61,700 nt of DNA. It comes from Gammaproteobacteria bacterium (GTDB lineage: Bacteria > Pseudomonadota > Gammaproteobacteria > SZUA-229). The notes below the pieces were generated by a model, which was given only the letters and a program-made list of their open reading frames with translations, had not been told where the DNA came from and searched no databases. The DNA lies in NCBI GenBank assembly GCA_029882215.1, contig JAOULC010000004.1:1-61700 (forward strand), written 5' to 3'. Of this stretch, positions 1-61,700 are shown one piece after another. Each line of letters opens with the position of its first letter. The stretch's first letter is position 1. The position numbers and the translations under genes were made by a program.

Positions 1-1
1 C

Positions 2-103
2 ACGGTTATTCTCTATCAAAATGGTGAAGAAAAAGCCCGTTTCAGTGGTGCAAAGCCGAAGCACTTCATAAATGAAATGATACAGGAATATTTTGATCTT
101 TAA
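2..103 (+). CDS. Thioredoxin-like protein, C-terminal fragment (partial)
   Basis: Only the last 33 codons lie in the window; the gene begins upstream of base 1. The visible peptide begins TVILYQNGEEKARFSGAKPK, which fits the last beta strands and helix of a thioredoxin fold: a hydrophobic strand, an 'NGE' turn, then an arginine strand ending at 'GAKPK'. The active-site CxxC would be upstream and cannot be seen. It stops four bases before the end of the HDOD gene on the other strand, so the two are convergent. The fold assignment is tentative because so little is visible. Confidence 0.5.
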   Translation, partial: TVILYQNGEEKARFSGAKPKHFINEMIQEYFDL

Positions 104-107
104 AAAA

Positions 108-959
108 CTAGAAATTTAATAACGACTCAACCTCATCGTATTCCTGACCAATGTTATCAATAACAGCAGCATATATTGACGCATCAAGCCCTGTTTGCTG
201 CCAGGCGTAGTCATCAACAACAGGTGCCAAATCCGGGTCATCAGAATTCAGTTCAGACAGCACGGCAATCGTATTAGCTATATGAATAATACTCACTTCT
301 TGCTTGAAATCCGGTGATTCTGACGGTTTGTGATGATAGCCAATACAACACCTTAGATACTCCGGCAAGTTCCACTCCTCAGCCAGTTTGAAACCGACAT
401 CCATGTGGTTAAAACCCATTAATGACTGCTCAGCTTCGTGCATCTCCAGCTCTTCCGACCCTTCCATCGACAATATGATGGCTTGCTGTGATAATTCAGG
501 CTGCCGGTTAAACAGAATGAGTTGACCAATATCGTGCAATAAACCGGCAACAAATAGGCCATCTGCATTTCGTAAGCCACACAATTTTGTTAACTGATTG
601 GCCGCTAAACCACAACGCAGGCTATGTGACCAGAAATCTTCCATAGTCACCAGGCTATTCGAAATCCCCCTAAAAGTATCAAATGCCGAAGTGGCTAACA
701 CTAAATCTCTTATCTGACGTGTACCTAAATAAGTAATTGCTCTTGAAACCGTATCGACTTCATTTCTGAGGCCATACATCGCACTATTAGAAATTCTTAG
801 AATTTTAACAGTAAGCCCCGGATCCTGACTGATGACTTTGCCAATTTCATCAATAGACGTTTCGGGGTTTTCAACCATGCTGATAACTTTGAGACAAACT
901 TCAGGCAGTGAAACCAGCTTGGTAACATCAGAGACCAGTTCATCAACACTCAATATCAT
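108..959 (-). CDS. HDOD-domain signalling protein
   Basis: A 283-residue protein made almost entirely of one HDOD domain (about residues 15-210), a relative of HD phosphohydrolases found in bacterial signalling proteins. Visible marks are the N-terminal 'SLPEVCLKVI' helix, 'QDPGLTVKILRISNSA' (46-60), an HD pair at H142-D143 in 'LLHDIGQLIL', and 'GYHHKP' further on. HDOD domains usually lack the full metal-binding set of true HD enzymes and act as docking or regulatory modules; I see no separate output domain here. It has no signal peptide or membrane segment and is probably cytoplasmic. It stands alone, convergent with the thioredoxin-like gene. The target pathway cannot be told from sequence. 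Confidence 0.85.
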   Translation of the reverse strand: MILSVDELVSDVTKLVSLPEVCLKVISMVENPETSIDEIGKVISQDPGLTVKILRISNSAMYGLRNEVDTVSRAITYLGTRQIRDLVLATSAFDTFRGISNSLVTMEDFWSHSLRCGLAANQLTKLCGLRNADGLFVAGLLHDIGQLILFNRQPELSQQAIILSMEGSEELEMHEAEQSLMGFNHMDVGFKLAEEWNLPEYLRCCIGYHHKPSESPDFKQEVSIIHIANTIAVLSELNSDDPDLAPVVDDYAWQQTGLDASIYAAVIDNIGQEYDEVESLLNF

Positions 960-1252
960 ACAAAGACCTTAACTAAAGATTAGAAACTCGGTGGTTCATT
1001 GTAATCTATAAACCTTTTGTCTAACTCAATTGCGCGTTTATCTGCTAAATGCCCGGTTATATTAGCGCATACAACAACACAGATTGAATACTGATAAAAA
1101 GATAGCAGAAAAATACCTAAAAATCATACGCTTATACAAAACACTCCGGTTATCACAACCTTCAGTATAGACGTTATATCAATAAGTGAAATTATTTTAG
1201 CCATAAAGTTGAACTAAACTTAAAGAACAAAAGTTTGACCCTGGTTTCTTAA

Positions 1253-3247
1253 ATGAATAAAGCCAAAAGTAGACCGCTGATTTACTTATGTGGAGCATCC
1301 ACAACAAGCTCATCGCTTATGCTTATACTTATATTCGCTTTAGTTCAGTCATCGTACGCAGACAACCTGATTTTTTCTGAGGAGACCCAGTCTTTGCAAC
1401 AGGAAAGGGAATTATACAGCGATGCCTTAACCGCCTACCGGCATAAAAAATACCGGCTATTTTCAAAATATACAAACCAATTGCGTCGCTACCCACTCTA
1501 CCCTTACTTGAAATATAAGCAATTAATAATAAATCTCAGGAATAAAAATATTACAGAGGTTAAGCAGTTTCTTGCAGAGAATGACAACTCTCCTATCAGT
1601 GATAAATTAAGAACTCAGTTGCTTATTTTTTTGGCTAAGCATAAACAATGGAAGGATTATCTTCTGTCATATCGTCAGCCACAAACGGTAAAATTTCAGT
1701 GTTTGTATCTGCAAGCTCTATATAAAGAAGGTTTTAAAGAGCCGGCTTTGCAACAAGTATCATCGCTATGGATGACAGGTAAATCTCAGCACAAAACATG
1801 TGAATATATATTTGAGAAGTTTCAGCAGGCCAGTAGACTGACCACCGATATGATATGGCAGCGAATAAAATTATCCATAGAAAGTGGCAATATTTCACTG
1901 GTAAAACACCTTGCAAAAGGCTTACCGGAAAATGATCAGCCCTGGATTAGCTTATGGATAAAATCTCACCGCAAGCCGGAAGTTGTTCTGAAACACAAAC
2001 TCCTTGATTCTATTCATCCTCATATCCACACCATCATTACACACGCTATAAAAAGGCAATCACTGAAAGACACCGATAAAGCCATCAAATTATTCAATTA
2101 CCTTAACACTAAGACAGCTATCCCCTATAACAAAAAAATTGAAATCTATAAAAACATTGGTCTGCGGCTTGCACAGAATCATGATGAGACAGCTATTGAT
2201 TGGTTAAATAAAATCCCGGATACTGAAACCACCCGGTATATTACAGAATGGAAGATTCAATATGCAATCCGTCATGAACAATGGCACATCGTTGTCAATC
2301 AGATTGATAATATGATACACACAGAACAACAGAAAATTCGCTGGCAATTCTGGTGGGGTTATGCTCACAAGCAGCTTGGGCATGAGATTGAGTCAACTGA
2401 AATATTACAACGAGTCGCTAATAAAAGGGATTATTACGGGTTTCTAGCTGCCGACCTGACTTATAAGCCTTATAATTTTGAAGATACGCCGATTACAATA
2501 AATGAAAAAATAATTGCTGAAATAGAACAGCTACCCGGGATACTCAGAGCCAGAGAATTATATCATTTCAATCAGATTGCCAGAGCAAGAAGAGAGTGGA
2601 ATGATGCCATATCTGAATTTTCTAATGAATACTTATTGACGGCTGCAAAACTGGCACATAACTGGAAATGGTATGACCGCGCCATAGCGGCTATCGGTAA
2701 AACACAAAACCTCAATGATGTGGAAATTCGATTCCCTCTTGTATACAGCGATATTATTGACAGCTATTCAAACAAATACGATATCGACTCAGCCTGGACA
2801 TACGCCATTATTCGCAGAGAAAGTATTTTTATACGAGATGCAAAATCAGACAAGGGGGCAATCGGACTTATGCAGCTGATGCCAGGTACGGCAAGAGCAA
2901 CAGCAAGAGCCATTAAAACAGGCTACCATAGTGAGCAGCAGTTAATTAAATCAGCGTTGAATATCCGCCTTGGCACACACTACCTAAAGTCCCTTTTTAA
3001 AAAACACAATCAACAAACCGTTCTTGCGACCGCCGCTTATAATGCCGGACCATCGAATGTAAGAAAATGGCTGCCAGAAAATGAGCCCATGGATGCAATT
3101 CGATGGATCGAATCCATTCCTTTTAAGGAAACACGTGAATATGTCACCAACGTACTGGCTTATAATATTATTTATCATTTCCGAATGGGCATTGCCAATA
3201 AAACCCTATTGACGCAGTTAATGCCACCGGTTCCTGCAAAAATATAA
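1253..3247 (+). CDS. slt: Soluble lytic murein transglycosylase
   Basis: A 664-residue periplasmic enzyme that cleaves the MurNAc-GlcNAc bond of peptidoglycan with formation of 1,6-anhydro-MurNAc. An N-terminal signal peptide (hydrophobic stretch about residues 20-36, ending near 'SSYA') is followed by about 450 residues of helical repeats, the ring-shaped U and L domains of Slt70. The C-terminal SLT catalytic domain starts near residue 505. The catalytic glutamate is about E523 in 'IRRESIFIRDAKS', followed by the family motifs 'GAIGLMQLMPGTA' and 'TAAYNAGPSNVRKW'. Length matches the Slt70 class. It is monocistronic, with a 293-base AT-rich gap before it in which I saw no clear promoter. Confidence 0.93.
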   Translation: MNKAKSRPLIYLCGASTTSSSLMLILIFALVQSSYADNLIFSEETQSLQQERELYSDALTAYRHKKYRLFSKYTNQLRRYPLYPYLKYKQLIINLRNKNITEVKQFLAENDNSPISDKLRTQLLIFLAKHKQWKDYLLSYRQPQTVKFQCLYLQALYKEGFKEPALQQVSSLWMTGKSQHKTCEYIFEKFQQASRLTTDMIWQRIKLSIESGNISLVKHLAKGLPENDQPWISLWIKSHRKPEVVLKHKLLDSIHPHIHTIITHAIKRQSLKDTDKAIKLFNYLNTKTAIPYNKKIEIYKNIGLRLAQNHDETAIDWLNKIPDTETTRYITEWKIQYAIRHEQWHIVVNQIDNMIHTEQQKIRWQFWWGYAHKQLGHEIESTEILQRVANKRDYYGFLAADLTYKPYNFEDTPITINEKIIAEIEQLPGILRARELYHFNQIARARREWNDAISEFSNEYLLTAAKLAHNWKWYDRAIAAIGKTQNLNDVEIRFPLVYSDIIDSYSNKYDIDSAWTYAIIRRESIFIRDAKSDKGAIGLMQLMPGTARATARAIKTGYHSEQQLIKSALNIRLGTHYLKSLFKKHNQQTVLATAAYNAGPSNVRKWLPENEPMDAIRWIESIPFKETREYVTNVLAYNIIYHFRMGIANKTLLTQLMPPVPAKI

Positions 3248-3333
3248 CCCTATAGACCTGAATAATTATTCAATATGCTGTACGAAAAGTATATTTTTTG
3301 TATTGAGTATTGCAGGTGACAGTTGTTTTTAAG

Positions 3334-3834
3334 TTACCACTCAAGGCGTTTAAATGACTGTAACTGAAACACCATACGGTTAACTTCATCACCGGCCCAA
3401 TAAATCCGCTTACAGCTTGGACAGCCATGAGAAGTCACCGTATTATTCTGCATACTTTGAGGCAATACTATCCATTTGTTGATATTAAGATCCGTTAATT
3501 CTGTATTACATAACATACAGCGACTCAAAGGCCGGTATAACCAGTCAATCCTCAGATTCTTACCAATCTGCTTGATCTGTTCAAACACAAGCGGTGAATC
3601 GACTAACAGAACGGAGTTAGATTCAAGGGGTATATCCTGCACGTAATCCTGATTAATAATCAGTACTCTCTGCTCGTTTTGAGCAATATCGTAAAGCTGT
3701 AAATCAGAAAGTTTTGCTGCCGGAACCTGCACATCGTAGCCTGCAGCCCTTAGCCAGTGCGCACTGTCTTCTAAACTCTGATCGCAGAGAATCTTCGGCA
3801 CATTACTCTGATCAGTTAATGAAATCATAACCAC
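3334..3834 (-). CDS. Mut7-C (DUF82) RNase-domain protein
   Basis: A 166-residue protein with a PIN-like Mut7-C fold followed by a zinc ribbon. The N-terminal part has 'ILCDQSLEDSAHWLRAAGYDV' split around a conserved acidic Asp, then a 'RVLIINQDYV' strand with another Asp, as in the Mut7-C family. The C-terminal part has 'CMLCNTEL' and 'GCPSCKRIYWAGD', two CxxC pairs that should bind one zinc, and the 'YWAGD' ending typical of the family. The two usual start Met codons are at 3834 and 3828. The family is named after the C. elegans exonuclease Mut-7, but bacterial members are largely uncharacterised, so RNase activity is inferred. It is convergent with slt and divergent from the DUF1853 gene. 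Confidence 0.8.
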   Translation of the reverse strand: MVMISLTDQSNVPKILCDQSLEDSAHWLRAAGYDVQVPAAKLSDLQLYDIAQNEQRVLIINQDYVQDIPLESNSVLLVDSPLVFEQIKQIGKNLRIDWLYRPLSRCMLCNTELTDLNINKWIVLPQSMQNNTVTSHGCPSCKRIYWAGDEVNRMVFQLQSFKRLEW

Positions 3835-3976
3835 TACCCTTACTCTATAAGCGGTAATCTTTTCCGCATATTCCGTGTTTAAATGTTAATATCTGTTTCA
3901 CTCTGTTATTTAGCTTATAGATCTCATAAAATGCCTGTTTACTACTATTGTTACGATTCTTTTACATTCTTCTTTG

Positions 3977-4855
3977 ATGTATAACCACAAGCTTATTAAT
4001 GACCTTGCATGGGCAATAGGTTCCCCCTCTTTAGTGGATCAGGCGACTTATACTGATGATCGACTATTGACGAATGAGTGGTTTAAAAAACAAATCGAAG
4101 ACAATCATCTGATACTAAGTGAACAGGATAAATCGCCACAGCTGATTCAGAGCTACCTGTCTCAAATGCCGGCCTTCAGACTCGGCTTATACTTTGAAAA
4201 CCTGCTGGCCTACTGGTTTACTATTCATCCTGACTATCAAGTACTTAAAAAGAACGTTGTCATCTCATCTGAAAACACAACCATTGGCGAACTCGACTTT
4301 ATTCTCAAAGAGCTGTCCAGCGGAAAAGTCATTCACCTCGAAGTGTCTGTTAAATTCTATCTTCAGATTGTGCATAAAAATAAGGCAGTCTGGCTTGGTC
4401 CAAACCTGAATGATAACTTTGAGCTAAAGCTTGCTAAGATTTTTAATCGACAAATTGAACTTTCAAACAAACCGATTACAACAAACACACTAAATCAATA
4501 CGGCATTGAAATAGATGAACGCTGGGTGATAATTAAAGGCCGGCTCTTTAGCCATGACAGCAAGCTCAGTGCGGATACCTGCTGGTTAACTATTGATGAA
4601 TTTGAGGCTTATAATGATACGCAGTCACAGTGGGTGATCCTGCCTAAGACTCACTGGTTATCTCATGTCAATAATCTGGACTACAACTTTTTAGCTGCGG
4701 ATATTCATGACAAAGACTCACTACTGGTAGAACTCAATAACACTTTCCGGTCATCTCCTGTCTGCATTGCACAAATAAATAACCAGATCGAAACAAAAAG
4801 ACTTTTTATTACCCCGGATGACTGGGAACAAAAAGCAAAAGACACATTAGGTTAA
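3977..4855 (+). CDS. DUF1853 family protein
   Basis: A soluble protein of about 292 residues with the features of DUF1853: an N-terminal 'LAWAIGSPSLV', a 'RLGLYFENLLAYWF' helix, and 'GELDFIL..LSSGKVIHLEVSVKFYL', which looks like the core of a PD-(D/E)xK nuclease fold (Asp, then E-x-K-like residues in 'HLEVSVKF'). Nuclease activity is my inference; the family has no assigned function that I know of. The reading frame also has a TTG codon three bases upstream (3974), but the ATG at 3977 is preferred. Its last nine bases overlap the 3' end of trmO on the opposite strand. Confidence 0.75.
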   Translation: MYNHKLINDLAWAIGSPSLVDQATYTDDRLLTNEWFKKQIEDNHLILSEQDKSPQLIQSYLSQMPAFRLGLYFENLLAYWFTIHPDYQVLKKNVVISSENTTIGELDFILKELSSGKVIHLEVSVKFYLQIVHKNKAVWLGPNLNDNFELKLAKIFNRQIELSNKPITTNTLNQYGIEIDERWVIIKGRLFSHDSKLSADTCWLTIDEFEAYNDTQSQWVILPKTHWLSHVNNLDYNFLAADIHDKDSLLVELNNTFRSSPVCIAQINNQIETKRLFITPDDWEQKAKDTLG

Positions 4856-5551
4856 TTTTTCAATCCGGATAACTTCTGCCACCGTATCTTCAACCCGCCA
4901 CTGTACATTAAAATCAAATACTGATAAGCCATAGTGTTTTTCGCGGTCTTTAATATAGGCAGGTCTTGGGTCGAGTGACAGTGTCTGCTGAATGACATCT
5001 CTTAGTTTTGGATACTGTTCTCTTACCTCGTTAATATACTGACTGGCTAAGGCAGAAAAGCTGACCTCTAGCTTAGCCTCAGGTTTATCACTGGCATACG
5101 AAGAACTGGCACCCGCAATTGAGTCGGCATAACTGACATAGGGTTTGATATCAATAACAGGCGTGCCATTGAGTAAATCTGCACCTGAAATATGCAATTC
5201 GATAGTGTTGTCGTTTTTACTGATCTTATTTAATTTAACCACAGAAATGCCAATTGGATTGGGGCGAAACGGTGAGCGACTGGCAAACACCCCTACCCGC
5301 TGATTCCCCCCTAAACGGGGTGGCCTGACAGTCGCTTTGACAGGCTTGCCGATGTGCTGATGAAAGACAAAAATCAGCCATATATGAGAAAAGCCTTCGA
5401 GCTCTCTTATAAAGTCTTCGTCGTTATAGGGTGCCTGCATTTCAATAACGGCATCTGCATTTTCTACCAAGCCAGACTGGCGAGGAATGCCAAACTTTTC
5501 GTTATAACAGCTTCTTATTAGTGCTATCGTATTAAAATTAAAGTCAGTCAT
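4847..5551 (-). CDS. trmO: tRNA (adenine(37)-N6)-methyltransferase TrmO
   Basis: A 234-residue SAM-dependent enzyme of the TsaA/YaeB family that N6-methylates threonylcarbamoyladenosine at position 37 of tRNA-Thr. Visible motifs are 'KFGIPRQSGLV' near the N-terminus, 'GFSHIWLIFVFH' and the strong family signature 'ASRSPFRPNPIGIS' in the middle, and 'DPRPAYI' near the C-terminus. These belong to the unusual beta-barrel SAM-binding fold of the family. The start overlaps the end of the alcohol dehydrogenase gene by eight bases, so the two are probably translated from one message, although no functional link is known. The gene is convergent with, and slightly overlaps, the DUF1853 gene. Confidence 0.92.
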   Translation of the reverse strand: MTDFNFNTIALIRSCYNEKFGIPRQSGLVENADAVIEMQAPYNDEDFIRELEGFSHIWLIFVFHQHIGKPVKATVRPPRLGGNQRVGVFASRSPFRPNPIGISVVKLNKISKNDNTIELHISGADLLNGTPVIDIKPYVSYADSIAGASSSYASDKPEAKLEVSFSALASQYINEVREQYPKLRDVIQQTLSLDPRPAYIKDREKHYGLSVFDFNVQWRVEDTVAEVIRIEKLT

Positions 5552-6752
5552 TGGCTTGTCTTTTTATTCTTCTAAACACAAGCTGGCGAATTTCATCATC
5601 GGTTAATACGATAGGGTTTGTTTTCATACTGCTTCCCCTGCTGTGACCGACAATATGCTCCAGATGCTCAACACGAATGCCGTACTCTTTTAAGTATGGC
5701 AAATCCATTTGTTCAACCAGCTGTCTTAATACAAAGATTAATGACTGATGAGCCGCCTCATCATTTAAACTGATATTATCAGAAAGCAAGCGCCCCAGTT
5801 CTGCGTATTTAAACAGCGCAGGATTATCAGGTTCTCTTTGTTTCATCGCCGTGATATTAATATCGGCGGCTTCTGCGAGCAGAGTGCCGCATACCATGCC
5901 GTGAGGAATCGGAAAAAAAGCCCCCAGTGGTGAAGCCAGTCCATGCACAGAACCCAGGCCTGTCTGGGCAAGATTAATACCGGACAACAATGATGCATAA
6001 GCCATTTTGCTGCGGTTAGTATCACTGTTATCACCGTCGTACCATGCTAGCAATGATGCCTTAATCGCCTTAATGCCACTGATGGCTAAAGCATCAGTCA
6101 TTTCATTTGAATGCGTTGATACATAGGATTCCATTAACTGCGTTAAGGCATCCATTCCATTAGCTGCTATCAATGACTCAGGGCAGCTTTTTAAAAGATC
6201 AGGATCAACGATCGCCACAGCAGGCACCAGTTTTTCATCGCGAAACGATTTTTTATAACCGTTAAAGCTCTGCTCACTTAATACAGCATTTTTTGTGGCT
6301 TCACTTCCCGTGCCTGCTGTCGTTGGTACCGCTATAAAGGGAACAACCGGCCCTTCATAGACTAACTCAGGACCTACGCCTTCGAGAAAATCCATTACTG
6401 AGTAACTGGTTTTAAGCAGCCCGGCTATTGCCTTGCCGGCATCTAACGCACTGCCACCACCAATGGCGACTACCGCATCGACTGCAGATAGTCTATAGTC
6501 TTGCACCAGCTTGTCGATTAATGTCGGTGATGGCTCGGTGATCACATGACATAACGTGTATTCAATATCACTTGATGATAGATTTTTCTCAAGATCAGCC
6601 CAGCTCTCTGATTGAATAAAACTTTTATCACCGGTAACAATTAATAATCTGTTGCCATAAGTCTTAATAATCGACGGAAGCTTATTAATTGTTCCTGGAC
6701 CAAATTCTATTTTTGGTAAGCGTGATATTGAAAAAGAGTTAACATTAAACAT
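5544..6752 (-). CDS. Iron-containing alcohol dehydrogenase
   Basis: A 402-residue NAD(P)-dependent dehydrogenase of the iron-type (group III) family. Key features are 'PKIEFGPGTINKLP' at the N-terminus, the dinucleotide-binding 'AIGGGSALDAGKAIA', 'AVPTTAGTGSEATKNAV', and the metal-binding region with 'HGLASPLGAFFPIPHGMVCG', which contains the two His that help hold Fe2+ together with an upstream Asp and His. I chose the ATG at 6752, which has GAG upstream at normal spacing; the open frame runs 43 codons further up, but that stretch resembles noncoding sequence and has no family similarity. The natural substrate cannot be read from sequence; butanol, lactaldehyde and 1,3-propanediol enzymes all share these motifs. 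Confidence 0.9.
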   Translation of the reverse strand: MFNVNSFSISRLPKIEFGPGTINKLPSIIKTYGNRLLIVTGDKSFIQSESWADLEKNLSSSDIEYTLCHVITEPSPTLIDKLVQDYRLSAVDAVVAIGGGSALDAGKAIAGLLKTSYSVMDFLEGVGPELVYEGPVVPFIAVPTTAGTGSEATKNAVLSEQSFNGYKKSFRDEKLVPAVAIVDPDLLKSCPESLIAANGMDALTQLMESYVSTHSNEMTDALAISGIKAIKASLLAWYDGDNSDTNRSKMAYASLLSGINLAQTGLGSVHGLASPLGAFFPIPHGMVCGTLLAEAADINITAMKQREPDNPALFKYAELGRLLSDNISLNDEAAHQSLIFVLRQLVEQMDLPYLKEYGIRVEHLEHIVGHSRGSSMKTNPIVLTDDEIRQLVFRRIKRQAND

Positions 6753-7113
6753 AGCGTTCTCAAATATAAAGCGTGCTGTAATTATACTTAGTTTTAAAAT
6801 CTGACGGCAGTTTTTAAGGTGTATGAGTTTTCTCTTGTGGATGACAGTAAATAGACTAAAAACAAGGCCGGCATAAGCCAATAATTAAACACCTTGAACA
6901 CACGACTGTATCTACCAATAACACCGCCGTTATTGGTACCTGGTATCAAGCATTTGCTTTGATATTTTTTAAGATAACGTCTGTACAAACCGGGATGTTT
7001 TTTACCGACAACGCGTTAAATATTTCAGCCATGTTTCTATTTGATCAGGGATATTTCAGCGTTTAAATTTGGCAGGCAAAAAAAAAGCCCCTAGTGAGGG
7101 GCTTTTCCAAATA
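6753..7113. other. Gap between alcohol dehydrogenase and tRNA-Arg
   Basis: About 360 bases with no supported gene. The only clear element is the tRNA-Arg terminator at its right end (7078-7106). The rest is AT-rich and should contain the promoter of the alcohol dehydrogenase operon, but I could not pick out a convincing -35/-10 pair. Confidence 0.5.
7078..7106 (-). terminator. Terminator of tRNA-Arg
   Basis: A 9-bp perfect stem (AAAAGCCCC with GGGGCTTTT, 6-base loop), followed on the minus strand by a run of nine T in total. It lies a few bases past the CCA end of tRNA-Arg and is a textbook intrinsic terminator. Confidence 0.9.
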
Positions 7114-7190
7114 TGGCGCGCTCGGGAGGATTCGAACCTCCGACCGCTCGGTTCGTAGCCGAGTACTCTATCCAGCTGAGCTACGAGCGC
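7114..7190 (-). tRNA. tRNA-Arg (anticodon ACG)
   Basis: A 77-base tRNA gene on the minus strand with the CCA end encoded. The acceptor stem is GCGCTCG/CGAGCGC, the anticodon stem CTCGG/CCGAG closes a loop with anticodon ACG, and the T-arm is GGAGG-TTCGAAT-CCTCC. The first anticodon base is presumably deaminated to inosine by TadA so that it reads CGU, CGC and CGA. Its own terminator follows directly. Confidence 0.97.
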
Positions 7191-7513
7191 GTGTTTTGAA
7201 GACGTGAATTATCCTGATATTGGTACTACTCGTCAAGCTAATTAACTGTTTATTTTAGTATTTTCTTATATTTATTTTTTTGCTGTTTGATTTGTAAACA
7301 ATCTTACAAATATTCACTAACTGATAAAAAAAGCCGGATATCAATAGCCTGTAACCAGCATTTTACAAGACACATTTGAATATATGCTGATGACTGTCGT
7401 GCAAAGAATGTTCCTGATGACAAGACCTAAACGGAAGTAAAACATTGCGAAGGCACTGCTATCTAGCAGCGGACAGGTAACAGAGTATAAGACAGTTAAT
7501 GAAAATCGTGAGG

Positions 7514-7575
7514 CATAAAAAAGCTCTTTAGCTTTTACAAGAGTTTTCGTCGTATATAGCAGAGAAAGAGGGATT
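7514..7575 (-). repeat. Diverged copy of tRNA-Ser 3' end plus terminator
   Basis: This stretch aligns over about 62 bases, at roughly three-quarters identity, with 7671-7734, which contains the real tRNA-Ser terminator, its CCA end and the 3' half of its T-arm. The copy keeps the order A-run, hairpin arm, 'CGTATAT', then GAGAAAGAGGGATT, but the CCA complement TGG has become TAG and the rest of the tRNA is missing. It looks like a partial tandem duplication of the tRNA gene, or the trace of an event at its 3' end. No integrase is nearby. Confidence 0.6.
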
Positions 7576-7660
7576 AGCTCCTGCGTCGCTGGTCTTCGTT
7601 CGCTACGCTCCCGGCTCGAACCAGTGTTTTCTGACCGAGGCGTCAAATCCCTCTTTGCTA
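7557..7660. repeat. Palindromic element ending in tRNA-like arms
   Basis: A roughly 104-base element with inverted terminal arms: the left arm (7557-7575) ends in AAAGAGGGATT and the right arm (7646-7660) is its reverse complement, beginning AATCCCTCTTT, with TAGCA/TGCTA at the outer ends. Inside is a GC-richer core with a second pair of arms, CTGGT (7589-7593) and ACCAG (7620-7624). The left arm is the same sequence as the tRNA-Ser acceptor and T-arm strand. This could be a small REP- or MITE-like repeat, or a structured RNA. Copy number in the genome is unknown. Confidence 0.5.
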
Positions 7661-7673
7661 AACCAGCAGACAT

Positions 7674-7706
7674 AAAAAAAGCTCTATAGGTTTCCCCAAG
7701 AGCTTT
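7674..7706 (-). terminator. Terminator of tRNA-Ser
   Basis: On the minus strand the arms AAAGCTCT and AGAGCTTT (8 bp, 13-base loop) are followed by a T-run, starting about 10 bases after the CCA end of tRNA-Ser. It is a standard intrinsic terminator. Confidence 0.8.
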
Positions 7707-7715
7707 CTTCGTATA

Positions 7716-7805
7716 TGGCGGAGAAAGAGGGATTCGAACCCTCGATGGGCGTAAACCCATACACCCTTAGCAGGGGTGCGCCTTCAGCCACTCGGCCATT
7801 TCTCC
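7716..7805 (-). tRNA. tRNA-Ser (anticodon GCT)
   Basis: A 90-base class II tRNA on the minus strand with encoded CCA. The acceptor stem is GGAGAAA paired to TTTCTCC, the anticodon stem is CACCC/GGGTG with anticodon GCT reading AGC and AGU, a long variable arm (ATGGGTTTACGCCCAT) is present as expected for serine, and the T-arm is GAGGG-TTCGAAT-CCCTC. It sits between csrA and tRNA-Arg, the usual position of tRNA-Ser downstream of csrA in gammaproteobacteria. Confidence 0.97.
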
Positions 7806-7827
7806 TGAATCTTTATGTTTTATCAAT

Positions 7828-7855
7828 AAAAACCGCCACATAAGCGGCGGTTTTT
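7828..7855 (-). terminator. csrA terminator, probably bidirectional
   Basis: A perfect 10-bp stem (AAAAACCGCC with GGCGGTTTTT) and 8-base loop, just past the end of csrA. T-runs are present on both strands, so it could stop transcription both ways, but all neighbours are on the minus strand. Because it stands between csrA and tRNA-Ser, the tRNA probably has its own promoter in the 22 bases after the hairpin or depends on read-through. Confidence 0.88.
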
Positions 7856-7922
7856 AAGTGCGGTAAGAATACCTGCGAATGATGTTTTGGTAAAGCCCTA
7901 AAACAACTTTTTTTGGAATATT

Positions 7923-8126
7923 TTATTCCATCGCATCCGTATCTGTATTCCCGGTGCCTTCTTGTTCGCGTTTGATGCGATCATAAATTTCTTCACGATG
8001 TACTGATACATCTTTAGGGGCATTGATACCAATTCTTACCTGGTTACCTTTTACACCTAAAACAGTAACAGTCACTTCATCACCGATCATTAAAGTTTCG
8101 CCTACACGACGAGTTAAAATCAACAT
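7923..8126 (-). CDS. csrA: Carbon storage regulator CsrA
   Basis: A 67-residue RNA-binding protein that forms a dimer and binds GGA motifs in mRNA leaders, changing translation and mRNA stability of carbon, motility and biofilm genes. It begins with the canonical '[16 protein letters not shown]' and includes '[22 protein letters not shown]', whose Val-His-Arg forms the RNA-binding surface. A strong Shine-Dalgarno, AAGGAG, lies upstream; it contains the GGA that CsrA itself recognises, so autoregulation is plausible. Its place between lysC and tRNA-Ser is standard for gammaproteobacteria. A short inverted repeat CCGTCT/AGACGG is seen further upstream near 8220. Confidence 0.97.
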
Positions 8127-8274
8127 TAAGGTTATCTCCTTGTCATTCCAATCACCAAATCAATAACAATTTATCTTTGCGCGAGAATTGTTATCGATGC
8201 TTTTAAATAATAGCTCTTCCGTCTCCAGACGGGGGTAAACCAGTTATTTAACTTTTATAGCCTACTTTGTATTA

Positions 8275-9495
8275 CTACGTACGCTCTTCCAGACCAAAGG
8301 CGCTGTGCAATGTACGCACACCCAGTTCCAGATATTTTTCATTAATAACAACAGAGATTTTAATTTCTGACGTGGAGATCAACAGTATATTAATACCTTC
8401 ATCAGCGAGAGCTTTAAACATAGTAGTGGCTATCCCTGCGTGTGAGCGCATACCTACGCCAACAATTGATACTTTTACAATATCCTGTCTTCCGGTGACT
8501 TTTTCAGCATTAACCAGTGATGAAGTCTTTTCTAAGATCTCCAATGCCTGGCTGAAATCGTTGCGATGTACGGTGAAGGTAAAATCCGTGGTGCCATCTT
8601 CACCGACATTTTGAATAATCATGTCTACTTCAATATTGGCTTCAGAGACAGGTGTCAGTATACGTGAAGCGATACCTGGCTGATCAGGAACACCAGTAAT
8701 GGTTAACTGTGCCTCATCACGATTAAAAGCTATACCAGAAATCACAGCTGATTCCATTTGACCATCCTCTAAAGTAATTAATGTACCCTCACCTTCTTCA
8801 AAGGATGAAAGCACACGTAGTGGAACATTATATTTACCGGCAAACTCGACCGAGCGAATTTGCAATATTTTTGACCCCAGACTGGCCATTTCTAACATTT
8901 CTTCAAATGTAATTTTGTCCAGTTTACGTGCTTTTGGTTCGACCCGCGGATCAGTGGTATAGACCCCGTCGACATCGGTATAAATCTGACACTCATCGGC
9001 CTTGAGTGCCGCTGCAATAGCCACCGCTGATGTGTCTGAACCACCGCGACCTAATGTTGTGATATTGCCTTTCTCATCCGCACCCTGAAAGCCAGCGACC
9101 ACAATGATGTTGCCATTGTTTAAGTCAGCAGTGATGTTTTCACCCTGTATATCAAGAATACGTGCCTTACCATGAGAGTCGTCAGTCAGCATTTTTATTT
9201 GAGCGCCGGTGTACGATTTGGCTTTGTGGCCGGCCTGCTGAATTGCCATGGTTAATAAGGCGATAGTGACTTGCTCACCGGTTGAAACCAACACATCAAG
9301 CTCACGAGCCGTTGGCCTTTTCATGACTTCATTGGCCAATCCAATCAGTCGATTCGTTTCACCGCTCATGGCTGAGACGACAACAACGAGTTGATCGCCA
9401 TTCTCAGTTGCTTTTATGACTTTTTGCGCAACATGATTAATGCGTTCAATTGAGCCAACAGATGTACCGCCGTATTTTTGAACAATTAGAGCCAT
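8275..9495 (-). CDS. lysC: Aspartate kinase
   Basis: A 406-residue stand-alone aspartokinase that phosphorylates L-aspartate in the first step toward lysine, threonine and methionine. The kinase domain starts with 'LIVQKYGGTSVG' and includes 'TLGRGGSDTSAVAIAAAL' and 'YTDVDGVYTTDPR'. Two ACT domains follow (about 265-335 and 345-406, with 'GVPDQPGIASRIL' and 'GVGMRSHAGIATTMF'), which should bind the feedback amino acid. The length and layout match the Pseudomonas and Bacillus lysC type rather than the fused ThrA or MetL. It is preceded by the alaS terminator, so it is probably transcribed separately from alaS. Confidence 0.96.
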   Translation of the reverse strand: MALIVQKYGGTSVGSIERINHVAQKVIKATENGDQLVVVVSAMSGETNRLIGLANEVMKRPTARELDVLVSTGEQVTIALLTMAIQQAGHKAKSYTGAQIKMLTDDSHGKARILDIQGENITADLNNGNIIVVAGFQGADEKGNITTLGRGGSDTSAVAIAAALKADECQIYTDVDGVYTTDPRVEPKARKLDKITFEEMLEMASLGSKILQIRSVEFAGKYNVPLRVLSSFEEGEGTLITLEDGQMESAVISGIAFNRDEAQLTITGVPDQPGIASRILTPVSEANIEVDMIIQNVGEDGTTDFTFTVHRNDFSQALEILEKTSSLVNAEKVTGRQDIVKVSIVGVGMRSHAGIATTMFKALADEGINILLISTSEIKISVVINEKYLELGVRTLHSAFGLEERT

Positions 9496-9527
9496 TTTAA
9501 ATTTTTTTCGACTATTTGTTAGGGTAT

Positions 9528-9555
9528 ATAAAATGGGCCTGTACTGGACAGGCCC
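9528..9555 (-). terminator. Terminator between alaS and lysC
   Basis: On the minus strand an 8-bp GC-rich stem (GGGCCTGT with ACAGGCCC, 5-base loop) is followed by ATTTTATA. It falls 60 bases after the alaS stop. The T-tract is broken by A, so termination may be incomplete. Confidence 0.75.
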
Positions 9556-9614
9556 TGCTATGCGGCGGATTATGCCATAGAATTAATATCAGGAGTAGGT
9601 ATTATGGTTTCGTA

Positions 9615-12239
9615 TTATGATGCGGTATTTTGTTGTACCCAGTCAGCCACTGAAGCCATCGCAGCATCAAGATTTTCCGGCTGAGTGCCACCGGCCTGAG
9701 CCATATCCGGGCGACCACCGCCTTTACCACCTACCTGCATGGCCACGGCATTGACGATTTCACCGGCTTTGACTTTGGCCGTTAAGTCTTTGGTAACACC
9801 TGCAATCAGACTTACCTTGCCATTGTTTGCTGCACCTAAGACGATGATGGCGCTACCCAGTTTGTTTTTAAGCTGATCTAACAAAACCATTAACGCCTTA
9901 CCATCTGCTTCGACTTTAGCGGATAAGACTTTAATGCCATTTATCTCAACCACTTGCGAACTCAAATCGTTTCCGGCTGCACTGGCCAGTTTTGATTTTA
10001 GTTGTTCCAGTTCTTTTTCCTGAGACTTAACGCGCTCGATCAGCTGCTGAACTTTTTCTTCGACATCATCGGCTGACGACTTGGTTAAACTCGCCAGTTT
10101 ATTAAGCTGACGCTCAAGTGCCTCCACCCAGTCAAGAGCGATATTACCGGTTAAGGCCTCAATACGCCTGACACCGGATGCCACACCGGATTCGGAAACT
10201 ATCTTGAATAAGCCAATATCACCGGTACGATTGACGTGTACACCGCCACAAAGCTCGATTGAAAAATCACCCATGGAGACAACCCTGACTTCATCGCCGT
10301 ATTTTTCACCGAACAAGGCCATTGCGCCTTTGGCTTTAGCGGCATCAATCGCCATGACTTCAGAATCTGCGGCTAAATTCTTGCGAATTTCATCGTTAAC
10401 AAGACTCTCGATATTGGTCAGTTGCAAGGCGGTTATGGATTCAAAATGAGAAAAATCAAAGCGCAGTTTATACGGGTCGACCAGCGAGCCTTTTTGCTGA
10501 ACATGGTCACCCAGTACCTTACGTAAGGCAGCATGCATTAAGTGAGTTGCTGAGTGATTACGTATGGTTGCTGTACGGCGACCGGCATCAATACCCGCTT
10601 CTAAGTTATCACCCACTTTTATGGTGCCATTGACCAGGCTACCGATATGGGCAAATGCGGCGCCTTGCTTTTGCGTATCCATGACTTCAAATTGCGTGTT
10701 TGCGGCACTCAGAAAGCCGGTATCGCCAACCTGACCACCGGATTCTGCATAAAATGGCGTTGAGTCCAGAACAACCACAGCCTCATCACCGGCACTGATC
10801 TCATCGACCAGCTCACCACCTTTGATAATCGCTTTAACAGCTCCCTGACTGCTTAAATGTTCATAGCCGGTGAACTCGGTGTTGGTATCCAGCTTGATAT
10901 CTTTGTTGTAGTCCATATCAAACTTGCTGGCAGCACGTGCACGATTACGCTGTTCTTCCATGCAGCGCTCAAAGCCCGTCATATCAAGCTCTAAATCACG
11001 CTCTCGTGCAATATCGGCCGTCAGGTCAGCAGGAAAACCATAGGTGTCATACAACTTAAAGATGGTTTCACCTGAGATCGTCTTGCCATCAAGACTGGCA
11101 ATATCATCCTCAAGGATCTTCATACCCTGATCCAGCGTTTCTGAAAAACGCTCCTCTTCAAGCGATAAAACCTGTTCAACAATCGCCTGAGACTTAACCA
11201 GTTCCGGGTAGGCATCACCCATTTGTTCAACTAGGGTCGCAACCAGTTTATTAAAGAAGGCTTTGTCCTGACCGAGCTGATGGCCATGGCGTAATGCCCG
11301 GCGGATAATGCGCCGCAGTACATAGCCCCGGCCTTCATTTGACGGTGTAACCCCATCAACAATTAAAAATGAGCATGATCGAATATGATCAGCAATCACG
11401 CGTAACGATTTATGCGCAAGGTCTTTGGTGTTGGTGAGTTGTGCAGCGACTGCAATCAGTCGCTGGAACATATCTATTTCATAATTACTATGTACATTTT
11501 GTAAGATAGCCGCCAGACGCTCAAGTCCCATACCGGTATCAACCGATGGTTTGGGCAACGGATGCATGCTGCCATCCTTGTCGCGATTAAACTGCATGAA
11601 GACCAGATTCCAGATTTCTATGTAACGGTCGCCGTCTTCATCAGGTGAGCCCGGAGGACCACCAAAGACATCTTCACCATGATCATAAAAAATCTCGGTA
11701 CAAGGGCCACACGGACCGGTATCACCCATGGACCAGAAGTTATCACTCTCGTGTTTCTTGCCGCCCTTTTTATCGCCAATGCGAGAGAAGCGATCTGTGC
11801 TGACACCAATCTGATTTAACCAGATATTTTCCGCTTCCTGGTCTTCACTGTAAACGGTGACCCAGAGTTTCTCTTCGGGCAGTTTCAATTCCTGGGTTAA
11901 AAACTCCCACGCATACTTGATAGCGTCTTCTTTGAAATAGTCACCAAAGCTGAAGTTACCCAGCATTTCAAAAAAGGTGTGGTGACGAGCAGTGTAACCC
12001 ACGTTCTCTAAATCATTATGTTTGCCACCAGCACGCACACATCGCTGGCTGCTTACCGCACGCACATAAGGGCGGGATTCCAGGCCAAGAAAAGTATCTT
12101 TAAACTGAACCATACCCGCATTAACAAACAATAAGGTGGGGTCGTTACTGGGAATGAGTGATGATGAAGCTACCACTTCGTGATCTTTTGATTTAAAAAA
12201 CTCTAGAAATTGTTGCCGTAATTGAGCACTGCTAGTCAT
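9615..12239 (-). CDS. alaS: Alanyl-tRNA synthetase
   Basis: An 874-residue class II synthetase that charges tRNA-Ala and edits mischarged Ser and Gly. The catalytic domain begins '[18 protein letters not shown]' and contains '[15 protein letters not shown]' and '[16 protein letters not shown]'. The editing domain carries the zinc-site HxxxH in '[13 protein letters not shown]' (about residue 560) and '[15 protein letters not shown]' (about 660). A coiled-coil stretch near 710-760 and the C-Ala domain ending with '[16 protein letters not shown]' finish the protein. Length is normal for the family. It follows recX with a 48-base gap, as in many gammaproteobacteria. Confidence 0.97.
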
Positions 12240-12287
12240 AGTATGTACATTAGGTATATTGTTTATGTGTTTGATTTAATTGTTTTT

Positions 12288-12758
12288 TTACAGTTTAATC
12301 AAGTTTGTTATCAAAGAGCTTTCAAAACCTCGATTTTGTAAATATCGACAGCGTTTTGTTTTCTCAAAGTAACCCTCTGCTTTGCTATCGCCATATTTGC
12401 GACCATAGGCTTTTTTCATTATAGCAAACCAGTCTTCGCTTTCTTCAAATTCATCTTGCGGGCTCATCACCTGAGAGATAATGGAACTTGCAACCCCTCT
12501 GTCTTCTAATTCTAATCTGATTTTCACCGGTCCATAAAGCTTTAGCTTTCTGGAACGAAGATAAGATTCTGCAAAGCGCAGATCTGATAAATAGTTTTCA
12601 GATTTTAGTTGTTCAATGGCATCGCTGATTTCGATTTCATCAAATTCGCGCTGCTCAAGCTTCTTCCATAGCTGAAACTCAGAATGTTCACGCATGGCCA
12701 ACAGTCTGAGTGCATTAGCATAGGCGGTTTTATCAGGCCTCGTTTTCTGCTTCAGCAT
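12288..12758 (-). CDS. recX: RecX, RecA modulator
   Basis: A 156-residue protein with three RecX-type three-helix repeats. Visible are '[19 protein letters not shown]', '[15 protein letters not shown]' and '[15 protein letters not shown]'. RecX caps RecA filaments and inhibits their extension. The start codon lies inside the last codons of recA (26-base overlap), so translation is probably coupled to recA and RecX made in limited amounts, as known in other bacteria. The start at 12758 gives the usual N-terminal extension seen in E. coli RecX. Confidence 0.93.
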
Positions 12759-13788
12759 TTAACGGCTCTGAAGCAACTTCAGCTTTAGATTTTCGCTCTG
12801 GTCTGACCATCAGCTTTGCTCTTAACTGAGCTTCAATCGTCGCTGCCACTTCTGGATTTTCATTTAAGAAGGCACGCACCTTCTCTTTGCCCTGACCAAT
12901 CTTCTCATCGTTATAGCTGTACCAGGCACCGGCTTTATCTATCAGGCCATTAGCCACACCTAGGTCAATGATTTCACCTTCGCGAGAAATACCCTTACCA
13001 TAAAAGATTTCAAAGTTAGCCAGTTTAAATGGCGGTGCAACTTTGTTTTTCACCACTTTAACTTTGGTTTCATTACCGACCACTTCATCGCCGTTTTTAA
13101 TAGCCCCGGTACGGCGAATATCGAGTCGAACAGAGGCGTAGAATTTCAGTGCATTACCACCTGTCGTGGTTTCAGGGCTACCAAACATGACGCCAATTTT
13201 CATACGAATCTGATTGATAAAGATAACCAGTGTATTTGAACGTTTGATATTAGCAGTTAGTTTACGCAATGCCTGTGACATCAGACGAGCCTGAAGGCCC
13301 ACGTGGTGATCACCCATATCGCCTTCGATTTCAGCTTTAGGCGTTAATGCAGCCACCGAATCAACAACCACGATATCAACACCACCAGAGCGAACCAGCA
13401 TGTCAGTAATTTCAAGTGCCTGCTCGCCAGTATCGGGCTGAGAAACCAGCAGATCATCGACATTGACACCGATATTTTCAGCATAAATTGGGTCAAGCGC
13501 ATGCTCTGCATCGATAAAAGCTGCCGTACCACCTGCTTTCTGACACTCTGCAATCACCTGCAATGTGAGGGTGGTTTTACCGGAAGACTCCGGTCCGTAA
13601 ATCTCAATAACACGACCTTTGGGCAAACCACCTATTCCCAGTGCAATATCTAAGTTTAATGAGCCTGTCGATATAGCTTCGATATCCATAGGACCCGTAT
13701 CGCCCATGCGCATGACCGAGCCTTTACCAAACTGACGCTCAATTTGAGAAAGTGCGGCGGCAAGCGCCTTTTTACGATTTTCGTCCAT
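12733..13788 (-). CDS. recA: RecA recombinase
   Basis: A 351-residue strand-exchange ATPase and co-protease. Visible are '[17 protein letters not shown]' at the start, the Walker A 'GPESSGKTT' (about 66-74), 'EHALDP', the L1 region '[17 protein letters not shown]', the L2 region '[17 protein letters not shown]' and an acidic C-terminus. The open frame extends to a TTG at 13800, but GAGG six bases upstream of the ATG at 13788 decides the start. A 20-bp palindrome lies about 95 bases upstream, and no consensus LexA box (CTGT-N8-ACAG) was seen in the 158-base leader, so SOS control is uncertain. Confidence 0.97.
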
Positions 13789-13881
13789 TATTGACCTCAA
13801 GTTGTTCTGTATCTAAAGATAATTGATTCATTTAGGCAGGATTATCACATTAATTATCGACACGGCATAGGCATAATTCGA

Positions 13882-13901
13882 GTCTATTTTGATGAATAGA
13901 C
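13882..13901. promoter_or_regulatory. 20-bp inverted repeat upstream of recA
   Basis: Perfect 7-bp arms GTCTATT and AATAGAC are separated by 6 bases, about 95 bases before the recA start and after the pncC stop. No T-run follows on the minus strand, so it is a poor terminator and more likely an operator. On the minus strand its left edge reads CTGT, like half a LexA box, but the other half does not match ACAG. The binding protein is unknown. Confidence 0.45.
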
Positions 13902-13946
13902 AGAATCCAGAGCGGGTGATTGAATTAAGCCCTAAGACTTGATTAT

Positions 13947-14444
13947 TTATTGATCAGATTCTAGTAAATCAATCATACCGGTGACAGCTTTAAGCGCCGC
14001 CTGTAAACGAATGTCTTCTCTATTACCCTCAAATAAATAACATTTAGAAAACACTTCTGATGACTTTGATTGCCAGGCCAGCCAGACAGTTCCCAACGGC
14101 TTTTCGATCGTGCCCCCATCAGGACCGGCAATGCCACTGATAGCAACGCCTATTGATACCGAGTTGCTGCGCAGTAAACCTGCTACCATCTCGACGACTG
14201 TTTGCTGGCTTACGGCACCATACGCCTCAAGTGTGGCGGCTGATACACCCAATATATCCATTTTTGACTGATTACTGTAGGTGACAAGCCCTCTGTCAAA
14301 CCAGCTAGAACTGCCGGCAAGGTCTGTTGCAGCCTTAGCGACCCAGCCTCCCGTGCAAGACTCTGCTGTGGCCATTTTATAGTTTTTTACTATCAGCAAC
14401 TTTGACAGAGCCAATATTGCATCAGAAAGCTGTATTTTTAACAT
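13947..14444 (-). CDS. pncC: Nicotinamide-nucleotide amidohydrolase PncC (CinA C-terminal family)
   Basis: A 165-residue single-domain CinA_C protein that deamidates NMN to nicotinic acid mononucleotide in pyridine nucleotide recycling. Family motifs are 'MATAESCTGGWVAKAATDLAGSS' in two overlapping parts: the Ser-Cys-Thr-Gly-Gly nucleophile region and the following helix, then 'VTYSNQSKMDILGV', 'GIAGPDGGTIEKPLGTVWLAW' and 'REDIRLQAALKAV'. The N-terminal molybdopterin-like domain of long CinA proteins is absent, as in E. coli PncC. Its place upstream of recA matches the cinA-recA order seen widely. It is divergent from the acidic SPOR-like protein gene. Confidence 0.93.
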   Translation of the reverse strand: MLKIQLSDAILALSKLLIVKNYKMATAESCTGGWVAKAATDLAGSSSWFDRGLVTYSNQSKMDILGVSAATLEAYGAVSQQTVVEMVAGLLRSNSVSIGVAISGIAGPDGGTIEKPLGTVWLAWQSKSSEVFSKCYLFEGNREDIRLQAALKAVTGMIDLLESDQ

Positions 14445-14753
14445 TTAAGACCGAACCCTTAATATCTTATCAAAAGCTAATAATTCTTTTATAAAGTTCA
14501 CATAAACAAATGATTATATTGATTTTTATCATAGTTAGTGTAGATTATTAGAGGTGGAATTTGCGCATTCTTTAATAGCCCAATTGTCAGAATAAAGTCA
14601 CAGTTTGAGCTATATTTTATTGGTACATAAAGTCTAATCCATTATGGTATATGGTCTGACTGAGTAACCAGACAGTTGCTAATCATATAAGCACCTTAAC
14701 CTTACAAGCAAATTTACTACCTGATAATCAATAAGAGCATCGACAGCGATATT
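14445..14753. other. Divergent intergenic region pncC / acidic protein
   Basis: A 309-base AT-rich region between divergent genes. A possible plus-strand promoter for the acidic protein is TTGAGC (14605-14610), a 17-base spacer and TAAAGT (14628-14633); both hexamers are imperfect, and I hold this weakly. No ribosome-binding site of good quality precedes the ATG at 14754. I saw no RNA structure or small gene here. Confidence 0.4.
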
Positions 14754-17351
14754 ATGAAAGATAAAAATAGTTTGCCGAACATTGATTTTCATACAGCTCC
14801 TGATAATGCTTATCATGCAGCAACAAAAGAGCCTGCGGTGAACGACGTTGATAATAAGCCGGAAAGTGAAGAACAACTTCTTAAAAGAATTCTTGGTGAT
14901 CAATACAAACCTTTAGATTTTAACCATGATCTGGTTCATATAGAGACTCAAGAAAGTGATGATAATGCTAGCTCACAAAGCTTAAGCACCGACACCCCTA
15001 GTGATAAGCCTGAAGAGCTTAATGCCTACTCCCGGCACATTGCAGACAACACAGGCATCGAACTCGTAGAAGAGGTACTTGATCACGACCCCCTGTCAGT
15101 TCAGCCGGCAGATAATCACCCCGCTCTCGAAGCCACTAACAACAGCACTGATCAAGATGCCTTCGACAGCACTGATGAGAGCTCTAAAGCTGAACAAGAG
15201 ATCACTCAAACAGCCTTTTCTAGGACTCTGTCAGAAGAGGACAAACTGCTTAGAAGTATTCTTGGTGATGACTATCAGCCATCAGTACCCATGACTAGCC
15301 ACCTTAGCAGCACTATCGATAACCAGCCGTTACAGCCCCCTCTCCAAACTGAAAAAATCGATGAATTACTTCAACGAATTCTGGGGGATGATTATTATAA
15401 GCATCAAAAAGGTATCGCTGAAATTGATAAACCGCTATTAGCCTCTCTGACAAATGAAGCTATTGAGACGGATGCAATTGATGTAGAAAAGCTCTGTGAA
15501 AAATTAAATTCTATGTGGTCTGTCATTAGCATTGATCCGGAAATTAAAGAAAAATTAGAGACCTTATGGCGCATACTAAATACAAATGACACTGAGTTGT
15601 CATCGATATCAGATAGTCTTCATCTGTTCAATAAACCTCCCTATACACTCGCCGCTGATGAAGACAAAAATATCAACTTAGCCCAGGATGATATTTTTAG
15701 AGAAGTTTATGATCATCAGCCTTTCACGGAAAATACTGCGACAGATGATAGATATGAAGAAACAACAGCTGTAGATAACATTTTAAAAAACAGCGGGCTG
15801 GATAATCTCGCATCTGAGCCAGTGTCAGAGCCTGTCCTTCCTGCAGCTGACAATACTGAAACAAGCCGTTATAACGCAAGCCATTCAATTGAGATTGAGA
15901 GTTCGGAGACTCCGCTTGAACAAAACAATAATGAATACACGACAACAACCGAAACACTAACAAGTGATGATATCTCTGATCTATTATCGCCGGCTCAAGA
16001 TAAAGCGGAAGCAGAGTTATTAAAAGCACTGGCAGCAGATACTGAAATTGAACTACATGATCTTATGGCAGATAAGCTATTTAAAAAAATCACATCCACT
16101 GAGTCTCTAGAAAAAGAATCAGACAACCTCCCCACTCCCGAACTCGAAGATACGTTAAATGTATTTACTGAAACCGGACACCTAACTGAAGCTACATCAC
16201 AGCAAACAGAGGTGATAGCAAGCACTCTGTTTAAACCGATTTCAGACAGTGTATTGAAAGAAGCAACCCTTGCCGGATCACAAACTAAAACCGCCGGGAA
16301 TATACTCGAGCCTGCATTTGAAAATACAAATTATACTCTTCCATCAAACAAATACATACCTGATCAGGTACTTAACCAGCAGGATAATTATGTCTCAAAA
16401 ACCACAATTAAAGAAGTAGCAAAGCGCCCCGTTTCAAACGCTTCTGAAACACCTAATCATTACGCTAAGGACTTTAAATCCAGTTCCTCTTTAGCTGCGG
16501 CAAATCACAAACCAAGAAATAAAAACTTTGAAATAAAACCTGATTACAGAACGATCATAAAGAATAACGGCTCTCATATTCATGCCAAAAAAGAGAGATC
16601 AGGTAGCTATATTTTCTTGTCGGGCACAGTGTTTATTGCTCTGATGGTAACAGTCTTATTCATGATATTTAGCACTAAAAATCAGTCAAAACAGCTCGCA
16701 TCATCGATAGACATTAACCCAGTGATAAAAGAGAGTGTCATACAATCTGTCGATTATTTAGCAGAAAGTAAATCTCAAAATACTGCAGCTATTGAACCCG
16801 GTCATGAGCATTCAATTTCTGATCAGCGCACAACACCAGACATTGCAGAAGCGGATACTGAACTGTCCGTATCAGATAACACTCCAACATCTACTAATGG
16901 TATTAATGAAAAACCGACAGCTAAGGTGATAACCGGTGCATTACTAGCGGACGATTTATCCGCTACAGCAGATACTGAAAACAACAAAGCAGAAAAAATA
17001 ACTATAGAAGAGCCTCTTGATCAAGCATTTCAGCAGGAAATTATCAGCCAGGTCAAACAGATGAAAAAAGGCGAAGTCTTTACAAGCAAAGGTAACACCT
17101 ATAGCTGGTCTCTGAATTTAGACTCTGTATATAAAACCAAAAAGCCTACTAAAGCAATGATAGACTCATTACATAGCAAAGATATCCCTGCGGAAGTAAT
17201 GCTCGTTATGATTAATAAAAAATCGTGGTACAGGATCTGCATAACAGGATTTAGCAGCCGAGAGGATGCTATTGACTATATGTCGGTTGTCAGACAGCGA
17301 ACTGATATCAATAAATATTGGATCAGTAAAAGCAGAAACACTTCTAAATAA
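14754..17351 (+). CDS. Long acidic single-pass membrane protein with SPOR-like C-terminus
   Basis: An 865-residue protein I do not recognise as a named family. The first 600 or so residues are acidic, rich in Asp, Glu, Ser and Thr, and look largely disordered. Three copies of a short motif occur: 'EQLLKRILGDQY' (40-51), 'DKLLRSILGDDY' (163-174) and 'DELLQRILGDDY' (204-215). One transmembrane helix lies near 620-645 ('FLSGTVFIALMVTVLFMIF'), preceded by basic residues, so the long N-terminal part should be cytoplasmic. The last 100 residues, with 'WYRICITGFSSREDAIDYM', resemble a SPOR domain that binds denuded septal peptidoglycan. This layout (cytoplasmic disordered arm, one helix, periplasmic SPOR) recalls FtsN or DamX-type proteins. 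The SPOR call is by pattern only. Confidence 0.6.
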   Translation: MKDKNSLPNIDFHTAPDNAYHAATKEPAVNDVDNKPESEEQLLKRILGDQYKPLDFNHDLVHIETQESDDNASSQSLSTDTPSDKPEELNAYSRHIADNTGIELVEEVLDHDPLSVQPADNHPALEATNNSTDQDAFDSTDESSKAEQEITQTAFSRTLSEEDKLLRSILGDDYQPSVPMTSHLSSTIDNQPLQPPLQTEKIDELLQRILGDDYYKHQKGIAEIDKPLLASLTNEAIETDAIDVEKLCEKLNSMWSVISIDPEIKEKLETLWRILNTNDTELSSISDSLHLFNKPPYTLAADEDKNINLAQDDIFREVYDHQPFTENTATDDRYEETTAVDNILKNSGLDNLASEPVSEPVLPAADNTETSRYNASHSIEIESSETPLEQNNNEYTTTTETLTSDDISDLLSPAQDKAEAELLKALAADTEIELHDLMADKLFKKITSTESLEKESDNLPTPELEDTLNVFTETGHLTEATSQQTEVIASTLFKPISDSVLKEATLAGSQTKTAGNILEPAFENTNYTLPSNKYIPDQVLNQQDNYVSKTTIKEVAKRPVSNASETPNHYAKDFKSSSSLAAANHKPRNKNFEIKPDYRTIIKNNGSHIHAKKERSGSYIFLSGTVFIALMVTVLFMIFSTKNQSKQLASSIDINPVIKESVIQSVDYLAESKSQNTAAIEPGHEHSISDQRTTPDIAEADTELSVSDNTPTSTNGINEKPTAKVITGALLADDLSATADTENNKAEKITIEEPLDQAFQQEIISQVKQMKKGEVFTSKGNTYSWSLNLDSVYKTKKPTKAMIDSLHSKDIPAEVMLVMINKKSWYRICITGFSSREDAIDYMSVVRQRTDINKYWISKSRNTSK

Positions 17352-17430
17352 CTCTGGTTGTTTAAATACTTTCGTATGCCTTACTGAAACAAATATGCCA
17401 TAAACCATAATGCATAACAAGGGAGTATTT

Positions 17431-18039
17431 ATGACTCATAACTTGGTGACGAGGCTGCTTAATTACTTTCTACTTATTGCGATAGCAGCGATAATGATCG
17501 GTGTAGAATTTTTCTTTGAGATGCAAAGAGATGATCTTACTCAGGAGATCTGTAGCTTTTCACAACACCAAATAGTCAGCACAACAGAGCCTTCAAAAAC
17601 AGATCATTCTGAGTCGCCGCTCATGCAGCTTAGAAATAAAATAGTTATTATGTTTGGTGTTTTAACTGTTGTAGTGGCCATTGTCATGACCATGTTTATA
17701 AAAAACATAACAATTCCACTACAAAAAATGTCAGATGCTGCTAAGGCAATTAATGAAGGCGACCTGAGCAGAGTTATCCATATAGACAGCAAAGATGAAA
17801 TAGGAATGGTTGGCCAGGCCATTAATGAACTGACCAGCAATCTTCAGGAAGTTGCAAGCTTTAGTTGTGTAACAGCGAACCAGACACTTGATAAAGTGAA
17901 TTTACTGGCCGATAAGCTTAAAATAAATACATCCTTTGAGATGAGTGATATTGAAGACATACGTGCCAGTCTTAATGCTCTTGTAGAGTTCTCTGACTCA
18001 TTTCAGCTACTACACACCGACATAAAAAATGTTTCTTGA
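17431..18039 (+). CDS. HAMP-domain membrane protein without output domain
   Basis: A 202-residue inner-membrane protein with two transmembrane helices (about 9-29 and 67-87) around a short 37-residue periplasmic loop, then a HAMP domain ('IPLQKMSDAAKAINEGDL', 'DEIGMVGQAINELTSNL') and about 60 further helical residues. No kinase, MCP signalling tip, GGDEF or phosphatase domain follows. I chose the ATG at 17431 because AAGGGAG lies five bases before it; an earlier in-frame ATG at 17410 lacks such a site. Its last bases overlap the start of the TauE/SafE transporter, so the two are probably co-translated. It may act as a small sensor or as a scaffold for another HAMP protein. Confidence 0.7.
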   Translation: MTHNLVTRLLNYFLLIAIAAIMIGVEFFFEMQRDDLTQEICSFSQHQIVSTTEPSKTDHSESPLMQLRNKIVIMFGVLTVVVAIVMTMFIKNITIPLQKMSDAAKAINEGDLSRVIHIDSKDEIGMVGQAINELTSNLQEVASFSCVTANQTLDKVNLLADKLKINTSFEMSDIEDIRASLNALVEFSDSFQLLHTDIKNVS

Positions 18040-18787
18040 AGCAGGCTTAATTATAAGCGGCATCCTGATATCTGCTGCCGCCATGACAATTGGTATCGGG
18101 GGCGGCATCTTATGGACACCAATGCTCATTCTGGCTTATAACCTTTCGCCACAAGAAGCCATAGCAACATCGTTGCTGATACAGGTTGTTGGAATGGGCA
18201 GCGGTAGTATCGCTTATTACCGTGCCGGAATCACCAACATTAAATTATCGTTAATATTTATTGCAGTTGCCTTACCGGGTGTCATTATAGGCAGCTTTAT
18301 TACGATTAATCTCGAGCAGAGTACCGTGCAAATGGCTCTCGGAATTATGTCGATGATGCTGGCTATTTTATTCGTCAATAGTCATGATGACATAAACCAA
18401 GGCCATAGTTTTAATTTCAGTAAAAAAGTTATTTTAAAACTACTCCCTATCCCTGCATTTTTTGGTTTTATACTGGGTACTCTTTCGTTAGGTATTGGTG
18501 AATGGTTAATACCAAGCCTGAGAAGTAAATTAAAAATTGACATGACAACCGCAGTAGCTACTGTTATACCGGTTATGTTTGTTCTGGTTACGATCGCATC
18601 GTTAATACACTGGAGCTTTGCAGAAGACTTTCACCTGCAATATTTCCTGTGGGGAGCTCTGGGTACATTTATTGGCGGGCAAATAGGTGTTCATATATCA
18701 AAAAGAGTTGATGAAAGAATGCTCAAACAAAGCTTTATATATCTAATGACATTAATTGGTATACATCTTATTTTTCAGGCAGTCTAA
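18029..18787 (+). CDS. TauE/SafE (TSUP) family anion transporter
   Basis: A 252-residue membrane protein with seven or eight predicted helices in two related halves. The first half has 'SAAAMTIGIGGGILWTPML' and 'EAIATSLLIQVVGMGSGSIAYYRAG'; the second has 'FFGFILGTLSLGIGEWLIP' and 'GALGTFIGGQIGVHIS'. The paired 'IGIGGG' and 'LGIGEW' elements are typical of TSUP proteins, which move sulfite, sulfoacetate or related sulfur anions across the membrane. The start codon overlaps the HAMP gene end by 11 bases. The gene ends 33 bases from the convergent signalling operon, whose importer resembles sulfonate or nitrate systems, so a shared sulfur-anion theme is possible but unproven. Confidence 0.85.
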   Translation: MFLEAGLIISGILISAAAMTIGIGGGILWTPMLILAYNLSPQEAIATSLLIQVVGMGSGSIAYYRAGITNIKLSLIFIAVALPGVIIGSFITINLEQSTVQMALGIMSMMLAILFVNSHDDINQGHSFNFSKKVILKLLPIPAFFGFILGTLSLGIGEWLIPSLRSKLKIDMTTAVATVIPVMFVLVTIASLIHWSFAEDFHLQYFLWGALGTFIGGQIGVHISKRVDERMLKQSFIYLMTLIGIHLIFQAV

Positions 18788-18820
18788 ACAGATTTGCTTA
18801 GTCTATATGGAACACGACAA

Positions 18821-19582
18821 TTAATTTTTTAGCACCGAGAGAACCGCTTTAAGTAAAGTCTCTTCTTTATAGGGCTTGGTAATATAGGCATCCGTTGAAC
18901 TCATTTTACCCTTCATTTTATCCATTAAACTGTCTTTTGATGTAACCAGAATAATCGGTAACGATTTGAACCTTTCATTCTTTTTCAAAAGATCAACCAC
19001 TTTATAACCATCAATCCCAGGCATGATTAAATCCAGAATAATTAAATCAGGGATTTCCTTATCAAGCATGTCCAGTGCTTCAAATCCACTGATTGCTTCA
19101 GTGACATCAAAACCATATTCAAGCAAAGGAGCAGACGCCGCTTTTCTCGCAATAATACTGTCATCTACGACCAATATTCTGCCTTGTACTGGCTTTGTTA
19201 CTGAGCTTAACTTATCAGTCAAATCTGTAACCATACCTAGCTGGTCAGAGCTATTGCTTTTAATCGGTGTATTGATATCAAAATACTTAAAAAAGTCTTC
19301 ATTAGACATCCTTGCAGAGCCCGCGTTTGCATAAGAGTTAGCAACTGCCCCCGGCTTCGCCGGCCTGAACATGAATCTTAGTTCTTCCAGTTTCTTAAGC
19401 TCTGGCAAAACCTGCATACCCCGGAATATGCCATAGTTTAAAGATACAATCTCAGCATTTTCTATTATTAGTTTTCCCCAGCCATCATCATTACCCATAA
19501 TGACGACAGTACCATCCATATTAAAACTAATATATTCAGCAATAGCCTCTATGAAATGCTTTAATGTTTGTTTGTATTGCAC
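18821..19582 (-). CDS. Response regulator with N-terminal DUF4388-like domain
   Basis: A 253-residue protein. The first 75 residues ('GTVVIMGNDDGWGKLIIENAEIV') look like a DUF4388 or PatA N-terminal module, a small beta-rich domain often found with receivers. A linker of about 55 residues leads to a complete receiver domain (135-253): acidic pair D140-D141, phospho-acceptor D184 in 'LILDLIMPGIDGY', T214 and K236 ('TKPY'). No DNA-binding domain follows. It is the last gene of the minus-strand signalling operon, 36 bases after the kinase-like gene. It could be the phosphorylated output of CheA, as PilG or PatA-like proteins are in other systems. Confidence 0.8.
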   Translation of the reverse strand: MQYKQTLKHFIEAIAEYISFNMDGTVVIMGNDDGWGKLIIENAEIVSLNYGIFRGMQVLPELKKLEELRFMFRPAKPGAVANSYANAGSARMSNEDFFKYFDINTPIKSNSSDQLGMVTDLTDKLSSVTKPVQGRILVVDDSIIARKAASAPLLEYGFDVTEAISGFEALDMLDKEIPDLIILDLIMPGIDGYKVVDLLKKNERFKSLPIILVTSKDSLMDKMKGKMSSTDAYITKPYKEETLLKAVLSVLKN

Positions 19583-19618
19583 TGATATTTCCCGTAATCA
19601 ATCGTATTGAGCATATTG

Positions 19619-20716
19619 TTACTTTTGCGGTAGTCTTACTGTTACCTGGGTGCCGGTATTCAGTTCACTGTCTATCCAGATATTGCCATGACACTTTTTA
19701 AGAAGATCGTGGCAAATCACCAGACCGATACCAGTTCCCGCTTCTCCGGCTGTCCCCCTTGTTCTTTCATGACGCCCTAATTGAAAGATACTTTCAAGTC
19801 GTTCTGTTTCGATGCCAACACCTGTATCTCTGATAGTGATTAATACTGCATTATCAACATTTGACACTTCCGATTTGATAACAACCTTACTCTCTTTATG
19901 ACTAAATGAAACTGCATTAGATAGTAAGTTAATTGCAATAATACGAAGATACTCCTCGTCAAAATAAGCAGTATGATCTGGCGCAATATTATTGATTATA
20001 GTAATAACTTTGTGCTTATTTTCAGCCTGAACATGACTCACTACTTCATCAAAAATCGGTAATATCTGCACTGTCCTTAGTGTCACAGGTAATTCATTGT
20101 TTTGTAATGCTGACCAGTATTTTAATTTAAGTGAAATATTATCCAGATAATCTGCTGCCAGATACGCCGAAGAAATGTAGTCCAACATCAGCTCAGGATC
20201 TAACGCTCTTGATGGCTTGTCCATTTCCTTTAACAGTGACCTTAAGCCGACGATAGGTGTACGCAGGTCTTCGGAAATTATGGAAATAAATTTATTTTTT
20301 GCAGCATCTTGCTGCAAAAGTTTTTGTTCTTGCATTCGCAGCTTGATCTGCGTTTTAACACGGGCGTTAACTTCTTCAAAGTTAACCGGTTTTGTAAGGT
20401 AATCAGCCCCGCCCACATTAAATCCTTTAACGATACTTTCTATATCGATTTTAGCCGTTATAAATATAACTGGAATGTGAGATGTGGCAGGCATTTCTTT
20501 TAATTTTTCACAGACCTGATAACCATCTAAACCTGGCATCATTATATCGAGCAGTACCAGATCTATATCATAGTCCTGACACAAACCCAGGGCGGTTTGA
20601 CCATTATCTGCGGTTAAAACCTTATAATCTTCGGCCTGCAAAAAGCGTTCAAGCACGCTGATATTTGATGGGTAATCATCTACGATTAAGATAGTTGCTT
20701 GTTTCTTTTTATCCAT
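19619..20716 (-). CDS. Receiver plus histidine-kinase-like protein lacking the phospho-acceptor His
   Basis: A 365-residue soluble protein. Residues 8-125 form a receiver (D13-D14, phospho-acceptor D57 in 'LVLLDIMMPGLDGY', T88, K109 in 'TKP'). Residues 135-205 are a dimerisation helix pair where the H-box reads 'SIISEDLRTPIVGL': the position of the usual His is E149. The C-terminal ATPase domain keeps its N-box (N263, N267), 'IRDTGVGIE' and 'GEAGTGIGLVICHDLL'. So ATP binding is likely, but autophosphorylation on His is not possible at the normal site. It may act on a partner, as a phosphatase, or as a nucleotide-dependent scaffold. It follows the binding-protein gene by 110 bases. Confidence 0.82.
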   Translation of the reverse strand: MDKKKQATILIVDDYPSNISVLERFLQAEDYKVLTADNGQTALGLCQDYDIDLVLLDIMMPGLDGYQVCEKLKEMPATSHIPVIFITAKIDIESIVKGFNVGGADYLTKPVNFEEVNARVKTQIKLRMQEQKLLQQDAAKNKFISIISEDLRTPIVGLRSLLKEMDKPSRALDPELMLDYISSAYLAADYLDNISLKLKYWSALQNNELPVTLRTVQILPIFDEVVSHVQAENKHKVITIINNIAPDHTAYFDEEYLRIIAINLLSNAVSFSHKESKVVIKSEVSNVDNAVLITIRDTGVGIETERLESIFQLGRHERTRGTAGEAGTGIGLVICHDLLKKCHGNIWIDSELNTGTQVTVRLPQK

Positions 20717-20826
20717 ACTGGTCTTCTGTGGTATTCCTGTAATATTTCAGGCTAGCTTGTAACATTTATGCTGACTTAATATAAATTAGAGCAATGTCAT
20801 CACTTTTGCCATTATTATATATTATT

Positions 20827-21873
20827 CTAGTTATCAGGAAATGAAATAATACTTTCAACCGTCGTGATATCAGTTACATTGGCAGACCTTGCAAACTGAT
20901 CATTTACGAGGCCTTCAATATTGCTATCCTCAACCAGTTTAAACCTCTGCATCTGCTCAGCCATATATTTAAATTCTGTTACTATGGGCACATACTTATT
21001 ATAGACAATCCGGTTTTCAGGTGTTGTTAGTGCATACTTAACCAGATCTTCAGACTGGTTCCAGTACTTAACGGCAATTTTAATTGCACTTTGAGTATTT
21101 TTCTGGCTCCATAAACCTGAGCGTGCTGCACTTTGTACAAAGCGCTGTACGATTTCAGGGTCTTTATCAATTAAACTCTGCCTGACAACAACCAAATTAC
21201 ACATAAAGTCAGGCCATACATCTTCAACATATTTAACCAAAGTGGAATCACCGCTTTTAAGTGTCTTAGCTGCAAACGGCTCACCAACATAGTAAGCATC
21301 CAGCGAGCCACTTGATAATGCGGATGCCATATCCGGAGGATTCATTTCTACAACCTTAATGCGACCGTTTAAGCCACTATCTTCAATCAGTTGTAAAATA
21401 CTTAAATTATGACCGGAATAACGCATCGGTACAGCTACGGTTTTATCGATTAAATCTTCTATGCGAGTGACTTTTAAGTCTTTTCTTGCAACCAATGTAC
21501 TTTCATGTCGATTACCAATATAAACAACCCGGACGTCTTCGCCTTGCTGTTTTAACACAATAGACAATGGTGCAATCATAAATGCGACATCAATTTGTTC
21601 GTTACGCAATGACTCAGCCATGTCAGCAAATGATGAATATTTTATCGCTTTATAGCGAATATCTCCTGTCGATTTACTGACATGATCCAGAATGGGTGCA
21701 GCAAGATTGGTAATAACCGGCATATATCCCATTGAGATTATTCTTCGTTCACTATGCTCTGTATTTAATAAAAAATGCATATAGGAAATGAAAAAAAGCC
21801 AGATAATTGCTCCTGAAAAAAGCACCCACACAAGCGGGACTGATTTGAGCTGGTAAGATATTTTATGCAACAT
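20827..21873 (-). CDS. Membrane-anchored ABC transporter substrate-binding protein (SsuA/NrtA type)
   Basis: A 348-residue periplasmic binding protein of the NMT1/OpuAC-like group that includes taurine, sulfonate, nitrate and thiamine-precursor binders. Residues 14-36 ('VWVLFSGAIIWLFFISYMHF') form an uncleaved-looking transmembrane helix instead of a normal signal peptide or lipobox, so the domain should stay anchored outside the inner membrane. The mature part begins 'ISMGYMPVITNLAAPILDH' and includes 'EQIDVAFMIAPLSIVL' like text with a Gln-Ile-Asp, and 'SGSLDAYYVGEPFAAK', a family hallmark. The ligand cannot be read from sequence. Its start overlaps the ATPase gene by 11 bases. Confidence 0.85.
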   Translation of the reverse strand: MLHKISYQLKSVPLVWVLFSGAIIWLFFISYMHFLLNTEHSERRIISMGYMPVITNLAAPILDHVSKSTGDIRYKAIKYSSFADMAESLRNEQIDVAFMIAPLSIVLKQQGEDVRVVYIGNRHESTLVARKDLKVTRIEDLIDKTVAVPMRYSGHNLSILQLIEDSGLNGRIKVVEMNPPDMASALSSGSLDAYYVGEPFAAKTLKSGDSTLVKYVEDVWPDFMCNLVVVRQSLIDKDPEIVQRFVQSAARSGLWSQKNTQSAIKIAVKYWNQSEDLVKYALTTPENRIVYNKYVPIVTEFKYMAEQMQRFKLVEDSNIEGLVNDQFARSANVTDITTVESIISFPDN

Positions 21874-22657
21874 AGCTCACACCAAGCTCCATAAATACTT
21901 CATCACGTAACTCTCTAAGACCAGGTTCTTTTTCGATGTTACGAGGACGAGAAAAGTTAAGCTTTCTTTCCATGGTGACTCTTGCTGGTTTCTCATTCAT
22001 AACGATAATTCGGTCTGCCATAATTAACGCATCATCAATAAAATGCGTTACCATCACCATGGTTTTACCTATAAAGCTATGCATATTAATGACTTCTTCA
22101 CGTATTTTTAAATGTGTAAGGTAATCCAGTCCTGTAAATGGCTCATCCATATAAAGCACATCAGGATTAACAGCCAGTGCCCTGCCTAATTCTGCCCGCC
22201 GCTGCATACCACCTGAAAGCTGGCTTGGATAGTGATGCTCAAAACCAGTCAGCTCAACCATGTCGATGTACTCTTGGATGGTCTCTGTTTTTTCAGCTTC
22301 ATCTTCAATATGGCGCAAACCTAATTCAACATTTTGCCACACCGTCATCCATGGTAATAATCCATTCTGTTGAAAAACATAAACATGATCAGGGCTAGTC
22401 TTAAATGTCTCTTGACCATCAATCAGAATTTTACCTGTTGTTGCCCGATCAAACCCCGCCATTATTCTTAATAATGTAGATTTACCGCAGCCCGATGGTC
22501 CCAGAATACAAACCATTTCGCCATCTTCAAATTCCATATTGATATCATCAAACACTTTAATTACTTGGCCGGCCTTTTCAGGATCATTAATATCACGCTT
22601 TTTTGCGCGCTTATTAACGTAGCTCTTGCTAAGCCCTTCAATTTTAATAGAACCCAT
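21863..22657 (-). CDS. ABC transporter ATP-binding protein (SsuB/TauB/NrtD type)
   Basis: A 264-residue nucleotide-binding subunit. Visible are the Walker A 'GPSGCGKST' (53-61), the Q-loop 'FQQNGLLPWMTVWQNV' (95-110), which is typical of taurine, sulfonate and nitrate importers, the signature 'LSGGMQRRAELGRAL' (148-162), Walker B 'LYMDEPF' (168-174) and the switch H205. A charged insertion of about 13 residues near 20-32 ('KRDINDPEKAG') is unusual for the group. It is sandwiched between the permease and binding-protein genes with 12 bases before it and an 11-base overlap after it, so the three form one importer. Confidence 0.9.
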   Translation of the reverse strand: MGSIKIEGLSKSYVNKRAKKRDINDPEKAGQVIKVFDDINMEFEDGEMVCILGPSGCGKSTLLRIMAGFDRATTGKILIDGQETFKTSPDHVYVFQQNGLLPWMTVWQNVELGLRHIEDEAEKTETIQEYIDMVELTGFEHHYPSQLSGGMQRRAELGRALAVNPDVLYMDEPFTGLDYLTHLKIREEVINMHSFIGKTMVMVTHFIDDALIMADRIIVMNEKPARVTMERKLNFSRPRNIEKEPGLRELRDEVFMELGVSYVA

Positions 22658-22669
22658 TGTAAACCTTCT

Positions 22670-23434
22670 TTAAGAGTGTTGCTTTGCAGCCATGATGAAA
22701 CCGAGTCTGCCTAATTTATACATAATAATATCTAACAGCAATCCAATAATTCCTATAACAATCATTGCCACCATGACATAGTCCATGCGCAGAGCATTTC
22801 TGGAATCAAGAATCAGATAACCTAATCCTGACTGCACTGCAATCATTTCAGCCGCCACGACAACAAGCCAGGCAATGGCAATCGTTAAACGTAAAGCAGT
22901 TACCACTTCAGGCAATATTGCTGGCACTACAATTTTGGTAATCATTTCAACTCGAGACAAGTTAAAATTTGACGCCACCTGAAAATAAATCGGGTTTATT
23001 GAGCTAACCGCAATTGCAGTAGCGACAACAATAGGGAAAAAACTTGAAAGAAAAATAAGAAAAATAGCGGGGTTATCACCCAAACCGAACCATAGCATGG
23101 CTAGTGGTATCCATGCTAACGGAGAGATTGGACGAAGAAACTGAATGATCGGATTTAAAGCGTATGATACCGCCTTAACCCTGCCAATAAGAATACCTAG
23201 CGGAATACCTACAATGGCCCCCAGATAGAAACCGATAGTCACACGGTATAAGCTGGCAACGGAATGATTAAATATTGAGCCATTCGCGACAAGCTCAAAA
23301 AAACTGTTGAGAACAGGCAGCGGTCCCGGAAATACCGACTCACTCCAGCCACTATACATTGCAACTAACTGCCATATTATGATAACTACTGAGAATGAAA
23401 TCAGTGGATATATAAACTTTTTACTTAAAGCCAT
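22670..23434 (-). CDS. ABC transporter permease (SsuC/TauC/NrtB type)
   Basis: A 254-residue inner-membrane permease with about six transmembrane helices. Family features are 'VFPGPLPVLNSFFEL' near the N-terminus, 'IGIPLGILIGRVKAV', 'FLRPISPLAWIPLAMLWFG' and the cytoplasmic coupling loop 'RVEMITKIVVPAILPEVVTALRLTIA' seen in two halves, with 'AEMIAVQSGLGYLI' after it. These match the taurine/sulfonate/nitrate group. It begins 24 bases after the ParA-like gene, so the importer is in the same operon as the chemosensory genes. Confidence 0.9.
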   Translation of the reverse strand: MALSKKFIYPLISFSVVIIIWQLVAMYSGWSESVFPGPLPVLNSFFELVANGSIFNHSVASLYRVTIGFYLGAIVGIPLGILIGRVKAVSYALNPIIQFLRPISPLAWIPLAMLWFGLGDNPAIFLIFLSSFFPIVVATAIAVSSINPIYFQVASNFNLSRVEMITKIVVPAILPEVVTALRLTIAIAWLVVVAAEMIAVQSGLGYLILDSRNALRMDYVMVAMIVIGIIGLLLDIIMYKLGRLGFIMAAKQHS

Positions 23435-23458
23435 ATTGGTTAATTCATTAAAAAGGGA

Positions 23459-24415
23459 TTAATTTAGGGCTATAATTTCTTTTGCTAAATTATAGTACTG
23501 TCTGCCAGCACGACTTTCCTTATCATAAAAAATAGTTGGTTTGTGAACAATCTGCGATTCACGCACTTTTGAATCCTTTTCTATCATTGTTGTAAAGACA
23601 TGTTCGTTGTATTCATCCTTCAGTTTTTTGAGTACTACTCGCGAAGCCGTATCATTAGCTTCAAACATTGTAATGGAGATCCTGTAATCCAGTTCGTGGG
23701 CCGACTTATCACGAATAACCTTAATCATATTTGCAATATGTGCCACACCTTGCATTGAGAGGTATTCACACGGTGTCGGGATAATCGCAAGATTTGAAGC
23801 CAGCAGGGCATTAAGTGTATAAAAATCACCGGATGGTGGCGTATCTATAATGATGTAGTCAAAATAGTCAGCAATGACCTTTAATTTATCTCTTAATAAA
23901 TATTCAAAATTTTCGTTCTGGATATGTGTTTTCGAGAGCAGTGCCATTTTACTATTAGAAGGTAATAACCAAACATTAGATTGTGTTTTAACAATATACT
24001 CGGCAATGCCCACATCTTTAGACTGAATCACCTCGAAAAATGATTTTGCATCTTTATATCCCATCAGCAGACTAAGGTTAGCCTGGATATCAAAGTCTAT
24101 AATAAGCACACGTTTTTTCAGTAAACTCAGTGAAACACCAAGGTTCAGAGATGTAGTTGTTTTAGCTACACCACCTTTCTGATTGCACACCGAAATAATT
24201 TTAGCACTATGATGCCGGTCTGCTGTATCTATCCCATCGATAACGACAGAGTCATTATTTATAGCAGGATTACTTTCGACACTTGACTGCGACACTTGCT
24301 TGCGCACAACAAAAACATTTTTACATTTAGAACAGCGAACACTGGTTTCATTTTTTTTAATAACGCTTTCGTTAATATTGTAACGAGCATTACAGTTATC
24401 GCAGGTTATAATCAT
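23459..24415 (-). CDS. ParA/MinD-family ATPase with N-terminal zinc ribbon
   Basis: A 318-residue ATPase. Residues 3-38 form a zinc ribbon of the MJ0042 type: 'CDNCNARYNI' and 'VRCSKCKNVFVV', four Cys in two CxxC pairs. A 35-residue linker leads to a ParA domain with the deviant Walker A 'KGGVAKTT' (80-87), 'VLIIDFDIQANLS', 'DYIIIDTPPSGD' and 'IPTPCEYLSMQGVAHI'. ParA proteins of this sort place chemosensory arrays or plasmids by cycling on the nucleoid. I chose the ATG at 24415, one base past the cheB stop, since the ribbon begins there. No ParB partner is visible. Its position between CheB-like 1 and the importer genes suggests array positioning, like ParC or PpfA, but this is inference. Confidence 0.82.
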   Translation of the reverse strand: MIITCDNCNARYNINESVIKKNETSVRCSKCKNVFVVRKQVSQSSVESNPAINNDSVVIDGIDTADRHHSAKIISVCNQKGGVAKTTTSLNLGVSLSLLKKRVLIIDFDIQANLSLLMGYKDAKSFFEVIQSKDVGIAEYIVKTQSNVWLLPSNSKMALLSKTHIQNENFEYLLRDKLKVIADYFDYIIIDTPPSGDFYTLNALLASNLAIIPTPCEYLSMQGVAHIANMIKVIRDKSAHELDYRISITMFEANDTASRVVLKKLKDEYNEHVFTTMIEKDSKVRESQIVHKPTIFYDKESRAGRQYYNLAKEIIALN

Positions 24416-24416
24416 C

Positions 24417-25469
24417 TCAGTCACCCTGCCCGTTTGAAACAATTGAATCAATCATAGCAGCCAGCTGATTAGCATTTGTAATCTTATCAACAACACCGTT
24501 CTGAATAGCCGTATGTGTAAGATTCGGGTAAACACAGGTTTCTGTTGACTGAGCAATTGTTACACCGCCCTTCTCTTTAATCGACATAAAGCCCTGACTG
24601 CCATCATCACCAATACCCGTTAACAAAACACCGATTGCATTGTCATTAAAAGCTTCTGCCGCTGATGTAAAAAGGTCATTTAATGGTCGCTCCGGCTTTT
24701 CACCGAGTGACAGACAAAATTCATCATTCAGATTACTCTTAACAGTCAGTGGTTCATTATATGAACAGACATAACAAACACCCTGCTCCAGTACAGCACC
24801 TTCAATACCAACTTCAACACGCCATGGTGTGTAGTCATTAAACTTTGCAACAAACGCAGGTAATATTTTTTGTGAAATTTCCTGAACGACAACCACTGCA
24901 GCAGGGAGGTCAGGTGAAAGCTGCGACATCAGATTAATAATGGTATTGGGTCCACCTAGCGTTGTTCCAATTGCTATAATATATTCGAGCGGGCGAAATT
25001 CATAACGTTCTGACAAGCGATCACGAGAATCAAGCTTACAGACACGTACCCTCCTGACTTTCTCAATATCTTCATCGGCAGCAATTTTTACTCTGTCGAT
25101 AATTTTATTACGCTCATTATGAATATCATGTGAGATAGCACCGGATGGCTTTGGCATGAAATCAACGACACCAAGGCGCAGCGCTTCAAACGTGATTTCA
25201 CCATGATTAAACAGGGAGCTCAGCATAACAATCGGAACCGGTGACTCAATCATAATATGCCGTACGGATCTGATACCATCCATAACAGGCATATCAACAT
25301 CTAATGTAATAACATCAGGGCTTAATTCTTTTATTTTTTCAAGTGCTTCCAGACCGTTTTTAGCATATCCAACCACATCAATATCCGGGTCTGAACCCAG
25401 CATTTCAGTCAGAGCTTTAACCATAAAAGAAGCATCATCAACAATCAGAACTCTTATTTTATCTGTCAT
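24417..25469 (-). CDS. CheB-like protein 1, methylesterase residues replaced
   Basis: A 350-residue protein with the CheB layout: receiver (1-125; D11-D12, phospho-acceptor D57, K107), linker, and a CheB methylesterase-fold domain (160-345). In CheB the catalytic Ser, His and Asp lie in IGASTGG, VVxQH and GxxDG. Here the first reads 'IGTTLGG' (Thr170 for Ser), the second 'VVVQEIS' (Glu197 for His), and only the Asp remains ('TGIGDDG', D289). The fold is conserved but hydrolysis is not expected. Phosphorylation of D57 by CheA should still be possible. It lies 56 bases after cheA and is followed by parA with one base between. I would not name it cheB as an active enzyme. Confidence 0.85.
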   Translation of the reverse strand: MTDKIRVLIVDDASFMVKALTEMLGSDPDIDVVGYAKNGLEALEKIKELSPDVITLDVDMPVMDGIRSVRHIMIESPVPIVMLSSLFNHGEITFEALRLGVVDFMPKPSGAISHDIHNERNKIIDRVKIAADEDIEKVRRVRVCKLDSRDRLSERYEFRPLEYIIAIGTTLGGPNTIINLMSQLSPDLPAAVVVVQEISQKILPAFVAKFNDYTPWRVEVGIEGAVLEQGVCYVCSYNEPLTVKSNLNDEFCLSLGEKPERPLNDLFTSAAEAFNDNAIGVLLTGIGDDGSQGFMSIKEKGGVTIAQSTETCVYPNLTHTAIQNGVVDKITNANQLAAMIDSIVSNGQGD

Positions 25470-25525
25470 AGAATCTCAAACATTAATTAAATCAGGCATA
25501 AACAAACTGAATAAGTTAGAAAACA

Positions 25526-28471
25526 TTATTCAGACTTAAGTTTTTTTCTTAAATTTTCTTTCAGACGCCTTGTCTGTTCTCTTTGCTTTTTGGCCTGTCT
25601 CTCGGCAGTCAGTCTGACCAGCTCATAAACATCCAGTATAAGAGAAATTCTGCCATCACCGATAATCGTTGCTCCAGAAAAGCCACTCTTATCCTGTACA
25701 TAATCTACCAGCGGTTTGATTACAACTTCATCCTGCCCCATCATTTCATCTACGACAAAACCAACTCGTTGTCCGCCTGAACTGACAATGACAACATATA
25801 ATTTATTTGTATTTGCATCAGAATCAATATTAAAGATATGTGACAATCTGAAAACAGGCAGCGTTTGGCCACGCAAATAAATAACTTCTACACCTTCAAC
25901 TGTCGATATTTCCTCTACATTTATCCGCACACTTTCGTCTACGTTTGCTAATGGAATAGCAAAAACATCATTACCTGTGCGAATCATCAGCGCATGAATA
26001 ATCGCAAGTGTAAGCGGAATCTTAACCCGCATTCTGGTTCCTGCACCCGGTTTAGTATCTATTACCAATGAACCATTTAGCTTTTCGATGTTTTTACGAA
26101 CCACATCCATTCCAACACCACGACCCGAGGTACTTGACACTTTACCCGCTGTAGAGAACCCTGCCGTAAGAATGATTTTGTTTATGTCAGGCGCTGACAT
26201 TCTCTCTAACTCATCAGCCGAAAATAAACCTTTTTCTATTGCCTTACTCTTGATCTTTTGATGATCAAGTCCACGCCCGTCATCCGTTACTTCGATGACT
26301 ATATTGTTACTTTCCTGATAGGCATTCAGCATTAAGTTAGCTTCAGCCTGCTTACCTAGCAGTTTACGCTCATCCATCGTTTCAATACCATGATCGACGG
26401 CGTTTCTAATAATGTGCACTAACGGATCTGAAAGTTCTTCAACAATCATCTTATCGAGTTCAGTCTCCTCACCTTTTACAATCAGGTTTACTTTTTTAGC
26501 TGAGTTATGTGTCAGATCATGAACCAGTCTGGGGTAACGATTAAATATCTGGGAAATGGGCAACATACGCATCTTCATGACACCTTCCTGGAGTTCATTA
26601 GATGTTCTTCCTAAACCGGAGATCGCTTCACCCAAACGATAATTAAATGTCCGGAGCATTTTCAGTTCTTTCTGATCAAGATTGAGTGATTCTTTTAAGT
26701 ATCGCTGTAAGGTACTAAGCTCATTTTGTAACTGAACAAAATAAGAGCGATCTACAACAAGTTCACCGACCTGATTCATTAGTGTATCGATCTTATCGGA
26801 GTCAACTCTGAGGCTCCTTTTTGTTTTGTTTTCTTTATTTTCACGCTGCGACCGCCTTTCTTCAAACAGACGCCTCTCTTCAGAAATAACGCGCCTGTCA
26901 GCGTATGTACGCCGCTCTGGCACAACCTGTTTAAGCGGTTTTTTTGCCGGTGTTTGCTGAACCTGGGTCGCCGTATTTGTCTCTTTTGTAGCCGAAGAAA
27001 CCATGACATCGTATACTTGATTTAATGTTTCATACTCTGCTTTAGTTACCTCATGGATTGGCTGACTCAACGCAGTACTTAACTGTCCAAATAATGCATC
27101 ATCGATCTGACTGTTAATAGATTCATCCAGTGCAGCACTTAATTCGTCGATAGCCGAAGCATCTGTTGATGGGACAGGTATATCATCTGTAATAACAGGG
27201 GCTGGCGTCTTCTGGAGTTCATTATCGGTAGTACTTACAAAAGCAACATCAGGAAAAAGCTGTTTTAGTTCTGCAAGATAAAAATCCATAAAGGACAGGC
27301 TAACTTCATCACCCTTGGCGTAAGCTTTTGCAGCCTGTGTCAACGTTTCAGACCACCCTGCATAGAACTCTGAAACTTCTTCATAGCCCATATAGTTAGC
27401 TGATGACGTTAGTTTATCGATAATGCCGATTGTGCTCTGTATATGAGATGCATTATTGACTGTGTCAGACGGCTCTTGAAACATCTTCTCTAAAGCAGAT
27501 ACACTGTCTTGCAATTGTTTAGTGAAAATAGAAAATAACTCTTCATCATTTTCTTCTTGTATACCGACACCCGAAATTGATTTTTTTACTTCCTTAGGCA
27601 TATCACTGTCAGGTGATATATCCGCTGATTCAGTCGACTGGGGATTAGTTTCAGTGTCTTTATCCTGTTTTAGCTGCGGGTAAAACTGCATTAGCTCAGC
27701 GAAATAAAACTCCATAAAAGACAAAGAAATCTCTTTGCCTTTTGTCAGTTCCTTTAATGCCTGTTGTATGGTTTCAGCCCAGCCGCTACAAAATTCAGCA
27801 ATTTCTTCGTAGCCCATGTAGTTAGCTGATAATCTAAGCTTTTCGATGGCATCAAAGCAGCTTGTTAAACGCTGCTGCTTATCTTCCGAATTATCAATAT
27901 TATCCAGTGCACCTTTAATAACAGAAGACTGTGTATTCACTTGATTGAGGTAGATCGACAATAGCTCTTCGTCATTTTCTTCACTTAAATCATTATTCTG
28001 TGATTTAAGTGAAGCATCAAGTGAGGTCATAGCAGTTGTCTTAGTTATATCTTGCTGAGTAAATTCAGATGTACCTTCAAGCGCTGTTCCGTCCAGGATA
28101 GATGATAGTTTATCGAGCAGATCATCAACAGAAGACTCTTCTGTCTGTGTTCGTTCGAGCTCTTTTACCAACTGAATAATCCGGTCTCTGGCTTCTATTA
28201 GAGTCTCTATGATAAATGGAGTTGCGACCATTGTTGCATCACGTAATTTATCCATCAGATCTTCGAGCCGGTGAGTCAGCTCCGATATTCTCTTTATGCC
28301 AATAAACTGAGCAGAGCCCTTGATTGTGTGAACAGGCCTGAATAACTCATTCAGAATCTCAAGATCATCCGGGCTCTCGACTAACTGAAGTAGCAGAGTC
28401 TCCATCTCTTCGAGATGTTCTGTGGCTTCGACAATAAAATCGGGAAGCTGTGATAATTCAATTTCACTCAT
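25526..28471 (-). CDS. cheA: Chemosensory histidine kinase CheA, with two extra Hpt-like repeats
   Basis: A 981-residue CheA, much longer than the 650-residue E. coli protein. P1 carries the phospho-acceptor H48 in 'RPVHTIKGSAQFIG'. Residues about 165-260 and 305-410 are two related helical units, each with 'SANYMGYEE' and a 'SFMxFYxAEL' tail; they resemble Hpt domains but have Glu or Asp where the His should be. A charged linker (about 520-560, many Arg and Glu) leads to the P3 dimerisation helices ('IDTLMNQVGELVV'), the P4 ATPase ('HIIRNAVDHGIE', 'VTDDGRGLD', 'TSGRGVGMDVV') and the P5 CheW-like domain. It should feed phosphate to CheY and the receiver proteins of the same operon. Confidence 0.93.
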   Translation of the reverse strand: MSEIELSQLPDFIVEATEHLEEMETLLLQLVESPDDLEILNELFRPVHTIKGSAQFIGIKRISELTHRLEDLMDKLRDATMVATPFIIETLIEARDRIIQLVKELERTQTEESSVDDLLDKLSSILDGTALEGTSEFTQQDITKTTAMTSLDASLKSQNNDLSEENDEELLSIYLNQVNTQSSVIKGALDNIDNSEDKQQRLTSCFDAIEKLRLSANYMGYEEIAEFCSGWAETIQQALKELTKGKEISLSFMEFYFAELMQFYPQLKQDKDTETNPQSTESADISPDSDMPKEVKKSISGVGIQEENDEELFSIFTKQLQDSVSALEKMFQEPSDTVNNASHIQSTIGIIDKLTSSANYMGYEEVSEFYAGWSETLTQAAKAYAKGDEVSLSFMDFYLAELKQLFPDVAFVSTTDNELQKTPAPVITDDIPVPSTDASAIDELSAALDESINSQIDDALFGQLSTALSQPIHEVTKAEYETLNQVYDVMVSSATKETNTATQVQQTPAKKPLKQVVPERRTYADRRVISEERRLFEERRSQRENKENKTKRSLRVDSDKIDTLMNQVGELVVDRSYFVQLQNELSTLQRYLKESLNLDQKELKMLRTFNYRLGEAISGLGRTSNELQEGVMKMRMLPISQIFNRYPRLVHDLTHNSAKKVNLIVKGEETELDKMIVEELSDPLVHIIRNAVDHGIETMDERKLLGKQAEANLMLNAYQESNNIVIEVTDDGRGLDHQKIKSKAIEKGLFSADELERMSAPDINKIILTAGFSTAGKVSSTSGRGVGMDVVRKNIEKLNGSLVIDTKPGAGTRMRVKIPLTLAIIHALMIRTGNDVFAIPLANVDESVRINVEEISTVEGVEVIYLRGQTLPVFRLSHIFNIDSDANTNKLYVVIVSSGGQRVGFVVDEMMGQDEVVIKPLVDYVQDKSGFSGATIIGDGRISLILDVYELVRLTAERQAKKQREQTRRLKENLRKKLKSE

Positions 28472-28533
28472 TTATTTTTCCATAATTCAGTGTACTAATA
28501 CTGTCTGATCAATTAAAAACAGCAACAGAATCA

Positions 28534-28884
28534 TTACTTTTGAGCTAACTCTAGTATTTGATCCGGATCATGTTTATTGGCAAGGCCTATTGCACCAATA
28601 CGATCAACCTCATCCCGGTATTTTTCTTCATCAAGGTTTGAAAGAATCAGAATCCGGGCAGCCTTATCAAACTCGAGGATTTCTTTTGCTGCTGTTAAAC
28701 CGTCCATACCGCGCATAGTGATATCCATCGTCACAAGGTCAGGGTTTAATTCTTTATACATTTCTATAGATTCAAGACCATTGCTTGCCAAACCTATAAT
28801 CGAGTGCCCTGCTTCCTCAAATATTTTTACAAGCATTTTTCTCATAATAGTAGAGTCATCTACAATTAATATTGTCTGAGTCAT
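28534..28884 (-). CDS. cheY: CheY-type single-domain response regulator
   Basis: A 116-residue stand-alone receiver. Acidic pair D9-D10, phospho-acceptor D54, the Ser/Thr switch S82 ('LILSNLD') and the conserved K104 are present. Two positions are unusual: the loop after the Asp reads 'DITMRGMDG', with Arg in place of the near-invariant Pro, and K104 is followed by His instead of Pro. Both loops neighbour the phosphorylation site and the face used by partners. It sits between cheW and cheA, so it is probably the diffusible output of this array, but the target (flagellar motor, pilus motor or another protein) is not shown. Confidence 0.9.
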   Translation of the reverse strand: MTQTILIVDDSTIMRKMLVKIFEEAGHSIIGLASNGLESIEMYKELNPDLVTMDITMRGMDGLTAAKEILEFDKAARILILSNLDEEKYRDEVDRIGAIGLANKHDPDQILELAQK

Positions 28885-28921
28885 TATTTAGTAACCTGTT
28901 TAGAAGTCTTTTTAATATCCA

Positions 28922-29461
28922 TCAAATCATATCGTTTTCAGTTAGTATCAGCGCATCATCATCCATTTCTTTTAGTAGTTTCTGCTCTTCATTAAACAGT
29001 ACTAAGTCAAAATCAAGAATAATGATGAGTTTGCCTGCTATCTCACAGACTCCCTCTATATACTGGCTTTCAAGACCTGAAACAATAATTTCAGGTGCCA
29101 TTTCAACACGCGCCTCTTCAATCTTTAAAACCTCTGTTACCTTATCAACTATAAAACCGACGACTTTGTTTTCGATATTTAAGATCAGAGTCCAGCATTT
29201 CTTTTCAGAGGTTTCTTTATTGTAAAGATTAAGGCGTTTACGTAAATCAATAACCGGCACGATATTGCCACGAAGGTTAAGTACACCTTCAATGAATTCA
29301 GGTGCATTTGGAACCCGTGTAACATTCGCAGAGCGAAGTATCTCCTGCACCATTAATATATCGACACCAAAATGCTCATTTGCCACGCCAAAGCCAACAA
29401 GCTGCACAAGGCCTTCATCTTCTGAGTCTTCAGCCTCATCGATGTTAAAATTATCTGACAT
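28922..29461 (-). CDS. cheW: CheW coupling protein
   Basis: A 179-residue single CheW domain that joins CheA to receptors in the array. Motifs are 'LVQLVGFGVANEHFGVDIL', in which the strand and following turn match CheW, 'RVPNAPEFIEGVLNLRGN' split across the receptor-binding groove, 'IVPVIDLRKRL' and 'VDKVTEVLKI'. It has N- and C-terminal acidic tails ('DEAEDSEDEG' and 'ETEND'-like ends) but no receiver, so it is not CheV. GGAG precedes the ATG. It follows the MCP gene by 90 bases and is followed by cheY after 37. Confidence 0.93.
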   Translation of the reverse strand: MSDNFNIDEAEDSEDEGLVQLVGFGVANEHFGVDILMVQEILRSANVTRVPNAPEFIEGVLNLRGNIVPVIDLRKRLNLYNKETSEKKCWTLILNIENKVVGFIVDKVTEVLKIEEARVEMAPEIIVSGLESQYIEGVCEIAGKLIIILDFDLVLFNEEQKLLKEMDDDALILTENDMI

Positions 29462-29551
29462 TATGGAATTCTCCTCAGTTACAGGGACAACATAAAACTA
29501 TTGCTGAACAAAATTTTATATCCGGTTGTCCCTTCATCATGATGTTGCAAT

Positions 29552-31582
29552 TTAGAATTTGAACTGCGAAATCTTAGCTGTCAAATCATCTGATTGCTTT
29601 TTCAATGATTCAGTAACCTGTACAACCGTACCGGCACCTTCCACGGTTTGTGTTGCAGCTTGCGCTGATTCACTTGACAGTTTAATGATAGCTTTGGCAC
29701 GCTGCGCCTGCATCTCGGTCATCTGCGTCATCTCAACACCCCGTTTAACAACGCCATCCATGTCTTGTGAGATATCTTGTACGCTTCGGCCTGAATCGAT
29801 GATCAGGTTGACGATCAATTTGGCAAATTCTTCCAGCTTGTTCAGTGCTTCTTCTGCTTCTCTTCGACGCTGTCCCTGCTCATTTGCCATTAAACCGATC
29901 TTCTGAGCCATTTCATTCAGTTCTTGCATCAAGTTCTGGACATCATTGGTACTCATTGTCAGCGTTGAAGACGCCGCATTGATCGCGTTGATTGCTTCAA
30001 TGTTTAACTTACCACCTTCATCAATCCTTGCCAGTGCTGCCTGTGACTGATCCGAAAGCTTTACACCCTCGATTACGTTAGAAGATGAATCTTTAATTAA
30101 CTGGGTAATCTCCTTAGCCGCTTCTGATGAGCGCTGAGCGAGTTTACCAACCTCGTCCGCAACCACCGCGAAGCCTTTACCATGTGCACCGGCTCGGGCC
30201 GCCTCTACTGCTGCATTAAGTGCCAGTAAGTTAGTCTGTTCTGCGATCTCTGTGATTACACCAATGATTTCAGAGATCTGGTCGGATGATTCAGCAATCT
30301 TACGCATACCCTGTACGGATGCTTCTACCGATGTACGGCCTTCTTCTGCTGCTATTAATGCCGCATTACCATATTCACTGGCCTTGATTACAGCGCCACG
30401 CATCTCATCCACCGCTTCGGCCATTTCATTGATCGAACTGGTTACCCGGACAACCATGACGCCCTGATTTCTCGCGTTATCCACAACCTTGGCACCTGTT
30501 TCACCCATGGTACCTACGGTATGCAGTGCGGTGGTTACCTCGTTATCCTGATCTTTGGCCGCTTTTTCAACGTTCTGCATTTTCTCTAATAAACCTTCGA
30601 TGGTTTTCTGCGAGGTTTCCGCTGCCGTCGCCTGTCCAGCCACCGCTTGTGATACCAAAGTAGCTGTATTACCCATGTCGGTGATTACTTTTTCAGATGT
30701 ACGACTACGTTCAAGCTCACCCTGCGCCCTTTGTCTGTTTGCGCCAGCTCGTTGTGCCACATCGTCTGCTCCTGATGTTACTTCTTTTGTAGTAGTAACC
30801 ACTGAGCCGATAATTTCACGGAAGTTTTTAAGTAATGAATTCAAGGCATGTGATGTCTGGCCTATTTCATCTCCGCTACGTACCGGTACCTGAAGTGTCA
30901 GGTCGCGAGTTTCATTAATGTGACGTATGGTTTCGGTCATTTCACGAACAGGGCGGGTAATACCCCGGATAACAATAAAACTTAATACTAATAGCAATGC
31001 AATCGCCGATGGTAATGCGATAAACATTGTATTTATTGCCTGAGCGATGATTGCGTGCATCTCAGCCGTTGCAGTTTTAGTTTGTGACTCTAAGCTTTTA
31101 GTCAAGTCTGTCAGTGCCTTTAAAAATGGCCCGTCATTTATTTTTACAATCGCATCACGCTCTTCTGCTGTCTTGCCTTCATTAACCAGCCTTTTGACGT
31201 CATCATTCGCTTTACCATAAGTACTCAGCAGCTCAGATAAAGCCGTTAAAGCTTTATCTTCGACCTGATTTACACCCAGAGCCCGGTATGCATCAAGTGC
31301 TTTTTTTGTAGCATTTGCAAGCTCAATATACTGTTCGTGATATTTATGCTGCCCACGTAGCACGTAGTTTTTAAATACGTGAATACCACCTCCATAGCCT
31401 ATGTCTTTACGTATCTCGACCAGATGGGCCTCTTTCTTATATACACCGGAAATAAACTCATTCCATTGTTTATCAGCTGTAGTCAAACTGAAGTACGCCA
31501 TAACACCGATGACAATTAGCACGACGGCTGCCACCAGAGTCAGACCGGAAAGCTTTACGCCCAGTCCTATATTTTTAAACAT
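29552..31582 (-). CDS. Methyl-accepting chemotaxis protein (transmembrane receptor)
   Basis: A 676-residue receptor: TM1 (about 10-31), a periplasmic helical domain of about 150 residues, TM2 (about 183-206), HAMP (to about 260) and a long cytoplasmic hairpin. The signalling tip '[21 protein letters not shown]' is seen in two parts and is canonical. The periplasmic domain carries '[16 protein letters not shown]' near residue 65, a Gly-rich, His-containing motif that I associate with other proteobacterial sensors, with unknown ligand. The ATG at 31582 is chosen for AAGGAG seven bases upstream. There is no C-terminal pentapeptide for CheR/CheB tethering. It is the only receptor in the window and should start the main operon. 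Confidence 0.95.
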
Positions 31583-31713
31583 GAGCAATCTCCTTACTTA
31601 TACGAAAAGTATTTTTATTAGTAACAGGGAAATGATGAACACACCCTGATTCAGAATTTGTTTGTCCAGTGAAATGAGTCCGCACTGTTTCAATCTCCGC
31701 TTAACTGTCTATT

Positions 31714-31749
31714 TTTAAAAACCATAAAGCTGGTTGTATTTTAACCAGC
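31714..31749 (-). terminator. Terminator between CheB-like 2 and the MCP gene
   Basis: On the minus strand a 7-bp stem (GCTGGTT with AACCAGC, 7-base loop) is followed by TTTATGGTTTTT, just after the CheB-like 2 gene. It suggests that CheB-like 2 is a separate transcript and that the MCP-led operon has its own promoter in the following 130 bases. Confidence 0.65.
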
Positions 31750-31823
31750 ACACTATTTTTCACTAATCTGGTAGCATATTTGGCAATTCAGACCCACTTT
31801 TTCTAATTCCTGTTGATATCAGT

Positions 31824-32864
31824 CTAGTTGACCAGTTTATTAATGCCAGCCGCTATTCTTGAATCTGTTTCTACAATAGCTACCTGGCTTCTTGACATCG
31901 CTATTTCAACCATTTCATTACAGAGGCAGCTACTTGGATCCTGAGCAAGTGCCGTTCCACCTACTCTAATTATCTCTTCAAGCCCTTCAGCACCATCCTC
32001 TCCCAAACCTGACAGTATGACGCCTACGGCATGATCTTTAATAGATTCAGCTGTGGAAAAAAACAGCATATCAATAGCACCGCGACGATTTATAAAAGGC
32101 GCAGAGCTGATATGCAAAACATAGTCTTCGAGCTCACTATGGACACTCATATAATTATCACCAGAGCTAATATAACAACATCCAGGCTTAATGACTTCGT
32201 TATGCGCTGCATGTTTAACCTCGACCTGACTATAGCTGTTTAAATAACCAATAAACGCATCAACAAATTCTGTAGGTACATGCAGTGACACCAGATAAGC
32301 AACGCCGGGAGAGCTGCTCAGTTGCGGGATAATTTTTAACAGCGCGCCATAACCACCTTCAGCTGCGCCCAATGCAACTAAGTGATGACAATGGTTATTA
32401 TTAAAATCAGCTTTTGTTTGTTCATTACCAGATTTGTGACGGATATACTTTATCGCACCTAACTCGACTTTAGCTGCGTACTCTACTCTACTTCGGATTG
32501 CCTGCTTTTGTTCTTCAAGGCTAATATCGGATATCGCGGATGGCTTGGAGATAAAATCAACTGCTCCATAACGCAGGGCATCAAAGGTAATTTTCGCACC
32601 CTCCTGAGCCAGGCTGCTTAACATAATCGTAGGTACAGGCTGATCAATCATTATCCGCTTAAGTGTACTAATGCCATCGAGCTCTGGCATATTAATGTCC
32701 AGCGTTATGACATCTGGCTTAAATACATCGAGTAATGCAAGTGCTTCAAAACCATCAGACGCCGTTTCGATCATGATATTTTCATCATCAGCAAAAATAC
32801 CGACGAGAGCATCTCTCATCAGCTTTGAGTCATCGACAATCAGTAACCGCAATGCACTTTCCAT
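31824..32864 (-). CDS. CheB-like protein 2, catalytic serine replaced by alanine
   Basis: A 346-residue CheB-type protein: receiver (1-125; D11-D12, phospho-acceptor D56, 'SKPS' Lys) and CheB-fold domain (160-346). Where CheB has the nucleophile in IGASTGG this one reads 'LGAAEGG', so the Ser is A168. The His is kept (H195 in 'VSLHVP') and the Asp is kept ('SGLGEDG'). Without the Ser, esterase and deamidase activity is not expected. A TTG ten codons upstream extends the frame; the ATG at 32864 was chosen by alignment with the receiver start, although neither start has a good Shine-Dalgarno. It differs from CheB-like 1 in which catalytic residue is lost, so the two decayed or specialised separately. 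Confidence 0.82.
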   Translation of the reverse strand: MESALRLLIVDDSKLMRDALVGIFADDENIMIETASDGFEALALLDVFKPDVITLDINMPELDGISTLKRIMIDQPVPTIMLSSLAQEGAKITFDALRYGAVDFISKPSAISDISLEEQKQAIRSRVEYAAKVELGAIKYIRHKSGNEQTKADFNNNHCHHLVALGAAEGGYGALLKIIPQLSSSPGVAYLVSLHVPTEFVDAFIGYLNSYSQVEVKHAAHNEVIKPGCCYISSGDNYMSVHSELEDYVLHISSAPFINRRGAIDMLFFSTAESIKDHAVGVILSGLGEDGAEGLEEIIRVGGTALAQDPSSCLCNEMVEIAMSRSQVAIVETDSRIAAGINKLVN

Positions 32865-33650
32865 CGTTTTTATATAACTTTTATTGTCTAGCAATTTATT
32901 ACAATCTTAGCCGTTAAAAAACGGTGCTAAGCCGGACATATATAGGACACATCCTGACTGTTAGATGCATTTTATATAAACATTTATTGATATTTAACAT
33001 TAGACAATCTTAGTATAAAAAAAGAGTCTAGTACAAATAATCTGAGAATTTTTTTCAAAATCGGTTGTTTTTTAACCAAAAAAAACATACTTTAACTTAA
33101 CACGATAAATTATTGTTTTATTTGGAAATAACTATCTAAGATATACTCGATAAATAAAAGTAAAAAAAACCAAGGACATCAAATACTTAATTGTGTCCGG
33201 TTGAATCATCCAGACAAACAAGCGGATTCATTAAGTCAACTGATGATAAATTGACAGGTTAAATTTAAAAAAAGACTGGCTTAGAATAATTGCGATACTT
33301 AGGCTTGCTTTTATATATTTTAGTCTGATCTACAGGCACCAGCTACCTACAAAAACTTGAAATCGGCTGCAATTACCCCAGTATTTAAAAGGATACTCTT
33401 TAATGATAAAGCTGTAAACAACAGCAGTCTCCGTTTTGACAGAAAATGGTTTAATTGACTTCAAATACGATAATGAGAAGCCAGACTGGACTGGCTGTCG
33501 CAGCCTTTCGGAGAGAAAGAATTCATTGACTCAGAATTTCGCATATTCCTTATGCATCAATTTAATACTGAACTAAAAGCAAAATAGCCATCGTGGCTTG
33601 TTGACAGCAACGATGGCTTTTTGATTAGGCATAAACTTTTATTTACAGGG
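32865..33650. other. Large gap between CheB-like 2 and hemerythrin
   Basis: 786 bases without a supported gene, the longest empty stretch in the window and lying inside the signalling island. It is AT-rich at the left. The only clear structure is the hairpin at 33586-33622. On the plus strand several GGA trinucleotides occur (near 33172, 33223, 33391, 33487 and 33511), which could be CsrA sites in an unannotated transcript, but their number is not far above chance. No riboswitch core that I know was found. Confidence 0.4.
33586..33622. terminator. Hairpin terminator, stronger on the plus strand
   Basis: A perfect 9-bp stem (AGCCATCGT with ACGATGGCT, 15-base loop) followed on the plus strand by TTTTT and on the minus strand by ATTTTGCTTTT. 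The hemerythrin gene ends at 33651 on the minus strand, so it can serve as its terminator. The better T-run faces the plus strand, where no gene is annotated upstream, which would fit a small RNA ending here. Confidence 0.6.
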
Positions 33651-34061
33651 TTAGTTAATACCGGCGGCGTTAACAGTGGCTGTATATTTTTGATCCATTA
33701 CCAGAATATGCTCCTTTAACCAGTCAATACCTGTCTTAGTCACTTTAGGAACTACAAAAATAGCCATACCAGAAGCAGCTTCTTCTTGATATTCAACCAT
33801 CTTGTTAACGAAATTGACATGCGATCTTTTCTGACTGTCCAGTGCTGAATAATTAACACGCTCCAGCATTTTCTCTTCTTCTCCAAAGTGGTAACGTGTG
33901 TAATCAATCAGCTCGCTAATTTCTTTAGTTACAACCTCTTCCCCTGTTCCCGCTTTAGCCGCTTCGTGGAGTTTGTTTAAAATATCAAACAGCTTTTTGT
34001 GATGATTATCCATCGCAAGTACATTAACACTGTATTCATCTTTCCAGTTAAATAAAGCCAT
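33651..34061 (-). CDS. Bacteriohemerythrin with one iron-ligand His replaced by Gln
   Basis: A 136-residue single-domain hemerythrin, an O2-binding diiron protein of the cytoplasm. Ligand positions by comparison with the family: H21, H58, E62, H81, H118 and D123 are present ('DNHHKKLF', 'RYHFGEEE', 'KEHILVMD'). The seventh, four residues before H81, is Q77 (codon CAG), where His is normal; the segment reads 'LDSQKRSHVNF'. So one iron site may be weakened. The ATG has AAGAGATAAG upstream, a good binding site. Hemerythrins are often found with chemosensory genes as oxygen sensors or carriers. Upstream is the trigger-factor paralogue, in divergent orientation. Confidence 0.9.
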   Translation of the reverse strand: MALFNWKDEYSVNVLAMDNHHKKLFDILNKLHEAAKAGTGEEVVTKEISELIDYTRYHFGEEEKMLERVNYSALDSQKRSHVNFVNKMVEYQEEAASGMAIFVVPKVTKTGIDWLKEHILVMDQKYTATVNAAGIN

Positions 34062-34263
34062 AGCTTATCTCTTTTGTCATATAATTTTAGTCAGTGTAAG
34101 TTTGAGACTGATGCCATCCGATTGCCTATTCAAACTTTTCTTCAATTTAGATGTTATAGTCCATAACCTAAAAACTAGTACAATATAAATTAAATTTCAA
34201 TATAATTTAAACAGAACGTCACATATTATCAACCTATCGTCCAATATTACTGAGTCTTGCTAA

Positions 34264-35559
34264 GTGAATCTACAAATAAAATCCGGACACGGCCTCATCA
34301 GAAGAACAACCATTGACTTAAACGAGGATGATTTCAAGCGAAACCTGATCGAGCAGCTACAAAAACTGACTAATGAGATGAAGCCTGATAGGGTATCTGA
34401 TTCTGATAATGCAATACAGCTGTTAGAACAGCTAGCTGATAAATCTGCCCACAATACTCTATTAACCCAGGTAATGAGCAACTGTTTCGAACAGGCCATA
34501 TCAGAATATATTGACTCAAAAATTGTAGGGGAAGCTGTATTTGAAATTCTGCAAATGACGCCGGGGAACGGATTAAAATTTAGCGCCAGCTTTGACGTAT
34601 ATCCTGTCATTAATCTACCCGACCTAAAGACATATGAGTTCAGCCAATTGGTCGCCAGCATCCAGCAGCAGGATATTGACCGAACGCTATTATCATTACA
34701 ACGTCAATTGCAGGAATGGAAAATAGTCGATAGAGCGTCATTACCAGGTGACAGCGTTATCATCAACTATCAGGCTCAAAACATGGGTAAAGCCTTCGCC
34801 GGTAAAGCCATGCGCGTGGAACTGACTGACACCGCTAATGATAGTTTTCAGGGTTTTGAAAAAGGCTTAACAGGCGTGGCTGCCGGTCAAAAAACAACGA
34901 TAGACATTACTTTTCCAGAAGACAATTACCCGGAGTCAGTGGCGGGGAAAACAATTGTTTTTGATGTGGAGGTACTACAGGTTGAAGCTGAAATACTGCC
35001 TGAAATTGACAGCGAGTTTGCAAAGAGTCACAGCATAGCAGACGGTTCGATAGAGTCACTACGGCGGACAATTGGACAAAATATGGATACCCACCTGCAG
35101 AAAGTTATCCGTATGAAAAATACACTGAATTTATTTTCCGAGATTCTGACTAATCACCCTGTCGATAGCATTCCTGAAACACTGGTCAATCAAGAAATAC
35201 AACGACAGGTATGTGATCCATGTGAAGAAGTAGAGGGAGTTGAAAGCTATCAAAGAGCAATGGATCCCGCAGATTTTACCGAACTGGCACAAAATCGGGT
35301 CAAAAGAAGTCTGCTAATTTATGAGTTAGCCCGTGAATTTAAAATCACCCCTGACAGCAATGAAATCAGACTAAGACTGGAAGACCTTGTTGAAGAGTAC
35401 CCGGAAAAGGAGCGTATTATTGACTGGTTTTATCAGGACAAACTTCGACTGGCAGGCATCGAATCCGATGTACTTGGCGAACAGGTTGCAGACTGGATCT
35501 TTGAAAACTTCAAAACACGACAAGTTGAAACAACATACGCTGCGTTGATGGACTTTTAA
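34264..35559 (+). CDS. Trigger-factor-like chaperone lacking the ribosome-binding motif
   Basis: A 431-residue protein with trigger-factor architecture: an N-terminal domain, a middle FKBP-type peptidyl-prolyl isomerase domain (about 155-240; 'GDSVIINYQA', 'GFEKGLTGVAAGQKTTIDITFPEDNYPESVAGKTIVF' seen in parts) and a C-terminal helical arm domain (250-431). Sequence is divergent: the loop that docks on the ribosome (G-F-R-x-G-x-x-P in true Tig) is absent, the region reading 'NEMKPDRVSDSD'. The clpP-clpX-lon genes that accompany tig are not here. So it is likely a paralogue with a different client or place. The start is GTG at 34264, with a weak TGAG upstream. Confidence 0.8.
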   Translation: MNLQIKSGHGLIRRTTIDLNEDDFKRNLIEQLQKLTNEMKPDRVSDSDNAIQLLEQLADKSAHNTLLTQVMSNCFEQAISEYIDSKIVGEAVFEILQMTPGNGLKFSASFDVYPVINLPDLKTYEFSQLVASIQQQDIDRTLLSLQRQLQEWKIVDRASLPGDSVIINYQAQNMGKAFAGKAMRVELTDTANDSFQGFEKGLTGVAAGQKTTIDITFPEDNYPESVAGKTIVFDVEVLQVEAEILPEIDSEFAKSHSIADGSIESLRRTIGQNMDTHLQKVIRMKNTLNLFSEILTNHPVDSIPETLVNQEIQRQVCDPCEEVEGVESYQRAMDPADFTELAQNRVKRSLLIYELAREFKITPDSNEIRLRLEDLVEEYPEKERIIDWFYQDKLRLAGIESDVLGEQVADWIFENFKTRQVETTYAALMDF

Positions 35560-35744
35560 TTTCAGGCTAATGTATTAGCATAACCAGTGTTGAGTTTAAC
35601 CCTGCACAATATCCCAGCAATAAAAAACTGTATAATAACTAATCAATTTTTTATTACTGGGATACACAAGCCCATAGTCCGCTTATTGCAAAGATCGTTA
35701 TAAATATATCAGCAGCTTGTTTAAGTTTCTTGTAAAATTTACTG

Positions 35745-38330
35745 ATGACAGAAACTCAAATTAAAACAGCAAAAGCCACTACACACACACCTATGATGCA
35801 GCAATATTTTGGCATCAAGGCGCAATATCCGGATACGCTTCTATTTTATCGCATGGGTGACTTCTACGAGTTATTCTTTGATGATGCCGTGATGGCCGCC
35901 AAGCACCTTGACATAACCCTGACAGCCAGAGGTAAAGCCAATGGCAACCCTATTCCGATGTGCGGTATTCCCTATCATGCGGCCGAAAACTATTTAGCTC
36001 GCCTTGTACGTAAAGGCATATCCGTCGCCATCTGTGAACAAGTGGGTGATCCTGCCACCTCTAAAGGGCCGGTAAAGCGCGAGGTTGCCCGCGTATTAAC
36101 ACCCGGCACACTGACTGATGAAGCCTTATTAGATGAGCGCTCTGAGAATCTGCTACTGTCAATCCATAGTGTCAATGACAAGATTGGACTGGCCTTTCTG
36201 GAAATGAGCTCGGGACGTTTTAGCGTGCTTGAGGTTGATCATGAAAGCGCACTGACGGCCGAGCTTGAGCGTCTGAAGCCTGCTGAAATTTTGCTCAGTG
36301 AGAGTGATCCTCTGGTCACCACGCTGAGTGCCAGTTACCCGATAAAGAGGCAGTCACCCTGGTATTTTGATATAGATACCGCTGTCCAGCAGCTCACTTC
36401 GCAGTTTAAAACCCGCGACCTTTCCGGTTATGGCTGTCAGGATTTAAGCGCGGCTGTTATGGCCAGCGGCTGTCTATTGCAGTATGTCAAAGACACTCAG
36501 AAATCAGCCCTGCCTCATATCACCGGGCTGCAAACCGACAGCACTGAAGACGCCATTGTTATGGACGCGGCGAGCCGGCGCAACCTTGAGCTTGAGTTAA
36601 ACATGGCCGGTGAAAAAGATAATACTTTGGCCTCCGTACTCGATCGCACAATGACAAGCATGGGCAGTCGCTGCTTACGTCGCTGGCTAAAGCGCCCCTT
36701 ACGCGACCAGAAAGTCATTCGCGACCGACATCAGGCCGTAGAAGAGTTACTGCACAACCTTAACTTTCAGGATGTACAGGCACTGTTAAAGCCCATTGGC
36801 GACATTGAACGTATTTTAAGCCGCATCGCACTTAAATCGGCCCGCCCACGGGATTTATTTACCCTCGGATTATCACTGCAGCAGTTGCCCGAGTTACAAG
36901 CCATACTTAAAGAGTACAGCAGTCTCAATCTCAAACTCCTGTCAGATAGCATTGGTGAACATCCCGCTGTTTGCGGACTGTTACAAACAGCCATCATTGA
37001 AAACCCACCCGTCCTGATCCGTGATGGTGGTGTTATTGCCGAGGGCTATGATACAGAGCTCGATGAACTCAGAAACCTTAGCCAGAATGCAGACCAGTTT
37101 CTGCTCGACCTTGAAAGCAGAGAGCGTGAGCGCACAGGCATCAGCACACTTAAAGTGAGCTATAACCGTGTGCACGGATACTTCATTGAAATTACTCATG
37201 CACATGCGCATAAAATTCCCGATGATTATACCCGCCGGCAAACCTTAAAAGGTGCTGAGCGATACATTACGCCTGAACTGAAGTCATTTGAAGATCAGGT
37301 TCTCAGTGCTCGCGAGCGCTCGCTAGCCAAAGAAAAGCAGCTGTATGATCAGTTATTAGACAAGCTACTTGAATCGATTAAACCGTTACAACTGTGTGCC
37401 GCATCATTAGCCGAACTGGATACACTGAGCTGCTTTGCCGAGCGTGCCGATACACTAGATTACAATAAAGCCGAACTCAGTGACAAGCCTGGTTTAAAAA
37501 TCATTGCTGGGCGCCACCCGGTTATCGAGCGGGTACTTGAGCGGGCTTTTGTTGCCAATGATATCAGCCTCAATAACAGCCAGCGTATGCTGATGATAAC
37601 CGGGCCGAATATGGGTGGTAAATCAACCTATATGAGGCAGACTGCCATTATTGTTTTAATGGCACATATCGGCTCCTATATCCCGGCTGAATCGGCTGTC
37701 ATTGGACCGATAGACAGAATTTTTACCCGCATCGGTGCATCAGACGACCTTGCCGGCGGCCGCTCTACTTTTATGGTTGAGATGACAGAAGCGGCAAATA
37801 TTCTGAATAATGCAACCGAGGATAGCCTGGTTTTAATGGATGAAATTGGTCGTGGTACCAGTACTTTTGATGGCCTGTCTCTGGCCTGGTCTTGCGCTGA
37901 GTTTTTAGCCCGAAAGATTAAAGCATATACCCTTTTCTCAACCCACTACTTCGAGCTGACTTCATTATCTGCAGAACACACGGGGGTGGTCAATGTACAT
38001 CTGGACGCCGTTGAACACGGCGACTCCATCGTCTTTATGCACCATGTGAAAAAAGGTGCTGCCAACCAGAGCTATGGTTTGCAAGTAGCCCAGTTAGCCG
38101 GATTACCCAAACCGGTTATCGAAGCCGCTCGAAATAAATTGACCGAGCTTGAAAGGCAAACCATTAACCAGTATAAAAACAATCAGCAAGACAACCAGTT
38201 AGATATGTTCGCCACTGCACCTGTAAACCCTGTTATTGAGCGACTGGAAAGCATTGAGCCCGATCACATGACACCAAAACAAGCCATGGATCTGCTGTAC
38301 GAGTTACAGGCACTCAAGAACACATTATAA
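35745..38330 (+). CDS. mutS: DNA mismatch repair protein MutS
   Basis: An 861-residue mismatch-recognition ATPase. The N-terminal mismatch-binding domain has '[19 protein letters not shown]', with the Phe-x-Glu that stacks on mismatches. Domains II and III, the lever and clamp follow ('[14 protein letters not shown]', '[14 protein letters not shown]'). The ATPase domain contains '[15 protein letters not shown]' (Walker A, about 620), '[15 protein letters not shown]' and '[17 protein letters not shown]', then the C-terminal helix-turn-helix for dimerisation and MutL contacts. Length is normal (E. coli 853). It begins a plus-strand series with nadK and recN, all for DNA upkeep or cofactor supply. 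Confidence 0.97.
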
Positions 38331-38384
38331 AATGCATAAATCGATAACTTGGCCAGATGCCCACTCCATGATAATGTTCCGCTA

Positions 38385-39257
38385 ATGGATAAAAACATAC
38401 AAACAATCGGTTTAATTGTTAAGAATAGCGAGCAGACTGTCGCTGATACTTTTCATCGGCTACGCAATTATTTAAGCGACAAGCAGTTTACCGTTTTACT
38501 CGATGAAAGCGTCGCAGAACTGGTTACAGATAAAGCTGTGGTCGATCGCCAGACACTTGGCCAGTCTTGCCAGTTAGCCATCGTTATTGGCGGCGATGGT
38601 ACATTATTAAATGCGGCCCGCTCACTGGCAGACCACAATACCCCTATTCTCGGCATAAACCTTGGCCGGCTTGGTTTCTTAGTGGATGTCTCACCGCATG
38701 ATATGTTCAACGTCATTGATCAGGTACTTGCCGGTCATTATAAAGATGAACGTCGTTTTCTGCTGCAGGCAACTGTCACACGTGGCACACAGCGGGTAAT
38801 GCACTCGTGTGCATTTAATGACATTGTGGTGCATGTGCGTGATGTGGCGCGAATGATCGATTATTCAACCTATATCAATGATGTCTTCGTTAATGAACAG
38901 CGAGCCGACGGGCTGGTTGTTTCCACCCCAACAGGTTCGACAGCATATGCACTTTCAAGCGGCGGACCGTTACTTCATCCGTCATTAGAAGCGATTACAC
39001 TGGTTCCCATTTGTCCGCATACTCTCAGTAACCGCCCGCTGGTTATCGGCTCTGATAGTAAAGTAGAGATAGTGATTAATGAAAACAATCGCAATACACC
39101 ACAGATCTCTCTGGACGGGCAGTCAAATTTTGACCTGCAAGCAGGCGACAAAATTATAATAGAACGTAAAGAAAATGACGTTCACCTTATCCACCCTGAA
39201 TTTTATGACTACTTTCAAATTTTAAGAGCAAAATTACGCTGGAGCGAACAACTATAA
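38385..39257 (+). CDS. nadK: NAD kinase
   Basis: A 290-residue ATP-dependent NAD kinase that makes NADP. Visible are 'VIGGDGTLLNAAR', the GGDG motif that binds phosphates, 'ILGINLGRLGFLVD', 'FNDIVVH' and 'ADGLVVSTPTGSTAYALSSGGP'. The gene frame opens at a TTG at 38349, but the ATG at 38385 gives the normal N-terminus and length. It ends four bases before recN, and the pairing nadK-recN is common in gammaproteobacteria. Confidence 0.95.
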   Translation: MDKNIQTIGLIVKNSEQTVADTFHRLRNYLSDKQFTVLLDESVAELVTDKAVVDRQTLGQSCQLAIVIGGDGTLLNAARSLADHNTPILGINLGRLGFLVDVSPHDMFNVIDQVLAGHYKDERRFLLQATVTRGTQRVMHSCAFNDIVVHVRDVARMIDYSTYINDVFVNEQRADGLVVSTPTGSTAYALSSGGPLLHPSLEAITLVPICPHTLSNRPLVIGSDSKVEIVINENNRNTPQISLDGQSNFDLQAGDKIIIERKENDVHLIHPEFYDYFQILRAKLRWSEQL

Positions 39258-39261
39258 CCTT

Positions 39262-40935
39262 ATGCTAACTCATATTTTTATTCGTAACTTTGCCATTATC
39301 GACAAGCTCGATCTTGACTTAGAAAATGGCATGACAACACTAACCGGTGAAACCGGTGCCGGTAAATCGATTTTACTCGATGCGATCAGTTTAATTCTCG
39401 GTGACAGAGCGGACAGTAACAATGTTAAACACGGTGCTGAAAAAGCGGATATTAGTGCCAGCTTTAATATTGAAAAACTCAAAGAGTTACAGAGCTGGCT
39501 AGCTGAAAATGATCTGGAAAATGATGACGAATGTATAATCCGCCGTATCATCAATAAAGACGGACGCTCCAAGGCTTATATTAATGGCAGCACGGCAACA
39601 CTGCAGCAAATACGAACAGCCGGTGAAATGCTCATTGACATACATGGCCAGCATGAACATCAGTCACTGATGCGGCGTGATATTCAGCGCCGTTTACTGG
39701 ATGATTTTTCAGAACATAATAATTTGCTCGCTGATGTTCGTACAGCCTATGACATCTGGTACCAGACTGAAAACACATTAAGCGAGTTGCAGGCAAAAGC
39801 ATCCGAACGCAACGAACGCGTTGCACTGCTAAAATATCAGGTGGAAGATCTGGAGCAGCTGGACCCCAAAGAAAACGAATACGAAGCTCTGGTTGATGAA
39901 CACAACCTGCTGGCTAATGTTGATAAACATATATCCACCTGTGCTAATGCAGGTGAACTGCTTTATGACAATGAAGACAGTATCTATTCTTTAATCAGCC
40001 AGCAGATTAACAGCTTGTCTGCACTCGGCTCTGAAAATAAAAATTTAATCTCAGTGATTGAGTTACTCAATGACGCTCAGGCTCAGGTCAGTGAAGCAGC
40101 AAGCCTGACGAAAAAATACCTGGATGCCTTAGAACATAACCCTGAGCGACTCAGAGAAATTGATCAGCGCTTAAATAATATTCACGACCAGGCAAGAAAA
40201 CATCACGTTGAGCCTGACCAGCTGTTTGAAACATACAGACTATTAAGTGATGAATACAGTCAGCTTATGAATGCTGATGAATCACTGGCTACGCTGACAG
40301 AGCAACGAACGCAGTACAAACAAGCCTATTTAAAACTGGCTAAAAATATCAGTAACAAACGCATCAAATCAGCCGAAATTCTGAGTAAGGAAATAACTCA
40401 GGCTATGCAGGCCCTGAATATGAAAGGCGGTGTCTTTGAAATTCAAGTCAGCCAGAGTGAGCCATTGAAATGTGCCGCTGAAGGGTTTGACTCAATTGAT
40501 TATTTAGTCAGTGCCAATCCGGGTCAACCAGCCAAACTTTTAGCAAAGGTCGCATCGGGTGGTGAACTTGCACGAATCAGTCTGGCCATACAAATGATCA
40601 CTGCTCATCAGGGCCATATACCAACACTTATTTTTGATGAAGTGGATTCCGGGGTTGGCGGTGCAACGGCTGAAATAGTCGGTCAGCATCTGCGCAGTAT
40701 CGGCAAAGAATGTCAGGTATTATGTGTAACACACCTGCCACAGGTAGCCGCTCAGGCACATCAGCATCTGCAGGTGAATAAAACCGTCACTCAATCTTCG
40801 ACAGAAACGTCGATTAGCAAGCTGGATGACAGCCAGAAACAGGCAGAAATTGCCCGCATGTTGGGCGGTATAGACATTACCCAGCAGACACTGGATCACG
40901 CACAGGAAATGATAAATAAAGCACAAACAGCCTGA
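39262..40935 (+). CDS. recN: DNA repair protein RecN
   Basis: A 557-residue SMC-like ATPase for double-strand break repair. The Walker A 'GETGAGKSILLDAI' (about 30-43) is followed by an N-terminal head half with the 'DIHGQHEHQSLM' Q-loop region, a central coiled coil (about 150-390, rich in Glu, Gln and Leu heptads), and the C-terminal half with the ABC signature 'ASGGELARISLAI', Walker B 'LIFDEVDSGVGG' and 'CVTHLPQVAAQAHQHL'. Length and layout are standard. It is SOS-regulated in many species; I did not find a LexA box in the four-base gap from nadK, so any such control would act upstream. Confidence 0.96.
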   Translation: MLTHIFIRNFAIIDKLDLDLENGMTTLTGETGAGKSILLDAISLILGDRADSNNVKHGAEKADISASFNIEKLKELQSWLAENDLENDDECIIRRIINKDGRSKAYINGSTATLQQIRTAGEMLIDIHGQHEHQSLMRRDIQRRLLDDFSEHNNLLADVRTAYDIWYQTENTLSELQAKASERNERVALLKYQVEDLEQLDPKENEYEALVDEHNLLANVDKHISTCANAGELLYDNEDSIYSLISQQINSLSALGSENKNLISVIELLNDAQAQVSEAASLTKKYLDALEHNPERLREIDQRLNNIHDQARKHHVEPDQLFETYRLLSDEYSQLMNADESLATLTEQRTQYKQAYLKLAKNISNKRIKSAEILSKEITQAMQALNMKGGVFEIQVSQSEPLKCAAEGFDSIDYLVSANPGQPAKLLAKVASGGELARISLAIQMITAHQGHIPTLIFDEVDSGVGGATAEIVGQHLRSIGKECQVLCVTHLPQVAAQAHQHLQVNKTVTQSSTETSISKLDDSQKQAEIARMLGGIDITQQTLDHAQEMINKAQTA

Positions 40936-40950
40936 GCTGTATTAAAGCTC

Positions 40951-40983
40951 GTTAAAGTTAAGCGGTCAGAGCTTAACTTTAAC
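40951..40983. terminator. Perfect inverted repeat at the recN / GGDEF convergence
   Basis: Two perfect 13-base arms (GTTAAAGTTAAGC and GCTTAACTTTAAC) with a 7-base loop lie just past recN and overlap the last codons and stop of the GGDEF gene. There is no real T-run on either side, so it is a strong hairpin that may end transcription from both genes by a non-canonical route or protect their 3' ends. Confidence 0.6.
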
Positions 40984-42615
40984 AGAGTTCTTACCTGACT
41001 CTTTGGCAACATACAAAGCCATTCCGGCCCGCTGTGAAAGTGACATAATATCTTCGTCAGAATGTGATGCCGATGACAAACCAATACTGACCGTGGTTGT
41101 AATCTTTCCGTCTACTGTTTTACACGGTGTATTAGCAATCAGCTCTCTTATGCGCTCAGCTTTCTTTTTGGCAATCAACAAATCTGTATCATTCAATAAG
41201 ATGATATAACCTTCTTTACCGTAACGCCCCAAAATATCACTGTTATCTGTTGCATCTAGCAGCAAACTCACTATTGCATTATAAACCGCCAGGCTGGTCT
41301 CTTTAGTGTAACGTTCTTCAAGTTTATCAAAGTGATCAATCTCAACAATCATCAGTGATGCGCTGCGCGGTTCATTCAGTTTTAGAAGCTGCTTGCCTGA
41401 TGCTTGCATAAACTGCTCTCTGGTAATCAGAGTGGTTTGTTTACCCTGACTTTTCAGCTTTTTAAACTCTTCATACAAGCGGGCATTCTTTAGCGAAACC
41501 ATACTATGGAAAAGAATACTTTTAGAAAGCTTACAGGAATAATTATCAAACTCTTCGTTCTCTCTTATAATGGTGACTACACCTACAAGTTTTGTATTCG
41601 ATATTATCGGCAGGTCGAGTCTATAATAAACTTTTCCACTCAGGCTGATAGTATTAGTCACTTCCTGCTGCCTGTCACCCATAGAGCGGATAAAATCATT
41701 TGACCAGTTAAGCGTATCTGCGGTCATGAAATCAGCAGTACCATAAGACAGTATATTTTTCAGGCTGCTACCCTGAAGCATTCCTACAGAAGCGGCTTTA
41801 AAGGGTATAGCGTCATGTAAAATAACCAGCATCTTATTGAACAGTACATCTACATCGTGAATCGCACCTAAACTTTTGTTTAATTTTTCAAGCACCTCCG
41901 GCCAGTCCTGCTCAAGATCTGCATCATGTGCTTCTTCAAACATTTCTTCTTCAGCCTGGTCATAAACAATGTTTGATAAATCTCCACTCAGCAGATCATC
42001 CACTACTTCATCTTTAATCTGCAGACGACGGTGCAGCTGAGTAAATAACCCCATCATCATACCGCTTATTAACAGCACAAAAACAGTCACCAAGTTTTGC
42101 GTTAATAAGTGAGCGGTAATCAACAGATATGAAAGAACGGTAACGATCAGTAAGCTACTTATTGTTTGAATATAAACATTAATATTAGGTGCGCTGGTTA
42201 GCCAAACCATCATGATCATCATTGATGCTGCAGCCTGCATGTGCAAATCGGGAGTTTTAGAAACCATCAGCATAGCCAGTGCAATAGCGGATATTGCAGT
42301 AATAACTACCGGCATTAAATTTGTAAGATTAGAATTGATATTCATGGTCCATGTAATAAGACACATGACTGAAGCCAGTACAATAAGAATGGTTGGGAAG
42401 GTTAACTCCAAAATACCATTAACGATATATTCAGCCAGCGGCATTGCGCCGAGAATCATGAATGGAACAATGAAATATAACCTGCCAATCAGTGAATGCA
42501 TGCGACTAACAGGAAGTGTTTTTTCTATTTGCATTGCTGGCTTATCAGAACCTGCTGTGTATTCCTGACTATCATCACTTTGATGCCCCCATAAACTTCG
42601 TTTTTCTATTTCCAA
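40966..42615 (-). CDS. Membrane GAF-GGDEF protein with degenerate active site
   Basis: An inner-membrane protein of about 549 residues. A cytoplasmic N-terminal segment is followed by about six transmembrane helices (about 40-200), a GAF-like domain (about 240-370) and a C-terminal GGDEF domain (380-549; 'IVEIDHFDKLEERY', 'TVSIGLSS', 'AGMALYVAKESGKNSV'). The signature GG(D/E)EF is 'GKEGY' near residue 463, so diguanylate cyclase activity is not expected; it may bind GTP or act through protein contacts. The start is uncertain: the frame runs to 42675, and I prefer the TTG at 42615 because GAGG lies nine bases before it. It stands alone on this strand, convergent with recN. Confidence 0.78.
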   Translation of the reverse strand: MEIEKRSLWGHQSDDSQEYTAGSDKPAMQIEKTLPVSRMHSLIGRLYFIVPFMILGAMPLAEYIVNGILELTFPTILIVLASVMCLITWTMNINSNLTNLMPVVITAISAIALAMLMVSKTPDLHMQAAASMMIMMVWLTSAPNINVYIQTISSLLIVTVLSYLLITAHLLTQNLVTVFVLLISGMMMGLFTQLHRRLQIKDEVVDDLLSGDLSNIVYDQAEEEMFEEAHDADLEQDWPEVLEKLNKSLGAIHDVDVLFNKMLVILHDAIPFKAASVGMLQGSSLKNILSYGTADFMTADTLNWSNDFIRSMGDRQQEVTNTISLSGKVYYRLDLPIISNTKLVGVVTIIRENEEFDNYSCKLSKSILFHSMVSLKNARLYEEFKKLKSQGKQTTLITREQFMQASGKQLLKLNEPRSASLMIVEIDHFDKLEERYTKETSLAVYNAIVSLLLDATDNSDILGRYGKEGYIILLNDTDLLIAKKKAERIRELIANTPCKTVDGKITTTVSIGLSSASHSDEDIMSLSQRAGMALYVAKESGKNSVKVKL

Positions 42616-42756
42616 TATACTGAACCTCACAAACAAAAGATAAACGATGGCGGAAGCATTATATTCAAATCTCAATTCAATAGCTGTTAAAACTGACTGA
42701 ACTATAAATAGTTACGACGAACAATGAAACAACAATCACACATTAATTATAAGCCG

Positions 42757-43122
42757 TTATTTAATCAGCTCACCTATAATGATTTTATGGCCATCCGGAT
42801 CCTGAAAATCACACTGTTTCAGTCCATAGTCTGTGCTGTTTATTGATGAAATAGCGTAACTCTTAGCTGACATATAGCGATAAAAATCATCTATATTATC
42901 GACATAAAAGTATAGCTGAATCGCGTTATTTTGCTGCAGCTCAGTTTCACTCATCAACTCTAGCATTAAATAAGTGCTACCGGATTTAAGATAGACCCAT
43001 TCAAGCTCTTTAGCTGACTTTCGCGTTCTGATTTCAACAAATCTGAGCGTGTCTTTATAGAATTTAAGACTGTTAGTGACGGAGCGACACTTAAGGATTG
43101 GAACTAAACCGGTAAGATTCAT
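42757..43122 (-). CDS. Glyoxalase/bleomycin-resistance (VOC) family protein
   Basis: A 121-residue protein with the paired beta-alpha-beta fold of the vicinal oxygen chelate superfamily: 'LVPILKCRSVTNSLKFYKDTL' in two parts at the N-terminus, 'SGSTYLMLELMSE', and the C-terminal 'CDFQDPDGHKIIIGE' whose Asp-Pro-Asp-Gly-His and following Glu are a typical metal-site region. Enzyme function is unknown; the group includes glyoxalase I, dioxygenases and antibiotic-binding proteins. It is 24 bases downstream of fabH on the same strand and may be co-transcribed. Confidence 0.8.
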   Translation of the reverse strand: MNLTGLVPILKCRSVTNSLKFYKDTLRFVEIRTRKSAKELEWVYLKSGSTYLMLELMSETELQQNNAIQLYFYVDNIDDFYRYMSAKSYAISSINSTDYGLKQCDFQDPDGHKIIIGELIK

Positions 43123-43146
43123 TTGCAGCCTCTACCGGTCTTAATA

Positions 43147-44115
43147 CTAGAATTTAACGAGTGCTGAGCCCCAGGTAAATCCACCTCCGAAAGCTTCTAA
43201 TAAAAGGGTTTCACCACGCTGAATACGGCCGTCTCGTACCGCTGTATCTAAAGCCAGAGGAACTGATGCGGCAGAAGTATTACCGTGTTTGTTGACCGTT
43301 AATACCACATGATCCATCGACATTTTAAGCTTTTTAGCCGTAGCATTGATGATCCGTGTATTAGCCTGATGGGGTACCAGCCAGTCAATGTCTGATTTTT
43401 TCATATTGTTATATGCCAGCGTTTCATCAACTATGCGACCTAAGGTATTGACCGCCATTTTGAAAACTTCATTCCCCTTCATGCGAATATGTGCATCAAG
43501 CTCAGCCAGTTTATCAACACCATTAGAGATACCTGCAGGCACCGTCAGCAGACTCTCATATTGTCCATCGGCATGAATATGGGTAGACAAGATGCCAGGC
43601 TCTTCACTGGCTTCCAGAATCACAGCCCCTGCACCATCGCCAAACAGTACACAGGTGCCACGATCGGTCCAGTCCAGAATACGTGACAGGGTTTCAGCGC
43701 CGACTACCAGTGCACATTTATTGGAACCTGATTTGATAAACTTATCAGCGATGGTTAGTGCATAGACAAACCCCGTACAAACAGCCTGAACGTCAAAGGC
43801 TGCACAACCATGGTTTTCTAAACGCTGTTGTAACAGGCAGGCTGTGCTTGGAAAAATACGGTCCGGTGTGGTGGTCGCAACAATGATCAAGTCAATATCT
43901 TGAGCGGTTTTCCCGGCCATTTCCATCGCTTTAAGCGCTGCTTTTTCAGCCAAATCAACAGTAAATTCATCATCAGCCGCTATATGGCGCTGCTCAATAC
44001 CTGTTCGATCACGAATCCATTGATCAGTGGTATCAACAATCTTTTCCATATCCGCATTTGTAACGATATTGTCAGGTAGAAAACTACCAGTGCCTGTGAT
44101 TCTTGAGTAAGTCAA
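43147..44115 (-). CDS. fabH: Beta-ketoacyl-ACP synthase III
   Basis: A 322-residue KAS III that condenses acetyl-CoA with malonyl-ACP to start fatty-acid synthesis. The catalytic Cys is C113 in '[10 protein letters not shown]', with the His in 'VPHQANTRI' and Asn in '[10 protein letters not shown]' (about 249 and 279). 'GAGAVILEA' and the C-terminal '[11 protein letters not shown]' are also standard. It follows plsX by four bases. The order yceD-rpmF-plsX-fabH is the common gammaproteobacterial lipid cluster; fabD, fabG and acpP, which usually come next, are not adjacent here. Confidence 0.96.
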
Positions 44116-44119
44116 ACCG

Positions 44120-45139
44120 CTACCTTTCTAGTATTTGTTCTAATTGATTCGCTATGCGCTGAGTAAGGTCTTCTTCTACCTGTTGTACAGCCGTTTCAAT
44201 CGCTTTGGAGAATGCAAACACATCTGCACCACCGTGACTTTTGATCACTATACCGCGCAAGCCCAGAAAACTGGCTCCATTATATACACGTGGGTCAATT
44301 TTGTCCTTGAATGCTTTCAATACAGGCATCGCAATGAGCGCCGCCAGTTTGTTATACCAGCAGCTCTTAAACTCATCTTTCATGAATTTACCGACCATTT
44401 TGGCAACACCTTCCGCTGTTTTAAGTGAGACATTTCCGACAAAGCCATCACAAACAACAACATCTACATCAGACAGATAAATATCATCACCCTCTACAAA
44501 GCCGATGTAATTAATGCCGCCAACTTGCTGTAAAACAGCATCCGCTTCTTTTACCTGTGCATTACCTTTTAAGGCTTCAGAGCCGATATTCAGCAAGCCC
44601 ACTTTAACCTGTGCCTTATTATCCATGACTTCTGCCAGCACAGAACCCATAACAGCGAATTGCAACAAGTGTTGCGCACTGCAGTCGACATTAGCACCCA
44701 GATCCAGCATATGAGTGTGACCGGTCACTGATGGTAGTGTTGACACTATAGCCGGACGATCAATTCCTTTTATTGTCTTTAAAACAAATTTTGCAGTCGC
44801 CATCAGTGCGCCGGTATTACCGGCACTGACGGCAGCATTAGCAACATTATCATGAACCAGATTGATGGCAACACGCATTGAAGAGTCTTTTTTCTGGCGT
44901 AACGCCAAGGCAGGCGCATCATGCATCTCTACTTTTTCGGAGGCATGGTGTATTTTAAGGTGATTTAAAATAGCTGGAGCAACATCAGATAAATAGCTTT
45001 CCAGTAGCACTTTATCACCTACCAGAATAATATCTAAGTTTTTGTTTTTTTCTAGAACCTGAACAGCAGCAGGAATGACAACATCGGGGCCGAAATCGCC
45101 ACCCATTGCATCAATTGCTATAACCGGTTTTTCCGACAT
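44120..45139 (-). CDS. plsX: Phosphate acyltransferase PlsX
   Basis: A 339-residue peripheral enzyme that makes acyl-phosphate from acyl-ACP for the PlsY route of phospholipid synthesis. Motifs: '[19 protein letters not shown]', split at the catalytic-site Asp, '[15 protein letters not shown]', '[10 protein letters not shown]', '[17 protein letters not shown]' and '[16 protein letters not shown]'. Length is typical. It begins 14 bases after the strong rpmF terminator, so it needs read-through or a promoter inside that terminator region. Confidence 0.95.
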
Positions 45140-45152
45140 AAAAAATTTCCAT

Positions 45153-45177
45153 AAAAAAACGCGGGCCGAAGCCCGCG
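45153..45177 (-). terminator. Terminator after rpmF, inside the lipid cluster
   Basis: A perfect 7-bp GC-rich stem (CGCGGGC with GCCCGCG on the plus strand, tetraloop TTCG on the minus strand) followed on the minus strand by seven T. It is a strong intrinsic terminator placed between rpmF and plsX, genes that often share a transcript. Confidence 0.9.
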
Positions 45178-45192
45178 CCTTTAATCTAAAAC

Positions 45193-45387
45193 TTACTCTA
45201 CTTCGCTTACTACAGTTTTTGCAGCAATAACTTGCTTACCACGGTAATAGCCATCAGCACTGACGTGATGACGCAGGTGTGTTTCACCAGTAGTTGGCTC
45301 GATTGAGACAGTTTTGCTAGTTAGTGAATCATGTGAACGACGCTGACCACGTCTTGAACGAGTAACTCGACTCTTTTGAACAGCCAT
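45193..45387 (-). CDS. rpmF: Ribosomal protein L32
   Basis: A 64-residue ribosomal protein of the large subunit. It begins '[19 protein letters not shown]' and has '[17 protein letters not shown]', which are the usual L32 elements of gammaproteobacteria. The zinc-binding Cys of some L32 forms are absent here, the C-minus type. It follows yceD by 65 bases and is preceded by a recognisable AGGAGT-like site. Confidence 0.96.
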
Positions 45388-45452
45388 TATATGACTCCTG
45401 GTTAAATAATCTAAAATTCATAGACCCAAAGAAAAAAGTAAGTCTTTTATTC

Positions 45453-45965
45453 TCAGAGTAAATCTTTTAATGCAGCAAAAGGGTTAGGTTTTTTCTCACC
45501 CTCATCCTGCTGTTGTACAACCGGCTCAACTACCTGCTGATTCAAATAACTAGAACATTCATAGTCATGTGACGCAACGAGTGGCACAACCAGTATTAAT
45601 TCATCTTCTATAACATCAGGTAAAAAATGACGACCTTCCGTTACAAGAATGTCATATTCTTCTGGTACCTTGTTACTGTTCAGTTCGTCTTCAATTAAAG
45701 CCAGAGAGAACTCTGCATTCAAAGAAACCGTAGCTGATTCTAAGCAGCGTTGACACTCCATTTCTACATCAGCACTTATTGTGCCTTTTAAGAAACGAGT
45801 ACGCCCGCTTTTGCCGAATTCAAATTCAACAACTGCTTCACCAACATCAGATGATAACAAAGCCAGCAAACGCGGTAGTTTCGCGATTGGCCAGACCCCC
45901 GACATAGTCGCGGATTTATCAGCTAACTGAAATAAGTCACAATATTCTGGCAGTCGGCTTTGCAT
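45453..45965 (-). CDS. yceD: YceD (DUF177) family protein
   Basis: A 170-residue protein of the DUF177 group. It contains 'VEMECQRCLESA', a Cys-x2-Cys typical of the family, and a C-terminal 'DVIEDELILVVPLVASHDYECS' seen in two parts. The family is linked to 23S rRNA maturation and is encoded next to rpmF in most bacteria; its exact role is not settled. The leader is 229 bases, shared with the divergent maf gene. Confidence 0.9.
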   Translation of the reverse strand: MQSRLPEYCDLFQLADKSATMSGVWPIAKLPRLLALLSSDVGEAVVEFEFGKSGRTRFLKGTISADVEMECQRCLESATVSLNAEFSLALIEDELNSNKVPEEYDILVTEGRHFLPDVIEDELILVVPLVASHDYECSSYLNQQVVEPVVQQQDEGEKKPNPFAALKDLL

Positions 45966-46194
45966 AAGCGCGCAATAATATAATTAATACGCTCACCTGT
46001 CAAAGAAAATCGTTATGATTCAATAGCTTCCAGCAAAAAAATATGCTTTTCTATTAACATCATGCTAATTGGAGTAATATCTGCTAACTATAAGAAAAAT
46101 AGAAGGTTTTTAGCCATCTATTCGATAGTTTATTAGCAATGCCTGCTGTTTCCAGATAATTATCTGAATATTTAAGGAATTTGAGTACGTTTTT

Positions 46195-46770
46195 ATGCAA
46201 ATCATATTAGGTTCATCCAGCCCATTTAGAAAGCAATTACTACAGCAACTCGGTATAGAGTTTGAGACTGATTCACCAGATATTGATGAAACTCCTGCTG
46301 CCGGGGAATCAGTTGAGGATATGGTCTTAAGGCTATCCATTGAAAAAGCCGCTGAAATCGCTAAACGTCACCCGAATAGCCTAATTATCGGTTCAGATCA
46401 AAGCGCACTATTAAATGGTGAAATTTTACACAAACCGGGTAACCATGAAACAGCAGCCAGACAACTACAGCAAGCTTCAGGCCAAAAGGTAATATTCCAG
46501 ACGGGCCTGTGTCTTTACAACACTAAAACAAATACCTTTCAGAGCAAATTAGTTCCTTATACGGTCACTTTTCGTGTATTAACCGATGCAATGATCGAAA
46601 ACTATCTGCAGCGAGAACAACCGTATCAGTGCGCAGGCAGTTTTAAATCAGAAGGCCTGGGGGTCGCTTTGTTTGAATCCATGGAAGGTACTGACCCCTC
46701 TGCCCTTATCGGCTTGCCCCTGATTGAATTAACGAATATGCTTAACAATGAAGGTTTTTCAGTTTTGTAA
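46195..46770 (+). CDS. Maf-like nucleotide pyrophosphatase (YceF subfamily)
   Basis: A 191-residue Maf/HAM1-type pyrophosphatase that hydrolyses modified nucleotides; the YceF branch prefers m7GTP. It has 'IILGSSSPFRKQLLQQLG' (Ser-Arg substrate loop), 'IGSDQSALLNG' where the Asp-Gln match the catalytic region, 'HKPG' and the YceF-type 'YQCAGSFKSEGLG'. The neighbourhood (divergent from yceD-rpmF) is the classic place of yceF. Length is standard. Confidence 0.9.
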   Translation: MQIILGSSSPFRKQLLQQLGIEFETDSPDIDETPAAGESVEDMVLRLSIEKAAEIAKRHPNSLIIGSDQSALLNGEILHKPGNHETAARQLQQASGQKVIFQTGLCLYNTKTNTFQSKLVPYTVTFRVLTDAMIENYLQREQPYQCAGSFKSEGLGVALFESMEGTDPSALIGLPLIELTNMLNNEGFSVL

Positions 46771-46825
46771 TTTAAGGCATGCATAATAAATATGCCCAAT
46801 TAATATAATAAGTATAAAAACAATC

Positions 46826-47323
46826 ATGGATAATATGAATAACCACCCTTTCTGGAATAATATATTTCGTCATAAGGATAATGCCGTGACCACAGTCTGC
46901 CGGCTATGGTCAGATACTCCACTATTTAGTGATATCCCCAAGCGCTACATCCTTCGCCTGGTAAAAAATATGCACCCCCGCTTTTACAAAAAAGACGATA
47001 TAGTCTTTAACACCGGCGATATCGGTGCTGGTGCAGTATTAATTAAATCCGGTGAGATCGAGATCAGAGCGGGTGAAACGGTTTTAGCCCGTTTAATAGC
47101 GGGTGATTTTTTTGGCGAAGTCGCCCTTGTTGTAGACGAACCGCGAACTGCAGATGCAGTCGCCAGCACCGACTGTGAACTGGTTTTCTTTTTACGTCCG
47201 GACCTTGAGGAATGGGTACACAGCACACCCAAACAGGGCGCACAACTGCTGGCGAACATTTCACGTGTACTCGCCGGACGATTACGTCATGCCAATAACA
47301 TGCTTTCCGCACAAAAAGATTAA
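46826..47323 (+). CDS. Cyclic-nucleotide-binding domain protein
   Basis: A 165-residue protein with one CNMP-binding domain (about 30-145) and no DNA-binding domain. The phosphate-binding cassette 'GDFFGEVALVVDEPRTADAVAS', seen in two parts, keeps the Gly-Glu and Arg that hold the cyclic phosphate, so cAMP or cGMP binding is likely. 'GGVLIKSGEIEIR' is not exact but 'AVLIKSGEIEIR' is the preceding strand. It lacks a Crp-like helix-turn-helix, so it probably acts on a partner protein. It precedes the PerM-type gene by seven bases. Confidence 0.82.
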   Translation: MDNMNNHPFWNNIFRHKDNAVTTVCRLWSDTPLFSDIPKRYILRLVKNMHPRFYKKDDIVFNTGDIGAGAVLIKSGEIEIRAGETVLARLIAGDFFGEVALVVDEPRTADAVASTDCELVFFLRPDLEEWVHSTPKQGAQLLANISRVLAGRLRHANNMLSAQKD

Positions 47324-47330
47324 CTGAATC

Positions 47331-48380
47331 ATGTTTAAAATATCCGAGATGCCTTTATTAAGAAGCCTGTTTATATTTTCAGGCATTCTTTTACTGGCTG
47401 CTTTAAGTGCTTATCTTTTAGCACCACTTTTGATTCCAATTATTTTATCTTTTGCTCTCTATGCACTGTTTGATCCCATCAGTAATTTACTGCAACGAAA
47501 CGGTATCAACGACAGTCTCTCCGCTATTTTGGTTTTGATTTTACTGGTTGTTATCTGTGTTCTTGGTATTTCAATTGTTTTTCCGATGCTGGCAGAGCAG
47601 TTACTTTTATTACAAGCTAAAATCCCCAAGCTCTGGATATTTTTGTCCGAGTTCAGTATTAGAATCCAGAACCTGCTTAACAGCTACGGGGTTGAGTTTG
47701 ATCCTAATGCTATTACTAAACCAGTGATGAGCGCTTCATCTGAATGGGGAAAAGATGCTGTCATTCGCTTATCAAACATGCTCATCAATATGACAACAAC
47801 GGTTATTCTTGTACCGTTATTTACTTTCTTTTTAATTCGCGACTACAAACATTTACGTAACCGCGCACTGGATCTTTTGCCTAACAAAAGTTTTGAGCTG
47901 GGCTGGTTAATTTACTACCGGGTTGCAAAAAAATTAGAAATTTATATACGCGGCATTATTTTACAGTCCGGTATCATGGCTATTGTCACATCGCTTGGTT
48001 TTTATTTTTTCGGGCTGGAATCACCTATTTTACTGGGAACGATTGCCGGCTTATTAAATCTGATTCCCTATGTCGGGCCACTACTGGCAATGATCCCTCC
48101 AGTTATTATTGCACTGGGTGCACCCGTTTTTGATCCCATGCTGATAGTCGCAGCTATCAGTGTCATTATTGCTGCGCAGCTCATTGATAATATCATTGTC
48201 GTACCGGCATTAATTGCTAACGCGGTTAACCTGCACCCTATAACAGTGATTGTTGGTATTATTATTTTTGGTAACTTTTTTGGCTTTATTGGGATGATTG
48301 TGGCAATACCTGCATTAGCTACCAGCAACATAATCTTAACAGGCTTAAGAAACGGATTAAAAAAAGACCTGCTAACCTAA
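47331..48380 (+). CDS. AI-2E family (PerM-type) membrane protein
   Basis: A 349-residue membrane protein with about seven transmembrane helices: two near the N-terminus, a central amphipathic stretch (about 95-150), then five or so in the C-terminal half. Family features are 'PYVGPLLAMIPPVIIALGAP', 'NIIVVPALIANAVNLHPITVI' and 'FFGFIGMIVAIPALAT'. The family includes autoinducer-2 exporter TqsA and YhhT/PerM, but substrates of most members are not known. It follows the cyclic-nucleotide-binding gene closely, so the two may be linked in function. Confidence 0.85.
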   Translation: MFKISEMPLLRSLFIFSGILLLAALSAYLLAPLLIPIILSFALYALFDPISNLLQRNGINDSLSAILVLILLVVICVLGISIVFPMLAEQLLLLQAKIPKLWIFLSEFSIRIQNLLNSYGVEFDPNAITKPVMSASSEWGKDAVIRLSNMLINMTTTVILVPLFTFFLIRDYKHLRNRALDLLPNKSFELGWLIYYRVAKKLEIYIRGIILQSGIMAIVTSLGFYFFGLESPILLGTIAGLLNLIPYVGPLLAMIPPVIIALGAPVFDPMLIVAAISVIIAAQLIDNIIVVPALIANAVNLHPITVIVGIIIFGNFFGFIGMIVAIPALATSNIILTGLRNGLKKDLLT

Positions 48381-48397
48381 GACCCCGAAAAAATCTG

Positions 48398-49030
48398 TCA
48401 GCGCGACTCCAGCACCATTGAGTCGCCCGTCTTTTCAACTTTTAATTGATTTAGAAATGACATCCCAAGCAGTACCTGTTTTGGATAACTGCCAACAATG
48501 ACCAAACCGTCTACATTACTCTGAGTGATTTCACCAAGCTGTACAGTTTTCAGCTTCACTAAATAGGCTTTAGCAACTCCTGAAGCTGTTCTTGCCGTTG
48601 TTTCTTTGCCGTCAAGACGATATTGTATATTGAGCTTCCTGGCCTGATCGGCACTCATCGCAATAGTTGTTGCGCCGGTATCAACCAGAAAACGAATGGT
48701 TTGACTATTAATACTGCCTATCGTATGAAACATCCCGCGATTATCGGCATAAATGACTTTTCGTTTAACAACTGGTACCTGAAATGTTAATGACACAGAT
48801 GCCCCCATTTTATAAACAGCACGCACGCCACCAACCTCAAGCACTACATCGTCACCCTGAGGCTGAATATAACGGACACCCTCTTTCTCATCACCCTGAC
48901 GTATTACATAGTGCTGATTATCAATGGTTACAACTACTTTACCGGGAAACAAACCAACCACATGCAGGGATTCAATCGCTTGTGCCGGAGCCGTAACAAA
49001 GAACATCAAAAGACTGATTAAAGTTTTCAC
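48398..49030 (-). CDS. Retropepsin-like (clan AA) periplasmic aspartic protease
   Basis: A 210-residue secreted protein. With a GTG start at 49030 it begins with a clear signal peptide ('MKTLISLLMFFVTAPAQA'); the frame runs 27 codons further up, but that would bury the signal. Residues about 90-205 form a retroviral-type aspartic protease domain with the active-site 'FLVDTGATTIAMS', then 'VLLGMSFLNQLKV' near the end. One Asp is supplied per chain, so it must dimerise. The first part ('PGKVVVTIDNQHYVIRQGD') is an added beta domain. The substrate is unknown. Confidence 0.8.
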   Translation of the reverse strand: MKTLISLLMFFVTAPAQAIESLHVVGLFPGKVVVTIDNQHYVIRQGDEKEGVRYIQPQGDDVVLEVGGVRAVYKMGASVSLTFQVPVVKRKVIYADNRGMFHTIGSINSQTIRFLVDTGATTIAMSADQARKLNIQYRLDGKETTARTASGVAKAYLVKLKTVQLGEITQSNVDGLVIVGSYPKQVLLGMSFLNQLKVEKTGDSMVLESR

Positions 49031-49134
49031 AGTTAAGCCACTGTCAGTGATTCTTTTATCAGATGTTATTATTTTATAGCCGTTTAGCAATCTTAAAAAC
49101 ATAATTAACATCCACTGCCACTAAAACAGACATT

Positions 49135-49623
49135 TTAAATAAATTGTGCCAGCCAGATAATTAAATGCAAACAAAGTCCCGCCATAATACCGGCAACAAC
49201 ATCATCCAGCATTATGCCAAAACCGCCTTTAACATGTTGATCTAACCAGCCGATAGGCTGTGGTTTGAGAATATCAAACAAACGAAACAAAGCAAAGCCG
49301 AGCAGAACCCAGAACCACTCAAAAGGCACAGCAAGCATTGTTATAAAGTAACCGGCGAATTCATCCCAGACAATACCGGGATGATCATGCTCTCCCATCA
49401 TAGCTGCAGATCTGTCACAGATATAAATACCCGCTAAAGAAATAATCAGCACAACAATAAAATAATTAATAACACTAAGAGGCTGAATTAAAAGATAAAG
49501 CGGGATCGCCATTAAAGTACCAAATGTTCCGGGCGCTTTTGCTGCCAGTCCGCTGCCAAATCCCAGTGCAAGAAAATGTATCGGGTGTTTTAATAACGAA
49601 GCTGACAGTTTTTTCTTACTCAT
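49135..49623 (-). CDS. pgpA: Phosphatidylglycerophosphatase A
   Basis: A 162-residue inner-membrane phosphatase that makes phosphatidylglycerol from its phosphate. It has three or four helices and the family signatures 'GFGSGLAAKAPGTFGT', 'DRSAAMMGEHDHPGIVWDEFAGYFITM' (read in parts; the Asp-Glu pair is a metal site) and 'GIMLDDVVAGIMAGL'. The frame opens four codons further up (49635) inside thiL; I give the Met at 49623 as start, but either is possible. It overlaps thiL, so the two are coupled. Confidence 0.92.
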   Translation of the reverse strand: MSKKKLSASLLKHPIHFLALGFGSGLAAKAPGTFGTLMAIPLYLLIQPLSVINYFIVVLIISLAGIYICDRSAAMMGEHDHPGIVWDEFAGYFITMLAVPFEWFWVLLGFALFRLFDILKPQPIGWLDQHVKGGFGIMLDDVVAGIMAGLCLHLIIWLAQFI

Positions 49624-50563
49624 TGAAATGTTCAAACCCTTTTTTTAAGATAGTAACAGGCTCGTTATTCTGATCGAAGCACTGAATCTGATTAGTTGTG
49701 TTAATACTACCTACACAGGTTAAGTCAGTGGCCACTTGCCGCGCTATATCAGCAATAGCCTGCTTGTCTTTAGGGCTGACTGTAAAACACAGCTCATAGT
49801 CATCGCCAAACGTCATTGCATCAGTGTAATCTGCTTGCTGATTGAAATAAGATTTATAATCATCTGAAAGCGGAATATCTTTCAGATAAATATCTGCCCC
49901 GCAGTGACTCTGTTTGCAGATGTGCCCGAGATCAGAAATTAAGCCATCAGAAATATCGATACAGGAGCTGGCATAGTCATTGAGTGCAATGCCTAAATCA
50001 ACACGCGGTTGCGGTTCATTTAATCGCCTGATGCAGTTTTCTGGAACGGCTGTGTCACCCTGATATGAACGCAGACCAAGTGAGGCATCGCCGATGTTAC
50101 CGCTGACATAAATCAAATCGCCAGCTTTAGCCCCGCAACGTAACAGCGCTTTTTTTACAAAGCCGTGTGCCTGAATACTGATGGATAGCGGCCCGCAACT
50201 CATATCACCGCCAACCAGTTGTACTTTGTGCTGATTAGCAAGAGTGAAAAGGCCTTTAACAAAATCTGTTATCCAGGTTTCATCAACCGAAGGCAGGCTC
50301 AGTGACAGGGTTATCCAGGCGGGAATAGCACCGACCGCAGCCAGATCACTTAAGTTAACAGCCAAAGATTTATAGCCTATGGAAAAGGCTGAAACGGATT
50401 CGGGAAAATGAACACCGTTGACCAGTGTATCCATAGACACAGCCAGCGAATAGCCATCGGGCACAGACAAGATAGCACAGTCATCGCCGATGCCGGTTTT
50501 GACATCTGCTCTGCTTATAGATTGTGTATTGATTAATTGATAAATCAGATCAAATTCATTCAC
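49616..50563 (-). CDS. thiL: Thiamine-monophosphate kinase
   Basis: A 315-residue kinase that converts thiamine phosphate to the active diphosphate. The N-terminal 'TGIGDDCAIL' (ATP and Mg site), 'SMDTLVNGVHFP', 'VGGDMSCGPLSISIQAHG', 'SSCIDISDGLISDLGHI' and 'FGDDYELCFTV' are family motifs. It follows nusB by 68 bases and overlaps pgpA, a standard nusB-thiL-pgpA order. Confidence 0.95.
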   Translation of the reverse strand: MNEFDLIYQLINTQSISRADVKTGIGDDCAILSVPDGYSLAVSMDTLVNGVHFPESVSAFSIGYKSLAVNLSDLAAVGAIPAWITLSLSLPSVDETWITDFVKGLFTLANQHKVQLVGGDMSCGPLSISIQAHGFVKKALLRCGAKAGDLIYVSGNIGDASLGLRSYQGDTAVPENCIRRLNEPQPRVDLGIALNDYASSCIDISDGLISDLGHICKQSHCGADIYLKDIPLSDDYKSYFNQQADYTDAMTFGDDYELCFTVSPKDKQAIADIARQVATDLTCVGSINTTNQIQCFDQNNEPVTILKKGFEHFNE

Positions 50564-50631
50564 AGTAACACCGTCAATATTATTTCTTCAAGAAGTCTAC
50601 CACGACTGTGACTGAATTTATTTGCCGGCTA

Positions 50632-51066
50632 TTATTTGCTTTCTGACTGACGCAACTCAATCGCCGCTTTATCAACCACACCATTAACAAAGGTGTGACT
50701 GTTATCGCCGCCAAAAGCTTTAGCCAAAATAACGGCTTCGTTAATAACTACTTTATAAGGCACATCCAGACGGTTTTTTAACTCATAAAGAGCCAGCCGT
50801 ATAATCGCTCTTTCAATAGGATCAAGTTCTTCCATTGTCGAGTCCATGTGTTTTTCAACAACGATATCGAGCACATCAATCTGCTGCGGTACTTTATGCA
50901 TCAGCTCTTTAAAGTAGTCGACATCTACCTTAGACATATCCTGCTCTGTCAGATACTGTGTTTCTATTTCTTTTAAGTCATTACCTGCCATTTGCCATTG
51001 ATAGATGGCTTGCATGGCACGGCGTCTGGCTAAACTGCGTTGTTTTACAAAACTGGTAGATGACAT
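50632..51066 (-). CDS. nusB: Transcription antitermination factor NusB
   Basis: A 144-residue all-helical RNA-binding protein that, with NusE (S10), binds boxA in rRNA leaders. It begins with a basic 'KQRSLARRRAMQAIYQWQM' and includes 'ELDPIERAIIRLALYEL', 'VPYKVVINEAVILAKAFGGD' and 'FVNGVVDKAA'. It starts three bases after ribH ends and shares its transcript. Confidence 0.95.
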   Translation of the reverse strand: MSSTSFVKQRSLARRRAMQAIYQWQMAGNDLKEIETQYLTEQDMSKVDVDYFKELMHKVPQQIDVLDIVVEKHMDSTMEELDPIERAIIRLALYELKNRLDVPYKVVINEAVILAKAFGGDNSHTFVNGVVDKAAIELRQSESK

Positions 51067-51069
51067 AGA

Positions 51070-51543
51070 TTAATTGATCTGCTTTAAGAGGTTAACCATT
51101 TCGATGGCAGTAATAGCCGCTTCTGAACCTTTATTACCCGCTTTTGTACCGGCACGTTCAATGGCCTGTTCAATGGTATTGGTTGTCAGCACGCCGTTAA
51201 TGACCGGGATATTATGGTCCAGTGAAACAGCCGCCATGCCCTTCGATGCTTCATTAGCAACAAAGTCAAAGTGTGGTGTTGAGCCGCGAATAACAGCACC
51301 TAAGCCAACAATCGCATCAAAGTTTTGAGTTTGCGCCAGCTTTTGAATGGTTACCGGCATTTCATAAGCGCCGGGAACCCGCAGCACAGTAATGGCCTCT
51401 TCTGGAACACCGCTGCGTTTAAAGGCATCAATAGCACCTGCCAGCAGGCTCTCTACAATAAAGCCATTGAAACGCGCAACGACAATAGCAAACTTGCCGT
51501 TGGTATAATGTAAGTCACCTTCAATTGTATTTATATCACTCAT
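51070..51543 (-). CDS. ribH: 6,7-dimethyl-8-ribityllumazine synthase
   Basis: A 157-residue lumazine synthase, the penultimate step of riboflavin synthesis. Motifs: '[20 protein letters not shown]', split at the Phe substrate site, '[11 protein letters not shown]', '[18 protein letters not shown]' (with the catalytic His) and '[16 protein letters not shown]'. It forms icosahedral or pentameric shells in other bacteria. It lies 42 bases after ribBA. Confidence 0.96.
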
Positions 51544-51585
51544 AACCGTTCCTAATAGTATCTCTTAATTTATTTTAGTCTGCTT

Positions 51586-52698
51586 TTAATCTTTTGGCGC
51601 ATCAGTACCTTCGACATAATCTACCACTTCAAGGCCAAAACCTGCCAGTCCATGAATTTTACGCGGGCGGCTCATTAGACGCATTTTCTGCACACCCAGG
51701 TCCGTTAAAATCTGCGCACCAACGCCAAGTGTTCTTAAATCCGATGAGGCAGAGCTTTTAGCATCTGTCGTGGCCTGCTGAATCATTTGATTGACAATAT
51801 CACGTGCAGAATGCTCTTTTCTTAAGATAACAATGATACCGGCCTCTTCTGCCTCTGAGATTTGCTGCATGGCTTTATCTAATGGCCAGCCGCAATGTTC
51901 ACTACCTGCCAGTGAGTCACATAAAACATTTTCCATGTGCACACGAACAAGAACCGGCTGAGAAGAATCAATTGTGCCCTTAACCAGCGCAAGATGCAGG
52001 CAATTATCAAGGTTATCCTGATACGCATAAAGCCGATACTGACCAAACTTTGTAGGGAAGTCTTTATCGGCTATACGATCAACAGTCTTTTCATTTTCAA
52101 TTCGGTACTTAATCAGGTCTTCGATAGAGCCCATTTTCAGACCATGTTCTTTAGCAAATATCTCAAGGTCCCCGCGCCGTGCCATGGTGCCGTCGTCATT
52201 TAAAATTTCAACAATAACCGCACTGGGGTCAAGGCCTGCCAGACGTGCGAAGTCACAACCGGCTTCGGTATGACCAGCGCGGTTTAACACGCCACCAGGC
52301 TGAGCCATTAGCGGGAAGATATGACCCGGCTGAATAATATCTTCAGGCCTTGCATCATCGGCAACTGCTGCGAGTACCGTCTTTGCCCGGTCAGCAGCAG
52401 AAATACCGGTAGTAACGCCTTCTGCGGCTTCAATGGATAAAGTAAAATTAGTACCATGCTCTGCATCAGTACCGTTAACCATCAGTGGCAGACGCAACTG
52501 CTGGCAGCGTTCACGTGTCAGCGTCAGACAAATCAAACCGCGACCAAAACGAGCCATAAAATTAATATCATCAGCTGTTGTAAGACTGGCAGCCATCAAA
52601 ATATCACCTTCATTTTCACGGTCTTCATCATCGACAATGACAACCATTTTTCCCTGACGGATATCTTCTATAATTTCTTCAATTGTATTAAATGCCAT
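51586..52698 (-). CDS. ribBA: DHBP synthase with degenerate GTP cyclohydrolase II domain (RibBA)
   Basis: A 370-residue two-domain protein. Residues 1-200 are an intact 3,4-dihydroxy-2-butanone 4-phosphate synthase: '[17 protein letters not shown]' (acidic metal loop), '[13 protein letters not shown]', '[20 protein letters not shown]'. Residues 205-360 follow the RibA fold but the zinc site has decayed: where RibA has Cys at three places ('SECLTGD' and 'LRCDCG'), this reads '[16 protein letters not shown]', keeping little of it. GTP cyclohydrolase II activity is not expected, and a separate ribA is probably elsewhere. It follows ribE by 14 bases. Confidence 0.93.
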
Positions 52699-52712
52699 AG
52701 TTATTCTTTCTT

Positions 52713-53378
52713 TTAAATATTTTTAATGAAGCCATTCTCTGCGAGAAAAGACATTGATACTCCATCGCTTTCTTTTTCCGCTGCTTTATCACCTAAAAGC
52801 AGACGCTCAAGATAACGGGCGATCAGGTCAACTTCAAGATTAACCTGTGTACCAACCTGGTAGTGTTTAATAACGGTTTCCTGCATCGTATGCGGTACAA
52901 TATTCAATTCAAACTCAGCACCACTGACTTTATTGACAGTCAGGCTGATACCATCGACCGTGATAGAGCCTTTATGCGCGATGTATTTTGCCAGCTCATC
53001 CGGTGCCTTAATGGTGAAATGCACAGAACGACCGTCATCCGAACGTTCGACAACTTCACCCACGCCGTCAACATGCCCGCTGACTAAATGACCACCCAGA
53101 CGAGTTGTTGGTGTTAGTGCTTTTTCAAGATTAACATCCGAGCCCTGCTGCAATTTGCCGGTAGCCGTATGATCAATGGTTTCATTTGAAACATCTGCAA
53201 CAAAACTGCTCTGATCAAGTTCAACTGCTGTTAAACACACACCGTTAACCGCAATACTGTCACCTAACTGGACATCTGACATATCCAGTTTTTCCGTAGC
53301 AATCGTTAACCTTAAATCACCGCCTTTTTTTTCACTGGCGATAACTTTGCCGACAGATTCTATGATACCTGTGAACAT
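52713..53378 (-). CDS. ribE: Riboflavin synthase alpha chain
   Basis: A 221-residue enzyme that dismutates two lumazines to riboflavin. It consists of two lumazine-binding barrels: 'MFTGIIESVGKV', 'GDSIAVNGVCLTA' and 'GGHLVSGHVDGVGEV' in the first and second, 'KGSITVDGISLTVNKV' in the second. Its start codon shares a base with the stop of the HslV-like gene (TGATG), so translation is coupled. Length matches E. coli RibC/RibE. Confidence 0.95.
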   Translation of the reverse strand: MFTGIIESVGKVIASEKKGGDLRLTIATEKLDMSDVQLGDSIAVNGVCLTAVELDQSSFVADVSNETIDHTATGKLQQGSDVNLEKALTPTTRLGGHLVSGHVDGVGEVVERSDDGRSVHFTIKAPDELAKYIAHKGSITVDGISLTVNKVSGAEFELNIVPHTMQETVIKHYQVGTQVNLEVDLIARYLERLLLGDKAAEKESDGVSMSFLAENGFIKNI

Positions 53379-53965
53379 CAGATTTTTAACTCGATAGTAT
53401 ACGAGGTCATTGGCAATGCCGTAGAGCTGTTAAATTCGGCGCCGGCTTCTACCCCGATCTTTGCAATGTCTTCAGCAGAATCCAGGCGATCATACATCGC
53501 ATACATAGCACCCAATGCAAATTCAGAACCTGAGCCAATTGCCCAGAAGCGGTTGAACTCACTGACTTCTCGTAATGAGTAAACACCAAATATACCCTGT
53601 GCATTTGCAATTAACGCATCGATTCGGGTTGCTTCGTAGGGATCTTCGTCTTCGTCTTTACTGTTTAGAAAATACTTGTCTTTTAATACCGGGTGCAGTG
53701 CGCGAAATGACTCAAAGATATTTTCGCGGGAAGTGAAATCTATTTCTATTTCATTTTCTTTTAATGCATCTTCTTTCAGCACACTGGCCATTACTAATTC
53801 ATGCGCAGCACTGCCGACAATACCAAAATAATTGCCATCAAAAGTCTGCACTTTATCATAGACTTTTTCATAGGTTGCGCCCATGCGTAAATCACCAAAA
53901 CTGGTCAAACTGTCAGCCGCAATACAAACCTTACCGGCCTTTTTTACTACCACAATCGTGGACAT
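53378..53965 (-). CDS. HslV-like N-terminal nucleophile hydrolase in the riboflavin operon
   Basis: A 195-residue protein related to proteasome-type Ntn hydrolases of the HslV group. It begins 'MSTIVVVKKAGKVCIAADS', close to HslV 'M-TTIV' with the nucleophile as Ser2 after Met removal in place of Thr, then 'TSFGDLR', 'VYDKVQ' (near the catalytic-Lys position) and 'NYFGIVGSAAHELV', with 'FWAIGSGSEFALGAM' further on, the HslV 'GSG' region. No hslU ATPase gene is nearby. It shares one base with ribD (TAATG) and one with ribE (TGATG), so it is translationally coupled on both sides. Its role with flavin synthesis is unknown; bona fide hslV would sit with hslU. Confidence 0.78.
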   Translation of the reverse strand: MSTIVVVKKAGKVCIAADSLTSFGDLRMGATYEKVYDKVQTFDGNYFGIVGSAAHELVMASVLKEDALKENEIEIDFTSRENIFESFRALHPVLKDKYFLNSKDEDEDPYEATRIDALIANAQGIFGVYSLREVSEFNRFWAIGSGSEFALGAMYAMYDRLDSAEDIAKIGVEAGAEFNSSTALPMTSYTIELKI

Positions 53966-55077
53966 TACTTCTGCTCCAGTCGCTTCTTAGTAACGGGTAT
54001 AGCCGTGATGCGCCAGTCATCACCAACCGCCCGTATATCTTCAATTTTTAAATCAATGCGTTGCTGCATGTTTTTAATGCCGGGAAGTGCAAATAAACCC
54101 TGTGCATCATCACCCATTAAATGCGAGGCCATATAGATGACAATTTCATCAACCAGATTTTCACTTAACAAAGCACCGCATAATACTGAGCCGGCTTCAA
54201 CATGCACTTCATTGATTTCATATTTCAGCAAAGTTTGCATCACAGCCTGTAAATCCAGTTTACCATCCTTTAGCGCCACTTCTTCAACGCTTAAATTAGG
54301 GTGTTGAAACAGCTTTGATTTGTCCGCCGTTAGCAATAACACCTGGCCGTGCAGATCCAACAGTTTAGCATCAGCCGGCAACCGTCCATTGCTATCGAGA
54401 ATCACTCGCAAAGGCTGGCGAACTTCCTGTTGTATACCAAGCTCATCAGCCGTCAGCCGGACATTCAGTAACGGGTCATCTGCCAGCACCGTGCCGATAC
54501 CGGTTAATATCGCTGAACTGCGGGCGCGCATGCGCTGCACATCCTGCCTGGCATCCGTTCCTGTGACCCATTTACTTTCACCGGAGGACATCGCCGTGCG
54601 ACCATCCAGACTCATCGCCATTTTCACACGCACAAAGGGAAAGCCACCTTCCATACGCTTAACAAACCCTGCATTCAATTGCCTTGCACGGGATTCAAGC
54701 AGGCCAACCTTAACCTCAATTCCGGCATCCCGAAGCCGCTGTATCCCTTTCCCCGCAACCAGCGGATTCGGGTCTTCCATTGCCACATACACCGTAGCAA
54801 TGCCGGCTTCAATTAATGCATCTGCACACGGTCCGGTTTTGCCATGGTGACTACAGGGCTCTAAGGTGACATAAGCCGTTGCGCCTTTTGCCAGCTCACC
54901 GGCACGGTGCAGAGCATTGATTTCAGCATGTGCCTCGCCTGCCTTATGATGCCAGCCTACTGCGATTTCCTGATTATCCCGAACAATCACACAACCCACG
55001 TTAGGATTGGGAGAGGTACTATAGACACCGCGTCTTGCATAACGCATGGCACTGGCCATAAATCGGGTATTCTGCAT
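53965..55077 (-). CDS. ribD: Bifunctional riboflavin deaminase/reductase RibD
   Basis: A 370-residue two-domain enzyme. The N-terminal deaminase has the zinc motifs 'AHAEINAL' and 'EPCSHHGKTGPC'. The C-terminal reductase ('RVKMAMSLDGRTAM', 'WVTGTDARQDVQRMRA', 'VHVEAGSVLCGALL') uses NADPH to reduce the ribosyl side chain. It follows nrdR by three bases, as usual. Confidence 0.95.
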   Translation of the reverse strand: MQNTRFMASAMRYARRGVYSTSPNPNVGCVIVRDNQEIAVGWHHKAGEAHAEINALHRAGELAKGATAYVTLEPCSHHGKTGPCADALIEAGIATVYVAMEDPNPLVAGKGIQRLRDAGIEVKVGLLESRARQLNAGFVKRMEGGFPFVRVKMAMSLDGRTAMSSGESKWVTGTDARQDVQRMRARSSAILTGIGTVLADDPLLNVRLTADELGIQQEVRQPLRVILDSNGRLPADAKLLDLHGQVLLLTADKSKLFQHPNLSVEEVALKDGKLDLQAVMQTLLKYEINEVHVEAGSVLCGALLSENLVDEIVIYMASHLMGDDAQGLFALPGIKNMQQRIDLKIEDIRAVGDDWRITAIPVTKKRLEQK

Positions 55078-55079
55078 AA

Positions 55080-55532
55080 TTATTTAGTCGGGTCGAGTTT
55101 ATCAATCGCCTGACGAAAAGCATTCACATCATCAAAACTCAGATACACAGACGCAAAACGAATATAGGCGACATGATCGAGCTTTTTTAAAACTTCCATG
55201 ACCAGCTCACCAATAAAACCTGTGGTGACTTCTCGTTCACCACTAGCCAGTAACTGATGTTTGATCTGATTGATACTGTCGTCAATTTTTTGTGTCTCAA
55301 CCGGGCGTTTTTCCAGCGCTTTCGAAAGACCTGAACTCAGCTTGCCTTCATCAAACGGTTCACGAGTGCCATCACCTTTGATGACCCGTGGCATGTTTAA
55401 CTCCGCTTTCTCGTAAGTTGTAAAACGCTCACTACAGGACAAACATTCTCGCCGGCGACGGACAGTGTCCTGATTGGATAAACGAGAATCGACAACTTTG
55501 GTATCCGGTGCTGAACAAAATGGGCAATGCAT
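55080..55532 (-). CDS. nrdR: Transcriptional repressor NrdR
   Basis: A 150-residue repressor of ribonucleotide reductase genes. An N-terminal zinc ribbon ('[17 protein letters not shown]' and '[12 protein letters not shown]') is followed by an ATP-cone (about 49-139) that senses ATP/dATP. The first eleven residues and Arg-rich segment 'RRRRECL' are typical. The usual glyA-nrdR-ribD order is kept. Confidence 0.96.
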
Positions 55533-55548
55533 GCTTTAATTTACTCTG

Positions 55549-56805
55549 TTATTCAGCTGAATAAACGGGTTTACGCGCACAAAGATCAGTCACTTTAGCC
55601 TTGACCTGAGCGATCACTTCTTCATTGCTCATATCATCTAAAATATCACTCATCCAGTTTGCGATGTCAGTTGCATCCTGCTCATCAAAGCCACGCGATG
55701 TAATAGCCGGAGTACCGATACGCAAACCACTGGTGACAAATGGCGACTGAGGATCATTTGGCACGGCGTTTTTGTTTACCGTTAAATGTGCTCTACCCAG
55801 TGCGGCTTCTGCATCTTTACCGGTCAGACCTTTTTTGATCAGGCTGATTAATAACAGGTGATTTTCAGTGCCGCCGGAAATGACATCATAACCACGCGCC
55901 ATCATAACCTTAGCCATCGCTTTTGCATTGGTAACCACTTGTTGCTGGTAAGTTTTGAACTGTGGCTCAAGCGCTTCTTTAAAAGCAACCGCTTTGGCTG
56001 CAATCACATGCATCAATGGGCCACCCTGGCCGCCAGGGAATATGGCAGAATTGAGTTTTTTCTCTAAATCAGGGTTTGATTTAGCGATAATAATGCCGCC
56101 GCGCGGGCCACGCAGTGTCTTGTGAGTTGTTGAGGTGACCACATCGGCAAATGGCACCGGATTGGGATAGATGCCTGCAGCCACTAAACCTGCAACGTGT
56201 GCCATATCGACAAACAAGTATGCGCCAACAGAGTCAGCGATGGCCCGGAAACGCTCCCAGTCAACAACCTGCGAGTAGGCAGAAAAACCGGCCACAATCA
56301 TTTTAGGCTTATGTTCATTCGCCAGCGCCTGTACGTCATCGTAATCGATCATGCCGTTTTCATCGATGCCGTACTGAACAGCGTTATATATCTTGCCAGA
56401 GAAGCTGACCTTAGCGCCGTGAGTTAAATGCCCGCCGTGAGCCAGTGACATGCCTAGTACGGTGTCGCCGGGTGCACATAACGCCATGTAAACCGCGGCA
56501 TTAGCCTGTGAGCCGGAATGCGGCTGGACATTGGCATAATCCGCGCCGAACAGTTCTTTAACCCGATCAATCGCCAGTTGCTCAGCAATATCTACGTATT
56601 CACAGCCTCCGTAATAACGCTTACCAGGGTAACCTTCGGCATATTTATTGGTTAATGACGAGCCCTGAGCTTCCATGACGCGAGGACTACAATAGTTTTC
56701 TGATGCGATCAGCTCGATATGTTCTTCTTGACGCACCGTTTCTTTTTCAATGGCTGAAGCCAGTTCATCGTCGTAACCGGCAATACTCATATGGATTGAA
56801 AACAT
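55549..56805 (-). CDS. glyA: Serine hydroxymethyltransferase
   Basis: A 418-residue PLP enzyme that interconverts serine and glycine with tetrahydrofolate. Visible are '[20 protein letters not shown]' seen as two pieces, '[14 protein letters not shown]', '[16 protein letters not shown]', '[17 protein letters not shown]' and the PLP lysine in '[16 protein letters not shown]'. The ATG at 56805, with GGGGG four bases before it, is chosen; another Met is five codons down. A hairpin and two palindromes lie upstream (described separately). Confidence 0.96.
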
Positions 56806-56823
56806 GTAACCCCCTGAATCAGG

Positions 56824-56846
56824 CCTAAACCATTGTCGGGTTTAGG
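56824..56846 (-). promoter_or_regulatory. Hairpin in the glyA leader
   Basis: A perfect 8-bp stem (CCTAAACC with GGTTTAGG, 7-base loop) ends 18 bases before the glyA start codon on the minus strand. There is no T-run, so it may affect translation or RNA stability rather than end transcription. Confidence 0.45.
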
Positions 56847-56903
56847 TTTATTGGAAAAAAATAGTTAAAATTTGGAGCGCAATCATACCGTATTTTGTGC
56901 CTC

Positions 56904-56931
56904 TTAGTATACTAAAGCGCTAAATATAGCG
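56904..56931. promoter_or_regulatory. Two adjacent palindromes near the glyA promoter
   Basis: TTAGTATACTAA (56904-56915) is a perfect 12-bp palindrome and CGCTA-AATA-TAGCG (56918-56931) a 5-bp inverted repeat. They lie just upstream of the -10-like TATGAT of glyA, where an operator would be expected. The binding protein is unknown. Confidence 0.4.
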
Positions 56932-57202
56932 TGCTCAGTCTGTTATATTGACTACTACCGGCATATTTGCCATCACTATCCGCTGAAAAACCGTTTAATG
57001 GCAGCTAGCGAGTAAATATCGAAGAAATCACCTAAAATTTAACTAAGCTAATTGACTAACCAACTCGCTGAGATTGTAATATCCTGTGATGATTCATCGA
57101 CAAAGCCCATAACTGAAAGAAGTGGTCTGATCAGGCACTCAAATTAGAGATCAGAGCTATTCACTATCGGCAAATAAAAAATTAAATAAAAATGGAAACA
57201 CA

Positions 57203-59820
<2,618 letters not shown>

Positions 59821-60309
59821 AGTCTATTATTGACTGTGACGGATGTAAGTAAAATTTGTTCTACCGTCACTGATGGCGATAGCTCTAATAGCCTGAAACT
59901 GTTGCCTCATCTGAGGCAGCTAGCTGACATTTGATTAGTCCTGTTAACGGAAAACCATAATACTATCAATAAGCCCACTGTCTCCCTGACGCTCTTGAAA
60001 AACAGGATACTGTCATTGCTCACAACGCTCGCTATCGTGAGTTTTTTAAAAATAACGGACCGCAGCTTTCTCCTAAAAGAAGCACTGACAGGCAAAAGAT
60101 AATATGGTATGAATTACTGTTAACTATCGTCTGTTAACCTGAGCACAATGCTTAATGAAAAATACAGAATCAATCACTTCGCCATTATACCGGCTCAGTA
60201 ACAAGGAAAGGTAATTACATTAACAGCAAGGTGTCCTGTTGTTATCATCGCTGAATAAATACATAACGGATTTACTCTAACAGTGTCACTTATTTCATAT
60301 ATCTTGTTT
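59821..60309. other. Gap after phosphoglucomutase, with a possible gene remnant
   Basis: 489 bases without a convincing gene. A hairpin with 7-bp arms GTGACGG (59836-59842) and CCGTCAC (59864-59870) and a large loop follows pgm; no T-run. A plus-strand frame of about 53 codons (near 59974-60132) encodes a hydrophilic peptide with 'NARYREFFKNNG' and 'RQKIIWYELL' that reads like protein but has no start codon and is broken upstream by stops. It could be a decayed gene; I do not recognise the family. Confidence 0.4.
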
Positions 60310-61700
60310 TCATTTATGAATATATTTATGTAACTCATCAACGACTAATAACACCAAAGCAATTAACAAGAGCTGCCCCCAAATTTCCAGTGTTACCGGC
60401 TCCAGCATTAATATTGTACTCAGCCCCGGTATATGCATGGCGGCAATATGTATGGCCTGAGCAGATAACATACCAAACAGTAACAAGGGATTACTGAAAA
60501 ACTTTGTCCTGAAGATGGAAATGGTCTCAGAACGACTATTAAAGACATGCACATTTTCAAACAACACCATCAGCAACAGTGTTATATTGCGCGCACTATG
60601 CTCTTCTACACCGGAACTGATCTGCCAGTAAAAAACCGCAAATGCTACACACCCCATCATCATTGCATTAACAATTACCCGCTGCAGCATTAAGCGATTA
60701 AAAATAGCCTCATCAGGTTTACGTGGCAACTGTTGTAACTCATGACCTTCTGCAGGTTCAAAAACCAGTGCCACATCCTGTATGCCGTTAGTCACCAGAT
60801 TTAGCCAGAGTAACTGCAGTGGCAGTAACGGCAAGGGCAAACCAGTGAGGATCGATAACATTACCAGAGTAATTTCTGCTGCACCGGTCGATATCAGCAA
60901 AAAAATAACTTTCCTGATATTATTGTAAACAATTCGTCCCTGTTTTATGCCCTGCACGATGGAAGAAAAATTATCATCTGTTAATATCAGATCTGAATTT
61001 TCCCGTGCCACATCCGATCCGCGCTTACCCATCGCAATACCGACATGCGCATGTTTCAGTGCTGGCGCATCGTTCACACCATCACCCGTTACAGCAACGA
61101 ACTCCCCGCTTTCAATCAGGCTTTCTACAATCTGCATTTTTTGATGCGGCTCGACACGAGCGAACACGCGCTTCTCTGCAACCAGCTGGTTAAAATCGGC
61201 TTTGCCTGATTCATAGGCACGCTTTAACTGTGCACCGGTTACGGGTTCATCATAATCTCCTCGCGAGTTCCTTTGTGCTATTCCCAGTTCCTTCGCCAGT
61301 ACCTGAGCCGTGAGCGGATGATCACCTGTGATCATCGCAACTTTAATTCCCCCTTCACGGCATTGCTTAACCGCATCAATCACCTCAGGCCTGAGCGGAT
61401 CGATCATAGCGACCATGCCAATAAATTCGAGCTGCTCTAAACAGGTTCTTGGGTCATCCGGTACCTGCTCGAGTACCCGGTGCGCAATACCGAGTACCCG
61501 ATAACCTTGTGCAGCAAGTTGCTCTGCTCTATTTTCAATTTCTTTTAAACTGTCAGACGGAGGAACATTAACCGCTTTGTCGCACATGCTCAGCAGGCGC
61601 TCAACACTGCCCTTTACAAAAAGCTCAAGGTGATCCTCGAAGCGGTTTATACTCGCTGCATAGGCGGTATGTGACTCATAGGGAATACTGGCAATTTCTG
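60310..61700 (-). CDS. P-type cation-transporting ATPase, C-terminal part (partial)
   Basis: The last 463 or so codons of a P2-type (SERCA/MgtA-like) ATPase; the frame stays open to the window edge, so the true start is beyond 61700. From the edge, 'ESHTAYAASINRFEDHLELFVKGSVERLLSMC' (read in parts) is the nucleotide-binding domain with 'KGS', then the P-domain 'MITGDHPLTAQVLA', 'VFARVEPHQKMQIVE' and 'VTGDGVNDAPALKHAHVGIAMG', then six transmembrane helices including 'PLQLLWLNLVTNGIQDVALVFEP'. The M6 segment reads Asn-Leu-Val-Thr-Asn where Ca2+ pumps have Asp last. The phosphorylated 'DKTGT' loop is outside the window. The ion cannot be decided. Confidence 0.9.
   Translation of the reverse strand, partial: EIASIPYESHTAYAASINRFEDHLELFVKGSVERLLSMCDKAVNVPPSDSLKEIENRAEQLAAQGYRVLGIAHRVLEQVPDDPRTCLEQLEFIGMVAMIDPLRPEVIDAVKQCREGGIKVAMITGDHPLTAQVLAKELGIAQRNSRGDYDEPVTGAQLKRAYESGKADFNQLVAEKRVFARVEPHQKMQIVESLIESGEFVAVTGDGVNDAPALKHAHVGIAMGKRGSDVARENSDLILTDDNFSSIVQGIKQGRIVYNNIRKVIFLLISTGAAEITLVMLSILTGLPLPLLPLQLLWLNLVTNGIQDVALVFEPAEGHELQQLPRKPDEAIFNRLMLQRVIVNAMMMGCVAFAVFYWQISSGVEEHSARNITLLLMVLFENVHVFNSRSETISIFRTKFFSNPLLLFGMLSAQAIHIAAMHIPGLSTILMLEPVTLEIWGQLLLIALVLLVVDELHKYIHK

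Follow-up and report, generated by a model that had tools for sequence, protein, structure and literature searches.

What does a CheB protein do once residues that make it an enzyme have been replaced? CheB is known from textbooks as the phosphorylation-activated esterase behind chemotaxis adaptation. The window, that is, the whole 61,700-nucleotide stretch of DNA analyzed here, encodes on its minus strand a CheB (CheB1, alpha family, 24417..25469) whose catalytic triad reads Thr170/Glu197/Asp289. The open reading frame corresponds exactly to positions 24417-25469, starts with ATG and encodes 350 amino acids comprising a receiver domain (Response_reg, PF00072, residues 7-109) and a full-length CheB_methylest domain (PF01339, residues 165-340, 135.8 bits), both over the Pfam cut-off. 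Against the NCBIfam CheB model PRK00742 the protein scores 277 bits, below the curated cut-off of 293. We aligned CheB1 residue by residue with two references, Salmonella CheB (1a2o) and Pectobacterium atrosepticum CheB (6ymz; triad S165-H191-D287, phospho-acceptor D56; PMC7698151). Thr170 (codon ACG, 24960-24962, minus strand), directly preceded by Thr169 (ACA), takes the position of the catalytic Ser and Glu197 (GAA, 24879-24881, minus strand) that of the catalytic His, while Asp289 (GAT, 24603-24605, minus strand) is the sole triad residue kept. Motif tests agree, with the Ser motif G-x-S-x-G-G and the His motif Q-H-M/I-P absent and the Asp motif G-x-G-x-D-G present. The reading frame and codon check rules out misread codons or a frameshift as the source of the substitutions, and a wrong start or wrong coordinates are likewise ruled out by the reading frame. 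In the receiver, Asp11, Asp12, the phospho-acceptor Asp57 (25299-25301, minus strand), Ser84 and Lys107 are all present. The original prediction of Thr for the catalytic Ser, Glu for the catalytic His, a retained Asp and an intact receiver is thus borne out by codons and structural alignment.

CheB1 shares with CheB esterases/deamidases (PF01339 and PF00072; 1a2o, 6ymz) its domain order, its phosphorylation residues and its fold. An AlphaFold2 model (pLDDT 88.5) finds its best matches in 1a2o and 6ymz with TM scores of 0.84-0.86 (0.86 for 1a2o), indicating that CheB1 folds as an ordinary CheB and that its active site has changed. Like ordinary CheB, it is encoded in an operon with CheA, CheW, CheY and a methyl-accepting chemotaxis protein (MCP). 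It differs in the replacement of Ser and His and in belonging to a system without CheR and without a conserved receptor methylation motif. Because both the nucleophile and the base are lost, CheB-type methylesterase or deamidase chemistry is very unlikely. CheB1 is a CheB by homology, and by catalytic criteria it is no CheB methylesterase.

The altered triad is conserved among CheB1 orthologues. A scan of 84,980 prokaryote species yielded 21 orthologues with 52-85% identity, all from metagenome-assembled genomes (MAGs) of Gammaproteobacteria and Desulfobacterota that are labelled Gammaproteobacteria, Methylococcaceae, Chromatiales, Desulfobacteraceae, Desulfobulbaceae or otherwise. Together with the window copy, the family has 22 members; Ser-His-Asp occurs in none of them, and conservation extends to the receiver residues. 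Position 170 is occupied by Thr in 19, Ser in two and Asn in one, position 197 by Glu in 19 and Asp in three, and position 289 by Asp in 20 and Glu in two of the 22 proteins. The family is under strong purifying selection, with dN values of 0.11-0.13 between CheB1 and its three closest relatives and dS values that are saturated or nearly so. Mean column entropy is 0.59 bits in four motifs that surround the former active site and 1.47 bits in the rest of the domain (P = 0.0006 for random block placement, a somewhat flattering value as the fourth motif, TCVYPNL, was picked after viewing the alignment). No part of the catalytic domain is better conserved than these motifs, and the cleft is therefore probably still used. 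The phosphorylation switch is retained as well. All of the 95 aligned degenerate CheB sequences, some of which come from near-duplicate loci, have Asp12, Asp57, Ser84 and Lys107, and the phospho-acceptor Asp is kept in every degenerate CheB examined. We also considered whether all CheBs of these organisms are degenerate. This is ruled out by 27 other CheBs from genomes bearing the operon, which are Ser-His-Asp; CheBs of related genomes that do not carry the operon also have this triad, so that triad loss tracks the operon and not the organism. The substitutions in CheB1 are neither error nor decay.

The CheB1 operon encodes a set of chemosensory signaling proteins on the minus strand. The window order is CheB2 (beta family, receiver and CheB domain, triad Ala178/His205/Asp300, 31824..32894), an MCP with a HAMP domain and an extended signaling hairpin (29552..31588), CheW (28922..29461), a stand-alone CheY receiver (28534..28884), CheA (25526..28471), CheB1, a ParA/MinD-type ATPase with an N-terminal MJ0042 zinc ribbon (23459..24415) and a nitrate/sulfonate-type ABC transporter. 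CheA combines one Hpt domain that contains the His with two Hpt-like repeats, a kinase and a CheW domain. The genuine Hpt (VHTIKGSA) precedes the repeats, which are arranged in tandem, are 42% identical to each other and carry Glu and Asp where the phosphorylatable His would be. The reading frame of the ParA-type ATPase begins with TTG at 24451, while an ATG at 24415 would give MIITCDNC and is probably the actual start. The transporter (window 20827-23434) is part of the conserved operon and consists of a permease (22670..23434), an ATPase (21863..22657) and an NMT1/SsuA-like substrate-binding protein (20827..21873), all on the minus strand. Around the orthologues, gene order matches that of the window as far as the contigs extend, with L054, L061 and L062 being the most divergent loci.

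The second CheB of the operon and its relatives in deltaproteobacterial loci are also mostly degenerate. In CheB2, whose reading frame (31824-32894) has TTG as its first start and an internal ATG a few codons downstream, the catalytic Ser is replaced by Ala while His205 and Asp300 are retained. CheB2 orthologues show the triads A/H/D, A/Y/D, G/Y/D, H/Y/D or S/Y/D, and a single one (L165, genome G074) is S/H/D. This one copy rules out that every CheB2 orthologue is degenerate and indicates that esterase activity may persist in one or more members of the system. As the family spans the intact L165 protein to Gly/Tyr/Asp, stepwise triad loss is traceable there. In deltaproteobacterial relatives, three degenerate CheBs stand in tandem, flanked by an HDOD gene on one side and CheY-CheA on the other, and the third paralogue, found in delta loci and in L054 and L062, is a PATAN (DUF4388)-receiver-CheB fusion. 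A CheB tree from which the triad columns were excluded places CheB1 in a single clade with its orthologues (100/99). In it, CheB2 clusters with the second of the delta copies (100/95), and the third delta copy with an additional CheB from L054 and L062 (100/98). The gammaproteobacterial CheB1 family and the first delta copy are joined with moderate support only (84/65). At the triad sites, the delta sister copies have Leu, Gln, Arg, His or Asp at 170 and Asp, Asn, Gly or Ala at 197. Most delta loci also have, next to the degenerate CheBs and in divergent orientation, genes for a Ras-like small GTPase, a roadblock/LC7 protein and a PilB-like T2SSE ATPase. The conserved delta locus (L063, L066, L068, L072, L073, L076, L077, L080, L081, L083, L087, L097, L116 and L117) also encodes a protein whose C-terminus gives a weak CheW-like match.

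The chemosensory system of the CheB1 operon looks methylation-independent. No CheR is encoded in the operon stretches compared. The only CheR and the only intact CheB of the host genome belong with flagellar genes, the former lying between a CheV-like gene and FlgB/FlgC/FlgD-like genes and the latter having CheA and a MotA-like gene as neighbors on the FlhA-bearing contig. Among the 38 other genomes bearing the system, CheR was not found in eight. Seven of these (G063, G064, G066, G070, G071, G078 and G084) contain neither CheR nor a Ser-His-Asp protein among the CheBs found, and six of the seven, the exception being G078, are without FlhA; the eighth is G074, whose CheB2 is S/H/D. The assembly of G084 comprises only 1.3 Mb and is also without PilT, so that it counts for little. 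As nearly all genomes are MAGs, single absences of CheR or flagella are weak evidence and the pattern across genomes is stronger. A relaxed methylation consensus was not found in 12 of 18 operon receptors, the window MCP included, and no position is common to more than two receptors, the pattern being a loose one that leaves room for unusual sites. Each of the seven other receptors of the same genome has at least one candidate methylation site, mostly at shared positions. The C-terminal arm of the operon MCP measures 229 residues from the tip motif compared with 159-160 in these seven receptors, making its signaling arm about 70 residues (ten heptads) longer.

Gene context points indirectly to type IV pili as the likely output. 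FlhA is encoded in 25 of the 39 genomes with the system and the 14 genomes without it suggest that a flagellum is not required. PilT is present in 38 of the 39, which says little given that PilT is common in such bacteria. The FlhA-less genomes, combined with the PilB-like ATPase and the GTPase/roadblock neighbors in delta loci, make type IV pilus control the likeliest output. From this context, the CheB1 system probably governs type IV pili and not a flagellum.

Conservation across species of both the triad loss and the phosphorylation switch within the operon suggests that CheB1 probably binds a partner and does not demethylate one. The reading that we favor, with some reserve, is that CheB1 is a CheA-controlled, non-esterase response regulator of a methylation-free system that uses its cleft for binding without hydrolysis and likely acts on type IV pili. 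All residues for phosphotransfer are present, and CheA of the operon would phosphorylate the CheB1 receiver. As in ordinary CheB, phosphorylation would then uncover the old active-site cleft by displacing the receiver, and the exposed Thr/Glu/Asp cleft could bind a putative partner without hydrolyzing it. This partner would most likely be the receptor/CheA array, providing stoichiometric feedback, or the neighboring ParA-type ATPase. The surrounding system would run without receptor methylation, with type IV pilus motility as its likely output. The original prediction had also held that CheB1 is probably no methylesterase but a phospho-controlled binding module. Its first half is supported by the triad being present in 0 of 22 family members, by an operon without CheR and by a receptor without a conserved methylation motif, while the binding module is something that we infer.

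Two other readings also assign CheB1 a role of its own. It could serve as a phosphate sink that drains phosphoryl groups from CheA and shortens the CheY-P signal, with the CheB domain doing nothing but fold. The perfectly conserved receiver of a protein that has lost its triad would fit such a role, as would the presence of two or three such proteins per operon competing with one CheY. We nevertheless consider a sink unlikely, since conservation is much higher in the motifs of the former active site than elsewhere in the domain, which a sink would not need, and since usual phosphate sinks are single-domain receivers. CheB1 could instead be an enzyme of other chemistry, with an acidic site made up of Thr, Ser or Asn at position 170 and carboxylates at 197 and 289 that acts by hydrolysis or transfer on some other group, whether this group belongs to the receptor or not. 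The replacements in the CheB1 family are indeed non-random (Thr, Ser or Asn at 170, always Glu or Asp at 197, always Asp or Glu at 289) and have conserved neighbors (GTTLGGPN, QEI and TCVYPNL). However, positions 170 and 197 are little constrained in the deltaproteobacterial sister copies, and we know of no CheB-fold enzyme with a Thr/Glu/Asp-type triad, which makes a new activity a decidedly unlikely explanation.

The remaining alternatives tie CheB1 to ordinary receptor methylation, present or past. CheB1 might modulate methylation through mixed complexes with the flagellar CheR or intact CheB, and one gene for each exists in the host genome. These are flagellar genes, however; seven genomes with the system have neither of them, and the operon receptor differs in arm length from the other receptors of its genome, so that we regard mixed complexes as highly improbable. 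The loss of triad residues from both operon CheBs, in an operon that does not encode CheR, could also be viewed as decay, leaving CheB1 a remnant of a disused methylation system. Against this view, 22 genomes carry an intact copy at identities as low as 52%, dN is much smaller than dS, the receiver residues are preserved and members of different phyla have retained the operon. Decay is largely refuted by this conservation and retains hardly any probability. Binding through a phosphorylation-controlled cleft, the reading that we prefer, fits into a broader and more tentative picture: the CheB1 operon may represent an undescribed class of chemosensory systems that adapt or are tuned without methylation, in which two or three ancient and mostly non-catalytic CheB paralogues could bind in a phospho-dependent manner, provide feedback to the array and direct type IV pili. 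No paper describing degenerate, inactive or pseudo-CheB proteins turned up in a search of the open-access literature, with subscription papers outside its scope. A widespread operon that keeps the switch of CheB and loses its catalysis would naturally separate the two functions. It would make roles of phosphorylated CheB other than demethylation directly testable and would also allow testing how a chemosensory array works without methylation.

Compared by features, the CheB1 system resembles Pil-Chp of Pseudomonas aeruginosa and Frz of Myxococcus xanthus in having a chemosensory kinase with several receiver outputs; the window CheA has extra Hpt-like repeats. Pil-Chp and Frz, which control type IV pili and polarity, possess their own CheR and CheB-type proteins. 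CheB1-type operons, in contrast, do not encode CheR, and most of their two or three CheBs are degenerate. The Ras-like GTPase and roadblock protein of the delta loci resemble, again by features, the MglA/MglB module linked to Frz, and MglA/MglB-type genes are reported to have PATAN genes in their neighborhood (PMC4316618). CheB1 itself differs from PATAN (DUF4388) response regulators in having no PATAN domain. Downstream of the transporter genes, a receiver-histidine kinase hybrid (19619..20716, minus strand) is shared only by the closest operons. It is followed by a response regulator with an N-terminal extension (18821..19582, minus strand), in whose window copy no PATAN match was found and a homologue gave a weak one (E = 0.025). 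Several other operons have a homologue of this regulator, with weaker identity, just ahead of CheB2. The window also encodes a hemerythrin-domain protein (33651-34061) just upstream of the CheB1 operon.
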